A stretch of 47,477 nt of DNA from a virus: positions 1 to 47,477 of the IMG/VR virus record IMGVR_UViG_3300046538_000166. The stretch is one strand, 5' to 3'. This document shows positions 1 through 47,477 of the stretch, one piece after another. Positions within the stretch are counted from its first letter, which is position 1, and each line of letters opens with the position of its first letter. The notes under the pieces were generated by a model. That model made no database searches. It was given only the letters and a program-made list of their open reading frames with translations, and was not told where the DNA came from. A program made the position numbers and the translations under genes.

Positions 1-36
1 CCACTCCAGCTGCACACGCAGCTTAAGGAGGACGCC

Positions 37-318
37 ATGGAACGCACCCTCGCCCAAACAGCAACTCATCTCGGCCTGACCCGTCCCCAGCTCATCGCAC
101 GCATGCGGGAAAAAGGGCTGCTCAAGGGAAACCTGCCGGCAGACCTTAAACGCGATGGTGAGTATCTGCGGATCAAAGACAGCCCTTGGTACGACGAGAA
201 ATACGGCATGCAGTACAGCCAGTCGACCAGGGTCAAGCAATCCGGCATCCGCTGGCTAGCCGAGCAGCTGGACATTGACCTTCCGTCTATTCCGGCAGAC
301 CGCCGTGACGTGGCCTAG
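37..318 (+). CDS. KilAC-like phage antirepressor-type protein, prophage A
   Basis: A 93-aa basic protein with a strong AGGAGG ribosome site 8 bases before its ATG. The N-terminal part reads like a helix-turn-helix (TATHLGLTRPQLIARMREKG), followed by KYGMQY and GIRWLAEQL segments. It aligns in pattern with the 91-aa protein at 43367-43642 (TLDETAAMLGL, GVPWLAKKLGI), and both resemble the KilAC DNA-binding domain of phage antirepressors. It opens the surviving part of prophage A's early operon, whose upstream genes lie outside the window. A role in modulating repression is family knowledge, not seen here. Confidence 0.6.
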   Translation: MERTLAQTATHLGLTRPQLIARMREKGLLKGNLPADLKRDGEYLRIKDSPWYDEKYGMQYSQSTRVKQSGIRWLAEQLDIDLPSIPADRRDVA

Positions 319-478
319 GGAATACGCCCGCCAGATCGTCGCCATGCGTACACGCGAGGAGCGCAACGCCGCGCTCCTCGAAGTACCCGAACATCTGCGC
401 GAGCTCACGAGACGCCACTGCCTGAACGCCTGGAATCATCCGAAAAGGAAAAGAAATGATGAACAACGACCTTCTTGA
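305..478 (+). CDS. small phage protein (DUF7696-like)
   Basis: A 57-aa protein if it starts at the GTG at 305, overlapping the previous gene's stop; a TTG at 275 in the same frame is less likely. The core WPREYARQIVAM...REERNAALLEVPEHLRELTRRH is of a type often found in Pseudomonas phage early operons. Its function is unknown. The translational overlap with both neighbours argues that it is a real operon member. It has no counterpart in prophage B's early operon. Confidence 0.55.
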   Translation: MTWPREYARQIVAMRTREERNAALLEVPEHLRELTRRHCLNAWNHPKRKRNDEQRPS

Positions 479-851
479 TTACCTATTGAAATCTTTACTG
501 ATACTGCCACATGCAGATCGGACACCTCAGAACGTAAGAAACGTACTTAACCTGGCTACTGAAGCCGCAGGCGGCACACCGCTACAGTCAGGCGAAGTCA
601 CAATCCCTCCCAATCCAGCAGCGACGTTAATTCGGATTGAAGAAGTATCGAAGATTGTCGGACTAGCACGCTCGACGCTCTATAAGTTCTTAAGCGATCC
701 CGACAATGACTTTCCTCGCCCGGTAAAGCTATCAGCAGCAACCGGAAAGGGCGCGTCCGTGGCATGGGTACTGGCAGAAGTACAACAATGGGCTCGTTCC
801 CGGCTGGCATTTCGCTGTGAATATGAAGCTCGAAAAGAGGCGAGAGCATGA
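456..851 (+). CDS. AlpA-like helix-turn-helix regulator
   Basis: A 131-aa protein preceded by AAAAGGAAAAG. The C-terminal half (from about residue 58) has the AlpA/excisionase-type winged helix: LIRIEEVSKIVGLARSTLYKF, then DFPRPVKLSA and WVLAEVQQWARSR. The first 55 residues are not recognised. AlpA-family proteins are small DNA-binding activators found beside phage integrases. It overlaps the next gene by ATGA, so translation is probably coupled. It could instead be a second excisionase. Confidence 0.6.
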   Translation: MMNNDLLDYLLKSLLILPHADRTPQNVRNVLNLATEAAGGTPLQSGEVTIPPNPAATLIRIEEVSKIVGLARSTLYKFLSDPDNDFPRPVKLSAATGKGASVAWVLAEVQQWARSRLAFRCEYEARKEARA

Positions 852-1225
852 CTGCCAATCAAAGCGAGTTGCGCCTCATCTCTAAGCCCGAAACAGCCAC
901 CGTCGAAATGCTCTACCGCACCTTCGGGAATGTGCTGATCCCTCTGGAAAAAATACGGGAGGCCTATTTTCGCAACCTGAACTCTCAGCTGTTTGTGACC
1001 GAGATCTACAACGGCAGGATTCAGCTTCCGATCACTACGATCGACGCGAGCCGCAAGGCACTCAAATACATCCACATTCGGCACATGGCCTCGTTGATCG
1101 ACATCAGCGCCTACAAGGCTGATGAAGACATGCAGCGACAGCAGAGCAGCCAACGGCATGTTGCGCCTACACCGCTGACGGCTGTCACCACTGGCCAACA
1201 ACAATCCCAGGAGCACACCACATGA
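848..1225 (+). CDS. PrtN-like regulator, prophage A
   Basis: A 125-aa protein. Residues 20-85 (TVEMLYRTFGNVLIPLEKIREAYF, then IYNGRIQLPITTIDASRKALKYIHIRHMASLID) follow the layout of the PrtN pyocin-activator family: a short helix, YF, a GxIxLP strand and a closing HL.DLA-type helix. A related, shorter protein is at 44019-44249 in prophage B. PrtN activates pyocin genes after DNA damage in P. aeruginosa; a regulatory role here is inferred from the family. The Gln/Thr-rich 35-residue tail is an extra. Confidence 0.6.
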   Translation: MTANQSELRLISKPETATVEMLYRTFGNVLIPLEKIREAYFRNLNSQLFVTEIYNGRIQLPITTIDASRKALKYIHIRHMASLIDISAYKADEDMQRQQSSQRHVAPTPLTAVTTGQQQSQEHTT

Positions 1226-1689
1226 TGACCTCAATGCAAATCGGTGCACTCGTCATCCTGATAGTTCTAGCCGCCCTGCTGCTCTGGGGCGGTTACATCA
1301 TGGGCCGCAGCGATGGCCTGGAGACCGGCCTGCGCGAGGGTGAAGACCTCCAGCGCGCCGCAAGCGCCAAAACCATCCGCGAGCTCCGGGCCTCCTTGAA
1401 GTTCATCCGAGCCGATCACACGCGCCTGGCAAAAAACTGCGAAAGCCTTGAATCGTATCCGCTCTTCGGCCCGGCCGAGCACCGGATGCTGGTCGCCATC
1501 GGCGAACTGCTGCGGATCGCCGCAGAGACCTTCAACGCCTTTCGCACCGGCAAGAAGCTCGAGCGTGATGCCCGATCTCTGCGCGAACAGGCACTTGCAA
1601 TGGCAGCGCAGTTGCAACCAGGAATCCAGGGCAGTTTCGTAGGACAACCACCCAGCACCGCCAGCAAATTCAATGTCGAGGCTGCGTGA
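1222..1689 (+). CDS. membrane-anchored coiled-coil phage protein, prophage A
   Basis: A 155-aa protein with one N-terminal membrane helix (IGALVILIVLAALLLWGGYIMG) followed by a charged helical region. It is homologous to the 138-aa protein at 45593-46009; the best shared block is LLRIAAETFNAFRTGKKLERDA. Both lie just before an excisionase-like gene, so their position is conserved between the two prophages. The function is unknown. It overlaps the preceding gene by ATGA. Confidence 0.6.
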   Translation: MMTSMQIGALVILIVLAALLLWGGYIMGRSDGLETGLREGEDLQRAASAKTIRELRASLKFIRADHTRLAKNCESLESYPLFGPAEHRMLVAIGELLRIAAETFNAFRTGKKLERDARSLREQALAMAAQLQPGIQGSFVGQPPSTASKFNVEAA

Positions 1690-1734
1690 TGCGGTTGCTT
1701 TTCCCTCAATCGCAGTGGAGCGAAGGCTCAGGAA

Positions 1735-2082
1735 ATGACGAATAGCAGCTTGGAATCCTTACCTCACCCTGACGTAGACAAGGTGTCGGAAGACGTTATG
1801 GCACATTTCTTAGGCATTTCGTCTAGAGCTCTTGCGACGCGACGCGCACGCAAACAGATACCCGAGGGAGTCTGGAACAAGCAAGGACATCGCATTATGT
1901 ACAGCAAAAGAAGGTACGAGGAATGGCAAGAAGCACAATGGATTTGCCCAGTGGAGTGGAAATCTTCCGCAAATCCCTCAGGATTCGTTTTACTTGGAAT
2001 GGGGCCCGAAGATGCGAAACGCTCCCCTACCCCGCGACGCCGAAAGGCATTAAAGCTGCATCCCAGCTACGCGATCAAGTAA
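1735..2082 (+). CDS. excisionase-like protein, prophage A
   Basis: A 115-aa protein with a helix-turn-helix-like segment (SEDVMAHFLGISSRALATRRA) and IPEGVWNKQGHRIMYSKRRYEEW, as in excisionase/AlpA-type proteins that recognise att-site DNA. It is about 80% identical by eye to the protein at 46176-46523. Its last 53 codons overlap the start of the integrase gene in another frame. The location directly before int supports a role in excision or in controlling int. It could also be a repressor of int. Confidence 0.6.
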   Translation: MTNSSLESLPHPDVDKVSEDVMAHFLGISSRALATRRARKQIPEGVWNKQGHRIMYSKRRYEEWQEAQWICPVEWKSSANPSGFVLLGMGPEDAKRSPTPRRRKALKLHPSYAIK

Positions 2083-3116
2083 GAAGCCTGATCAAGCTCG
2101 GCCTCTTGGATGATATCAAGTACACCGAGCTGTTCCCCGGCTCGGTCGTTCTGCTGAATAGCATTCCGACGTTTCACGAGTACGCCCAGCTTTGGCTAGA
2201 TGGTCGGGTTATTACTACCGGTACGCGCAACAACTACAAAGGCGCGCTCAACCTTTACTGGATTCCGCCTCTGGCACTGGTCCGTCTCGATCAAATCACC
2301 CCCACGCTCCTACGCCGCGTTATTGCGGCCACGGATTGGACATCGCCAGGCGTTCGGCGTAACGCTCTGGTCAAACTGTCGACGATTCTGGAAGCGGCAG
2401 TAGCTGAAGAATTGATCAAGAAGAATCCGGCCGCAACGATAGACCGACCCAAGCGATCGCGAAAGGAGATCAGTCCATTCTCCTTGGACGAAGCGAACCG
2501 CATCATTGCCCACCTGTACCAAACAACGCACTGGCCCAGCGGGATCTACGCCGCATTCTTTGAGTTCGCATTCTTCACGGGGCTTCGGCTGTCGGAGGTC
2601 GCGGCGTTGCGCTGGGATGCTGTCGACTTAGTGAAACGCCAGGTACATGTCTGCCGAACCGTCGCGCTTGGTGTGGTCGAAGAGCGCACCAAAACAGGCA
2701 AAGACCGGTTCGTACTGCTGAATGAGCGAGCGCTGCACGCGCTTGAGTTCGCCCGCCTATACGCAGCGCGTCGTGCTAACGGAATCGGCAAGATCAAAAC
2801 CACGCCCTACGTGTTCCCGCCTTCGAAGAACGGCGAGTACATCAAGCAGACGTCAGACCTTCACAAACAATGGAGGCCAACGCTGGAAGCTTTAGCGATG
2901 CCTTATCGTCCGCCGTACAACTGCCGTCATACTTATGCGACAATATGCTTAATGTCCAACATGAACCCCGCATTCATCGCTCAGCAGCTTGGCCACAGTG
3001 TCCAAATGTTGCTGACGACGTATGCGCGTTGGCTCAACTCAAGCTCAGACTGGGCGGAGCTGGAAAAGCTCCAGATTGGTATCAAATCGGTATCAGGCAA
3101 AAAAGACCAGCTCTAA
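1923..3116 (+). CDS. int: tyrosine-type site-specific integrase, prophage A
   Basis: A 397-aa protein; a second ATG at 1938 (MDLPSGVEIF) is also possible. The N-terminus looks like an arm-binding domain (IRFTWNGARRCETLPYPATP), then a core-binding domain (about 90-190) and a catalytic domain. Visible catalytic residues are R in TGLRLSE, K in TKTGKDR, R-H in NCRHTYAT, H in LGHS and the nucleophile Y in LTTYARW, so it appears intact. It integrates and excises the prophage by strand exchange between att sites. A close paralogue begins at 46364. Confidence 0.9.
   Translation: MARSTMDLPSGVEIFRKSLRIRFTWNGARRCETLPYPATPKGIKAASQLRDQVRSLIKLGLLDDIKYTELFPGSVVLLNSIPTFHEYAQLWLDGRVITTGTRNNYKGALNLYWIPPLALVRLDQITPTLLRRVIAATDWTSPGVRRNALVKLSTILEAAVAEELIKKNPAATIDRPKRSRKEISPFSLDEANRIIAHLYQTTHWPSGIYAAFFEFAFFTGLRLSEVAALRWDAVDLVKRQVHVCRTVALGVVEERTKTGKDRFVLLNERALHALEFARLYAARRANGIGKIKTTPYVFPPSKNGEYIKQTSDLHKQWRPTLEALAMPYRPPYNCRHTYATICLMSNMNPAFIAQQLGHSVQMLLTTYARWLNSSSDWAELEKLQIGIKSVSGKKDQL
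2910..3036 (+). repeat. 127-bp perfect direct repeat, copy 1 (inside int)
   Basis: These bases are identical to 47351-47477, the end of the window. Position 2909 is t and 47350 is a, so identity starts exactly there, while the rest of the two integrase genes differs at many third positions. The block encodes the catalytic RHTYAT...LGHS...YARW region. Either an exchange or attachment event homogenised it, or the window is a contig that stops at a repeat. Confidence 0.85.
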
Positions 3117-3253
3117 CCCATTGATAGGTAAGGTAATTGATCTCCACAGCTAACATCACGATGCGATCTTAAGGGCATCGCGGTGTAGCGTCAGGCGTAG
3201 TAAATTCAAGGACTTGAGCCGCACAGGATCGCAGGAGTACGCCACGAAATGCA

Positions 3254-3276
3254 GTGATTGGTATCAAAATTGGTAT
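3254..3276 (+). repeat. relic of an integrase 3' end / possible att scar
   Basis: The tandem ATTGGTATCAAA-TTGGTATC pattern here nearly repeats the sequence at about 3073-3093, which encodes the last residues of the integrase just upstream. Finding it again 180 bases downstream, without an open reading frame, fits a leftover from another element that used the same site. The interval 3117-3622 holds no gene that I can support, only this relic, two hairpins and a pair of direct repeats. Confidence 0.4.
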
Positions 3277-3337
3277 CGATTACCCCCTCGCTGAGCGTCC
3301 ATCCTTACGCACTTCCCCCTCGAAAAATCAAACAAAA

Positions 3338-3371
3338 AGCCCTACAGCCAGATCCGGCTGTAGGGCTTTTT
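3338..3371 (+). terminator. bidirectional intrinsic terminator
   Basis: Perfect 12-bp arms AGCCCTACAGCC / GGCTGTAGGGCT with loop agatcc, preceded by an A-run and followed by TTTTTG. It can stop transcription leaving int. The stem sequence recurs in the terminators at 5475-5520 and 9651-9686. Confidence 0.85.
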
Positions 3372-3419
3372 GTTGTTTTCAGCTCACTGACCTGTAAAAC
3401 AGCGAAGCCCCACCTGTGG

Positions 3420-3461
3420 ATAAACGACAAAGCCCTGGTTTTTCAGGTCTTTGTCGTTTAT
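3420..3461. repeat. long inverted repeat (18-bp arms)
   Basis: Arms at 3420-3437 and 3444-3461 pair over 18 bp with a single mismatch around a 6-base loop (gttttt). No U-run follows on the plus strand, so it is not a classical terminator. Downstream, the 12-mer CGTTACAAAACT occurs twice (3494-3505 and 3516-3527), 22 bp apart, i.e. on the same helix face. No function is assigned. Confidence 0.5.
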
Positions 3462-3622
3462 GGGGTTTGGCGAAAGTCCGACCACACCCAAAGCGTTACA
3501 AAACTTTTCGGGTATCGTTACAAAACTATCCCGTTTTCCCCACCTTCCCGCATCCTGCCAACACCCCGATCACCATCCGAGAAATCCTGCTGCTACGCTG
3601 AAAACTCCACGGAGGATTCACA

Positions 3623-3832
3623 ATGCCAAACTCAGACCTGCTCCCTTCCCTGCTATTCAAGATCAATGAAAACCAGCTCGCCCTTGAGGCTGCCATCTTG
3701 GAGCTTTCGAATTGGGTGGAGATGCGCGGATCGGCAGACGTAGCTGACAACGTGCGCGGCGCCCTGGACACGATTGACCGCAATGAAGAGTTCATCAAGA
3801 TGACACTCGCGGTGCTCATGACACCTGAGTGA
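3623..3832 (+). CDS. conserved 69-aa hypothetical protein, copy 1
   Basis: A 69-aa acidic, helical protein (INENQLALEAAILELSNWVE, then VADNVRGALDTIDRNEEFIKM) with a GGAGG site 8 bases before its ATG. A copy at 10494-10703 differs at only about 10 residues, and the two also share the upstream string CTGCTACGCTGAA. It contains no catalytic motif and is probably an all-alpha small protein. I do not recognise a function. Confidence 0.65.
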   Translation: MPNSDLLPSLLFKINENQLALEAAILELSNWVEMRGSADVADNVRGALDTIDRNEEFIKMTLAVLMTPE

Positions 3833-3934
3833 TTTCCCGTCTCCAGCTCTGATCCCCGACGTCATATCTGCTGAGCGAGACCTGTCGCGAGCTCAGTGAA
3901 GCGGGCCCATGTTGGATTGGACATGGTTTTTTTG

Positions 3935-3965
3935 AAGGCCTTTGCTTATAAGGCCTATAAGCCTT
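3935..3965. promoter_or_regulatory. imperfect palindrome upstream of the HEPN-like gene
   Basis: CTTATA (3945-3950) and TATAAG (3956-3961) flank aggcc, with AAGGC and CCTT pairing further out. It lies about 160 bases before the HEPN-like start, in otherwise gene-free DNA (3833-4121). It could be an operator for that gene. No protein partner is evident. Confidence 0.3.
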
Positions 3966-4121
3966 ACAGATCATTTCTGTACCACTTTCGTACCATTGCA
4001 TTTCTTTTCTTCTATGCTACCCCTTTATCGTCAATGGCTTTAATGGCACCCTGCTATCGAGGCCAACCCGCGCGTCATGATTCCCGCTGAAGGCTTACCC
4101 CCTTTTGACAAGAGGCGATTT

Positions 4122-5432
4122 ATGGGCAGTTTTTCAATAGAACACCTTTCAGAAGATATCCACTTTTCAAAGACAAAGACTTACTTCAAAGAAGTCTTAT
4201 CTTCGTATCGAAACGAAAACTATCGATCTGCAGTGGTCATGCTATGGTCAGTAGCTGTATGCGACGTAATTTACAAGCTTCAGAGCCTCGTAGACATCTA
4301 CAACGACGCTATTGCTAGGGAAATTTTAGCTGACATCAGCGCGACCCAAGATGCTCAACCGACATCATCTACCTGGGAAATAACCTTAATAGACGAGGTA
4401 TTTAGAAAGACAAAACTACTTGATGCGCTTGAGCACGAAAACTTAAGATCCCTACAGAAACAACGACACCTTTCAGCGCACCCTATACTCAATCGTGATA
4501 GAGAACTACACTCACCAAACAAGGATACAACCAGAGCGTTACTCAGAAACACATTAGAAGGATTACTGACAAAGCCTCCATTCTACACAAACAAGATATT
4601 AGATGAGTTGCTAGCAGATCTTTCCGAGAGTGCCGAAGCGTTAAACACCCGATCTAAGGTCAGCCAATATTTAGAGACCAGATATCTCCGACGCCTAAAG
4701 CCAGAGACACAAATGGCTTTATTTAAAACATTCTGGAAACTCACTTTCAGAGTAGTCAACGAGGAATGCAATCAACATCGAAGGCTGAACTTGCACGTCC
4801 TCGAATGTATCAGCGCCCGGCAGCATGCGCGCATTCCCGACACAATAAGAGACGATCAAGACTTCTACGGCAACACTGCCTCAGGCGGAATGGCATTAAC
4901 CTACCTGACTTATTATCTTGCAAATAACCCTCAGCTTTATGGTTGCCTACCAGAAGCTACACGGCTAAAAATATTGCATCACATTGATAATGACGAACAT
5001 GGCAAGGTCCTAGGTTGGTTTACCAAAAACAATCTTGAGACCCACTACACCGACCTCTTGGCATGGATTGTTGGCGAGGCGTACCCAACAATTGACCAAG
5101 AGCTCTGGACTGTTCTTCTTTCGTTTGAAGACACGGTAGAATGGCAAAGAAGCTGCTGCAAGCTTATGGGGGCCTATTACGCTAAAAGTGGAAGCTTTAA
5201 CACTGCGGACTCAAGATTTCAAAACGCAATACAGCCAAACCTTAGTTTGTTTGACACAGATGCACTAGGCTTCATGCTAGAACGCATTGAAACGAACAAT
5301 CAAACCTTCCATCGGGGTCGGGCAGAGAGCGACCATACCAAGATCATAGATCGAATCGCAGAAATTCATGCGAATTTCGATTACTCTAGGTTTCCACATT
5401 TTTTACGCCTAACTGAAGCTGAAACCTTATAA
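4122..5432 (+). CDS. HEPN-like putative RNase, possible phage-defence gene
   Basis: A 436-aa protein. I chose the ATG at 4122 (MGSFSIEHLSEDIHFSK) because AGAGG precedes it; an upstream ATG at 4077 has no ribosome site. The N-terminal 130 residues look like a HEPN helical bundle: YRSAVVMLWSVAVCDVIYKLQ, then KQRHLSAHPIL, which fits the R-x4-H catalytic motif. HEPN RNases often mediate abortive infection. The C-terminal 300 residues are helical and not recognised. The gene is AT-richer than the phage genes and stands alone, followed by a terminator, as a cargo gene would. Confidence 0.55.
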   Translation: MGSFSIEHLSEDIHFSKTKTYFKEVLSSYRNENYRSAVVMLWSVAVCDVIYKLQSLVDIYNDAIAREILADISATQDAQPTSSTWEITLIDEVFRKTKLLDALEHENLRSLQKQRHLSAHPILNRDRELHSPNKDTTRALLRNTLEGLLTKPPFYTNKILDELLADLSESAEALNTRSKVSQYLETRYLRRLKPETQMALFKTFWKLTFRVVNEECNQHRRLNLHVLECISARQHARIPDTIRDDQDFYGNTASGGMALTYLTYYLANNPQLYGCLPEATRLKILHHIDNDEHGKVLGWFTKNNLETHYTDLLAWIVGEAYPTIDQELWTVLLSFEDTVEWQRSCCKLMGAYYAKSGSFNTADSRFQNAIQPNLSLFDTDALGFMLERIETNNQTFHRGRAESDHTKIIDRIAEIHANFDYSRFPHFLRLTEAETL

Positions 5433-5444
5433 TTTCTCCCTATG

Positions 5445-5595
5445 CACACCCCGATTGTGTTGGAGTACTAACGCAAAAAAGCCCTACAGTCCCGGAAACA
5501 AAGGGCTGTAGGGCTTTTTTGACACCGTATGTTTTTTGTTCATTTGGCATTAAATGGCGTAGGTTGGCGTAGGGTTTGCCCCATTTTTGCCCCAT
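5445..5595 (+). repeat. 150-bp direct repeat, copy 1
   Basis: The segment from CACACCCCGATTGTGTTGG to TTGCCCCATTTTTGCCCCAT recurs at 9617-9766 with scattered differences and one indel. It contains a terminator and the motif TTGGCATTAAATGGC. The pair encloses about 4 kb of cargo, as att sites or an ancestral duplication would. The double GCCCCAT motif resembles integrase 3' ends that encode MGQ.WGK-type tails on the other strand (inference). Confidence 0.65.
5475..5520 (+). terminator. intrinsic terminator after the HEPN-like gene
   Basis: Perfect 15-bp arms AAAAAAGCCCTACAG / CTGTAGGGCTTTTTT (5475-5489 with 5506-5520). It lies 43 bases past the HEPN-like stop codon and can work in both directions. 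Confidence 0.85.
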
Positions 5596-5969
5596 TCGTT
5601 TGCTCTTGTCTTTCTAACGCACGCCCATAGAATCCTGTATCGACACCTCACAGAAGTGCTTTGTACGCTGGTGGCCGAGCGGGTCTCGGTTCAGGCCAGC
5701 CCGTTCAAGGACATCGTTCTATGTGAAGCAGTGCAGGTGGTGCCGAAGCTAATGGTCCAGGCATTACCTACAGACACCAGCGCCGCACACCAATTGTGTT
5801 GGAGTACTAACGTAAAAAGCCCTACAGCCCCGAATTGCAGGACCATAGGGCGGTGTTGGCAAAGCGATTGACGGTAACTCTTGGCATCAAATGGCGTTGG
5901 TTGGAATTACCCAAAACCACCCAGGGAAGAAGTACCTATCTCACTGCGGATGAGTGTCAGGCATCATTA
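5596..5969. other. gene-free stretch with a degenerate third repeat copy
   Basis: No gene can be supported here. Positions 5787-5904 hold a decayed copy of the 150-bp repeat: TTGTGTTGGAGTACTAAC, then AAAAAGCCCTACAG whose right stem arm is eroded, then TTGGCATCAAATGGCG. The open frame across 5587-5871 merely runs through this and matches nothing that I recognise. Confidence 0.5.
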
Positions 5970-6995
5970 CTATGAAAAATCGCTAGAGTCGAGCAAACCC
6001 CAAAGCCATTTCATAGCAATAAAATATGGAGCCATAGTGAGGACAAGAAGCGCTACATCTAAATTTCGATTCCATGGCTGTTGCCATGCAGAGTTGGCAT
6101 GAAGTAGAAGCAAGGGAACAATCACGCCAAAAAACAAAATAGCGCCCCCGACAAACAACATAATTTTAGAGCGCTCCCGTATTTTAAATCTTCCACTGTA
6201 AAGCCGTAAAACCCTCAACGACGCATCAAGTTTTGGAACAACCTCCGTCTCAAACCCTTTAATACGCTCAAAAAAGTCCACGATTATTCTAGAGTATCCA
6301 AATTTTTCTCTAGGTCTTACATGTTGCACCCGCAATTCAGCTGCCTTATCTGCATACCCCATAGCTGCTATCTTTTGCAACATAGGCTCATGCATACGAG
6401 AAAGAGCGTCTAGCTCTTTACGACCTTCCACCTCTTCACAGCGTGAAGCCAACTCCAAAACAGAATCGCTATGCCTCCCCCAAAAAATCATTAACTCAAC
6501 TACTATGCGCCTTACAGAAAGCAGCCGCTCTTCCGTGAAAGCATCTTCTTTTTTATTTCGGACATCAATTGATAGGTTCTCCGCTGACTGGACTATAGGC
6601 TTTCCGGAAAACGGATAAGAAACCGAAACCACATAAAGCATATTAATAAACTCGTGACACGCCTCAACAACTACCTCATCATCCTGCGATTCAATTGTTT
6701 CTCCAATAGACCTTCCTTCATACATTGGAAATATCGACTTTGCCTTTTTGAGCGTTTTACGGATACCCTCCCAACTCAGCCCACCATTTTTATCAATCAA
6801 ACTAGGATTATCAAAACCAATATAATGAGAAGGCGAGGTGTATTTCTCAACCCAAGCAATCAATTCGCGAAATACATCGTTGGCCTCTTGAATTTTTTGA
6901 TAACCATACATCACAAACACCGAATACAATGCACCTACGATACCAATAAGTGTTGCATGAATTGCTGGCAATGCTTCTAAAATCGGAAATGCCAT
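5970..6995 (-). CDS. membrane protein of unknown function
   Basis: A 341-aa protein starting at the ATG at 6995 (MAFPILEALPAIH); an in-frame TTG at 7007 is an alternative. It has one membrane helix near the N-terminus (ATLIGIVGALYSVFVMYGY), a roughly 230-residue charged cytoplasmic region, and two helices at the C-terminus (IMLFVGGAILFFGVIVPLLLL and VALLVLTMAPYFIAMKWLW). No catalytic motif is evident and I do not recognise the family. It is AT-rich cargo inside the direct-repeat-bounded block, next to a PIN-like nuclease, so an accessory or defence role is possible but unproven. Confidence 0.55.
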   Translation of the reverse strand: MAFPILEALPAIHATLIGIVGALYSVFVMYGYQKIQEANDVFRELIAWVEKYTSPSHYIGFDNPSLIDKNGGLSWEGIRKTLKKAKSIFPMYEGRSIGETIESQDDEVVVEACHEFINMLYVVSVSYPFSGKPIVQSAENLSIDVRNKKEDAFTEERLLSVRRIVVELMIFWGRHSDSVLELASRCEEVEGRKELDALSRMHEPMLQKIAAMGYADKAAELRVQHVRPREKFGYSRIIVDFFERIKGFETEVVPKLDASLRVLRLYSGRFKIRERSKIMLFVGGAILFFGVIVPLLLLHANSAWQQPWNRNLDVALLVLTMAPYFIAMKWLWGLLDSSDFS

Positions 6996-7162
6996 CTCCC
7001 CCCCCAAAAAACCTAATATTTATTCTCTCTAAAGATTAATGTAGTCTCTTTGCGAAAAAAACTCTATCCGCACAAAGCTAATACTTCGATGCTACAGGCG
7101 TAGATGTAATTTGTTCGAAACGCAGCCCCCACCACCCGCCGCTCAACCGGCTGCGCACGCAT

Positions 7163-7340
7163 TCACTTCGCTTTAGAGACTTGCTTGACGTATCCCTGAC
7201 ACGCAGCCAGGGCGATCAATTCTTGGTCACCGGCATCGGTGATGGCGACAATTTTTTGAGCTCGCGCCAGTCCCTCCCTAGTTACTCAGCTTGGGCTGCA
7301 GGATCACCCGTGCCAGCATCACCAGTATGCCCAGAACGCC
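7163..7340 (-). pseudogene. relic of phage lysis genes (Rz C-terminus and a small membrane protein)
   Basis: Read leftward, codons ending at the TGA at 7163-7165 give KIVAITDAGDQELIALAACQ and a GYVKQVSKAK tail, clearly related to the Rz protein encoded at 12945-13487. Just upstream, another frame gives a hydrophobic tail, YGVLGILVMLARVILQPK, ending at a TAG. Neither has an intact start. This is a deletion remnant of another prophage's lysis cassette, now fused to integrase relic DNA. Confidence 0.65.
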
Positions 7341-8110
7341 GTAGGCTGGCCACGTTCGCGGGCTTTTTGGCATGGTGCGAAAACAACAACTACTGCCGCA
7401 AAGGACTGTCCGCTGCCTGCGTAAGATTCGCGATGACGGACCGCGAGCCGGACCCGCCGACCAAAGATGAGTTCGAACAGCTAATTAACAAGGATTGCCT
7501 TCACGTGCAGGACTCCGCGGCGGTGACCCTGACGGTCTACACTGGCCTTCGCCCAGGCGAGTTGTGCGCACTGGCTGTCGAAGATATCGACCTAATCGCA
7601 GGCCAGATCAACATCACCAGGGCAATCACTACAGACGGCACATTCAAAGTACCTAAGACTGGAAAACCTCGGGCAGTGCTTCTGATGCCACCCGCTGTCG
7701 AAGCCTGCAAAACGTTAATGGAGTTGGTGGCTGGTCACGAACCGCGGAAGATCGAGGTGTACATGAACCGTCATGAAAGCCGTATCGAAACGGTCACCCC
7801 AATGCTATCCCCGACAACACAAGCCAGAAAAAAGATCATTAATCATTGGTTTATTCCCACTTCATGGAATACGAAGTGGGCAGCTATCCAGAAGCGGTCC
7901 TGCATTCACCCGCGCCGCCCATACCAAACCCGCTACACTTACGCCTGCTGGTGCCTAACAGCAAGGGGAAACCTTGTTTTCATTGCAAAGCAGATGGGTC
8001 ACAAAGACTTCACCATGTTGGTGGAAGTCTATGCGAAATGGATGGATGATGAATCTCCCAGAGAGCTACAAAACATCTGGGAGAGTATCAACAGAACAAA
8101 AACTAGCTAG
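7341..8110 (+). pseudogene. 5'-truncated tyrosine integrase
   Basis: About 255 codons of a catalytic domain. R is in TGLRPGEL, K in PKTGKPR, R in PYQTRYTYA, H in MGHKDF and the nucleophile Y in EVYAKWM. The arm-binding and most of the core-binding domains are missing: the open frame upstream runs through the lysis-gene relic on the other strand. It belongs to a different integrase subfamily from the int genes at 1923 and 46364. It is probably inactive, although the catalytic residues survive. Confidence 0.7.
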
Positions 8111-9404
8111 TCTTATATGAACTACCCGCAATAAAAAAATCGATCGACTTCAGCTGGTATCTCATTGTCGTATTTTGAAGCGTCAAATCCTGCAAAGCGC
8201 GGTGCATCAACTCACGGTCAGAAGAAGAACTTTCGATCTCAGAACCCAATTGATTTATCTGAGAAGACAGCCTCATGGAGTGAAGCGATTCGACACCATT
8301 ATTACTAGCCAATGAATTTGAATATCGCACGAGCGCTTCCTGACGCTCGTGCGACTTTCGCTCAATAGCATAGTCTAACAGTTCTATTTGTAATTGCTGC
8401 GCACCGATCTGCCTTTCTAAAATATCGATTTTTGCTAACAACTCCTGCCTTTCGCTATCTGAATAAGCAACATCCATCAAAAAGTTTTGCTTAAACCCCT
8501 GCTTTTTCAGCAACAGAAGATCTGCCAAGTCCTCGGCACGAACATCTACAATTTCATCAATAGCACTTTGAGATGTTGCCCTATCAAGATATTCGTTAGC
8601 ACGCCCCATGAATTTCTCAGGAAGATACATATAAAAATTCTGACCTACCGCCTTAACAAACTCATCCACCAACTGCGGGTGCGGCTCCAATGGCTTGCCG
8701 CTATAGATACTCCACCAATCCTCTTTACTATCACCGGTTACGAAAATAACAGGCAAGCCATCTGCTTTAGCCTTCGCTAAAGTTTGCCTCCAAACGATAT
8801 AATCCCCGTAAGGCTTTAGCTTATCCGCAGCGAGGTCAGAGTCACCGCCTTTCTTCGCATCCTTATAACCAGGGGGAGTTTTCTGCAAATACCTCAAAGG
8901 CCCAGCTAGCAGAACGTCAGCTACTTCCTCCTCTGTCAAACTTTCACCAACACGCCCTTCAAGCAATTCTTCAAGCCCAGCTTTTACATCATCAACTTCT
9001 ATCTTTTGCAAGTACGCTTTCTTATTTAAACCCAAGTCCTCTACTATCTTCTCAAACGAAACTATTGCCACCCTTAAAGTTTCGTCCTGCACAAACGGAT
9101 GCTGCTTAGGGTTTTCAAATGAGCGCCTAAGATCCTCTACACTTTTAACAGCATCCTCATAAACCTTAACTTGCTGCCCAATAACACTTACTCTATTAAC
9201 CAAGTATTCACTTGCAACCTGATGTGGAACCCACAGCCTATCATTTAGAAGCTTGAATATTTCAAAAAGTTCGGAACGAGTTTCGTTCGAATACCGATAT
9301 AGACTTAGCAACACATTGGCATCTAAAACAAAAAGACAACGCCCCCAAATATCATTCAAAATATCGGGATCATTCGAAAAATACCCCGGAAACATTTTTT
9401 TCAT
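8103..9404 (-). CDS. PIN-like domain nuclease with coiled-coil tail
   Basis: A 433-aa protein with AAGGG before its ATG. The N-terminal 260 residues look like a PIN-like (PIN_8-type) domain: LFVLDANVLLSLYRYS with acidic D28, an acidic SEYL, and VIFVTGDSKEDWW, which would supply the metal-binding acids of a ribonuclease. Residues about 290-420 are predicted coiled coil. It is AT-rich and convergent with the integrase relic (8-bp overlap). Such proteins are often found in defence islands and mobile elements. Its target is unknown. Confidence 0.65.
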   Translation of the reverse strand: MKKMFPGYFSNDPDILNDIWGRCLFVLDANVLLSLYRYSNETRSELFEIFKLLNDRLWVPHQVASEYLVNRVSVIGQQVKVYEDAVKSVEDLRRSFENPKQHPFVQDETLRVAIVSFEKIVEDLGLNKKAYLQKIEVDDVKAGLEELLEGRVGESLTEEEVADVLLAGPLRYLQKTPPGYKDAKKGGDSDLAADKLKPYGDYIVWRQTLAKAKADGLPVIFVTGDSKEDWWSIYSGKPLEPHPQLVDEFVKAVGQNFYMYLPEKFMGRANEYLDRATSQSAIDEIVDVRAEDLADLLLLKKQGFKQNFLMDVAYSDSERQELLAKIDILERQIGAQQLQIELLDYAIERKSHERQEALVRYSNSLASNNGVESLHSMRLSSQINQLGSEIESSSSDRELMHRALQDLTLQNTTMRYQLKSIDFFIAGSSYKTS

Positions 9405-9616
9405 GTTCTACCCTTCCGATGAGTGATCGTCCCTCGCTCCCGCAGAGCCACTGGATCGTCTCCCATGTTACCCTCACTCGCACAGAATAGCGTTGCAGCT
9501 GTGCGGCTTTCTAACAGCCAATCCATCAGGCTGTAAAATGCCCCATTTTTGCCCCACACTTTTTATCGAATATCGCTAAGTCACTGATGAATAAAGCAAT
9601 TTCTGATTTATCCTCC
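9405..9616. other. spacer with att-like motif
   Basis: I see no gene. At about 9536-9560 there is an isolated copy of the double motif TGCCCCATTTTTGCCCCA that also ends both 150-bp repeats, so the site family has at least three members here. Confidence 0.4.
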
Positions 9617-9766
9617 CACACCCCGATTGTGTTGGAGTACTAACGCAAAAAGCCCTACAGCCCTGAAAATAAAGGGCTGTAGGGCTCTTTTGACAAATCG
9701 CGGATATGGTTCATTTGGCATTAAATGGCATTGGTTGGCGTACGATTTGCCCCATTTTTGCCCCAT
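9617..9766 (+). repeat. 150-bp direct repeat, copy 2
   Basis: This is the counterpart of 5445-5595, in the same orientation and with the same internal order: CCCCGATTGTGTTGGAGTAC, terminator, TTGGCATTAAATGGC, double GCCCCAT. The two copies bound a block carrying the membrane protein, lysis relic, integrase relic and PIN-like gene. Confidence 0.65.
9651..9686 (+). terminator. intrinsic terminator inside repeat copy 2
   Basis: Perfect 14-bp arms AGCCCTACAGCCCT / AGGGCTGTAGGGCT (9651-9664 with 9673-9686), followed by CTTTTG. It is the sister of the hairpin at 5475-5520. Confidence 0.8.
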
Positions 9767-9934
9767 CGAAAACTGACCAGCAGCGAACCGTCACACTCAC
9801 CTCCACAGATTTATAGCCGATGAAACTCACGACGTCATCGATTCGATTAGCCGAGCCATTGGCTGATACTAAGGCGCTGGGGCGGGTGGTTACTGACAGG
9901 CTATACTCCTTGGACTGGCAAAAGGAGTTTGTCG

Positions 9935-10168
9935 ATGAAGAGCGACAAAGCAATGAAAGAGCTACGCGCTCTGGTCCTGGCGAATAACCCTCGGATGACT
10001 ACTGCCGAGCTCGACTCTCTCACAGATATTCAGGTGCTGGTTTTGGTCAGAAACTCGATCGTATGGGATGATCGAGCTGGCGAAAAAAATGAGCATGAAT
10101 TGGAGCAGATGAGGACCTTCCTTGATCACCTCATCAAGAAGCAGAGCTCCAAGCCTCCCCAGCATTGA
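9935..10168 (+). CDS. hypothetical 77-aa protein
   Basis: The start is at the ATG at 9935, with AGGAG seven bases upstream (MKSDKAMKELRALVLANNP). It is a small charged helical protein ending in a Lys/Gln/Pro tail. I see no motif that I recognise. The good ribosome site and codon pattern support a real gene. It may be an independent cargo gene, since no neighbour lies within 300 bases. Confidence 0.45.
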   Translation: MKSDKAMKELRALVLANNPRMTTAELDSLTDIQVLVLVRNSIVWDDRAGEKNEHELEQMRTFLDHLIKKQSSKPPQH

Positions 10169-10493
10169 TGCAGGCAATCGATTGTCGCCTCGCCCGCTGA
10201 CACGGCCTGCTGAAGAACGAGCCGATCCGGATCATTCCTACGTTGTCTATCGAACGTTCGAACGATGATGGATTGGATGTAGCAATCCACTGCAGCCCGG
10301 CCCGCCTAGCCCTTCCCGTTTTATTTCTGCTCCTTGTAGCAATTTTTAAGCAGTCTGTAAGACAGGCCTGTCACGGGCACTACCGGCTCTTGGTGTGTCG
10401 TCTTGGGGAGTCGATCCTTGCTGAGGAAAGGGGGCAGCAAGTCACCCTTTCATCAGTCGACTGCTACGCTGAATTTTTCATGGGGGATTCGCG
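10169..10493. other. gene-free stretch upstream of the second 69-aa gene
   Basis: No gene can be supported. A compact palindromic string (TCGAACGTTCGAACGA, about 10250-10265) lies near the left end, and the CTGCTACGCTGAA string shared with the upstream region of the 3623 gene lies near the right end (10459 onward), probably part of that gene's promoter. Confidence 0.35.
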
Positions 10494-10703
10494 ATGCCAC
10501 ACTCTGACCTGCTCCCTTCCCTGCTGTTGAAGATCAATGAAAACCAACTCGCCCTGGAAGCGGCTATCCTGGAGCTTACGAATTGGGTCGAGCAGCGGGG
10601 AAGCGCGGATGTCGCCGACAACGTGCGCGGTGCCCTGGAGGCGATCGACCGTAACGAGGAGTTCATCAAGATGACGCTCGCGGTGATGATGACCCAGGAG
10701 TGA
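10494..10703 (+). CDS. conserved 69-aa hypothetical protein, copy 2
   Basis: A 69-aa protein nearly identical to the one at 3623-3832 (shared PSLL-KINENQLALEAAIL and VADNVRGAL blocks). GGGGG precedes the ATG. The two copies flank the HEPN/PIN cargo region, so it may have been duplicated together with element boundaries. Its function is not recognised. Confidence 0.65.
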   Translation: MPHSDLLPSLLLKINENQLALEAAILELTNWVEQRGSADVADNVRGALEAIDRNEEFIKMTLAVMMTQE

Positions 10704-10959
10704 CTACTTTCGGCCGATTCTGTCGAAAACAGTCCACCCGGCCTGACTACCCATGCACTGAGCGGTGAAAACGCCCTTTTCGCACGTTGCTACGTGAAAT
10801 CCGAGTCCGGGAAGCCACTGCCCAAAGTAAAGATTTCAATCTCGAACGCGTACTTTTCTGATGCGCACACTAAGGCCGACTGTTTTCAACAGAATAAGCC
10901 AAAACCGGCCGCTCACCGGTGGTAATGACTCTCCCTCATCCAAGGCGACGTAGTCTTTG

Positions 10960-11214
10960 CTATATCGATAACACCACAGTGCCCGTTGCATGGTGCGCTG
11001 CCATTTCAGAGCGAAGCTCACCAATCAAATTTGCAATAGCGCAGCTGGATGTCAATTCGCTGGTCGAGCCTGCAGTGGCCAATAGATCAACCCGTCCAGA
11101 GCTTGAGTCGAACACTTTGATCATCAATGATCCATCTGGATTGACAGTGCAGGTACAAGAGAGAGGCTGAAATCCACATTCAACGATATGACGAAGCTCA
11201 AGCGTAGAAATCAT
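10960..11214 (-). CDS. DUF1652 family protein
   Basis: An 84-aa protein with the hallmarks of this largely Pseudomonas family: an N-terminal LELRHIVECGFQPLSCTCTV, then GSLMIKVFD, SGRVDLLATAG and AIANLIGELRSEM. Its function is unknown. It supports a Pseudomonas origin for the window. It stands alone, with no operon partner. Confidence 0.7.
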   Translation of the reverse strand: MISTLELRHIVECGFQPLSCTCTVNPDGSLMIKVFDSSSGRVDLLATAGSTSELTSSCAIANLIGELRSEMAAHHATGTVVLSI

Positions 11215-11999
11215 GGCTCACGTCCAAAGATGCCCAGGTTGATGGGACCTACCCCCTTCATAATAGCTGCCGATCTGCGATGGGGGGGGCGAAAATCACA
11301 GCTCGTTGCACCGCTACCAAATGACCGCTAAGGGGTTGTTGCCCTTCGTGGTAGGCAGAGATAGGTCGATCGCAGCCCGTCGCGACAGGGTGGATCCTTA
11401 CTTCAATGCCGTGGCTCCGCACCGGCGAAAGATTGAAGCAGGGATGCGATATTCTGTTGTGTGAGCTAATATTTCATAGCTCACCCCGTAGGGGCTGATG
11501 TTCGCACGCTGCTCCCTCGGGCGACTGGCGGGGTGAGTTCTTACTTTCACCGTGGTCCCTTGTAGATGAACCAGAGCATGTAGAGCGGTATTGCTATTGG
11601 GGTGATCATGGGTCACCTACTGCTTGATGCGCCGCGCCCAGTTCACGTTACGAGCCGTCTTCCGTGTCGAAGATCCCCATCAGGAACCCCTCAAGCCCAG
11701 GCGACTGTGGCTCCCAGCCATTGCAATGTGCTTCACCGTTCTCGTAGGGGTGACCGTCGAGCTCATCAAGCTGTGCCAGCCGCTGCGCTCTGTTCATCGG
11801 CCCAGGCAATGTACTGCGCCGGATCTTCGTCGCCGCCAAAGTCTGGAATACCTGGGTACGTTGAGCGTACTGGAAATCAACCAAATTATTCGACATTGAT
11901 TGAAGAGCTTGCCACCACGCAAACAGAGCGCAGAGCTATCATTCAAGGTTTTCTTGAGCCAAAACAGTCTAGAAAAACCAGGATAAAATTTTACCAGCC
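11215..11999. other. long stretch without a supported gene
   Basis: Only short frames occur (for example 11398-11616 and 11648-11896 on the minus strand), and none has both a good ribosome site and a recognisable protein. A 20-codon minus frame near 11607 (MITPIAIPLYMLWFIYKGPR) looks like a membrane peptide fragment. The stretch may be decayed phage or host DNA lying between the cargo region and the left end of prophage B's late genes. Confidence 0.4.
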
Positions 12000-12794
12000 T
12001 TAGAATAATCCTCCCAACGCTGCCGGCTCCCAGTTCATGATCACCAACTCGCCGCTGACCTCGGCTTTACCTTGGCGCTGATTGGTGTTGCTGTAGCGGA
12101 TGTCCAGCGTCTCGAAGTGGAAGCCCTCAAACACCCGGCGGATATCGGGATGGTCGTTGATGCTGACCATCACCTTGCCCTTGCAGCGCCGCATGAAGTT
12201 AGCCATCCGCTCATAGTTCTCGAAGGGAAAGTCCACCCCATAGCCGGCGGTCTGCCAGTAAGGCGGGTCCATATAATGGAAGGTATGGGCACGGTCGTAG
12301 CGTTCGGCGCATTCAAGCCAGGGGAGATTTTCGACATAGGTGCCGGACAGGCGCTGCCAGGCGGCCGAGAGGTTTTCCTCGATCCGCAGCAGGTTAATGG
12401 CCGGGCCGGTGGTCGCGGTACCGAACGTCTGCCCAGTGACCTTGCCGGCGAAGGCATGGTGCTGCAGGTAGAAGAATCGGGCAGCGCGCTGGATGTCGGT
12501 GAGGGTTTCCGGGCGGGTCATCTTCTGCCACTCGAACACCTGCCGCGAGCTGAGCGCCCATTTGAACTGGCGCACGAACTCTTCGAGGTGGTTCTGCACG
12601 ACACGGTACAGCGTCACCAGCTCGCCATTGATGTCGTTGAGGACTTCCACGGGCGCGGCCTGCGGTCGCATGAAATACAGCGCTGCACCGCCGGCAAAGA
12701 CTTCAACGTAGCACTCGTGAGGCGGGAAGAGAGGAATGAGACGGTCGGCCAGGCGGCGTTTGCCGCCCATCCACGGGATGATGGGAGTAGACAT
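12000..12794 (-). CDS. D12-class DNA adenine methyltransferase
   Basis: A 264-aa protein starting at the ATG at 12794 (MSTPIIPWMGGKRRLADRL); a TTG at 12803 is in frame. The AdoMet-binding motif is PWMGGKRRL...YVEVFAGGAALYF and the catalytic motif is DPPYW (in FHYMDPPYWQTAGYG), as in Dam-type N6-adenine methylases. Phage enzymes of this kind protect the phage genome from restriction or mimic host marks. The target site cannot be read from the sequence. It is the last gene of the late strand, set apart from Rz by 150 bases and preceded by a LexA-like box, so it may have its own DNA-damage-responsive promoter. Confidence 0.85.
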   Translation of the reverse strand: MSTPIIPWMGGKRRLADRLIPLFPPHECYVEVFAGGAALYFMRPQAAPVEVLNDINGELVTLYRVVQNHLEEFVRQFKWALSSRQVFEWQKMTRPETLTDIQRAARFFYLQHHAFAGKVTGQTFGTATTGPAINLLRIEENLSAAWQRLSGTYVENLPWLECAERYDRAHTFHYMDPPYWQTAGYGVDFPFENYERMANFMRRCKGKVMVSINDHPDIRRVFEGFHFETLDIRYSNTNQRQGKAEVSGELVIMNWEPAALGGLF

Positions 12795-12811
12795 AGAGAG
12801 CAAGACCTTTA

Positions 12812-12827
12812 CTGTATGGATAAACAG
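12812..12827 (-). promoter_or_regulatory. LexA (SOS) box-like operator upstream of the methylase
   Basis: CTGTATGGATAAACAG keeps the CTGTAT...ACAG frame of the gammaproteobacterial LexA consensus (CTGTATATATATACAG). It is centred about 25 bases upstream of the methylase ATG. Read on the minus strand it covers a possible -10 (CATACAGTA). This suggests direct SOS control of the methylase gene. Confidence 0.55.
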
Positions 12828-12944
12828 GTGCTAGGCTCGCCGCGCTTCGTGCACGGAGTAAGAGCCTTGGCTGGACTTGCAGGGACGATCTGCGGGGACG
12901 GCGGCCGGGCTGGATGTTGACGCATCCAGCCCGGTCGCTCTTTT

Positions 12945-13487
12945 TCACTTCGGTGTTGAGACTTCTTTGGCATAGGCCTGACAGGCCGCCAAGGCGATCA
13001 GTCCTTGGTCGCCGGTATCGGTGATGCCGATAATTCGTTGAGCATGCGCTGGGTCAAGTTGGGCTCTTGTGGGGCCATGAACCACGCCGCCGGGGGCGGT
13101 GGAGGTTGACATTGCGCAGCCGCTGGCTGAATCGGTGGCGTCGAGTAGGACTGACAGGCGCACATCAGCAGTGGCAAGGCGGTCGCGCAGGCGACCTTGA
13201 TCACGTTGGGCATCGCTCAATGCTCGGTAATGGATTTGTTCGCTGGCGGAAAGCCGCTGCTCCAGGGCCAGACGTTTGTCCTGTTCGGCCCGCTGCTGCG
13301 CAATCGCGGCCAAAGCCAGTTGATTGAGAGTGTCGGTGTGCAGCCGGGCCTGTTCGGCGAGTTGCTGACCGTAGCGCCAAGCCTGGACCTGCCAGGCCAA
13401 CGCGGCAGCACCACCCGCGATGGCAACCAGTAGGCTGCCGACTACCAACACTCGATACGGCGCCGGGATCAGGTCGACGAGACGCAT
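12945..13487 (-). CDS. i-spanin Rz
   Basis: A 180-aa protein from the ATG at 13487 (MRLVDLIPAPYRVLVVG), with GAGG eight bases upstream. It has one N-terminal membrane helix (VLVVGSLLVAIAGGAAALAW) and then a long helical periplasmic region rich in Ala, Gln and Glu, as in Rz. With Rz1 it would fuse inner and outer membranes in the last step of lysis. It overlaps the endolysin by 19 bases and contains the Rz1 gene. Its C-terminus is repeated as a relic at 7163. Confidence 0.8.
   Translation of the reverse strand: MRLVDLIPAPYRVLVVGSLLVAIAGGAAALAWQVQAWRYGQQLAEQARLHTDTLNQLALAAIAQQRAEQDKRLALEQRLSASEQIHYRALSDAQRDQGRLRDRLATADVRLSVLLDATDSASGCAMSTSTAPGGVVHGPTRAQLDPAHAQRIIGITDTGDQGLIALAACQAYAKEVSTPK
12998..13213 (-). 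CDS. o-spanin Rz1 lipoprotein, nested in Rz
   Basis: A 71-aa protein lying wholly inside the Rz gene in another frame. It has a short signal sequence (MPNVIKVACATALPLLM), then CAC with a lipobox-like LMCA-C, and a proline-rich middle (QPPPPPAAW). This is the classic Rz1 layout: an outer-membrane lipoprotein that binds Rz across the periplasm. Embedded Rz1 genes are known from lambda. Confidence 0.75.
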   Translation of the reverse strand: MPNVIKVACATALPLLMCACQSYSTPPIQPAAAQCQPPPPPAAWFMAPQEPNLTQRMLNELSASPIPATKD

Positions 13488-14032
13488 AACACTGCCCTCG
13501 CCCGCTCCCACAGCTGCAGCCGATCCGCCAGGCCATTGAGGCCGCCATTGATCTTGCGGGTGATCGCCTCGAACTCGTCCCGATCGGCGAGCGCATTCAG
13601 CTCACGCATCCACCAAAACCACGCGGCGGACTCGGCCGCCCATTGCGGCAACTCCAGCAGCTCTGGGGTACGCAGCAATCGTTCGTCACCGAACAGCGCC
13701 AGGCTGCAGCGCAGGTAGTTGCTGTGACCGGTGATCTGGATCAGGCCGCGACCGCGATAGCGCTGGCCATCGCCATCCGCTTCCGAGGTGTTGCCCAGCT
13801 TCACTGCCAGATTGCCGGTGTCGTATTTGCTTAGGTACTGGTCACCGCCCAGCTCACGCACGTACTGCAGTTGACCGGATTCGTGCCCGACCTGCGCGAG
13901 GAATGCGGCCTGGCGTTTCGGCGTGTTGATTTGCCGGTGGACCATGGCGACGTTTAGCGCGGATACAAAAACGCCCGCTTGGCGGCGGGCGTTGGGCATG
14001 ATGCGCTGGAGTTGTTGCTCAGTTAACGGCAT
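13469..14032 (-). CDS. glycoside hydrolase family 19 endolysin
   Basis: A 187-aa protein with the chitinase-like GH19 fold motifs: FLAQVGHESGQLQYVREL (catalytic Glu in HES), YRGRGLIQITGHSNY, then WAAESAAWFWW and TRKINGGLNGLADR. GH19 phage lysins cut peptidoglycan glycan strands. No signal peptide is visible, so export would depend on the holin, whose likely gene is at 36551-36895, far upstream. It forms the lysis cassette together with Rz/Rz1. Confidence 0.85.
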   Translation of the reverse strand: MPLTEQQLQRIMPNARRQAGVFVSALNVAMVHRQINTPKRQAAFLAQVGHESGQLQYVRELGGDQYLSKYDTGNLAVKLGNTSEADGDGQRYRGRGLIQITGHSNYLRCSLALFGDERLLRTPELLELPQWAAESAAWFWWMRELNALADRDEFEAITRKINGGLNGLADRLQLWERARAVLCVSST

Positions 14033-14066
14033 TCGCTTGCTCCTATTGCTGTGACGGAGGACGCGG

Positions 14067-15116
14067 CTATTGCTTCAGCTGCACCACCTTCAGGTCTTGT
14101 GGTTGTTTTTTCTTCTTGCCTTTGGCCTTGGCTTTGCCCTGCTTGCCGCCGTTGCACTCCACCGTGGTCGACCAGCCGGACTGGGTGTAAACCTGTTCGA
14201 CCGAGTCCGTCAGGTACTCACCGTCGAGCCCGTCCTTGAAGCCCTGGGCATTGATCGATCGTTCGGCGAAGATGCCCGTGCGGCCGGGCATCTCCAGACG
14301 CACGCCGGCACCGGAGCGATTGAACGCGGCCAAGCGAGCCTTGGCCGCCGCCTCGGCGGCGGTTTTGTTGGGGTAGATATGCCGGTCGGTGTGCACCGCC
14401 GGCAGGCCATCGGGCACGTCGTCGTTGTCCAGGGATACCACCACCAGCTTCCCGTTTTTCTTGTCCTGATGTTTAGTCGCCACGGCCTTGTGTGCATGGC
14501 GATCCCCCAGACGAAACTGCCAGCGGCTGACATCGCTACGCGTCAGGGTGATGGTGCCGAAGGCCTTGCCGCTTGCGCTCTGCCCACCTTGGCGTGGCAT
14601 CACCAGCAGCTTGCCCCCGGCCACCTTGGCGGTGCAGTCGTACTGCTTGGCCAGACGGGTGAGGAAATTAAAATCGGACTCGTTGAGCTGATCCGCCCGA
14701 ACCACTTTGGTCGACACCGGACACCCCGGCTGCCAGCCGTTGCGTGCGGCAATGTCGGTCACGATGCTCGACAGTGGCACGTTTTCCCAACTGCCACTGC
14801 GGATGGTCTTGCCGGTACCACGCATATCGCTGGCCTTGCCCTTGATCACCAATGTATCCGGCGGCCCGGAGACCTCGATCTCGTCGACCACGTAACGCCC
14901 CTCGCGGGCCAGCGACGTTTCGGCGTAGCCGAGGTAGACCTCGATGACACTGCCACGGGATGGCAACGTCACCTGGCCATCGCGATCATCGATGCGCAAT
15001 TCGAATTCGTCGGACTCCATCCCGGGCTTGTCCAGCGTACGCAACTGGATCAGTCGATCATTGATTAAGGCCGTGATATCGGCGCCATTGGCGACGATGC
15101 GAAACCTGGGGGTCAT
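14067..15116 (-). CDS. baseplate hub protein, P2 gpD-like
   Basis: A 349-aa protein from the ATG at 15116 (MTPRFRIVANGADITALINDRL); the 21 codons before it in frame cross a terminator. It matches the P2 late-control/hub protein D family: YLGYAETSLAREGRYVVDEIEV, SDFNFLTRLAKQYDCTAKVAGG and a Lys-rich tail (KQGKAKAKGKKKK). It forms the hub connecting spike and tail tube. It lies downstream of X and U in the usual P2 order. Confidence 0.8.
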   Translation of the reverse strand: MTPRFRIVANGADITALINDRLIQLRTLDKPGMESDEFELRIDDRDGQVTLPSRGSVIEVYLGYAETSLAREGRYVVDEIEVSGPPDTLVIKGKASDMRGTGKTIRSGSWENVPLSSIVTDIAARNGWQPGCPVSTKVVRADQLNESDFNFLTRLAKQYDCTAKVAGGKLLVMPRQGGQSASGKAFGTITLTRSDVSRWQFRLGDRHAHKAVATKHQDKKNGKLVVVSLDNDDVPDGLPAVHTDRHIYPNKTAAEAAAKARLAAFNRSGAGVRLEMPGRTGIFAERSINAQGFKDGLDGEYLTDSVEQVYTQSGWSTTVECNGGKQGKAKAKGKKKKQPQDLKVVQLKQ

Positions 15117-15126
15117 GGAATTTTTC

Positions 15127-15152
15127 CAAAAAAAAACCCGCACAAGGCGGGT
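15127..15152 (-). terminator. terminator-like hairpin before the hub gene
   Basis: Read leftward, ACCCGC-cttgt-GCGGGT is followed by a run of nine U's, ending about ten bases before the hub ATG. It sits inside the late operon, so transcription of the hub, endolysin and spanin genes would need read-through or antitermination. Confidence 0.7.
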
Positions 15153-15198
15153 ATGAAAGTAAGGAGCTTGAGTTATCAAGCGCCACGAGTGTAGACCA

Positions 15199-15405
15199 TC
15201 AATCCCATAGCGTGACCTGTTCCAGTACCGGCGTCGCCAGATCCGGCAGCGTGATCACCACGCCAGCGCGATAGGGTTGCGGCTCATCGGCCAGACCCTG
15301 ATTGGCATCCAGCACCGCCTCAACACTACCCGTCAGGTGGCCATAGAAGTTATGGCAGATGGTGTCCAGCAGATCTCCGTCAGACGTTCTGCATGTCGTC
15401 GCCAT
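15199..15405 (-). CDS. tail protein X (P2 gpX-like)
   Basis: A 68-aa protein; the ATG at 15405 has GGAG upstream. MATTCRTSDGDLLDTICHNFYG, then YRAGVVITLPDL, fits the short LysM-like tail protein X of P2-type phages, which helps join the baseplate to the tail. It overlaps the end of the upstream U gene by 26 bases. Confidence 0.75.
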   Translation of the reverse strand: MATTCRTSDGDLLDTICHNFYGHLTGSVEAVLDANQGLADEPQPYRAGVVITLPDLATPVLEQVTLWD

Positions 15406-16225
15406 AGCGGACAAACTCCAGAGTGAATCCTTGTTTACGCGGAATCCCGCCGTGCATCAGCGCACCCTGCTCTTCCGTGATGTTCTTCAGGCACCAGGTG
15501 CCCATGACATCGCCGTAACCGGTGGTCAGGGTTAACGGCTTCAGTTGCGCGCCAATGCTGCGCAAGGTGTCGAGCTGCTTCAGTCCGCCCTTGAACCCCG
15601 GGTAAATCGTGCCCTTCAGGGTGATTTTCTCTTCACCGATTCCCACCGCCTGCTGCGCCGGCCGACGCGACAGGCGCTCCTGCGAGGCCCAGCGAAACTC
15701 GGTCGACCGTGTCAGTTCGTCGAAGGCCGCCGTGTCCAGGTTGAAGTAGTACGGCTGGGCTTTGGGGTCCTGCGGCTGAATGATCAGCAGGTGCGGGAAC
15801 GGCTTCACCGCTTCCGGTGCCGGTGTGGCGTCGGTGGCAAACACACTGGTGGGCACGATGTTGGCCAGCGATGGGCTGACCTGGCCGGCGATCTTGTTGA
15901 TCGCCGTCGTCGCCTTGCCCGCCTGTTCCTTCAGTGCCCCCATGCGCTCCTGCACTTCCGCAGCGGCCCGGGTGGCCCGCCCGTAAGTCGCCACCACCTG
16001 CCCGACCTTGGCTTGCGCCGCATCCACGCCGCGCATCACCCGCTGCAGCTTGGCGCCGATTGCCGGCCCCACGAACGGGATGTTTTCCAGCTCGGACGCG
16101 GCGCCGGTAATCTCCCGGATCGCACCATTGACCGGGCCAAGCATGCCGTCCGCGCTGCGGCGTCCGGACTCCCCGGCTTCGACCAGGTACTTGAGGCCAG
16201 CCTGCAATTGCTCCATGTAACCCAT
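15380..16225 (-). CDS. tail protein U-like
   Basis: A 281-aa protein with AGGAG before its ATG. The C-terminal half (residues about 140-281: FPHLLIIQPQDPKAQPYYF, RRPAQQAVGIGEEKITLKG, IPRKQGFTLEFVRYGDD) matches the P2 gpU family. The N-terminal 130 residues are an Ala-rich helical extension (AAQAKVGQVVATYGRATRAA). It probably assists tail-tip assembly. It sits between the tape measure and X genes, as in P2. Confidence 0.75.
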   Translation of the reverse strand: MGYMEQLQAGLKYLVEAGESGRRSADGMLGPVNGAIREITGAASELENIPFVGPAIGAKLQRVMRGVDAAQAKVGQVVATYGRATRAAAEVQERMGALKEQAGKATTAINKIAGQVSPSLANIVPTSVFATDATPAPEAVKPFPHLLIIQPQDPKAQPYYFNLDTAAFDELTRSTEFRWASQERLSRRPAQQAVGIGEEKITLKGTIYPGFKGGLKQLDTLRSIGAQLKPLTLTTGYGDVMGTWCLKNITEEQGALMHGGIPRKQGFTLEFVRYGDDMQNV

Positions 16226-16234
16226 GGGCTCTCC

Positions 16235-19177
16235 TTACAAGTGGGGTTCATCGAACAATTGGTTCGACGCATTCTGCTTCGCGGCGTCGGCCATCATCCG
16301 CTGCATGTACGGCATCAGGTCTTGGGCCAGGCGTTGCGGATCTTTGACGTCGCCTTGCACCGTGACCGGCATGCTCAGGGAGTACTGAAACTGCTGATCC
16401 ACTTTGGTGGGTGCCGGTTTCTCTGGCTCTTTGGGCGGGATCACCACCGCTGCTGGCTTAATCGGTGCCGGTGTCGCCAGTGAGCGGGCGACGTCACCCA
16501 AGGCTGGGTTGGGGGGCACCGCCGGAGCCGCCAGCAGTAGCGCGCCGGGCTCGTTCGACCTGTTGAAAGATCGTCCCATGCTGGCCAAGCTGGGCACCAC
16601 CGGACCGGGCCGAGGTGCCATCAGCAACGGTGTTGCTGGAGCGGATGGCTGTTCTTCCTCGCCACCAAACCACGACTTGCCCACGGCCCCGCCCAATGCC
16701 GTACCGCCCATGCTGCCCAGGTACGCGCCGACCATGCCGCCAATTGCGGTACCGATGATGGGCACCACCGAACCGATGGCCGCGCCGGCAGCGGCACCGG
16801 CCATGGTACCGGCCAGCGAACCCGCTGCCGCCCCGTAACCCTCGGCTTTTTGATCTTTCGTCTCGGCATTCAGGTAGGTGTCGACGGCCATGCTTCCGGC
16901 CTCCAGCAGCGAGCCGCCCGGAATCACTTTGCCTACCTTGCCGACCTTCCCCACCGCTCCCGCTACAGTCGCGACCTTGGCCAGCACCCCACCGGTTGGC
17001 GGCAGCGGAACGGGAGGACGTGGCACGGGAACAGCCGGCCGAGGCAACGGTACCGGCGATGGCGTCCTGGGCACAGACATCGGCGGTCGCGGTACCGGTG
17101 TTGCCGGTCGAGGCGTGGGCACCGGTGAACGTGTCGGACCTCTCGGCCGTGGCGGCGTGGCAACCCGACGCCGTTGCGAGGAGTTGCGAGGAGCCCCTCG
17201 ACCCCGGCGCCGATTCTCAAACGGCCCCCCGCCACCGCCGCCCAGGGCCGCCACGTTCACCACAAACACCTTCCGGATGCTGCCGTCTTCCAGACCGGCT
17301 TGCACAGCACCGTCGCTGGTGGCTTCTTTAGCAAGCGATAGCACCTTGAGCCCGGTCGCCACCGGATCGAAACCACCGGCTTTCTTGCCCTCCTGTCCGT
17401 CAGCGGTGTCGCTGGCTTCGGGCGAACCCTTGAAGGCCGCGACAGCCTTCAACCCCGTCTCGACCAGGGCCAAGGCTTTACCCGTCTTGCCCTTGGGCTC
17501 TACCCCCGTGCCAACACTGCCCCCCTCCAACGAGTTGGTGACAAAGACCTTCTGCACCTCGTCGGACTTGCCTTTGCCCAGTGACCCACGCGCCAGGTTG
17601 AACAAGCCCTTGCCAATCTTGTACGAGCTGAACAACGATTTGAGGGACAGGAACCCGACACCGACCGCCGCAATACCGGTGACCACACCAGGCGAACTGT
17701 CCGATAGCGCGGTGATACCTTTGGTGAGTTTGGTCAGGCCTTCGGCCACGGTATCCGTCACCGGCCGCAAGGCGTCACCCACGCTGCGCATGGCGTCGTC
17801 CATCGACTGCGCCATTTCCGCCCACTTCTGCGACGATGACTCGCGCCGCTCGGCCAGGTTTTTGTCGAGGATACCCGAGGCTTCGCGCGAGTCGTTTTTC
17901 AGCTGGCTGTACAGCGCCTTGTTCTGCAGGTAGGCCGACAGCGCGGCCTTGACCTGCATGTCGGCGAACAGGTCGCCGGTGCGCAAGGCCTCCTCCAGTG
18001 ATGCCATCATCGCCTTGGCCTTTTCCGGATCCGCCTCTTGGCTGATCTTCGACGTGGCTTCGGCCATCAATGCCGCCCGTTTCGGGTCGGTGGCCTGGAT
18101 GTACTTCTGCGCCAATGCCATGCTGGATTCCAGCGTCGACATGCCGTTCTGCAAACCGGTCTGCATCGAACCCTTGTAGTCGATGCCGGCCTTTTTGTAG
18201 GCCGCCACGGTGTCGGTCGAACCGATCTTGCCCATCCAGTTTTTGAGGTTGTTCGCCGCCTCGTCGGCACCGCCGGCGGTCTTCATCTGCACTTGCAGCA
18301 TGGCGCCCAGCTGCGTCACCGCGTCCATGCCGGTGATGTTCAGGTTGCCCATGTTCGACAGCAGCTCGGGGAACCAGCGAGCCATGTCGACTGCTTCGAA
18401 GCTGCCGGCCTGTCCCTGAAAGGCAATGGCTTCGAGCGCCTGCTGCATCTGTTTGGCGTCGGTGATCTTGGCGTTCTGTCCGAGCGCGTTGATCATCTTC
18501 GCCGTGTCGGCGCCGTTCGAGCCTTGGCCCACGGCAAACTTGGCCGCGACCGGGGCATATTCCAGCGCCTTGGCCAGGTCCATCCCGGCCCCCACCAGTT
18601 GGTTGACCACGTCGGCGACGTCATTGCGCGCCATGCCGGTGTCGCGTGAAGTCTCGATGATCCTCTGCGACATCTGCTTTTCTTTCGGATCATTGGCAAT
18701 CCCGGCCTTGATCGCAATGTCACGGACGATGGCCCCGAAATCGGCGCTGATCTTGGTCGCAATGCCCACTGTCGCCACACCGGCCACGGCCTGACCGACC
18801 GTGCTTTTCATCCCGGCCTTGCCGGCATCTATCTGCTGGTAACCCTTGGCCTTGAGTTCCGCCTTGTTCGCGGTCTGGCCCAGGGATCGATAGGCCTTTT
18901 CCAACCGACCGACCTCGATGCCCTGTTTCTTCAGGCTGTCGAGGTTGGAATTCAGACGACCTAGCAGTTTGGACGCCCCAGCGGCGCCGCTGTCGTGGGC
19001 CTTTTTCCATTCATCGCGCAGGCGAATGGTGTCGCCAATGGTGCGCTGCAGCACCCGTGCCTTGTTGCCTTCTGCTTCCAGGCGCTTGATGCGCCCTGTT
19101 ACCTCATTGAACGCGGCGCCGACCGTAGGACTGACGGCCCCGCCGATCACCAACCCGAGGGAGAGTTTGTTCGCCAT
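16235..19177 (-). CDS. tail tape measure protein
   Basis: A 980-aa protein, the longest in the tail module. Residues 1-420 contain the TP901-type core (TVGQAVAGVATVGIATKISA, MARNDVADVVNQLVGAGMDL, NNLKNWMGKIGSTD). Near residues 645-730 there is an unusual Pro/Arg-rich tract (PTPRPATPVPRPP repeats), then Gly/Ala-zipper membrane-like segments (GTMAGAAAGAAIGSVVPIIG). It sets tail length and helps DNA cross the membrane. It follows E/E', as in P2. Confidence 0.85.
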   Translation of the reverse strand: MANKLSLGLVIGGAVSPTVGAAFNEVTGRIKRLEAEGNKARVLQRTIGDTIRLRDEWKKAHDSGAAGASKLLGRLNSNLDSLKKQGIEVGRLEKAYRSLGQTANKAELKAKGYQQIDAGKAGMKSTVGQAVAGVATVGIATKISADFGAIVRDIAIKAGIANDPKEKQMSQRIIETSRDTGMARNDVADVVNQLVGAGMDLAKALEYAPVAAKFAVGQGSNGADTAKMINALGQNAKITDAKQMQQALEAIAFQGQAGSFEAVDMARWFPELLSNMGNLNITGMDAVTQLGAMLQVQMKTAGGADEAANNLKNWMGKIGSTDTVAAYKKAGIDYKGSMQTGLQNGMSTLESSMALAQKYIQATDPKRAALMAEATSKISQEADPEKAKAMMASLEEALRTGDLFADMQVKAALSAYLQNKALYSQLKNDSREASGILDKNLAERRESSSQKWAEMAQSMDDAMRSVGDALRPVTDTVAEGLTKLTKGITALSDSSPGVVTGIAAVGVGFLSLKSLFSSYKIGKGLFNLARGSLGKGKSDEVQKVFVTNSLEGGSVGTGVEPKGKTGKALALVETGLKAVAAFKGSPEASDTADGQEGKKAGGFDPVATGLKVLSLAKEATSDGAVQAGLEDGSIRKVFVVNVAALGGGGGGPFENRRRGRGAPRNSSQRRRVATPPRPRGPTRSPVPTPRPATPVPRPPMSVPRTPSPVPLPRPAVPVPRPPVPLPPTGGVLAKVATVAGAVGKVGKVGKVIPGGSLLEAGSMAVDTYLNAETKDQKAEGYGAAAGSLAGTMAGAAAGAAIGSVVPIIGTAIGGMVGAYLGSMGGTALGGAVGKSWFGGEEEQPSAPATPLLMAPRPGPVVPSLASMGRSFNRSNEPGALLLAAPAVPPNPALGDVARSLATPAPIKPAAVVIPPKEPEKPAPTKVDQQFQYSLSMPVTVQGDVKDPQRLAQDLMPYMQRMMADAAKQNASNQLFDEPHL

Positions 19178-19215
19178 GTCATGGCTCCCCTGTGCAGAGC
19201 ATTACCGGAAGCGGC

Positions 19216-19317
19216 TCAATCCGTGAGCCACCAGACCATCTCGGAAAACGGCATTGACTGAATCTCGGCGGCGGAAAATCCGGTGTCCGCCGCGAGACGT
19301 TTCGCCACCCTTTTCAT
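19216..19317 (-). CDS. GpE-type tail assembly protein (E' part)
   Basis: A 33-aa frame (MKRVAKRLAADTGFSA...SEMVWWLTD) of the GpE family, lying between the E-like gene and the tape measure. Its frame is +1 relative to the upstream gene, whose TGA is only 11 bases before this ATG, and it stays open upstream through the zero-frame sequence GAC GGG GTT TGA. In P2, lambda and Mu this pair is joined by ribosomal frameshifting, so an E-E' fusion is likely here too. Confidence 0.7.
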   Translation of the reverse strand: MKRVAKRLAADTGFSAAEIQSMPFSEMVWWLTD

Positions 19318-19327
19318 CACCCCAGGA

Positions 19328-19927
19328 TCAAACCCCGTCGTCTTGCTCCAGGCGAAAATAGCCGGCCTGCAGGCGGTTGTAGTCCACCACCTTCAGGCCC
19401 TCCAGATCGGCGATAGCCGCACCGGCCAGCTCGGCGAACAGCACCAGTTCGCGCTGCTCGTCGTCACCACCTGCCGCCCGATCCGCGGCCCGCACCTCGC
19501 GCACCGTGGGCGAGCGCAGGGTCAGCTTGTCGATCTGCACACCGTTGACCTCGCTCGGGCGCGACAGGCTGACCACGGCGTTTTCCGCGGTGACCGACAA
19601 CCAGGTGGGGAGCGATTTCGAATAGTCGGCGTGCGGTACCAGGTTCGAATAGGCCGCCTGCAGACGGCGATAGTCCACCACCTTCAGGCCTTCCAGATCC
19701 TTGAGGCCCGCCTCGGCCAGACTGGCGAACAGCTGCAGCTCGCGCAGTTCGTCATCGTCACCCGCGGCGCGGTCAGCGGCACGGACTTCGCGTACCAGCG
19801 GTGCGCGCAGCACCAACGAATCAACCTTCACGCCGTTGACTTCGCTCGGACGCGAGAGCGTGACGACGGCGTTTTCAGTGTTGAGCACCAGCCAGGCCGG
19901 CAGCTTGTTTGCAGTTTGCATGGTCAT
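19328..19927 (-). CDS. tail assembly chaperone E-like, internally duplicated
   Basis: A 199-aa protein of the P2 E / Mu gp41 family, but with two copies of the domain. Residues about 8-96 (LPAWLVLNTENAVVTLSRPS...LRELQLFASLAEAGLKDLEG) and 106-196 (LPTWLSVTAENAVVSLSRPS...RELVLFAELAGAAIADLEG) are homologous along their whole length. Members I know of are about half this size. It would chaperone the tape measure before tube assembly. Confidence 0.75.
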   Translation of the reverse strand: MTMQTANKLPAWLVLNTENAVVTLSRPSEVNGVKVDSLVLRAPLVREVRAADRAAGDDDELRELQLFASLAEAGLKDLEGLKVVDYRRLQAAYSNLVPHADYSKSLPTWLSVTAENAVVSLSRPSEVNGVQIDKLTLRSPTVREVRAADRAAGGDDEQRELVLFAELAGAAIADLEGLKVVDYNRLQAGYFRLEQDDGV

Positions 19928-19941
19928 CCGGTTCTATTCCC

Positions 19942-20445
19942 TTAGAGGCCGAGTGCGGAGCGCACTTCGGCGAGCTGGTCTTTGCCATCGATCACCTGAA
20001 CACCGGCGATCATGTCGATTTCGTACATCACCCGGCCGTCGATTTCGAGCTTGTAGTACACCGGCGCGATGGCGTGTTTGATCTCCGCCGGATCACCGGC
20101 TTTCCAGTCACCGAGGTCGACCTCTTTCAGCAGCCCGCGCAGGGTCGCCACCACCGCCGTGACCGTGCCCTTGTGACCCCGGAAGGCGCCGCGGAACGAC
20201 GCGTTGAACGCCGAGCCATCGGCCAAACCGAAGTGCTTGAGCGACTCGCGACGCACGCCCTTGGTGACAAAGGACGCTTCCATTTTTTCCAGGCCCTGAG
20301 CCATCTCGATGGCCCCGGCCATGCCGCCGCCTCGGTATTCATCAGTTTTGGTGGTCAGCTTGGGCAGGGTCAGGCTCGGCACGTCACCGGCAAAGTTGAC
20401 GCCGTCGACAAACAGGTTGGTGTTGTACAAGGTTTGAGGAATCAT
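19942..20445 (-). CDS. major tail tube protein (P2 FII-like)
   Basis: A 167-aa protein: MIPQTLYNTNLFVDGVNFAG, then LPKLTTKTDEYRGGGMAGAI and FGLADGSAFNASFRGAFRG. This is the P2 FII tube family at its usual length. It forms the inner rigid tube of the contractile tail. It lies immediately after the sheath gene, with a 10-base gap. Confidence 0.9.
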   Translation of the reverse strand: MIPQTLYNTNLFVDGVNFAGDVPSLTLPKLTTKTDEYRGGGMAGAIEMAQGLEKMEASFVTKGVRRESLKHFGLADGSAFNASFRGAFRGHKGTVTAVVATLRGLLKEVDLGDWKAGDPAEIKHAIAPVYYKLEIDGRVMYEIDMIAGVQVIDGKDQLAEVRSALGL

Positions 20446-20455
20446 CTAGCGCTCC

Positions 20456-21622
20456 TTAAGCGTCGAGGACTTCGGTCAGCCACTGGTTGGTGACTTCAAT
20501 CAGGAAGTTCGGGTTTTCCGCCGGTGGCACGTCGGTGAAGCGGATGCGCCAATACACCTTGCCCTGCTCGATCTGGCTGGCGGTGTTGAGCTCGGTGTCG
20601 GCGAATACTTCGAAGTTGATGATTGCGCCGGCGTTTTTCTGATCGCGCATGAACGCGTCCAGGCCTTCGGTCACTTCCTTGACGTAGGTCTTGGTGATCG
20701 AGCGGTCGACCGCCCACTTGTGCCCCGCCTGGATCGCATCCATGAGGATGTCGCAGGTCCGCACACGGGTGACAAAGGCCCACTTCGGATCGCTGGAGCA
20801 GGTACGGTTGCCCCACAGCCGATAGCCGCCGTCGCGGATGATCGTGGCGATGTTCGCGCCGTTCAGCAGGTTGGCCCGGCAGGTCTCGTCGCCGTCCAGG
20901 TACTCAATCGGGCGGGTGGTGCCGGTGATGCCGACAAACTCCTTGTTCGACGGCGACGCCCAGTAGCCGTAGTTCGCATCGGTCCAGGCAAACAGACCAG
21001 CGGTCCAGGCCGAGCCCGGCGCGTCGACCGTGGCGCTTTCCACGGTGCTCCAGAACTGCACCCCCGGATCGACCAGGAAAATCCGCTTGCTGCCGAAGTT
21101 CTCGGCGTATGCCATCACCGCCTCATCGGTGGTGTTCGGTCCGTCGATGATGGCCATCGCACGCAACTTGCCGGCCAGGCTGTCCATGGCGGTGGCCACC
21201 GCTTGGGTCGCCGAATGCCCCGGAGCAATCAGCAGTTTCGGCTGGGCGTTGTGCATACTCTTACCGTCCAGCAGCGCCTGCAGGCCGGTCCGCTGTCCGG
21301 AGGCCAACACACCACCGATGATGGCCGAGGTTTGCAGCGCCGGATCCTCCAGCTTGGGCACACCGACGGCGACGATCACCGCCTTGGCCCGCGCATAGAT
21401 CGCCTGCGCCGCTCGAGTGATGGCCGAGTCAGCACCGAAGGCCGCGATGGCTTCGCGCTCGGTGGTGATCAACATCAATTCGCCGGCCTTGGCCGCGCCA
21501 CCGCCGAGCACGCCCGGGGCAAAGGTGTCGCACAAGCCAATGATCGACGACGACGGCAGCGCAATGGTCCGCGCGCCGTTGTCGATCAGCGAGGTCGTGA
21601 CGCCATGGAAGAAACCACTCAT
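20456..21622 (-). CDS. tail sheath protein (P2 FI-like)
   Basis: A 388-aa protein from the ATG at 21622 (MSGFFHGVTTSLIDNGARTI), with GGAG ten bases upstream; a TTG at 21631 is in frame. Conserved family blocks are ALPSSSIIGLCDTFAPG, YWRIRFTDVPPAENPNFLIE and VDRSITKTYVKEVTEGLDAF. It forms the contractile outer sheath. Its presence shows that the virion is a myovirus. Confidence 0.9.
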   Translation of the reverse strand: MSGFFHGVTTSLIDNGARTIALPSSSIIGLCDTFAPGVLGGGAAKAGELMLITTEREAIAAFGADSAITRAAQAIYARAKAVIVAVGVPKLEDPALQTSAIIGGVLASGQRTGLQALLDGKSMHNAQPKLLIAPGHSATQAVATAMDSLAGKLRAMAIIDGPNTTDEAVMAYAENFGSKRIFLVDPGVQFWSTVESATVDAPGSAWTAGLFAWTDANYGYWASPSNKEFVGITGTTRPIEYLDGDETCRANLLNGANIATIIRDGGYRLWGNRTCSSDPKWAFVTRVRTCDILMDAIQAGHKWAVDRSITKTYVKEVTEGLDAFMRDQKNAGAIINFEVFADTELNTASQIEQGKVYWRIRFTDVPPAENPNFLIEVTNQWLTEVLDA

Positions 21623-21700
21623 AAAGGTCAATCTCCAGAAATGGAAAAGCCCTGCATTCGCGAGGCTGTTGGGTGTGGGTGTTACGCGTAACGGAAAAGA

Positions 21701-21726
21701 AAACGCCCCGTCAGTGCGGGGCGTTT
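21701..21726 (-). terminator. terminator-like hairpin before the sheath gene
   Basis: Perfect 10-bp arms AAACGCCCCG / CGGGGCGTTT around six bases, followed leftward by TTTTCTTTTCC. It overlaps the stop codon of the fibre-assembly gene and precedes the sheath ATG by about 80 bases. A 12-bp palindrome, GTTACGCGTAAC, lies at 21681-21692 in between. Confidence 0.7.
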
Positions 21727-22150
21727 ATAGGTTTTGCTCGGCCAGCCAGGGCGGCGCGATCGGGCGATGATCCACCAGGGGAAACTCCCCGCCTTGCGGC
21801 CAGTCGCGTAAGGCCTGGCGGTAACTCAGCAGCTCGGTGAACCGCTCGTTAGTCAGCGTTGTGGGCCGCCCCATGTCGCGCTCATCGCGATGACGGGTGA
21901 TGACTCCATCAGTCGCCACCAGCTCGCCATCGCGCCAGGCGCGCTCGGCCGTGGCCAACTCCTCAAAGCTCGGTGGCGGTGGGTCGATCAGCGACGGCGG
22001 CTCCGTCGAAAAGTCGATCACTTTCCCGGCGAATTGCCCTGTCATGTAAGCCTGATGTTCTTCCGGTGTCAGCGGGTAAGCGTCCGGCGGCAGCGGGCCA
22101 AATGTGTCATCCAGAAAATACTTCAGCGACACACTGGAATAAAAAGCCAT
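21725..22150 (-). CDS. tail fibre assembly protein
   Basis: A 141-aa protein from the ATG at 22150 (MAFYSSVSLKYFLDDTFGPL). The C-terminal half (LATAERAWRDGELVATDGVI, RHRDERDMG, LTNERFTELLSYRQALRDWPQ) matches the phage tail assembly chaperone family that assists fibre folding. It lies directly after the fibre gene, as expected for a dedicated chaperone. Confidence 0.8.
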   Translation of the reverse strand: MAFYSSVSLKYFLDDTFGPLPPDAYPLTPEEHQAYMTGQFAGKVIDFSTEPPSLIDPPPPSFEELATAERAWRDGELVATDGVITRHRDERDMGRPTTLTNERFTELLSYRQALRDWPQGGEFPLVDHRPIAPPWLAEQNL

Positions 22151-22204
22151 GTTTAAATTCTCTCTGTGAGTTGTCCCGAGGACAGGCGCCATGGGTTGTC
22201 GTGG

Positions 22205-24733
22205 TTAGTTGCCGATGGCGATGAACATACTAGCGTTACCCACAGCGCTGCCCTTCCAGGTGAAGGCGCCCAGTGATGTCGCGCCAGCAGAGGCGTAACC
22301 AATCGACCCCGAACCCGCCGTGTAACCTTGGGTAATCGTTACCGCGAAGAATGCGTTAGGGAACGCGGCCGGTAGCGCCGTCACCACATCGCCGGATGTC
22401 GCCGCCGCCGTCCAGCCCCACTGGATAATCACGCCGCTAGGGTGCCGCATGCTGCCGCTGGCTCCAATTGAAGCGGAGAACAGACCGGTCTTGCTCATCA
22501 CGCCGGTGCCGAACATCAGCCAAGTGCCCGACCCGATGAAAATGCAGTCGACATAGCTATCGGACGGGATCGAACGGGCGGTCGCCGATGCGACAATGCC
22601 CGTGGCCTCCTGCATCTTGTCGGTGCCCTGGGCACCCACACTCATCGCGCTGCCGCCCCAGTTATGGATGCGAACCGTTGCACCAATCGGAAGGCTGAGC
22701 GTCACCGAGTTGGGCAGGGTGTAGGAGTTGCCAGACGCCCCAGAGAAATGCACAGCCCCGCCGACATGCGCCAGCACACCGGTCAGCCCCGCGCCGTTGA
22801 TGAACACAATGTCGTTGTACTGAGCCCCCACCGCATCAATGGCGGCCATGGTCGCAAGCTTGGTGGTCGCGTCAAATCGAGCCGGTGTCGGCGCCGTCGG
22901 CGCGCCGGTCAAAACTGGCGAGGCCAGCGGCGCCTTGGTCGCCAGCAGGTTGGTCATGGTCGTGGCAAAGTTCGGGTCATTACCCAAGGCCACAGCCAGT
23001 TCGTTAAGCGTGTCCAATGCGCCCGGTGAACTGGCGATCAGGTTGGCAATCGCGGTAGCCACGAATGCCGTGGTCGCCAGTTGTGTGCTGTTGGCCCCCG
23101 GTGCCGCTGTTGGTCCGGCCGGAGTACCGGTGAACGTTGGGGACGCAAGGTTGGCTTTCAGCGCACCTAGAGCTGCCACGAATGCCGTGGTCGCCAGTTG
23201 TGTGCTGTTGGTCCCCGGGGCCGCTGTTGGTCCGGCCGGAATCCCGGTGAACGTTGGCGAGCCGAGGAATGCGAATTCCAGCCATGGCTGGAACACCCCC
23301 GCCGATTTACGGCGATAGAACGCTCGATCTCCCTGAACCCCCAGCGACAACTGGACACCGTTGGACGCATCGACCGGTAACGCCAAGATTTTCGTCCACT
23401 GCGTCATGGGCGCATTGGCCGTGGTGCTGATGGTGCTGCGCGCCTCTACCTGGGCCGCGCCGACGGTATCCGCGTCGTTGCCGCTAGGGCTGCCCGAACT
23501 CTGTGTGTACAGACCGGCGGTGACCAGTCGTGCCAGGACATGCGCAGTCGTCGCAATCTGCGTGCTGTTGCTGGAATCAGCGGCTGTCGGCGCCAAGGGC
23601 GTACCGGTGAAGGTTGGCGAGTCCAGTTGGGCCGAGCTTTCCCAAGGGCCCCAAACCCCACCGAACCGCTGACGCCAGAACATCATGCGCTTGTTGGCCG
23701 CCACGACAGACCGTGTTGTCGCGAGCTGGAAACCGTCGGTTGCCCCTCCTTGAGCGTGAATTACGGTGTAGCCGACTGCCGGGGAGGCCGGGTTACCAGT
23801 CGCACCGGTTCCGGTGTAATAGAGCCCACCCGCCGAAAGCGCATCAAGGTCCGTTACCAGCGTGCCGGTGCTCGCTCCCAACCCCAGCGCCGCCAACGCA
23901 TTCTGTATAAATACCTGAGTGCTGTTCTGGAACGTCAAGGCCGTGGTGCCCAGGACAATCGCGCCATCGGTGACCAACTGCCAACTGGTGTCCGCTTGCG
24001 TGGCGCCTTGCTCGACCGACACCAGCAACGCCGACGTGACCTCGGGGCTGCCATCGGCATCGGCGGCGCGCGCCCAGGCACCGGCGGCCGCGACGTACAG
24101 GCCGTTATCCTTGGCCGCCGTCTGGTTTTTTACCAGCACCCGATCACCGGCGACCAGCGCGATACCGTCAAGGGCCGGCAACCCGGTCAGCGCGATGTTG
24201 GCCGTGGTGGCTGCCCGCACCGACTGCTTGCTGTCGAGCTTGGAGACTTCCTCCAGCACCTTGGCGTCGACATAGGCCCGGGTGGCCAGCACCACGCTCG
24301 GATCGATCTTCAGTTCGACGTTGCTGGAGCTGCTGACGATCATGTTCATGCGCACGACTTGCGTGCGGCCGGAGCCCTGGGCGAGCAAGGGCTTAAACGA
24401 CGGCGCGCAGTTGGCCACCGCTACCAGATCGTTGTCCGTGTCGTACAGGCCGATTTCGCGAATCCACCAGCCGCCGACATCCTCAGGAATGACCTGCTCG
24501 GCGATGATGATCCCCGCGTTGACGGGATCGACCTTGAGCTGATTCAGCGGCGCACGACGGCGCTCGTTGATCAATGCCGTCTGCGCCGCAGACGGCTGAG
24601 GCTCGGTGCCATTGGCGTCACCGACGCCCATCTGAGTGATTTTCCACGGGATGCCTAGCGCGTCAGCGTTGGCCTGCTTGGCGACGCCCACATTGGTCAG
24701 GATGGCTAAAAACTGCGAATTCTGGTCGATCAT
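22205..24733 (-). CDS. tail fibre protein with repeated shaft
   Basis: An 842-aa protein. Residues 1-160 are the DUF3751-type tail-collar domain (ILTNVGVAKQANADALG, GGWWIREIGLYDTDNDLVAV). The middle contains several SPTFTG-P-GPTAA-NSTQLATTAFVA shaft repeats, two of them nearly identical at the DNA level. The C-terminus (MRHPSGVIIQWGW) resembles receptor-binding tips of Pseudomonas fibres. It determines host adsorption. It overlaps gene I by 4 bases (ATGA). Confidence 0.85.
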   Translation of the reverse strand: MIDQNSQFLAILTNVGVAKQANADALGIPWKITQMGVGDANGTEPQPSAAQTALINERRRAPLNQLKVDPVNAGIIIAEQVIPEDVGGWWIREIGLYDTDNDLVAVANCAPSFKPLLAQGSGRTQVVRMNMIVSSSSNVELKIDPSVVLATRAYVDAKVLEEVSKLDSKQSVRAATTANIALTGLPALDGIALVAGDRVLVKNQTAAKDNGLYVAAAGAWARAADADGSPEVTSALLVSVEQGATQADTSWQLVTDGAIVLGTTALTFQNSTQVFIQNALAALGLGASTGTLVTDLDALSAGGLYYTGTGATGNPASPAVGYTVIHAQGGATDGFQLATTRSVVAANKRMMFWRQRFGGVWGPWESSAQLDSPTFTGTPLAPTAADSSNSTQIATTAHVLARLVTAGLYTQSSGSPSGNDADTVGAAQVEARSTISTTANAPMTQWTKILALPVDASNGVQLSLGVQGDRAFYRRKSAGVFQPWLEFAFLGSPTFTGIPAGPTAAPGTNSTQLATTAFVAALGALKANLASPTFTGTPAGPTAAPGANSTQLATTAFVATAIANLIASSPGALDTLNELAVALGNDPNFATTMTNLLATKAPLASPVLTGAPTAPTPARFDATTKLATMAAIDAVGAQYNDIVFINGAGLTGVLAHVGGAVHFSGASGNSYTLPNSVTLSLPIGATVRIHNWGGSAMSVGAQGTDKMQEATGIVASATARSIPSDSYVDCIFIGSGTWLMFGTGVMSKTGLFSASIGASGSMRHPSGVIIQWGWTAAATSGDVVTALPAAFPNAFFAVTITQGYTAGSGSIGYASAGATSLGAFTWKGSAVGNASMFIAIGN

Positions 24734-25335
24734 GAGAATACATCCAGGGTGTCAATGGTATGGTCGCGACCGCCTCGGCCGATAACGCCGCTGACTTCGA
24801 TGTCACGTTGGACAGGCGGATACACGTCGATTACATCGCCCTCGTAGAGAGCGGCATGGAGCCTCAAAGCACCCTGGCTTTCTAGGCTGATCGCCAGCCC
24901 TGTCAGGTGCCGGGTCACCGGCTTGGCGTCGTCGATCAGGCGTTCCAGCTCCTGATACATTTCCTCGGTGATCCCGGTGTCCAGCACGCCCACCTTGAGC
25001 GCGAAGGTGCCCGGCACCCCCTCCGGCACCGTGTTGAACCACTCGATAATTTCGATCAGGTAGCCCAGGGGCTCGACCACCCGGCGCAAAGCGCCGATGG
25101 TGCCCTTGTGGGCATGGATGTAATACGACGCCTTGATGGCCGCGCGCTTGGTCGCCTCGCTCCACCGGTAATCCCAGCGATCGACCGACCAGGCCCACGC
25201 CAGGTGCGGCAGCAAATGCACCGGACAGGTATCGGCGTTGTAGAGCGTGCGCAGCGGGACAATGGTTTTTTCGTAAAACGACGCCTCCAGGGCGCGCTCC
25301 AGTTGCGTGCTGTTGAATGGCAGTAGGCTGTTCAT
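24730..25335 (-). CDS. tail protein I (P2 gpI-like)
   Basis: A 201-aa protein: LLPFNSTQLERALEASF, then PVHLLPHLAWAWSVDRWDY and AIKASYYIHAHKGTIGALRR, which are diagnostic of the P2 gpI baseplate family. It joins the baseplate wedge to the fibres. It sits between J and the fibre gene, in canonical P2 order. Confidence 0.85.
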   Translation of the reverse strand: MNSLLPFNSTQLERALEASFYEKTIVPLRTLYNADTCPVHLLPHLAWAWSVDRWDYRWSEATKRAAIKASYYIHAHKGTIGALRRVVEPLGYLIEIIEWFNTVPEGVPGTFALKVGVLDTGITEEMYQELERLIDDAKPVTRHLTGLAISLESQGALRLHAALYEGDVIDVYPPVQRDIEVSGVIGRGGRDHTIDTLDVFS

Positions 25336-25336
25336 G

Positions 25337-26218
25337 TCAGCCCGCCAGATTCACGGTGACTTCGGTGCAGAACGCCGCCTGCGCCTTGGTCGGGGCCAAG
25401 TCAACCCAACCGACCAGCTCAACCCGAGACACGCCGGCGATATGCAGTTGCGCGTCCACCGCCGAACGCGCCACTTCGACCCCGAGCCGCTTGCGTGGAT
25501 TGATCCAGGCGTTAACGCGGTTTTTTGCCTCGGCCAGACTGGCGTCAGCCTCAGGCCCGACACTGCTCATATGCAAAATGGCATCAATGCGGTAGTCGAT
25601 AATCTGCGCGCTTTGCACGGTCAGCCGATCACCCACCGGCCTGACGTCCTCGTCATTCAGCGCCGCCTGGACCGTGGCCAGCAGTTCAGGACTGGCCACG
25701 CCATTGCCCTCGGAACTCAGTACCGTGACCGTAACGTTGCACGGTGCCGGGCTTTCGGCCGTGGCATCCGCGACCAGGCCCGACGCATTGCGCGCGTGCA
25801 GGATGTAACTGTTACGCGGCCCGGCCGTGGTCAGCCCTTCGTAGGCCAACTGAATGCGTTCACGGAACGGATCGTCTTCCTCCCCGACCTCCGGTACCGG
25901 CGGCACCGCCAGCAGATCCTCGGCCTGAATGACCAGGCGCTTGAGATTGACGTTGGCCCCCAAGTGATCGAGGTCATCGCGGATGGCGTGTGCCAGTAAC
26001 AGCGCCTTGCCGGCGTCGTTGACCCGGGCACGGTTGCCGATCTTGATATAGGCCCCCACCTCCAGCACCTTGGTAACCGGATCGCTTTCCAGCGCCGCGC
26101 TCCAGTTGTCGCCCATGTAGCCGCGAAAGACCTCCAGGCCTTCCTCATACACAGCTTCGAAATCCAACGGTTCCAGCACGCTCGGCGCGGGAAGCGACGA
26201 CAGATCAACGATGCTCAT
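25337..26218 (-). CDS. baseplate protein J (P2 gpJ-like)
   Basis: A 293-aa protein from the ATG at 26218 (MSIVDLSSLPAPSVLEPLDF), overlapping W's stop by 4 bases. Family blocks are KVLEVGAYIKIGNRARVND, EDDPFRERIQLAYEGLTTAG and VASPELLATVQAAL. It is a baseplate wedge protein. The longer frame that starts upstream is out of register with W and is rejected. Confidence 0.85.
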   Translation of the reverse strand: MSIVDLSSLPAPSVLEPLDFEAVYEEGLEVFRGYMGDNWSAALESDPVTKVLEVGAYIKIGNRARVNDAGKALLLAHAIRDDLDHLGANVNLKRLVIQAEDLLAVPPVPEVGEEDDPFRERIQLAYEGLTTAGPRNSYILHARNASGLVADATAESPAPCNVTVTVLSSEGNGVASPELLATVQAALNDEDVRPVGDRLTVQSAQIIDYRIDAILHMSSVGPEADASLAEAKNRVNAWINPRKRLGVEVARSAVDAQLHIAGVSRVELVGWVDLAPTKAQAAFCTEVTVNLAG

Positions 26219-26541
26219 ACGCCCACCTCCAACATCACGCCGTCGCCCTGGTACTTGCCGACGACTTTCAGATTGATTTGTCCGCCGATCACCGAAATGA
26301 CCCGCACCTGGTCCAGCTTCAAACGCGGCTCCCAACGCCCCAAGGCCCTGGCGGCTTCCGCTTGCACGGAGCTTTTCCAGCCCTCGTTAACGGGCAGGTC
26401 GACAAAACGCCGCAGCGTGCTGCCGTAGGCTGGCCGATGCCGACGACTGCCCAGCGGCGTACCCAAAATGTCGCCGATGGACTGCCGCAAATGCTCGATG
26501 CCGGAAATGGGCTGGCCGGTGTGGCGATCCATTCCGATCAT
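26215..26541 (-). CDS. baseplate protein W (GPW/gp25 family)
   Basis: A 108-aa protein: HLRQSIGDILGTPLGSRRHR, PAYGSTLRRFVDLP and WEPRLKLDQVRV, matching gp25-type baseplate wedge proteins of contractile tails, with the conserved EPR-like motif visible. It overlaps J by ATGA, so translation is probably coupled. Confidence 0.85.
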   Translation of the reverse strand: MIGMDRHTGQPISGIEHLRQSIGDILGTPLGSRRHRPAYGSTLRRFVDLPVNEGWKSSVQAEAARALGRWEPRLKLDQVRVISVIGGQINLKVVGKYQGDGVMLEVGV

Positions 26542-26546
26542 CTGGG

Positions 26547-26795
26547 TTACTCCTTCAGCAGTTCGAATTCGTCATGCGCTTTCAGAAACTTGACCGCCTC
26601 GATGTCGGAGCCCGCGATCTCGACCAAGCCCTTCGCCACCGGCAAACTGCGCCGGCTTTCCGGCAGGATCAGTTGGCGGGAGGTGTAGACCTTGTCGCGA
26701 AACTTCATCAGCGTCGAAACCGGTACTGATGCCGGCTGCGGCAACGGATCAGGGCTCGCTGGTAAATCGGTGACAGGCGTATCGCTCTTGGCCAT
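26547..26795 (-). CDS. hypothetical baseplate-region protein
   Basis: An 82-aa protein from the ATG at 26795 (MAKSDTPVTDLPASPDP). A Pro-rich N-terminus is followed by STLMKFRDKVYTSRQLILPE and AVKFLKAHDEFELLKE. The position between V and W is often occupied by small unassigned proteins in Pseudomonas P2-like tails. A weak terminator-like hairpin (26813-26835) precedes it. Its function is unknown. Confidence 0.55.
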   Translation of the reverse strand: MAKSDTPVTDLPASPDPLPQPASVPVSTLMKFRDKVYTSRQLILPESRRSLPVAKGLVEIAGSDIEAVKFLKAHDEFELLKE

Positions 26796-26852
26796 GCGTT
26801 TGCTCCAGGCATAAAAAAGCCCGCACATGGCGGGTCGTTGGGAGATTGAAAG

Positions 26853-27410
26853 TTAATGCGTGTGGTGGTTGCTGTTGCCGCCGGCGTCGATGATTGCGCC
26901 GGCACTGGTGATGTCCTGCGTGACGTGTAACGGACCGTCGATGTTCACCGCCCCTTCCAGGTTGATGTTTCCGCTCGTCACGTTGACAGCGCTATCGGTG
27001 ACCACGGCTTCGGTACCGCCGACCTTGATGGCCACCGTTCCTGTTGGCAACGTGATGGAGTAGCTCTTGGCCTGCCAGTCGTACACCAGCGAACCGCCAT
27101 CCTCGAAACGCCAGACCTCCACGTGATCGCGGTTATCTGGCTGGCCACCGGCATCCCCGTAGAGCCCGGGAATGAAGGTGCCCATGCCGGCCTGGCCACT
27201 GGGGTTGAACAGCACCCCCTGTTCGTTCAGGCTCGGCGCCCGCCAGTGACGGGCTTTGCCGGCCGCCAGACTGTGCCAGCGCACCCACGCGCTGACCCAA
27301 TCACCGGCCTGCACCCGAACAGTAGCTGCCGCCAAATCCACACCGACCACCACGCAAGGCATCAGCATGGCGGCAATCATGCGGTCATGCTCGGCAAGGG
27401 CGTAGCTCAT
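26853..27410 (-). CDS. baseplate spike protein V (P2 gpV-like)
   Basis: A 185-aa protein. It has an OB-fold N-terminus (MPCVVVGVDLAAATVRVQAG, GMGTFIPGLYGD), then a beta-helical region of alternating hydrophobic residues (VNVTSGNINLEGAVNIDG). It ends in SNHHTH, the His-x-His tip that binds iron at the apex of P2-type spikes. The spike punctures the outer membrane. It starts 4 bases inside the upstream gene (ATGA). Confidence 0.85.
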   Translation of the reverse strand: MSYALAEHDRMIAAMLMPCVVVGVDLAAATVRVQAGDWVSAWVRWHSLAAGKARHWRAPSLNEQGVLFNPSGQAGMGTFIPGLYGDAGGQPDNRDHVEVWRFEDGGSLVYDWQAKSYSITLPTGTVAIKVGGTEAVVTDSAVNVTSGNINLEGAVNIDGPLHVTQDITSAGAIIDAGGNSNHHTH

Positions 27411-27925
27411 GGCACGTCATCCGCTGGAAAGAACGCCTCTTTCGGGTCGTGGTTGAAACCGAACCACAGCGAACCCGGTTGCTCATCCGGCCATGGCCAT
27501 TGCTGTGCGCCGAGGTAAATCTGCTGATGCCACTCCACCAACCAGACGGTGTAGCCATCCAGCTCGGGCCGGGTCCAATCCTGCCCGGCCTGAATGAACA
27601 CCGCCGGTTCAACCGCCAACCCCCAGGTCTGGGCTCGCAGAATCACCGCGAGCTGGGTGGCCAGTTGCACGGCCTGCTGATGATGGTGCGGCTTGATCGG
27701 ATCGACGACGATGCGTGCCTCGAACCTGCACACCAAGGTCGTTTCACCGGTGCCGATATCGACGCCCGGTTCAATCTCGGCCATCTCCAGAAACACCGCC
27801 GGCAGCGCCACACGATCTTTAATATTCGGCCAGGCCGTCACCGCACACACACCCGGCAACCCCGCCAGCAGTTGTTGCTCAATGACCCGATACAGCTGAT
27901 CCAGGCTAAAAGGCTCTTCCGACAT
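27407..27925 (-). CDS. tail completion / terminator protein
   Basis: A 172-aa protein: SLDQLYRVIEQQLLAGLPGV, AVFLEMAEIEPGVDIGTGE and LVCRFEARIVVD. The position between the Z-like protein and the spike, and the strand-rich central part, suggest a tail terminator or completion protein that caps the tube. The family assignment is tentative and rests mainly on gene order. Confidence 0.55.
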   Translation of the reverse strand: MSEEPFSLDQLYRVIEQQLLAGLPGVCAVTAWPNIKDRVALPAVFLEMAEIEPGVDIGTGETTLVCRFEARIVVDPIKPHHHQQAVQLATQLAVILRAQTWGLAVEPAVFIQAGQDWTRPELDGYTVWLVEWHQQIYLGAQQWPWPDEQPGSLWFGFNHDPKEAFFPADDVP

Positions 27926-27929
27926 GGCC

Positions 27930-28583
27930 CTAACTCCTCAGGTACTTTTGCAGCTCGAAGTTGAGCTCCTGCTGCAAGATCTGCAGCAAACGTTCGTCCG
28001 CCTTGCGCACCCAACTTTCGAAGTGGGGACGCGCCTGTTCCAAGGACACCTTGGCCTTGGCCAGGGGAAACCGACTGCCATTTTCAGCGACCCACCCCGA
28101 ACTCGGCCCGCGCCCTGAGGACACCGTACTGTCGGGATAGTCGTCCGCATCGAAATGCTTGCTCGCCGTGCGGATCCAGATATCGGGCTTGTTGCCGTAG
28201 ACCTGTTTGAGGAACGCCCCCTGGTAACGGCGCCCGGCCACCGACACGCCGCTGCCAGTCTGTCGCGCGCGGCCGATCCGGCTGGACTCGATGGCGTTCA
28301 AGCCAAACCACAGCTTGCCGCTCATGGCCCCACCGGTGACCGGGTAGCTGCGCAAGCGCTGACGCACCGCCGCAACGGCGATGCGCTCCTGCCGACTGAC
28401 CGCCCGGGCAATGTGCGTGCGCAACCAGCCCAGCGTCTTGTTGATCGCTCGACGATGCGCGGCTGCGGCCGCCTTGGGCACCACCTTGGCGAAGTCCTGG
28501 AACGCTTGCAGATCCGCCGACGAAGACTGAAGGGTGACCATCCCACCACCGGCCGAGGACTTGTAATAGCTACCGACGCTCAT
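27930..28583 (-). CDS. minor tail protein Z-like
   Basis: A 217-aa basic protein: AAAHRRAINKTLGWLRTHIA, then RQERIAVAAVRQRLRSY, ARQTGSGVSVAGRRYQGAFL and HFESWVRKADERLLQILQQE. The pattern resembles the lambda gpZ family of tail-completion proteins. It overlaps the FII-like gene by ATGA. It probably acts at the head-tail interface. Confidence 0.65.
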   Translation of the reverse strand: MSVGSYYKSSAGGGMVTLQSSSADLQAFQDFAKVVPKAAAAAHRRAINKTLGWLRTHIARAVSRQERIAVAAVRQRLRSYPVTGGAMSGKLWFGLNAIESSRIGRARQTGSGVSVAGRRYQGAFLKQVYGNKPDIWIRTASKHFDADDYPDSTVSSGRGPSSGWVAENGSRFPLAKAKVSLEQARPHFESWVRKADERLLQILQQELNFELQKYLRS

Positions 28584-28900
28584 GCACGCATCCTCAGGAT
28601 CAAAGCGACCAAACCGTCACCGCTGGGCTCCAGCTGCAGCAGGTCGTAATCGCCACCGCCGTCCAGGGCAGGCAGATCGACGCTGACCAACAGGCCCGGC
28701 TCCAGGCCGTGGGAATCGCTGACCCGAATCTCAAAGCGAGGCTCGCGCAACCCGGTGTTGAGCTTGCCGAACTTCGGCTGCAGCCAGGGCGCCGCGAACA
28801 TGCCGAGGACCGGCTCGTCCCGGCCTTCGATCCGAGCGCTGTCACCCAGCGTTTCGAACACCACCGCGTCGACCTCGGCGACCAAGTCGCGGAAGGCCAA
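28580..28900 (-). CDS. head-tail joining protein (lambda FII-like)
   Basis: A 106-aa protein if it starts at the TTG at 28900 (MAFRDLVAEVDAVVFETLGD), directly after the capsid stop; the frame stays open to 28942 inside the capsid gene. VLGMFAAPWLQPKFGKLNTG and YDLLQLEPSGDGLVALIL fit the lambda FII attachment family. It forms the platform where the tail docks. The start codon is uncertain. Confidence 0.65.
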   Translation of the reverse strand: MAFRDLVAEVDAVVFETLGDSARIEGRDEPVLGMFAAPWLQPKFGKLNTGLREPRFEIRVSDSHGLEPGLLVSVDLPALDGGGDYDLLQLEPSGDGLVALILRMRA

Positions 28901-28902
28901 GG

Positions 28903-29898
28903 TCAGAGTTCCAGAAGGATCTGCGCCCGTGGCCGCGTGCACAGGTGCAACGGGTTGGACTGGGCTTCACCGGCCACGCCTTTGTTGAACGGCAACGGCT
29001 CCAGCATGCTGTAGTACGGAATGCCCTGAGTGTTGACCGTTTCCATGTAGTCGGCCGGTGCGAACACCGAGATGTACAGATCCGGCACACCTTCAGGGAC
29101 CAGCAGCGCCTTGTCGTCGTGAACAAACGACACGCCGGCCACCTTGCCACGGTAGCGCTCCCAGATAATGCCGCCGAACTCAAAACTTTCCCGGGCATCA
29201 CCACGCAACGCAGCCGCCTGCTGGCTGTTGAGGTAGGTTTCCTTGACCGACTTATGGACGATCAGCTTGTTCCAGAAGTTCTTGCCGCAGAAGGCGCGGG
29301 AACTGGTGCTGGTGACGCTACCCAGCGCGTCCTCCTGCATGTCCAACGCTTCGCCGCATTTAACCCGCAGCTCGGTGTTCGGATCCGCCAAGCCCATGGG
29401 CAAGGTTTGACGCTGCACACCGAAGCGATCGTAAAGGTCCAACAGCACCGTCGAGCCATCGGCATCGAGGATCAGGCCGTTGAGCGCGCCCATGCGCTGG
29501 AATTCATGCGTGGCATCCAGCTGACGGCGCGCTTTAGCCAGGCGGGCGTTGACCACGTCCTGCACTGCCTGCAGCTCGGTGCGAGTACCGAAGGCACGAA
29601 TGCCCTGGATCTCGTCAGCTTTGATGGTGAAGCGCTCCGGCAGGTGCACGGTGTTGAACGGGATCAGGTTGCGCTTGCTGGCCGCGACTACCAGACCAGA
29701 ACCACCCCGCTCACCGGCAGGCACCAGCGCCAGGGTGTCGCCGTCCTTTTCGATCTGCACGGTCAGGGTGGTGATGCCTTCCTCACGGAACAGGCCCAGG
29801 GCACTGATGCGGCCCGGCAGGTAGGGTTGGTCGTTGAGTGCGGCGGTCAGCGCGGTAACGGTAAACGCTTCGTCGTCAAAAATGGCGATCTCGGCCAT
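28903..29898 (-). CDS. major capsid protein (lambda gpE-like)
   Basis: A 331-aa protein from the ATG at 29898 (MAEIAIFDDEAFTVTALTAA), preceded by GGAGAGTACCC. Family blocks are LPGRISALGLFREEGITTL, GTRTELQAVQDVVNARLAKA and YSMLEPLPFNKGVAGEAQSN, as in gpE-type HK97-fold capsid proteins. The size is normal. A terminator-like hairpin lies 23 bases before the start. Confidence 0.9.
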   Translation of the reverse strand: MAEIAIFDDEAFTVTALTAALNDQPYLPGRISALGLFREEGITTLTVQIEKDGDTLALVPAGERGGSGLVVAASKRNLIPFNTVHLPERFTIKADEIQGIRAFGTRTELQAVQDVVNARLAKARRQLDATHEFQRMGALNGLILDADGSTVLLDLYDRFGVQRQTLPMGLADPNTELRVKCGEALDMQEDALGSVTSTSSRAFCGKNFWNKLIVHKSVKETYLNSQQAAALRGDARESFEFGGIIWERYRGKVAGVSFVHDDKALLVPEGVPDLYISVFAPADYMETVNTQGIPYYSMLEPLPFNKGVAGEAQSNPLHLCTRPRAQILLEL

Positions 29899-29920
29899 GG
29901 GTACTCTCCAGAAATGAAAA

Positions 29921-29939
29921 ACCCCGCGCAAAGCGGGGT
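29921..29939 (-). terminator. terminator-like hairpin before the capsid gene
   Basis: Perfect 7-bp arms ACCCCGC / GCGGGGT around five bases, followed leftward by TTTTTCATTTC. It sits between decoration gene D and the capsid gene, 23 bases before the capsid ATG. It may act as an mRNA 5' stabiliser after processing, or as a terminator needing read-through. Confidence 0.65.
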
Positions 29940-29960
29940 GCATGAAGTTGGGTGATCGAC

Positions 29961-30305
29961 TTAGCGAACGATCAGAAAATGAGTAGCCAGCGCTTTTTCA
30001 GCGTCCAGATCCAACCCGGTCAGATGCGCTTCGCTGACTTCTGCCAACCGCACCACTGCACGCCCCCGACGCACCACATCCGACTCGCCCAACGGACCGA
30101 AGAGAATGGCGACGGCCGTCTCGCTACCGTCTTCTGCGTCCGGAGCGTACGGTGCGAACTCACCCGTGGCCGTTACCAGGCCGAGGATCTGACCCGGTTC
30201 CAGCGCAGGACCGGCGGCGACGTTGATCGCTTCACGCGAGATGTTCCCGGCCCCTTCGGACAACAGAAACTCACCGGCGTGGATCGGTTCTTTTTTGATG
30301 GTCAT
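29961..30305 (-). CDS. head decoration protein (lambda gpD-like)
   Basis: A 114-aa protein: LLSEGAGNISREAINVAAGP, LEPGQILGLVTATGEFAPYA and AVAILFGPLGES, matching the lambda gpD family that trimerises on the expanded capsid. The length is usual. Its start overlaps the protease stop (ATGA). Confidence 0.9.
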   Translation of the reverse strand: MTIKKEPIHAGEFLLSEGAGNISREAINVAAGPALEPGQILGLVTATGEFAPYAPDAEDGSETAVAILFGPLGESDVVRRGRAVVRLAEVSEAHLTGLDLDAEKALATHFLIVR

Positions 30306-31456
30306 GCTCTTGCTCCTTTCGCGCCATGCGCAGTTCCAGATTGAGCGGCTTGTCGAGCGGCCCAGATCGAAGTGGGATCAGGTTGTTTGGCCTGCACCTG
30401 CGGTGCCGGGTCATTGTTCAGTGGCAAGCTGTTGTCAATTTCGAAGCCCTTGCCGCTGCTGACGATCTTGTCGAACAGACGCGCTCGAACCGCCGCAACG
30501 TCCAGTCCCGCCGCGACATACTCGACACTGAACTCGGGTAAGCGCGCAGCCACACAAAGGTCGTTCACGGCCTTGGCACGCGTCAGGCCAGCCTGGACGA
30601 TCTCTTCGCTTTCAAGCCGGGTGGAACTGAGCAGCGGCTCGATCAGGTTGCTAATGCCTGACTCGGCGCATCGCTGGGTGATCATCAGGGCCAACTTGGC
30701 CGAGTCGACCACCGGCGGTACCAACGGCGGGTCGTCGGGCTCCAAATCCGGATCAGGCTCGGGCGGCTCGTCGAGCTGAGCCAGCAGTTCGGCCGGCGCG
30801 TGCTGGTAGCGCTGCAACACGGCCCCCTGACCCAGGCAAGCTTTAACCGTAACCCCATCACCGACTTCATCGGCCAGCCCCAGGGCCACCGCCTCACCGG
30901 CGGTCAACCAGGTTTCATTGGCTACCAGCCGCCGTAGCTCGACTTCGTCGATGTCGGGGGCCTTGGCCTTGTACGCCGCGATAATCGCTTCCAGAGTCTG
31001 ATCCAACACATCAGCGACTCGGCGGAAGTCCTCCGCATCGCCACTGACGTAGGTGTAAGGGTTATGGATCATTAGCATGGCATTGGAGGCGATCACGACG
31101 CGGTGCGCGCCGCACACGGCCACGCTGGCCGCACTGGCCGCCAACGCGTCGATGCGACCGGTACAGCGCTCACCCAAACGCGACAACGCGTTGTGCATCG
31201 CCAGCCCGTCGAACAGGTCGCCACCGATGCTGTTGAACGCAGCGATCACCGGCGACACACCGTCGTCCATAGAGCGCAGGTCCTGCACAAACTGGTTGGC
31301 GGTGATACCCCAGCCGCCGATCTCGCCGTAGACAAACACTTCGATGACCCGTTCGGAAGCCTCGCCGCTGGCTTGCAGCGCATACCAGGTTTTGTCCTGC
31401 ACCGGCACGCGTTTGCCCGCCCGGTTATAAACGCGTGGCCGCGCCTTCTTGCTCAT
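30302..31456 (-). CDS. ClpP-like head maturation protease / scaffold
   Basis: A 384-aa protein. Residues about 30-200 carry a ClpP-type fold: EVFVYGEIGGWGITANQFVQ, AAFNSIGGDLFDGLAMHNAL, catalytic Ser in DALAASAASVAV and His in AMLMIHNPY. The C-terminal 180 residues are charged and helical, as in lambda gpC, whose C-terminal part also encodes the scaffold Nu3. It cleaves and removes scaffold during head assembly. Confidence 0.85.
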   Translation of the reverse strand: MSKKARPRVYNRAGKRVPVQDKTWYALQASGEASERVIEVFVYGEIGGWGITANQFVQDLRSMDDGVSPVIAAFNSIGGDLFDGLAMHNALSRLGERCTGRIDALAASAASVAVCGAHRVVIASNAMLMIHNPYTYVSGDAEDFRRVADVLDQTLEAIIAAYKAKAPDIDEVELRRLVANETWLTAGEAVALGLADEVGDGVTVKACLGQGAVLQRYQHAPAELLAQLDEPPEPDPDLEPDDPPLVPPVVDSAKLALMITQRCAESGISNLIEPLLSSTRLESEEIVQAGLTRAKAVNDLCVAARLPEFSVEYVAAGLDVAAVRARLFDKIVSSGKGFEIDNSLPLNNDPAPQVQAKQPDPTSIWAARQAAQSGTAHGAKGARA

Positions 31457-32931
31457 GGTTGCTCCTTGTCGTCGACGGGGACGAACGCTTCAAGAGTGGT
31501 GTAATTGAGGCCAAGGGTGGTGGCCCGGGCCAGGTCGGCGGCGTTTTCCGCGTCGACCGTTTCAGCGTCATAACCAGTGCGCAGGACCATCTCACTGCGC
31601 GAGGCGAAGCCGGCCTGCACTTCCATTCGCCGTGCCTGCACGTCCTGCACCGGCTGGATGTAGGCCCAGCCTTGCGGTACCCAGCGAGTGCGCAGGTACT
31701 CACGGCGTCGCTGGGCGTACTCATCCAGCTTGAGGACACCGGACAGCACTGCCATGTCCATCCAGGCCGCCCGGACCGGACGGCACAGTTGGTGCACGTA
31801 CACGCTGAACTGCAGCTGTTCCAGACGGCGTCGAAACTCGTTGAGCACGACCCGCAGAGCCCGGTCGTTGACCTCGCGCATGTCGCCGGTGAGGATCTCG
31901 TAAGGTGTCCCGGTCCCTGCTGCAGCTGCCATCAGCTGCTGCCGCATGAAGTCGGGATAGTTGTTGCCGGCGTCCGGCGGTTTGGAAAACTCGACCTCTT
32001 CACCGGGTCCCAGCTCCTGCATGGTGCCGGGCTCCAGCGCGACCATCGGCGTGAAACCGTCGCGGTCCAGGCTCAGCGGTTGGCCGGTGACCGGATCCCT
32101 CGGCACGGGGCCGGAGTCCGGGGCTGGCCGGCTGATAAAGCCGGCAAACAGGTTGGCCACTTCCTGCCGGAACAACACCGCGTCGTCGTAGTTGTCGAGA
32201 CTGCGCAGGCGCTTCAACACCGGCGACAAGCGCGGTACGCCGCGCAACTGGCCCGGCTCGACCGGTTCGAAGATGTGCAGTACCTGGGCCGCCGGCACTC
32301 GCACTAGTTGGTTGTAGCCGGCGTTCAGCGACGAGGCATCGCGTGGATGCGCCAGGTACATCCAGTACGCCACGCGCTTGCCGCCGGGAGTGAACTCGAT
32401 GCCGGCGCGGATGAAGTTGCCATCGCGGGTGGTCTCGAACTTGTCATGCGGCACGAACTCTGGGGCCAGGATTTGCAGCTGCAGCGGCACCGCAAGGCCT
32501 TCGTCCAGGCCGCGCGGACGCAATCGCACAAAACATTCGCCCGAGGTTTCCACCGTGCGGGCCACCAGCGCCTGCTGACCGTTGAAGTCGGTGCGCTCGT
32601 CGGCGTCCGACTCATCGACCCAGTCGTCCCAAAGCTCTTGCAGCAATTTGCGCAGGGCTTCGTCGTCGGTTTTTGGCCTCGGTGTGATGCCGGTACCGAT
32701 CAGGTTGCTGACGCGCTTGTCGATCACGTTATAGGCATACGGGTCATTTCGAACCGCTGCCCGCGACCGTGAGCGCAGATTGCGCAGCGCCGGAGTGTTG
32801 ATGCTGTTGATCCCGTTGTCCGGCGCATCCCAGCCAGTGGAGCGGCGGCCCTCTCCGGCGCCTTCGTAACTGGCCTTGATGTTCGACGGCAACACGAATC
32901 CGTTACGGGTGAGCGTCGGATAGCGGGCCAT
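31453..32931 (-). CDS. portal protein (lambda gpB-like)
   Basis: A 492-aa protein from the ATG at 32931 (MARYPTLTRNGFVLPSNIKA), which shares one base with the gpW stop (TAATG). Lambda portal blocks include RSRAAVRNDPYAYNVIDKRV, VLHIFEPVEPGQLRGVPRLS and GTPYEILTGDMREVNDRALR. It forms the dodecameric DNA entry ring. It overlaps the protease gene by ATGA. Confidence 0.9.
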   Translation of the reverse strand: MARYPTLTRNGFVLPSNIKASYEGAGEGRRSTGWDAPDNGINSINTPALRNLRSRSRAAVRNDPYAYNVIDKRVSNLIGTGITPRPKTDDEALRKLLQELWDDWVDESDADERTDFNGQQALVARTVETSGECFVRLRPRGLDEGLAVPLQLQILAPEFVPHDKFETTRDGNFIRAGIEFTPGGKRVAYWMYLAHPRDASSLNAGYNQLVRVPAAQVLHIFEPVEPGQLRGVPRLSPVLKRLRSLDNYDDAVLFRQEVANLFAGFISRPAPDSGPVPRDPVTGQPLSLDRDGFTPMVALEPGTMQELGPGEEVEFSKPPDAGNNYPDFMRQQLMAAAAGTGTPYEILTGDMREVNDRALRVVLNEFRRRLEQLQFSVYVHQLCRPVRAAWMDMAVLSGVLKLDEYAQRRREYLRTRWVPQGWAYIQPVQDVQARRMEVQAGFASRSEMVLRTGYDAETVDAENAADLARATTLGLNYTTLEAFVPVDDKEQP

Positions 32932-33137
32932 TAGAGTCCTTTGCCTCCGTGGCAAAGCCGAACGACGCGCGAGCGCGGCCCGGCCGAGTTCACCAGCGAG
33001 GTGCGGATTTCGTCCCGTGCTTTGAGTAGCTCGTCGATGGATCGGTATTCCACGGTGCGGTCACCATAGCGCACGGTTTTTTCACCGCGAGCGATAGCCC
33101 CCTCAACCGCGTCGAGGTGCTTCTGGGTAAATGACAT
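32931..33137 (-). CDS. head-tail joining protein W (lambda gpW-like)
   Basis: A 68-aa protein: LDAVEGAIARGEKTVRYGDR, then VEYRSIDELLKARDEIR, which is the exact layout of lambda gpW, with its alpha-beta-hairpin-alpha core. It plugs the portal before the FII-type protein binds. It sits between terminase and portal, as in lambda. Confidence 0.9.
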   Translation of the reverse strand: MSFTQKHLDAVEGAIARGEKTVRYGDRTVEYRSIDELLKARDEIRTSLVNSAGPRSRVVRLCHGGKGL

Positions 33138-33138
33138 A

Positions 33139-35160
33139 TTAGCGTCTCTTCAGGTAACCGCTGCTGGAACTGCGGCGTGGAGGTGGCGGTGTTGCTGGTC
33201 GCGATGGCGCGACGGGGGCAGCGGATGGCGAAGCCGGTTGTGGAACGACAGCGGCTGTAGCCTGCTCGGTATTGCTGAGGCGCTCGCCTTGCACGGGCTT
33301 GATACCCAACGCTTCGTCGAAGAATCCTGACTGCGCCAGCGATTGACGCACCCGCTCCCAGTCGTGTTCCTTGTAACGGTTGAGGCCCAGGTAATGCGCC
33401 ATGGCCAAGCAGTACACCATCAGGTCGAGCGCTTCGTTGCGCTCAGCCTTGCCCTTGACCCACTCGATGCGCTTGTGACCACGGATGTACCGCGCCACCT
33501 TGCGCTCCGCGACGCACTGATCGAAGAAATCGTCGGGGAGGTCATTGGCGAAGTGCAATGCACCCGGGCCGGCTTCGAATGGATAACGGTTGTAGATCCA
33601 GTCCTTTGCCGTATCGGTACCGACGAACCACAGCTCGGCGCCGTTGCGTTCGGTTTGGCCTTTCCAGGTCACATCGACCATGGACGGGCGCTGAGCAATG
33701 ACCGGTTTGCCGGGTTTGCTGGCCCCCTTGATGGCGAACACGTTGCGCCAGCGGCGAACGCGGCAGAACTGGTAAACCTCGTCGGTGTGGTGGCCACCGG
33801 AGTCGACGGCCACCGCAAGTATGCCGAGACCGACACCGCATGGATGGCGGTACTTGGCCTTGAGCAGTTCGTCCAGTGCGGTCCAGGTGCGCTCATCGGC
33901 GGGGTCACCCGAAACGATCTGGTAGTCGATGACCCAGCGCTCCATGCCGACGCCCCAGCCCATGGCCATGAACTCCAGGCGATTGGCCTGCACGTCGACC
34001 GCACCGGTGATCATCAGCACCGCCGCCGGCATCGACCCCAATCCGAAGAGTTCCAACCGTGCCCGTTTGCGCAAGGTGTCGGCCTTGGTTTGCTCCTGCG
34101 CGCTGTCCCACACTTTGGCCAGACGGGTGTTGTAGAACACCTGCATGGGTTCCAGGTCACCTTTGGCCTGGGCCTTTTTCGCCTTCTCGAATTGTTTGGC
34201 CAGCGACTTCCAGTCCATCCAACCGAGGGGCGAATACAGCGCGTTGAGGTGGAAGCCTACCGTCTCGCCGTCGCCTTCGGCATGGCCACGCCACTCGCCG
34301 TTGGCGAGCATTTCGCCCTTGTGGAACTCCTCGATCAGCACGTCGCAATCAGGACCGGCGCACTGGTAATGCACCACGCTGAAATCCTTCGAGTAGTGCA
34401 GGCGCTCCCATTCCAGGGTTTGCATATGCCCGCAACTCGGACACGGCACGTAGTAGTGACGCTGATCACTGCCGTCGAACAGGTCGGAAATTCGCGACGC
34501 GCCCTTGATCGTGGGCGAGCTGGAAAAGTAGAACTTGGCGTTGCGACCGAAGGTACTGCCCCGGGTTTCCGCCAGCTCGATGGGGTCGCCCTCCTCGCCG
34601 ATGTCTACTTCCCAACGGTCGATCTCGTCGCCGTACACGTAGCGCGCCGACAACTCCGACAGGTTGGCCGCCGAGCCGGCGGTGGTGACGTACAACGTCC
34701 CACCCTCGAACTCTTTGGTATCCATGGTATTGCGCGAGTCCCGCGAACGGCTGGCCGCGACCCGCTCGCGCAACACCGGTGTCGCCTTGATGGTTTTGCC
34801 GATCCGTGACGACACCCGTTTGGCCAGGCCCAAGCTGGGCAACAGCGCCAGGATGTTCGACGGCGCCATGTGCATCAGCCCGCCGATCCAGTTCAGACCA
34901 ATCTGGGTTTTCATCAACTGCGACGCGACCATGGTGATCACGCGTTTGCAGGGGTGAGCCGGTGACAGGCAACGCATGGGTTCACGGGCATACGGTGTGC
35001 GCGAGGTCCGGTACTGGCCGGGCTCAGCGGCGCCGGTGTCACGCGGGATGCGCATGTACTCATCGGCCCACTGATCGATCCAGACATCCGGGTCGGGCCG
35101 CAGCCCACGGAAATACGCCTCGCGGTACACCTCTGCACCGTCAGGAATATCCGTAGGCAT
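33139..35160 (-). CDS. terminase large subunit (lambda gpA-like)
   Basis: A 673-aa protein. The N-terminal ATPase shows VITMVASQLMKTQIGLNWIG (adenine and Walker A region) and RYVYGDEIDRW (Walker B); a YVPCPSCGHMQTLEW zinc-like motif follows. The C-terminal nuclease part (TGAVDVQANRLEFMAMGWG, VAVDSGGHHTDEVYQFCR) is typical. It ends in an unusual Pro/Ser-rich tail (SRPATPPPPRRSSSS). It packages and cuts phage DNA at cos-type ends. Confidence 0.9.
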   Translation of the reverse strand: MPTDIPDGAEVYREAYFRGLRPDPDVWIDQWADEYMRIPRDTGAAEPGQYRTSRTPYAREPMRCLSPAHPCKRVITMVASQLMKTQIGLNWIGGLMHMAPSNILALLPSLGLAKRVSSRIGKTIKATPVLRERVAASRSRDSRNTMDTKEFEGGTLYVTTAGSAANLSELSARYVYGDEIDRWEVDIGEEGDPIELAETRGSTFGRNAKFYFSSSPTIKGASRISDLFDGSDQRHYYVPCPSCGHMQTLEWERLHYSKDFSVVHYQCAGPDCDVLIEEFHKGEMLANGEWRGHAEGDGETVGFHLNALYSPLGWMDWKSLAKQFEKAKKAQAKGDLEPMQVFYNTRLAKVWDSAQEQTKADTLRKRARLELFGLGSMPAAVLMITGAVDVQANRLEFMAMGWGVGMERWVIDYQIVSGDPADERTWTALDELLKAKYRHPCGVGLGILAVAVDSGGHHTDEVYQFCRVRRWRNVFAIKGASKPGKPVIAQRPSMVDVTWKGQTERNGAELWFVGTDTAKDWIYNRYPFEAGPGALHFANDLPDDFFDQCVAERKVARYIRGHKRIEWVKGKAERNEALDLMVYCLAMAHYLGLNRYKEHDWERVRQSLAQSGFFDEALGIKPVQGERLSNTEQATAAVVPQPASPSAAPVAPSRPATPPPPRRSSSSGYLKRR

Positions 35161-35164
35161 AAGG

Positions 35165-35767
35165 TCAACTCGTGGTCAGTGCGTGTTCAAGGTCTGCTGA
35201 AGACATGCGCTCGGCATCCTCCAGCGAGCGACGGATCGCCGCCGTCAGGTGCTTTTCGATTTCCCAAGGGTCGGTCATGGACGCCAGTTCGGGCGCCAGC
35301 TGCGGCGGCATGCCCAGCAATTGATCGCGCAGCATGCGGCCGGCGTTGTAGGCGCCGGTCTGGACCGCTGTCGCCGACACCAGTGAACCCTTGGCCTTGT
35401 GCAACTCGATCTCGGCGAGCAGGGCCAGGTTGTGTTCGCGCAGGGCACGCGCTTTCTGGAAGTCCGGCAATTGCCCGGCAAAGGTAATCGCTGGCGGCGG
35501 CGCAGCCATTGAAGTCGGTTCGACCTGGCTGGACAGCTGACTGTACACGTCACGCTGCAGCCGATCCTGGTGATGCCGATCAGCAACAGCGGCCTTGCTC
35601 GGGTCAGCAGTGTCGCGAATCAACGCTTCGCTGGCTGTGACATCGACCTGTTTACCGTCGGCGCTGAGTACCAGACGGTTGTTGTTTTTCAACCAGGTGA
35701 TGTAACTGGGTGCCCTGCCGATCCGAGCCGCGAAGGCGCTCTTTGACAGGTACATTGGTTCTGTCAT
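35165..35767 (-). CDS. terminase small subunit (Nu1-like)
   Basis: A 200-aa protein. The N-terminal winged helix (YLSKSAFAARIGRAPSYITW) recognises the packaging site in this family. The middle helix (KARALREHNLALLAEIELHK) and C-terminus (LRDQLLGMPPQLAPELASMT) are typical dimerisation and gpA-binding parts. It starts the late head module. The region just upstream (35768-36013) is the expected place for its DNA target. Confidence 0.8.
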   Translation of the reverse strand: MTEPMYLSKSAFAARIGRAPSYITWLKNNNRLVLSADGKQVDVTASEALIRDTADPSKAAVADRHHQDRLQRDVYSQLSSQVEPTSMAAPPPAITFAGQLPDFQKARALREHNLALLAEIELHKAKGSLVSATAVQTGAYNAGRMLRDQLLGMPPQLAPELASMTDPWEIEKHLTAAIRRSLEDAERMSSADLEHALTTS

Positions 35768-36013
35768 AAGCCCTCCTTTTCAACGGCTTTTCAATGCAAA
35801 CCTTTCAATTTCAATGGATTGAATTTCAGTAAGCTGGCAACCCTGCCGCTAACACTTTCCCGCGGGTTTCCGACCCCGTACCCGCCGAATACCCTCAGGG
35901 TCCCCGGCGATTTTCGGCGCCCCGAAACGGTGCGCCAGCCCTGCTCTTCACCGACGTCGGCACTTCGCTGGCACCCGAACGCTTGACGGCCCGAGGTTCG
36001 CAAAGGCGGGTAG
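35768..36013. other. candidate packaging (cos) region
   Basis: A non-coding interval directly upstream of the terminase small subunit. It contains a GC-rich run of short motifs on the minus strand (GGGGACCCTGAGGG, GGCGGGTACGGGGTCGG, CCCGCGGG). The minus-strand open frame across it has no ribosome site or family resemblance. Assignment as cos rests on position only. Confidence 0.3.
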
Positions 36014-36514
36014 TTACGCGAACTCCCGCAGCGCCTCTTGCAAGCGCCTGGCTTTGACAATGGCTTCGGCATTACTTTCGCGTTCAGCCTCAACCGTCAG
36101 GGCTACCTCTTCGATGCGGCCAGCCAACGCTTTCATGCGCCTGCTGAACTCATCAGACAGACTCACCACTTCCCCCGACAGAATCGCCAAAACATCCAGC
36201 GCACCCTCGGTTGGTTTGATCGATACAACGGTCTGCTTGGCTGTCTGAGTCACGGCCTGTTCCTTCTTAGGTTTTGGAGTTGCTGCGTCACGCTGAAACT
36301 TTCCGCCTATTGGCTCCCTGATAAGCCCGGCATCTTTGAGCTCACCGAGTGCGCGGCGTATGGCATAGGCCGATGCGCCACTGGCGTTGGCAGCCACGAC
36401 GGCACCGTGAATATCCCGAGCGCGCCAGCATGATTGAATGGGTACATAACCAAAGACTTTTTGAGCAATAGAAGATTGCCCGGCAAGCATCTGCTGCTGC
36501 CTGGATTCATTCAT
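36014..36514 (-). CDS. winged-helix hypothetical protein
   Basis: A 166-aa protein from the ATG at 36514 (MNESRQQQMLAGQSSIAQKV). Residues 20-75 look like a winged helix (CWRARDIHGAVVAANASGAS, IRRALGELKDAGLIREP). The rest is a linker and a long C-terminal helix (RRMKALAGRIEEVALTVEAE). It lies between holin and terminase. It may be a DNA-binding packaging or late regulatory factor; the family is not recognised. Confidence 0.5.
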   Translation of the reverse strand: MNESRQQQMLAGQSSIAQKVFGYVPIQSCWRARDIHGAVVAANASGASAYAIRRALGELKDAGLIREPIGGKFQRDAATPKPKKEQAVTQTAKQTVVSIKPTEGALDVLAILSGEVVSLSDEFSRRMKALAGRIEEVALTVEAERESNAEAIVKARRLQEALREFA

Positions 36515-36550
36515 GTCTAGGGACCTGCTTAACAAGTGGCTAGGTGGGAG

Positions 36551-36895
36551 CTATTCAGAGCGATTCGATTGGGAGGCCGCTTCGCACACGCCCAGCCGCT
36601 TGGCGGCCCAGCGCTCGTACAAGCCAATGGCGACATCGGCACCGGCCATCGCCGTCAAGCAACCCAAGGCGCCCGCCGTCCAAATCGACATGCCGGCGGC
36701 GATCATCAGCATCATTGCCGACACTCCGCAGACAATGCAGGCACCGGACCGCAGCGCTAATCGACGCAACAACACCCAACCGCGCGCGCCGTCTTTGTCA
36801 GCTCGCCACATCTCACCCGAAACGCCACCGACCAAAGCCAGGACGATCACTAACCAGATCGGCATCTCTGCCAGCGCTTGCTGCTCATTTGTCAT
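36551..36895 (-). CDS. phage holin, LydA-like
   Basis: A 114-aa protein from the ATG at 36895 (MTNEQQALAEMPIWLVIVLA). Three membrane segments are visible: IWLVIVLALVGGVSGEMW, LRSGACIVCGVSAMMLMIAA and IWTAGALGCLTAMAGADVAI. This layout fits holin superfamily III (LydA type). It would form the holes that release or trigger the endolysin encoded 22 kb away. A terminator-like hairpin (36937-36960) precedes the gene. Confidence 0.75.
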   Translation of the reverse strand: MTNEQQALAEMPIWLVIVLALVGGVSGEMWRADKDGARGWVLLRRLALRSGACIVCGVSAMMLMIAAGMSIWTAGALGCLTAMAGADVAIGLYERWAAKRLGVCEAASQSNRSE

Positions 36896-36936
36896 GTTGT
36901 GCCTCAAGTGAAGGAGTGTGCCGAACACAAAAAAGA

Positions 36937-36960
36937 AAACCCCGCCGGGTGGCAGGGTTT
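36937..36960 (-). terminator. terminator-like hairpin before the holin gene
   Basis: AAACCC and GGGTTT arms with an inner GCC/GGC pairing, followed leftward by TTTTCTTTTTTG. It lies between the putative late regulator and the holin, where a late-gene antiterminator would be expected to act. Confidence 0.65.
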
Positions 36961-37155
36961 CAGTGTCATGACGCAAGCCAGGACGAAGTGCACAGCACGT
37001 GCTCGGGGAGCGCCAAGGCGCAAATTTCATATCGTGGGCACTTTTTACCCCCCTCCGGAAAAACCGAAAAGCAGTGTTTAACGGTTGGGCCGAGTTCGAC
37101 CGCACTTTGACCGCACTTCGACCACACTTCGACAATTGAAACCGATGAACGGTAC

Positions 37156-37644
37156 TCAGCAAACCCGCGTTCGCCTACTCGTTGATGCTCGGGTTAGGTT
37201 GGTATCGAGCGCACCACTGCGCCGATCAAGTCCCCGAGTTGTAGCACTGCGAACCGTGAGTATGAGTTGCACCTGCTGATGCAGACGATGAACCCAATTC
37301 CTGTAAGTCCGGTCTGCATCCTCGGCGAGCTGTAACAAACGCATCTGCTCACGCACAGTCATTGGAGGTTGGACGAGGTAACGATTGCGAGCCAACAACG
37401 CCAACTGAGCGCCCTTCTCCGACTGACGATCAAGCTGTGCAACAGCGGCAGCCACCTCGGTACTGGCGTGATCCATCCCACCACCGGCCGACATCATGAG
37501 ATCGCGTGACCCAGGCGTGCCACGTGGAGCGCAGCCACCGTACTGCATGATTGTCGCCATCGGACTTCCCAAACCACCACCGTCGCCAACCTGGCAGTGC
37601 TGGGCGCCCCAATGCTGCATCAATGCTTCAATTTCCTCGATCAT
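37156..37644 (-). CDS. putative late-gene regulator (Q-like position)
   Basis: A 162-aa protein from the ATG at 37644 (MIEEIEALMQHWGAQHCQVG). It has GGGLGSPMATIMQYGGCAPRG, then a helical C-terminus (MTVREQMRLLQLAEDADRTY, HRLHQQVQLILTVR). The position, last gene before holin and terminase and first after the replication gene, is that of a Q-type antiterminator. The sequence itself does not prove this. Confidence 0.4.
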   Translation of the reverse strand: MIEEIEALMQHWGAQHCQVGDGGGLGSPMATIMQYGGCAPRGTPGSRDLMMSAGGGMDHASTEVAAAVAQLDRQSEKGAQLALLARNRYLVQPPMTVREQMRLLQLAEDADRTYRNWVHRLHQQVQLILTVRSATTRGLDRRSGALDTNLTRASTSRRTRVC

Positions 37645-37668
37645 CGCCCTTTCCCCCGAAAAACCGAA

Positions 37669-37959
37669 CCCAACACAGAAAAACCACAACCCAACACAAA
37701 CCCAACACAAATAAATCCCTTTAAAATCAATATTTTTATTAACTTTGAGTTGAGTGTGTTGGGTTTGTTGGGTTTTTCAGTCCTCGCATAAGAAAATTTT
37801 GTGACCATTGCTTCCGGTGAAAATAACGTCACGCATGCGCGCACGCGACACCAAACCCAACACACCCAACACAACAGCCGGAAACCCGCGAAAACAAAGG
37901 CCTGAAATTGTGCTGGGTAGCCAAAACCAACCCGACACACACCCAACACACCCAACACA
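37669..37959. repeat. iteron-like repeats with AT-rich core, candidate replication origin
   Basis: The 9-mer CCCAACACA occurs exactly at 37669, 37690, 37701, 37856, 37865, 37942 and 37951, and inverted at 37755. Near-copies are at 37764 (inverted) and 37931. They flank an AT-rich stretch (about 37709-37750, including ATTTTTATTAACTTTG). The block lies immediately downstream of the primase-helicase gene. Iterons beside an AT-rich unwinding region are typical of replication origins. Confidence 0.5.
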
Positions 37960-37972
37960 CTTTTAAACGTAC

Positions 37973-40675
37973 TCATGCTGCAGCCGCCTTGATGTGGTCC
38001 CAGCTGTCCACATTCCACCCGGCCAGCTTCGCCTTCGCCCGCCAGGCGACGACCATCGCACCAAGTTCGGCCGACTTCAGCGATGGGGGCGGGGAAGCAT
38101 CCTGGTCAACCGGAAAGAAGAACGCACCAAACTTGCGGTTGCTGCCATCGGTCCAAGGTATCGAGCGCGTTTTTTCTACTTCGGAATTGATGAACAGCGA
38201 GAACTTCGTCTGACTCATCACGTGCTCCTTGTTACGTTGACACCACTCAAGGAACAGCGAGTAAAGGTCAGTCGACAGACACGGCCCCCAGAGGCCCTGA
38301 CCAAGCTCGCTGTATTTCCACAGGTGCAGGAACGTCTGCCAACCGGCCCGGCTCAGGGCTACCAGCCGCTCCCGGGCATCAGTTGATGGCGGTCGTGTCC
38401 GCTGGTTGAAGTCGCCCAAATCAACCGACAACAGCCAGCCGTAAAGGGCCGCGACGCCACCCTGCTCCAATTCCTGGCCAATGGCTTTCTGGCGCTCCAC
38501 CGGCAAAGTCTCCAAGGGCCATACCACCAACATCCGGCGGTCGCTGTCACTGATTGGCCACGGCATGATCTCGTTGCTCAAGAAAACTGCGTTCATATGG
38601 TTGGATTCCTCCCAACCATTGATGAACTTGGATTCCATCCGAACCGTTTTCCCGGTGACCAGGTGCTTGATCTTGCCCACCTGGTTGTAACGCTGATCTC
38701 GACTCACGACCTCTTCAAAAACTGCCCACAACTTACGGCTTTGCCAGGCGTTGAAATTGCTTTCCAGCTGGGTCTGCCCAACTGTTGCTGCGTACTGACC
38801 GTAAAGCCTGCCCAAGGTATCGGCGAAAAACAGACTCTTACCCGAGCCCTCCATGCTGGAATGCATCAGCACAGCGGTATCCATCTTGGCGCCCAGGTGC
38901 TGCAGCGGAAATGCCAGCCAGCGAGTCAACCAGAGCGCCGCTTTTTCATCGTGGTTGCACAGAAACGAAATCAGCCACCGCAAGTTGGCACAGGCTGCAT
39001 CGTCCCTGACCGGCTCCAGCGGCAGGCCATCAAAGGTATTGATGTACACCGCTGGATCCTTGGTCATGGTTGGGTCAAACACGATATGGTCCACATCCAC
39101 CGTGCGGCGCTCGCTACTGTTCAACCACAGCGCGTAAGCGTCACCCAAGGCCATCTTTACGGCGCCTTCCGCCACACGCCGTTTCTTTTCCCGGTCCCAC
39201 ACGTCTTTGGTGCCATCGATGTACACATAGCGATCGGTAGGTGACATGCCCAAGGCACCACCCTTTTTGCCCGACATGCGCCGCGTCTGCTCGATGTCAC
39301 GGACATGCTCATCGGAGATCAACCGCTTACCCGTGTCATCCAACCAGGCTTTGGCCAGTGGCTTGCCGACCCGTGCTTCGAACGCTGACTTTTTCATCAC
39401 CCGCGACTGGTCGCAGTCCCACACATGTGTGGTCCCCTCGACCAATGCGAAACGACGAAGTAAGTGGTCAAGCGTCATCACCTCCCCCGCCCCCCCGTCA
39501 GATGCAGGAGCAGCCCCGCTGGGAGCGTCGTCGGCAGTAGGGTTCGGCCTGCTCGAATCACCGGATGGGGTCGGGGGAAGATCACGCGGATCAGGGCGTG
39601 ATGAATGCTGCATACCCAGCATGCGCGCAGCGTCTTTCACGGCCTTTGACTGGTCGCCGCCGTGCTCGAGCAAACAGAACACCTCGAAGGCATCGTTCTG
39701 ATGCCCGTTCGCGAGCGGATCAGCGCCGTGGTGCGAATAGACCTTGCCCTCATCACTGATCGTCACTCCTGGCAAGCCGGTGCTGCTCTGTGGGTAAAGC
39801 CACTTGCTGCCTCGCTTGATGTAACCGTGGGTGCGCAAAAGCTCGCCAACGTCGTGACTGCGGTTGAACTCATCAATCACCGACGGGCGTTGACCTACCG
39901 CAGCAGCCGGCCGTTTGGCGACTTTCGCCGGCGCCGCTGCGGGTTTGATTGCCCAGGGGCATGCCGCTTCGGCATCACGTTTAAAGAAGTCCCAGTTTTT
40001 CCAGACAGAAAGCAACTCATCGGTCAGCGTTGGCAAACCGTCCGTGGCACTGGGCGGTGTCCGCCAGGTGTAAGGCTTGCCGGTACCCGGATGAATCGAC
40101 GGAGGAAAAACGTCCTGCACCAAACCAGCACGCAACTCGAATACCGTGAAGCGCTTGTATTCTTCAGCCTCAGCGCGTGCCGCGACTTCCTCATCGGCGG
40201 CCCCCTGCTCCTTCGCCGCCTTGGCTTTATCCATCAGACCTTTGTGGATCGAACCGTCAGGGTCTTTTTCATTCGGCCAAGAAAGAGAATGCCGGCTCAG
40301 CTCAACGCCGTCCGGCAATTTGAAAAGCACCCGAAAGCGCGCCGGGTTTCCGACAATGGTCGGGTACACCAGCGCCATAGCATCCAGATCGATCCCCAAC
40401 AGCTCATACAACACATGCCGGGTCCACTGAACATCATCGACGTCCAGCGAACAGACGCGACTCGGCCCGAGCACGACGCCGAGGTTATGGTTGGGGTTTC
40501 GTTGCCAGAACGCTTCAGCTGTGGCGGCATCAGTGATGTAGCCGCCCGGCTTGTTCCATCCCAGGCCCTTTGGGGCTTTCTCACCTGGCTCGATGGAGAC
40601 CAGAGCGAGATCGAAAGTAGTGATGTAACGCTTTGCCCATGTAGCGATGGCTATTCCTTTGGCCGCTTCACTCAT
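37973..40675 (-). CDS. prim-pol / P4-type helicase replication protein
   Basis: A 900-aa protein. Residues 10-200 resemble a bifunctional primase-polymerase domain (GWNKPGGYITDAATAEAFWQ, GVVLGPSRVCSLDVDDVQW with metal-binding acids). The C-terminal part is a D5/P4-like superfamily 3 helicase (DUF5906 type): Walker A in SSMEGSGKSLFFADTLGRLY, VFEEVVSRDQRY, then VFLSNEIMPWPISDSDRRML. A charged, Pro-rich linker (residues about 365-400) joins them. It would prime and unwind phage DNA. Iteron-like repeats lie right after its stop. Confidence 0.85.
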   Translation of the reverse strand: MSEAAKGIAIATWAKRYITTFDLALVSIEPGEKAPKGLGWNKPGGYITDAATAEAFWQRNPNHNLGVVLGPSRVCSLDVDDVQWTRHVLYELLGIDLDAMALVYPTIVGNPARFRVLFKLPDGVELSRHSLSWPNEKDPDGSIHKGLMDKAKAAKEQGAADEEVAARAEAEEYKRFTVFELRAGLVQDVFPPSIHPGTGKPYTWRTPPSATDGLPTLTDELLSVWKNWDFFKRDAEAACPWAIKPAAAPAKVAKRPAAAVGQRPSVIDEFNRSHDVGELLRTHGYIKRGSKWLYPQSSTGLPGVTISDEGKVYSHHGADPLANGHQNDAFEVFCLLEHGGDQSKAVKDAARMLGMQHSSRPDPRDLPPTPSGDSSRPNPTADDAPSGAAPASDGGAGEVMTLDHLLRRFALVEGTTHVWDCDQSRVMKKSAFEARVGKPLAKAWLDDTGKRLISDEHVRDIEQTRRMSGKKGGALGMSPTDRYVYIDGTKDVWDREKKRRVAEGAVKMALGDAYALWLNSSERRTVDVDHIVFDPTMTKDPAVYINTFDGLPLEPVRDDAACANLRWLISFLCNHDEKAALWLTRWLAFPLQHLGAKMDTAVLMHSSMEGSGKSLFFADTLGRLYGQYAATVGQTQLESNFNAWQSRKLWAVFEEVVSRDQRYNQVGKIKHLVTGKTVRMESKFINGWEESNHMNAVFLSNEIMPWPISDSDRRMLVVWPLETLPVERQKAIGQELEQGGVAALYGWLLSVDLGDFNQRTRPPSTDARERLVALSRAGWQTFLHLWKYSELGQGLWGPCLSTDLYSLFLEWCQRNKEHVMSQTKFSLFINSEVEKTRSIPWTDGSNRKFGAFFFPVDQDASPPPSLKSAELGAMVVAWRAKAKLAGWNVDSWDHIKAAAA

Positions 40676-40878
40676 CGCCGAGCCTCCCGCAACCCCTGGC
40701 AGTCAACACAGGTTTGGCAACCCTCAATCGACTGTTGTCGGCGTAACGGGATAGGTTCGTCGCAATCCGCGCAGAACTGTGCGCTCACGCGGTTCGAAGG
40801 CACACGGCGGCTGCGCTGAAGAGCAACGTCGAGCAGGTATTGCGCCTGGTCATTAGCACGATCGATTTCATCAGCCAT
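40672..40878 (-). CDS. TraR/DksA-type zinc-finger protein
   Basis: A 68-aa protein: EIDRANDQAQYLLDVALQRS, then a four-Cys finger, FCADCDEPIPLRR...GCQTCVDCQ. Small phage DksA/TraR proteins bind RNA polymerase's secondary channel and alter host promoter use. It overlaps the CII-like gene upstream by 8 bases and the primase start by ATGA, forming one operon. Confidence 0.8.
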   Translation of the reverse strand: MADEIDRANDQAQYLLDVALQRSRRVPSNRVSAQFCADCDEPIPLRRQQSIEGCQTCVDCQGLREARR

Positions 40879-41359
40879 GGTTGCGATCCTCCATCGCCTG
40901 ACGGGCCCCCGCCATGATGCCGAGGACTTCGCGGATCACATCCATGCCGTGCTTTTCGAGATCCATGACCTCATGAAGCTCCCAAACATTGTCGGCAGCA
41001 CCGTCGTGCATCTTGGCTACGAACTCACCTGTCTCGCCGAGCAATTTGCCAACGGCCTTCAGTGCATCCCGTGTCGCCGGTACCGGTACTGGGCGATACC
41101 ACACAGCACCTGCTGGACGCATCAATGCATCAAGCAAGCGCGAGTCGCCAGTCAACCTGATCAACTCTTCAAGTTCATCCGGGTTCAGCCAACGACGCTC
41201 TTCATCGAGCTTGAGTTTCTTCTGGAGGGTGTCGTTATCCAACACCATGTCAAAGGCAAGAGCAGTGATTCCACCCTTGTAGTCACGCCCAGCGCGATAA
41301 ATCGCCTGGCGTAGAGGAAGGACCGGACCAGCGTCCGGCAAAAGATCTGTGCGACTCAT
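40871..41359 (-). CDS. phage regulatory protein, CII family
   Basis: A 162-aa protein: LPLRQAIYRAGRDYKGGITA, LAFDMVLDNDTLQKKLKLDE, then RRWLNPDELEELIRLTGDSR and LLDALMRPAGAVWYRPV. This is the phage CII-like regulator family common in Pseudomonas prophages (not lambda CII in sequence). It probably tunes the lysis-lysogeny choice or replication. It has a 321-base structured leader upstream and an inverted repeat right before its start. Confidence 0.75.
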   Translation of the reverse strand: MSRTDLLPDAGPVLPLRQAIYRAGRDYKGGITALAFDMVLDNDTLQKKLKLDEERRWLNPDELEELIRLTGDSRLLDALMRPAGAVWYRPVPVPATRDALKAVGKLLGETGEFVAKMHDGAADNVWELHEVMDLEKHGMDVIREVLGIMAGARQAMEDRNHG

Positions 41360-41360
41360 A

Positions 41361-41383
41361 ACCGTAAATCCCCTGTTTACGGT
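41361..41383 (-). promoter_or_regulatory. inverted repeat holding the cII ribosome site
   Basis: ACCGTAAA (41361-41368) and TTTACGGT (41376-41383) pair perfectly around tcccctg. On the minus strand the loop reads CAGGGGA, whose AGGGG is the only good Shine-Dalgarno sequence before the cII ATG. The structure could be a translational switch or a protein-binding operator. Confidence 0.55.
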
Positions 41384-41470
41384 GTGGCCGTAGAGTCCAA
41401 CACGCTCTATTCTACGACCACGACCGATGTGCTGTGCGAATCGTGCTGTGCAGCACGGTTCATCGTTCCA

Positions 41471-41512
41471 GTCGGCCCAGGGGATTCTTATGGTGAGAGG
41501 TCCTGGGCCGAC
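41471..41512 (-). ncRNA. conserved-loop hairpin H1 (leftward early leader)
   Basis: Perfect 11-bp stem GTCGGCCCAGG / CCTGGGCCGAC with a 20-base loop. On the minus (transcribed) strand the loop contains CCTCTCACCATAAGAATC. The same loop motif with unrelated stems occurs in H2, H3, H4 and H6, so the loop is conserved while the stems covary. Confidence 0.65.
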
Positions 41513-41553
41513 GCGCTATGTAGCGACTTGCATGTACGTGTAGCTCGTTACTT

Positions 41554-41591
41554 CCGGCCTGGTGTTTCTTTGGTGAGAGGTTTCAGGCCGG
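41554..41591 (-). ncRNA. conserved-loop hairpin H2
   Basis: Perfect 8-bp stem CCGGCCTG / CAGGCCGG around a 22-base loop with minus-strand CCTCTCACCAAAGAAACA. It starts 83 bases from H1. A short palindrome, CGCTA-tg-TAGCG (41514-41525), lies between them. Confidence 0.65.
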
Positions 41592-41637
41592 TGTTTCATG
41601 TGGCGTTATGGTGTGTGCTGCGTATCGCCACTGCTGG

Positions 41638-41669
41638 GCTGGGGGATTCTTATGGTGAGAGGCCCCAGC
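41638..41669 (-). ncRNA. conserved-loop hairpin H3
   Basis: Perfect 7-bp stem GCTGGGG / CCCCAGC around an 18-base loop with minus-strand CCTCTCACCATAAGAATC. It lies just past the stop of the cro-like gene and starts 84 bases from H2, so the three leader hairpins are evenly spaced. Confidence 0.65.
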
Positions 41670-41680
41670 TCGGCACCCTT

Positions 41681-41878
41681 TCAAGCTTTGTGCTCCACGC
41701 CCCCAGCCTCTTTAACTTCGTCGTATAAGCGTTCAATCGCCTTCCCAGTTACATATCGAACATCTGCACCTTTCGCGGCACGATTAATAGTCGGCTGCGT
41801 TGTTCCCACGCGCTCCGCAATCACCCGCTGGGATAAACCAGCCTCCAGCAACTCCGCGAGCATTTCTTGGATAGTCAT
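41681..41878 (-). CDS. Cro-like repressor
   Basis: A 65-aa protein from the ATG at 41878 (MTIQEMLAELLEAGLSQRVI). The helix-turn-helix is GLSQRVIAERVGTTQPTINR. It is divergent from the CI-like gene, the standard position and size for Cro. It would bind the same operators and reduce cI expression. The longer frame starting at 41920 would begin upstream of the expected transcript start and is less likely. Confidence 0.75.
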   Translation of the reverse strand: MTIQEMLAELLEAGLSQRVIAERVGTTQPTINRAAKGADVRYVTGKAIERLYDEVKEAGGVEHKA

Positions 41879-41911
41879 CTTATTCACCGATGCGCCTTCG
41901 CATTGGCCGCA

Positions 41912-41940
41912 ACAATACACAAACGTATTGATTCATTCAA
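41912..41940 (-). promoter_or_regulatory. leftward early promoter
   Basis: On the minus strand, -35 TTGAAT (41940-41935) and -10 TATTGT (41917-41912) are spaced by 17 bases, with transcription expected to start near 41905, about 27 bases before the cro ATG. The operator at 41913-41930 covers the -10. Confidence 0.55.
41913..41930. promoter_or_regulatory. operator O1 (CI/Cro)
   Basis: CAATAC-N6-GTATTG, a perfect 18-bp inverted repeat. Two more copies of the pattern are at 42701 and 42726. Lone half-sites (CAATAC at 41938, CGATAC at 41950) lie on the cI side. It covers the leftward promoter. Confidence 0.7.
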
Positions 41941-41956
41941 TACAATTGACGATACG
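41928..41956 (+). promoter_or_regulatory. putative cI promoter
   Basis: TTGATT (41928-41933) and GATACG (41951-41956) with a 17-base spacer, about 23 bases before the cI GTG. The -10 is weak, as expected for a regulated maintenance promoter. Its -35 touches operator O1. Confidence 0.4.
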
Positions 41957-41978
41957 TTTATGAATCAAGGGCAAAAAA

Positions 41979-42641
41979 GTGATTGGTGACCGCATCACTC
42001 AACGCATGGCCGAACTGAACCTATCCGAGGGTGAGCTCGGTCGACGCTCTGGCGTTCCTCAGCCAACAATTCATAGGATCGCTACAAACGCCGTAGCCAG
42101 TCCTCGCCAAGAGAATGTTGAAAAGATTGCTAAAGCTCTAAAAGTCAGCAGTGATTGGCTGTGGAAAGGAGGCAGTCAAAAGGAAAAAAGCCCTACCGTA
42201 CCTGACTCAAATATTGAGCCTGGGCCAGCCATCAAAGGATATGTCCCACTGATTTCGTGGGTGCAAGCTGGCGCCTGGTGCGAGATATCCGATGTCCGCA
42301 CCATGGATGACGCAGAGATCTGGCTTCCATGCGCCGCCTCACACAGCCCCCAGAGCTATGCCCTCCGAGTTCGCGGCCTTTCCATGTTCAACCAACACGA
42401 GCGGCGCTCATTTCGAGACGGAGATATCATATTTGTTGACCCGGCAAAGGATGCCGAGAACGGCTCTCTTGTTATTGCAAAGCTAATGGATAGCCAAGAG
42501 GCAACATTCAAACAGCTGGTCATGGAAGGGAGCCGGCGATTCCTTAAGCCCCTGAACCCAGCGTGGCCTGACCCGATAATTGAATTGGATGACGATGCAA
42601 TGATCTGCGGCGTTGTCTTCTCGAAACTAGAAATTTTCTAA
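41979..42641 (+). CDS. CI-like repressor with S24 peptidase domain
   Basis: A 220-aa protein starting at a GTG, with AAGGG seven bases upstream. The N-terminal helix-turn-helix is LSEGELGRRSGVPQPTIHRI. The C-terminal LexA/CI-type self-cleavage domain shows the Ala-Gly site in WVQAGAW, a Ser in RVRGLSMF (the usual GDSM is GLSM here) and a Lys in LVIAKLM. RecA-stimulated cleavage would induce the prophage. It probably binds the CRATAC-N6-GTATYG operators on both sides of its gene. Confidence 0.85.
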   Translation: MIGDRITQRMAELNLSEGELGRRSGVPQPTIHRIATNAVASPRQENVEKIAKALKVSSDWLWKGGSQKEKSPTVPDSNIEPGPAIKGYVPLISWVQAGAWCEISDVRTMDDAEIWLPCAASHSPQSYALRVRGLSMFNQHERRSFRDGDIIFVDPAKDAENGSLVIAKLMDSQEATFKQLVMEGSRRFLKPLNPAWPDPIIELDDDAMICGVVFSKLEIF

Positions 42642-42656
42642 TACATTTGACAGCGT

Positions 42657-42683
42657 CCAAGCTCGCATTTACGCGGGCTTTTT
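42657..42683 (+). terminator. cI terminator
   Basis: GCTCGC and GCGGGC arms pair (one G-U) across atttac-like loop bases, followed by TTTTTTG. It separates cI from the rightward early promoter. Confidence 0.65.
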
Positions 42684-42700
42684 TGTGATCATACAAAAAT

Positions 42701-42718
42701 CAATACATATTAGTATTG
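42701..42718. promoter_or_regulatory. operator O2 (CI/Cro)
   Basis: CAATAC-atatta-GTATTG, a perfect inverted repeat matching O1. It touches the -35 of the rightward early promoter. Confidence 0.7.
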
Positions 42719-42744
42719 ACTGGATCGATACGAATTTGTATCGT
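42716..42744 (+). promoter_or_regulatory. rightward early promoter
   Basis: -35 TTGACT (42716-42721) and -10 TATCGT (42739-42744) with a 17-base spacer. Operators O2 and O3 overlap its -35 and -10. Transcription should start near 42751, i.e. at or inside the left arm of hairpin H4. Confidence 0.65.
42726..42743. promoter_or_regulatory. operator O3 (CI/Cro)
   Basis: CGATAC-gaattt-GTATCG, a perfect inverted repeat with the same 6-6-6 layout as O1 and O2. It is centred 25 bp from O2 and covers the spacer and -10 of the rightward promoter. Confidence 0.7.
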
Positions 42745-42748
42745 TTGC

Positions 42749-42777
42749 CTCGTACACCTCTCACCAAAGAGTACGAG
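42749..42777 (+). ncRNA. conserved-loop hairpin H4 at the 5' end of the rightward transcript
   Basis: Perfect 7-bp stem CTCGTAC / GTACGAG around the 15-base loop ACCTCTCACCAAAGA. The right arm ends two bases before the ATG of the first early gene, so folding would block ribosome access. The loop motif is shared with H1-H3 and H6; the stem is not. Confidence 0.65.
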
Positions 42778-42779
42778 CC

Positions 42780-42989
42780 ATGCAAACCACACAGCACAGC
42801 AACACCCGCTGCCCTGTCTATCTGCACCCCGCTGCATGCAGCAGTCGCGCAGCTGTAGAGGCCATCCAGCGCCGCACAGGACTACTGGTGATCACCACCT
42901 CTAAAGGTCGCACCGAGGCCATCCAGCCTTTCAACACCCCCGCAGCCGATGACAGCTCCTCACCTTTTGGGGGGATGCAGCATGAATAG
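42780..42989 (+). CDS. hypothetical early protein 1
   Basis: A 69-aa protein, the first gene of the rightward operon (MQTTQHSNTRCPVYLHPAAC, then AAVEAIQRRTGLLVITTSKG). It has no strong ribosome site, because the space before the ATG is taken by hairpin H4. The VEAIQRRTGLLVI segment resembles short phage regulators that I cannot name. It overlaps the next gene by 8 bases. Confidence 0.5.
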   Translation: MQTTQHSNTRCPVYLHPAACSSRAAVEAIQRRTGLLVITTSKGRTEAIQPFNTPAADDSSSPFGGMQHE

Positions 42990-43356
42990 CTACCTAATCC
43001 CACTCGCCAAGCAAGAACTACTGCATCACGTGCTGCAGGTTGGCGGCGCCGCGGTGTGCCCGCTTCACCGACCTGAGCAAACCATCCATGCCAGCTTTGA
43101 AGTCGAGCTCACTGACGACAGCGCGGTCATCAGCGTCGACTTCGGTGGGTACACGGGCGAGCTGACCCTCAAGCGTTCGGACCGGGCTAACCACCTGCAC
43201 CTGCGGGACTTCATCCAGGACATTGCGAACGGTCGCATTGAGTCCGCGCAGCCCGCACCAGCGCCGGAGCAACCCACTCGCGAAGCGCAAATACAACAAA
43301 TGCTGGCCGAGTCGGAAGCTCTGCTGAACAACGTTCGAAAACTGCTCGCAGCCTGA
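42982..43356 (+). CDS. hypothetical early protein 2
   Basis: A 124-aa protein from the ATG at 42982 (MNSYLIPLAKQELLHHVLQV). It has a strand-rich middle (HASFEVELTDDSAVISVDFG, GYTGELTLKRSD) and a helical end (IQQMLAESEALLNNVRKLLA). The function is not recognised. It sits within the early operon, overlapping the gene before it. Confidence 0.5.
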   Translation: MNSYLIPLAKQELLHHVLQVGGAAVCPLHRPEQTIHASFEVELTDDSAVISVDFGGYTGELTLKRSDRANHLHLRDFIQDIANGRIESAQPAPAPEQPTREAQIQQMLAESEALLNNVRKLLAA

Positions 43357-43366
43357 GGACCGCGCT

Positions 43367-43642
43367 ATGAACCGCACCCTGGACGAAACCGCCGCCATGC
43401 TCGGCCTCAAACCCCGGAAGTTCCGCAAGCAACTGCGTGAGCTTCGCGTGCTGACGCAAAGCGGCGACCTGGCCAGCCACCACCGTGGCGGCGGCAACCT
43501 GTTTTCAGATCCGCGTAGCGTCCAGATCGGAACCACCAACCGCTACAAGCACTACGCCGTGGTGATGGTCACCGAGGCTGGCGTGCCATGGCTGGCCAAG
43601 AAATTGGGCATCACCATTACGCACAAGGACGCCGCAGCATGA
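43367..43642 (+). CDS. KilAC-like phage antirepressor-type protein, prophage B
   Basis: A 91-aa protein: TLDETAAMLGLKPRKFRKQL (helix-turn-helix-like), NLFSDPRSVQIGTTNRYKHY, then VVMVTEAGVPWLAKKLG, the typical end of KilAC domains. It is the counterpart of the gene at 37-318. Antirepressor C-domains bind DNA or repressor, but the N-terminal Ant domain is missing in both copies. It overlaps the next gene by ATGA. Confidence 0.65.
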   Translation: MNRTLDETAAMLGLKPRKFRKQLRELRVLTQSGDLASHHRGGGNLFSDPRSVQIGTTNRYKHYAVVMVTEAGVPWLAKKLGITITHKDAAA

Positions 43643-44022
43643 AAACAAATTACTTCAACGCTTACACGCAAGCCCTCGGTGCCCTGCGGTTGATCCCGAT
43701 TTATCTGGACAGTCCCGGCGTGGTCAGTCGTGCCACGCTGATCGGTGCCGCGAACGAGGCCATTGACCTGCTGGGCAACATTCCTTGCCGGACGCTGGAA
43801 CTGGCCGAAGTCTTTCGCTGTGTCAACGGCGTGATCCAGGAAGGCCAGACCGCCTACGTCACCCCGACCAACTCACCCGAGTATCCGTTCGGCGCAGTGG
43901 TCGCAGACGGAAATGGCCAGGTCTGCGCCGCAGCCATGGGCAAAAGCAAAGAGGGCCTCGCCGAGTTGATCCGCCTCAAGTTGCTGCCCCCATCGGAGGG
44001 GTTCGGGGAGGATGCGGCGTGA
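43639..44022 (+). CDS. hypothetical early protein 3
   Basis: A 127-aa protein from the ATG at 43639 (MKTNYFNAYTQALGALRLIP), overlapping its neighbours at both ends (ATGA at the start, GTGA at the stop). Visible segments are ATLIGAANEAIDLLGNIPCR and LELAEVFRCVNGVIQEGQT. It contains no motif that I recognise. Its place in the operon corresponds to the AlpA-like gene of prophage A, but the sequences do not match. Confidence 0.5.
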   Translation: MKTNYFNAYTQALGALRLIPIYLDSPGVVSRATLIGAANEAIDLLGNIPCRTLELAEVFRCVNGVIQEGQTAYVTPTNSPEYPFGAVVADGNGQVCAAAMGKSKEGLAELIRLKLLPPSEGFGEDAA

Positions 44023-44249
44023 GTTACACCCTAGACCAACTACGTAAAGAGTTTGCAACACCGTGCCCCTCTCTGGCCGCTGTCCGAGAGCGTTACTTCT
44101 CTCACATTTCAAACGACCGCTACCTACTACGCAAGATATATGCAGGAAAGATCGCACTGAAGGTCACTCGCTCGGGAAATCGGCAAGGCCGAGTTGGTGT
44201 TTACCTGCACGACCTGGCGGCCTTTCTGGACGCTCAAGCAGCAGCCTAA
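44019..44249 (+). CDS. PrtN-like regulator, prophage B
   Basis: A 76-aa protein starting at a GTG that overlaps the preceding TGA (GTGA). TLDQLRKEFATPCPSLAAVR, ERYFSHISNDRYLLRKIYAG, then VYLHDLAAFLDAQ match the PrtN pyocin-activator family along its full length. It may activate late phage genes, by analogy with pyocins. A longer relative lies at 848-1225. Confidence 0.7.
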   Translation: MSYTLDQLRKEFATPCPSLAAVRERYFSHISNDRYLLRKIYAGKIALKVTRSGNRQGRVGVYLHDLAAFLDAQAAA

Positions 44250-44308
44250 TTCAAAGGTCGCCACCGCCTAACAGTGGCAAACACCAACCAACAAGTGAGA
44301 CACAGCAC

Positions 44309-44650
44309 ATGAAAGCTACAGACACGAACGACTTTTTCAACTCACTCAATGCCGGTGTATTTGCCCAACAGATCGGCCAAGCTCTCTCGAACGTCGCGGC
44401 CGGCGTTATCGATTATGGCAAAGCGGGCGAAGTGAAGATCACCCTGAAGATGAAGCAAATCGGCCAGAGCAACCAGGTGGCCGTCAGCCACACCCTCGAT
44501 TTCGCCCAACCCACCAAACGCGGCAAATTGCGCGAAGACTCGACCCTGGACACGCCGCTGTACCTTACACCGCAAGGTCTCACGCTGTTCCAAAACGACC
44601 CGACTTCGCAGCTCTTCAAGAGCGAAGACACGCCGGTAGTTCCTCGCTAA
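44309..44650 (+). CDS. hypothetical protein paired with DUF2303
   Basis: A 113-aa protein from the ATG at 44309 (MKATDTNDFFNSLNAGVFAQ). It has AAGVIDYGKAGEVKITLKMK and QVAVSHTLDFAQPTKRGK. It directly precedes the DUF2303 gene, and small proteins of this type often accompany DUF2303 in phages. The function is unknown; a nucleic-acid-related early role is a guess. Confidence 0.55.
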   Translation: MKATDTNDFFNSLNAGVFAQQIGQALSNVAAGVIDYGKAGEVKITLKMKQIGQSNQVAVSHTLDFAQPTKRGKLREDSTLDTPLYLTPQGLTLFQNDPTSQLFKSEDTPVVPR

Positions 44651-44676
44651 TAGCAGCACCGCTACGCAGTACCAAA

Positions 44677-44695
44677 TCCTCTCACCAAAAAGGGA
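44677..44695 (+). other. loop-motif copy H5 without a clear stem
   Basis: TCCTCTCACCAAAAAGGGA matches the conserved loop of H1-H4 and H6, but no arm longer than three pairs is evident. It lies 8 bases before the DUF2303 ATG and includes its AGGGA ribosome site. Confidence 0.45.
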
Positions 44696-44702
44696 AGCAT
44701 CA

Positions 44703-45512
44703 ATGCCACTCGCTAAAGACACACTCGAACTGATCGTCGCCCAAGCACACGCCGCCAGCGTCCTTCCCGCAACGCTCGTTCCTGTAACTGCGCTGCCGGA
44801 CAACGTTCAACTCCATAACCTTGAAAAGTACCAGGCGCTGCGCTCCCGTTTCCGTGGTGCGCTGCACACCAGCAGCCTGCGCGATTTTGCTGAATACACG
44901 ATCTCGCGCAACGGCCCTACCGCCAAAGGCTTCGTCGATCAGGACGACATGAGTTGCAAGGTCTTTTTCAACCTCGGCGACGACACCGCACCGGGCCATG
45001 CAGATGACGTGGCAACACTGAAGCTCAAGCCGACCGCAGCCTACAAAGCACTCCAGCAAATCGCCGGTAAGAAACTCAGCCAGCGCGACCTGGCCGAGTG
45101 GATCGAAGACTGGCACCTCAGTCTTGTGGCAAGCAAGGAAGGTGGCGGCACCATGCCCATCAGTGCAGCCATCGCCAGCGTGCGCAATATCACCATCGAA
45201 GCCCGCAGCTCGGCCACCAGTAGCGAACACAACTTCGGCGCCTCCCGCAGCGCAATGGACAGCATCGAAGCCGCCAGCGCCGAGAGCCGTATCGACGCGC
45301 TGTTCTTTGAACTGGTCCCGTACGAAGGCCTGGCTGTACGCGTCTTCACCCTGAAGCTCAGCATCCTGACCGGCGATGACAAACCAACCCTCAAGCTGCG
45401 CTGGGCCGGTGAAGAACAGCAAGTCGAGGAGATCGCCCAGGAGTTCAAAACGACACTCGCCAAAGAAGTCGGCGGCGCAGCGAGCCTAACCCTGGGCACG
45501 TTCAGCGCGTAA
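44703..45512 (+). CDS. DUF2303 family protein
   Basis: A 269-aa protein: NLEKYQALRSRFRGALHTSS, LRDFAEYTISRNGPTAKGFV, LKPTAAYKALQQIAGKKLSQ and RDLAEWIEDWHLSLVAS are the standard DUF2303 blocks. It occurs in early regions of many proteobacterial phages, and its function is unknown. AGGGA before the start is part of loop-motif copy H5, suggesting shared translational control. Confidence 0.8.
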   Translation: MPLAKDTLELIVAQAHAASVLPATLVPVTALPDNVQLHNLEKYQALRSRFRGALHTSSLRDFAEYTISRNGPTAKGFVDQDDMSCKVFFNLGDDTAPGHADDVATLKLKPTAAYKALQQIAGKKLSQRDLAEWIEDWHLSLVASKEGGGTMPISAAIASVRNITIEARSSATSSEHNFGASRSAMDSIEAASAESRIDALFFELVPYEGLAVRVFTLKLSILTGDDKPTLKLRWAGEEQQVEEIAQEFKTTLAKEVGGAASLTLGTFSA

Positions 45513-45535
45513 CAACTCAACCCACGTAGCAACAT

Positions 45536-45573
45536 CCCGTCGTCGGCCTCTCACCAAAAATCCCGGCGGCGGG
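45536..45573 (+). ncRNA. conserved-loop hairpin H6
   Basis: An 11-bp stem CCCGTCGTCGG / CCGGCGGCGGG, including two G-U pairs that are valid only in plus-strand RNA, around the loop CCTCTCACCAAAAATC. It lies 19 bases before the ATG at 45593. The G-U pairs support an RNA rather than a DNA structure. Confidence 0.65.
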
Positions 45574-45592
45574 CTCTACCGAGGCACAGCAC

Positions 45593-46009
45593 ATGACAGC
45601 AATTCAAATTTGCGCCCTGATCGTTCTCACCCTGCTTTTCGCCCTCACCTATTGGGCCGGCTACCGCGGCGGTCTGATCGACGGCCGCATCGAAGGTATC
45701 GACGAAGGCAAGGCCATTCAACACTCGGATGACTCGGAAACGATCCGCAACCTGCAGCTTTCGCTTGAACAGGCCCAGGCCCACCACAAGCAACTGTATT
45801 CCCACTACGAGCGTGCATTGGCCGCCTCGAAACTGGGGGAACAAGAGCGTCAGACCCTGCTGGCCATCGCAGAGCAACTGAGAATCGCGGCCGAGACATT
45901 CGCTGCGTTCCGCACGGGCAAAAAACTCGAACGAGACACCCACGTGCTCCGCGATCAAGCGCTCGCCATGGCAACCCTTCTGTCGCCAACAGCACAGGAG
46001 GCCGCATGA
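45593..46009 (+). CDS. membrane-anchored coiled-coil phage protein, prophage B
   Basis: A 138-aa protein with an N-terminal membrane helix (ICALIVLTLLFALTYWAGYR), then Gln/Leu-rich helices (NLQLSLEQAQAHHKQLYSHY). It shares LRIAAETFAAFRTGKKLERD with its paralogue at 1222-1689. It follows hairpin H6 and overlaps the next small gene by ATGA. The function is unknown. Confidence 0.6.
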   Translation: MTAIQICALIVLTLLFALTYWAGYRGGLIDGRIEGIDEGKAIQHSDDSETIRNLQLSLEQAQAHHKQLYSHYERALAASKLGEQERQTLLAIAEQLRIAAETFAAFRTGKKLERDTHVLRDQALAMATLLSPTAQEAA

Positions 46010-46173
46010 CAACTCTCCGTCGAACAGTCCGGATCCGCGCCGGGCAAATGTCTCCTCTCGACTTACAAACAATTTGCGACAAGTGCTGCAAATCGAGAGC
46101 ACACGGCAACCACCAACAATGCAGCAAACAGCGCCAGGCTGAAGGTATCGCCCGCCGCGCAATGGAGAAATAG
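46006..46173 (+). CDS. 55-aa Cys/His-containing protein
   Basis: A small frame with ATGA overlap to the previous gene (MTTLRRTVRIRAGQMSPLDL, then CDKCCKSRAHGNHQQC). The CxxCC...H...H...C spacing looks like a small zinc-binding motif. It is basic and could bind nucleic acid. It is absent from the corresponding place in prophage A (1690-1734). It ends just before the excisionase-like start. Confidence 0.45.
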   Translation: MTTLRRTVRIRAGQMSPLDLQTICDKCCKSRAHGNHQQCSKQRQAEGIARRAMEK

Positions 46174-46175
46174 TG

Positions 46176-46523
46176 ATGGCCAATACCGAACTGGAGACGA
46201 TCCCTCACCCCGAAGTAGACAAGGTATCGGAAGAAGTCATGGCCCACATCCTGGGCATTTCGTTTAGAGCGCTCGCTACTCGGCGCGCACGCAAGCAGAT
46301 CCCTGAAGGCGTTTGGAACAAGCTGGGGAATCGCATTATGTACAGCAGAAAGAGATACTACGAATGGGAAGAAGCACAATGGATTTGCCCGATGGAGTTG
46401 AACTCTTCCGCAAATCCCTCAGGATTCGTTTTACTTGGAACGGTACCCGCCGAAGCGAAACGCTCCCCTTCCCCACGACGCAGAAAGGCATTAAAGCTGC
46501 ATCCCAATTACGCGATCAAGTAG
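46176..46523 (+). CDS. excisionase-like protein, prophage B
   Basis: A 115-aa protein from the ATG at 46176, with GGAG eight bases upstream. VSEEVMAHILGISFRALATR and IPEGVWNKLGNRIMYSRKRY are nearly the same as in the 1735-2082 protein. Its end overlaps the integrase start out of frame by about 160 bases, an arrangement kept in both prophages. Excisionases direct the integrase toward excision. Confidence 0.6.
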   Translation: MANTELETIPHPEVDKVSEEVMAHILGISFRALATRRARKQIPEGVWNKLGNRIMYSRKRYYEWEEAQWICPMELNSSANPSGFVLLGTVPAEAKRSPSPRRRKALKLHPNYAIK

Positions 46524-47477
46524 ACAACCTGATCAAGCTCGGGCTCTTGGATGACGCCAAGTACGCCGAGCTGTTCCCCGGTTCGACTACCCCACTCGGT
46601 GGCATTCCAAACTTCCACGAGTACGCCCAGCTATGGCTTGATGGCCGGGTCATCGCTGAAGGTACTCGCAACAACTACAAGGGCGCGCTGAATCTCTACT
46701 GGATTCCACCGCTTGCCCTGGTACGCATCGACCTGATCACCACCACACTCCTGCGCCGCATTATCGCGGCCACGGAGTGGACGTCTCCGGGTGTGCGGCG
46801 CAACGCGCTGGTCAAGCTCTCTACGATTCTGGAAGCGGCCGTAGCTGAAGAGCTGATCAAGAAAAATCCCGCAAAGATGATCGATCTTCCGAAGCGAGGG
46901 CGAAAGGAAATCAACCCGTTCTCGCTGGACGAAGCCAACCGAATCATTGATCACCTCTACCAGACGCAACATTGGCCCAGTGGAATTTACGCTGCATTCT
47001 TTGAATTCGCGTTCTTCACCGGGCTCCGTCTGTCTGAAGTCGCTGCGCTGCGCTGGGATGCCGTTGACCAGGTGAAACGCCAGGTTCATGTCTGCCGCAC
47101 AGTGGCGTTGGGTGTTGTAGAAGAACGCACCAAAACCGGAAAGGATCGGTTCGTACTGCTGAACGAGCGAGCGTTGCACGCGCTGGAGTTTGCCCGCCAG
47201 TACGCCGAGCGCCGCGCCAAAGGTATCGGCAAGGTGAAAACCACGCCCTACGTGTTTCCGCCGTCGAAGAACAGCGAGTACATCAAACAGACCTCCGATC
47301 TGCACAAACAGTGGGGTCCAGCACTGAAAGCGCTGACGATGCCTTATCGACCGCCGTACAACTGCCGTCATACTTATGCGACAATATGCTTAATGTCCAA
47401 CATGAACCCCGCATTCATCGCTCAGCAGCTTGGCCACAGTGTCCAAATGTTGCTGACGACGTATGCGCGTTGGCTCA
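46364..47477 (+). CDS. int: tyrosine integrase, prophage B (cut by the window end)
   Basis: At least 371 codons, with no stop before the window ends. The ATG at 46364 or 46379 matches the 1923/1938 pair. My translation gives IRFTWNGTRRSETLPFPTTQ, R in TGLRLSEV, K in TKTGKDR, RHTYAT, LGHS and TTYARW, so all catalytic residues seen are intact. It is close to the integrase at 1923-3116 in protein sequence, diverged at silent sites, and identical in DNA over the last 127 bases. Confidence 0.85.
   Translation, partial: MGRSTMDLPDGVELFRKSLRIRFTWNGTRRSETLPFPTTQKGIKAASQLRDQVDNLIKLGLLDDAKYAELFPGSTTPLGGIPNFHEYAQLWLDGRVIAEGTRNNYKGALNLYWIPPLALVRIDLITTTLLRRIIAATEWTSPGVRRNALVKLSTILEAAVAEELIKKNPAKMIDLPKRGRKEINPFSLDEANRIIDHLYQTQHWPSGIYAAFFEFAFFTGLRLSEVAALRWDAVDQVKRQVHVCRTVALGVVEERTKTGKDRFVLLNERALHALEFARQYAERRAKGIGKVKTTPYVFPPSKNSEYIKQTSDLHKQWGPALKALTMPYRPPYNCRHTYATICLMSNMNPAFIAQQLGHSVQMLLTTYARWL
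47351..47477 (+). repeat. 127-bp perfect direct repeat, copy 2 (window end)
   Basis: Identical to 2910-3036. It runs to the last base, so the true repeat may continue beyond the window. See copy 1 for interpretation. Confidence 0.85.

Follow-up and report, generated by a model that had tools for sequence, protein, structure and literature searches.

P2 and P4 prophages have defence hotspots, variable single-cassette slots at fixed positions of the phage that hold known defence systems. Mobile elements have been described within mutS at the HTPMMQQ motif, in a survey that required an integrase no more than 300 bp from mutS (Chu 2017, PMC5296598), and a mutS-cinA prophage site has been reported in fluorescent Pseudomonas (Mavrodi 2009, PMC2647930). 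Among single-gene systems, the PD-T7-3 family has been shown to protect E. coli against phage (PMC9519451).

The window analyzed here is a complete IMG/VR virus record of 47,477 bp, in which an earlier note had singled out three AT-rich genes as candidate anti-phage cargo at a prophage junction. All three ORFs (genes 1 to 3; Table 1) are intact where the note had placed them, and G+C is 42-45% across the three-gene region versus 60-65% for the phage body. When the region is compared with related prophages, the three genes appear to be independent pieces of cargo, each from one of the two variable ends of a temperate Pseudomonas-type phage; they survive at a place where prophages have inserted next to one another at attachment sites, and defence roles are proposed for them (probability roughly 0.7). 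We read them as stand-alone because their strands, origins and relatives differ, the relatives of genes 2 and 3 being single genes elsewhere; this agrees with the note and rules out an operon or multi-gene system.

Stacked attachment sites and a prophage fossil

Three stacked attachment sites make up the junction: a ybiT-type site lies at ~3165, and cores of mutS type follow at 5445 and at 9617. The relatives of the upstream integrase, int1 (L102-L131; L numbers denote comparison loci), end beside host ybiT, and positions 3100-3164 are 97-100% identical to eight contigs. Those contigs continue with ybiT, but the window continues with the left arm of a phage. The ybiT-targeting element carries PD-T7-3 (gene 1) at its left end, in a slot with the order att, orf69, cargo, Rz. 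A 243-bp repeat at the first orf69 copy matches 10461-10703 at 82%, and the last 1.3 kb of the record (46203-47477) repeats 1762-3036 at 83% identity. The latter fits stacked elements; a circular phage genome was considered and rejected, there being no terminal repeat. The truncated integrase between genes 2 and 3, the paired 69-aa ORF, the far-end integrase copy and the att repeats do not figure in the earlier note.

Table 1. Features of the window, in order of position
Feature	Position	Strand	Support
int1, tyrosine integrase, right end of upstream element	1923..3116	+	Pfam Phage_integrase 5e-16
att1 core, 5' end of ABC-F gene ybiT, junction of two elements	3134..3165	+	
orf69 copy 1, 69 aa (phrog_12397), prophage left-end marker	3623..3832	+	
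Gene 1, PD-T7-3 (Dandelion) HEPN defence protein	4122..5432	+	PADLOC E=5.2e-168; PDB 9wxf 2.5e-64
mutS-type att core CACACCCCGAT, phage left arm and terminator	5445..5595	+	86.8% to 9617-9766
Degenerate second left-arm copy	5783..5904	+	77.6% to 9616-9738
Gene 2, single-gene membrane-protein family	5970..6995	-	N-terminal helix, cytosolic helical part, C-terminal hairpin
Rz (spanin) lysis gene, truncated 3' end	7162..7346	-	7195-7348 93% to L055
int2, mutS-targeting tyrosine integrase, C-terminal part	7346..8110 (ORF 7181-8110)	+	fused to Rz remnant at ~7346
Gene 3, PIN_8 nuclease-like, C-terminal coiled coil	8103..9404	-	PF18476 1.7e-59
First 13 mutS codons and second mutS-type att core	9587..9627	+	translation; compared with L010 mutS
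Second mutS-type left arm	9617..9766	+	
orf69 copy 2, start of intact phage body	10494..10703	+	
int1-type integrase of downstream phage, runs off record	46364..47477	+	88.7% protein identity to int1

Between the two mutS-type cores the order is left arm, gene 2, the fusion of the Rz 3' end with int2, PIN_8 (gene 3) and 13 mutS codons. The left arm at 5445 is 88% identical to L068 and 86% to L077; the Rz remnant is contiguous with gene 2 in L004/L081 (6951-7267, 81%); and the int2 protein is 82-88% identical to the integrases of L010-L013 and L068. At the other end, the mutS start codons (MNKAISDLSSHTP, 9587-9625) are followed by phage sequence where intact relatives run into host mutS. Judged from these alignments, 5445-9617 is a prophage fossil in which one deletion took the phage body and kept both cargo ends, a single deletion being indicated because both sides of the Rz-int2 fusion (~7346) align to intact relatives. 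Gene 2, in the left-end slot, and PIN_8, in the slot between integrase and mutS, are the two ends of one mutS-targeting prophage without its body. An assembly error may be the source of the mutS-type arms within the ybiT-type element.

The three cargo genes

Gene 1 had been described as HEPN-like with a start at 4122, and both points are borne out. A longer ORF opens at 4077, with base 4122 as its residue 16; because residues 16-442 of this ORF align to positions 1-428 of the 432-position PADLOC PD-T7-3 profile, so that the match begins exactly at residue 16, we place the start at 4122. By these matches gene 1 is a full-length PD-T7-3, a HEPN protein, and it matches Dandelion in the PDB both by its HEPN part and by the full chain. 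The R-x4-H motif seen by the earlier reader is RHLSAH (residues 115-120 counted from 4122). RHLxAHP is conserved in 16 viral relatives, a result that is to some extent circular, since this motif was part of the pattern used to find them; unbiased support comes from the PDB homologue and from plasmid relatives collected without motif patterns, in both of which the motif is retained. In gene organization, gene 1 lies alone between orf69 and the att core with no partner gene, and its plasmid relative in L167 is likewise a lone gene, flanked by conjugation genes. A literature search for 'Dandelion' turned up no functional study. We suggest that PD-T7-3 stays silent until infection and would then use its HEPN residues R115 and H120 to cleave RNA; others have shown that the family is defensive, and the RNase step is our inference.

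The best start of gene 2 is the ATG at 6995, as in its relatives, and not the TTG at 7007. It has no match in Pfam, NCBIfam, PADLOC, PHROGs or the PDB (by sequence or fold) and no recognizable catalytic residues; the structure prediction proposed in the earlier note gave an all-helical model, for which a search of the PDB and viral models returned no match. Relatives with identity down to 24% are found in L004, L008, L009, L100, L101 and plasmids, always as a lone gene, and their carriers comprise the lysis-end slot of prophages, a P2-like prophage (L100, after the replication gene), plasmids and two Vibrionaceae integron cassettes. The same left-end slot is used in L004 (84%) and L101 (24%). 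From their repeats, the relatives in L006 and L008 are integron cassettes, each a single gene between attC-like repeats: ~125-bp repeats lie on either side in L006 (5852-5974, 7072-7193), and in L008 a repeat lies directly 3' (9074-9193) and others recur throughout the whole array. As a single gene whose distant relatives are spread over several kinds of carrier, gene 2 makes a tractable new candidate. Context points to anti-phage activity, and the family is well placed as a candidate novel defence gene. The protein would act from the inner membrane, its cytosolic helical part serving as sensor, in abortive infection or superinfection exclusion.

The PIN-like identity proposed for gene 3 is likewise backed by a profile match, at 201.9 bits against a curated Pfam cut-off of 26.1, with residues 24-245 covering the whole PIN_8 profile. 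D28, picked out in the earlier note, is among eight acidic residues invariant in 12 relatives, as are E66, D201 and D229. The structure model, built from five sequences, was less informative: its pLDDT was 64, a Foldseek search gave nothing at E<=0.001, and its quality was too low for a match to a known PIN structure, so that the assignment draws on sequence. No PADLOC model matched gene 3 or other PIN_8 proteins, and a literature search for PF18476 found no paper on function. A VapBC-type toxin-antitoxin system was considered and rejected: there is no adjacent antitoxin, and in L010-L013 PIN_8 is the only gene separating the integrase from mutS. From its genomic context we infer anti-phage activity; the protein would cut RNA or DNA with D28/E66/D201/D229 once a partner domain, probably the C-terminal coiled coil, is triggered.

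Occupants of the two slots and competing explanations

An association with defence genes, raised in the earlier note, is found in related prophages. Cargo of the left-end slot, marked by orf69, includes Zorya I, Shedu, PDC-S06, PDC-S31, PDC-S35, AriA/AriB-like (PARIS-like), OLD-like and SIR2 genes. In 29 complete related loci, PIN_8 is the commonest occupant of the int2-mutS slot (11 loci), the others being ClpP-like genes (5, assigned by eye), TacAT-like (2), PARIS-like (1) and further genes; four slots are empty, with mutS 47 bp past the integrase. Slot position alone is no proof of defence, since the cargo of both slots extends to O-acyltransferases, transporters and further genes unrelated to defence. 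A comparison of defence matches near orf69 and more than 3 kb from it failed as a control because islands (Zorya in L030, Shedu in L079) reach past 3 kb, defence genes being present in the distant set too; no enrichment figure is claimed. Among 185 genomes drawn from the class of another locus, with the aim of sampling Pseudomonas, there was no convincing marker match. Of the three genes proposed as anti-phage cargo, only gene 1 has a place in an experimentally tested defence family; for genes 2 and 3 the proposal is argued from context.

The strongest competing explanation, although we consider it unlikely, is that genes 2 and 3 serve prophage maintenance, through addiction or by keeping related phages from superinfecting the cell, and not broad defence, with PIN_8 as a stand-alone toxin that stabilizes the element. 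PIN proteins include VapC toxins, and the int-mutS slot, at the element edge beside the integrase, also harbours a Gp49-type toxin and, elsewhere, a TacA-type antitoxin paired with a GNAT-like toxin; yet PIN_8 has no antitoxin ORF with it in L010-L013, and a PARIS-like pair uses the same slot. Distinctly less probable is that gene 2 alters phage receptors or lysis timing and has no part in immunity: in L004 and L101 its relatives lie next to the Rz and lysozyme genes, but the family also travels in integron cassettes and plasmids without lysis genes. Least probable, the genes would be neutral hitchhikers from decayed prophages without a present role, for although the 5445-9617 element is plainly a fossil with truncated integrase and Rz, only its end genes 2 and 3 are still open (~340 and 433 codons) while the junction genes are truncated, and relatives are retained as lone ORFs at 24-42% identity.

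Returning to stand-alone defence cargo, a bolder form of this reading is tentative at best: that gene 2 is the first described member of an anti-phage family of single-gene membrane proteins that spreads alone over prophages, plasmids and integrons, that PIN_8 is an undescribed defence family homed in the integrase-mutS slot, and that the fossil was kept by selection on two immune ends. The two sequence-defined slots (int2 to mutS; orf69 to Rz) allow candidate anti-phage genes to be collected from any Pseudomonas genome, and alleles in which the slot is empty provide internal controls. In the int-mutS slot, the same event that brings in cargo also gives the mismatch-repair gene a new start and promoter, and a connection of immunity with mutation rate thereby becomes open to testing.

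Comparison with known elements

Gene 1 resembles PD-T7-3 (Vassallo 2022) and Dandelion (PDB 9wxf, 9wx2, 9wwz) in its full-length match, HEPN R-x4-H motif and single-gene organization, but is clearly diverged from the solved protein and is carried at a Pseudomonas-type prophage end. Gene 3 matches the whole profile of PIN_8 (PF18476, phrog_9788), for which we found no function on record, and differs by a variable C-terminal coiled coil and by its fixed location, with a mutS-type integrase on one side and mutS on the other. The slots are alike in kind to those of P2 and P4 but are other slots in another phage family. The elements described by Chu (2017) share with ours the mutS codons used as integration site and an element-borne new mutS start; many elements of the present kind would escape that survey, because its limit is 300 bp whereas cargo between integrase and mutS spans 1.2-4.4 kb in most of them. 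Finally, the mutS-type element has the host neighbourhood and contractile-tail phage genes of the mutS-cinA site of Mavrodi (2009), but here the prophages are stacked, their integrases are of two types, and a fossil lies between them.

Gene identities at the low-G+C prophage end

The window is one whole IMG/VR virus contig of 47,477 bp, and the stretch holding genes 1, 2 and 3, all intact ORFs, has a G+C content of 42–45% against mostly 60–65% in the rest of the record. The host is probably a Pseudomonas, judging from a DUF1652 gene (a domain not known outside this genus), tail genes matching those of phage PS17, and a 55% relative of orf69 (a 69-aa ORF, phrog_12397, marking the prophage left end) in named Pseudomonas phages.

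Features of the window
Feature	Position	Strand	Remark
int1, tyrosine integrase	1923-3116	+	ybiT-targeting
Segment shared with eight contigs	3100-3164		
orf69, two copies	3623-3832; 10494-10703		
Gene 1	4122-5432	+	PD-T7-3
TATAAT...ATGCACACCCCGAT	5430-5456		3' of PD-T7-3
mutS-type att cores CACACCCCGAT	5445; 9617		each followed by ~150-bp left arm, arms 87% alike
Gene 2	5970-6995	-	membrane protein
int2, C-terminal part	7346-8110	+	mutS-targeting
Gene 3	8103-9404	-	PIN_8
First 13 codons of mutS	9587-9625		
DUF1652 gene	10960-11214		
D12-class adenine methyltransferase	12000-12803		between left-end slot and Rz; related ORFs in other orf69 loci
Tandem repeat	19357-19904		257-bp stretch, two copies 74% alike, inside one phage ORF near tail tube gene

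By sequence comparison, gene 1 is an already known defense protein: PD-T7-3 in PADLOC is a full-length match (E=5.2e-168), and three PDB entries under the name Dandelion also match, namely 9wxf over the full chain (E=2.5e-64), 9wx2 over the HEPN part and 9wwz over the C-terminal part. RHLSAH, the R-x4-H motif of gene 1, is conserved in the PDB homolog and in those plasmid-borne relatives that came from searches free of motif patterns. The protein probably acts as an RNase. PD-T7-3 was discovered through an E. coli selection, and the protection it gives is stronger against T-even phages than against T7 (PMC9519451); the system is included among HEPN systems in a review (PMC10952713) and is reported in Pseudomonas islands (PMC12629846). 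In a further prophage contig (L170:5315-8081), a 52% relative adjoins a tyrosine integrase.

Gene 3 encodes a PIN_8 protein (PF18476; score 201.9 bits, cut-off 26.1), so that both folds proposed in an earlier note, HEPN and PIN, are borne out by these matches. Eight acidic residues, including D28, E66, D201 and D229, are invariant in 12 relatives down to 28% identity, consistent with nuclease action, and the C-terminal ~130 residues are variable, helical and coiled-coil-like. A literature search for PF18476 found no paper. In another locus (L018:1986-7609), PDC-S31, an HNH protein and a PIN_12 protein adjoin an integrase of another type, again placing a PIN gene beside an integrase.

The sequence of gene 2 has no match in Pfam, NCBIfam, PADLOC, PHROGs or PDB, and a fold search with its AlphaFold model (all-helical, mean pLDDT 73) likewise gave none. 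Charge distribution suggests that the protein has a single membrane helix at its N terminus, a helical part in the cytosol and a two-helix hairpin at its C terminus; it presumably acts at the membrane. Relatives lie in a prophage contig beside orf69 and the lysis gene Rz (L004, 84%), in another prophage beside Rz and lysozyme (L101, 24%), directly 3' of the replication gene of a P2-like prophage (L100), on two Acinetobacter plasmids, in integron cassettes of Vibrionaceae, where repeats of ~125 bp surround the genes (L006, L008), and in Pseudoalteromonas within the same ~1.1-kb unit as in those cassettes (L009). In P2 itself, the replication gene is near tin and old. Gene 2 and its relatives are lone genes at every locus found. 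Genes 2 and 3, above all gene 2, are good candidates for defense genes.

Two types of att junction and a prophage fossil

The int1 integrase belongs to an element group that inserts in the 5' end of ybiT; past 3164 the eight contigs enter a gene whose protein matches YbiT (E=1e-271), whereas the window enters a phage left arm. The record ends in a second int1-type integrase, and another contig (L133, L127) has a similar layout (int1 remnant, att core, orf69, cargo, Rz) with a full int1-type integrase.

The int2 fragment is of another type, and its relatives (82–88%) integrate at the HTPMM codons of mutS; this motif has been described for mobile elements that sit in mutS and provide the gene with a new start (PMC5296598). 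The TATAAT...ATGCACACCCCGAT segment would offer mutS a different start codon right before HTP, and may mark an element end of a second type.

The stretch from gene 2 to 7267 forms one uninterrupted alignment with L004 at 81%, covering gene 2 and then the Rz 3' end; 7195-7348 is 93% identical to L055, and from 7346 onward the window aligns to the integrases of L010, L011, L012 and L068. In this element between the two mutS-type cores, one deletion thus joined Rz to the integrase, removing the phage body and leaving both end genes, 2 and 3, open. The public contig may contain an assembly error, but both sides of every junction are matched by independent contigs, and no repeat lies at the 7346 junction. 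The att junctions are shown as well, and the prophage-junction setting claimed earlier holds. All three genes have probably been kept by selection.

Variable cargo in two slots

Among orf69's 489 relatives in IMG/VR, two or three copies often surround cargo (in the window, L019, L021, L034, L042, L071, L077 and L133), and these repeats may drive cargo exchange by recombination. Loci selected by orf69 alone hold Zorya I (L030), Shedu (L079), PDC-S06 (L031), PDC-S31 (L018), PDC-S35 (L064), an AriA/AriB-like pair (L060), an OLD-like ATPase (L023), SIR2 (L071, with a relative in L076), O-acyltransferases (8 members) and other genes. Because orf69 has Zorya, Shedu and PDC-S31 on its att side, not its Rz side, it flags the whole phage end. 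These contents and those of the integrase-mutS slot are a list and not a claim of statistical enrichment of defense genes, as the control set was contaminated by islands extending past 3 kb.

There are 33 int2-type loci, of which 29 extend as far as mutS or the att core. PIN_8 occupies the integrase-mutS slot in 11 (counts from contigs of one set only, without double counting; L134=L010, L138=L012, L148=L068, L149=L011 and L157=L013 are each one contig under two labels), and four have 47 bp between the integrase and the start of mutS. Five hold a protein that is ClpP-like by eye, without profile confirmation. A TacAT-like pair occupies two, DUF4325 modules another two and a PARIS-like AriA/AriB pair one, with other genes in the remainder. 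The mutS-targeting phages (9587-9627; L010, L013, L134-L166) replace the mutS 5' end and promoter. Where the slot is occupied, PIN_8 or other cargo lies upstream of mutS, whose expression may thus depend on the phage.

The generalizable result is the two slots, integrase-to-mutS and orf69-to-Rz. The survey of Chu et al. took integrases ≤300 bp from mutS (PMC5296598), and occupied integrase-mutS slots therefore lie largely outside it.
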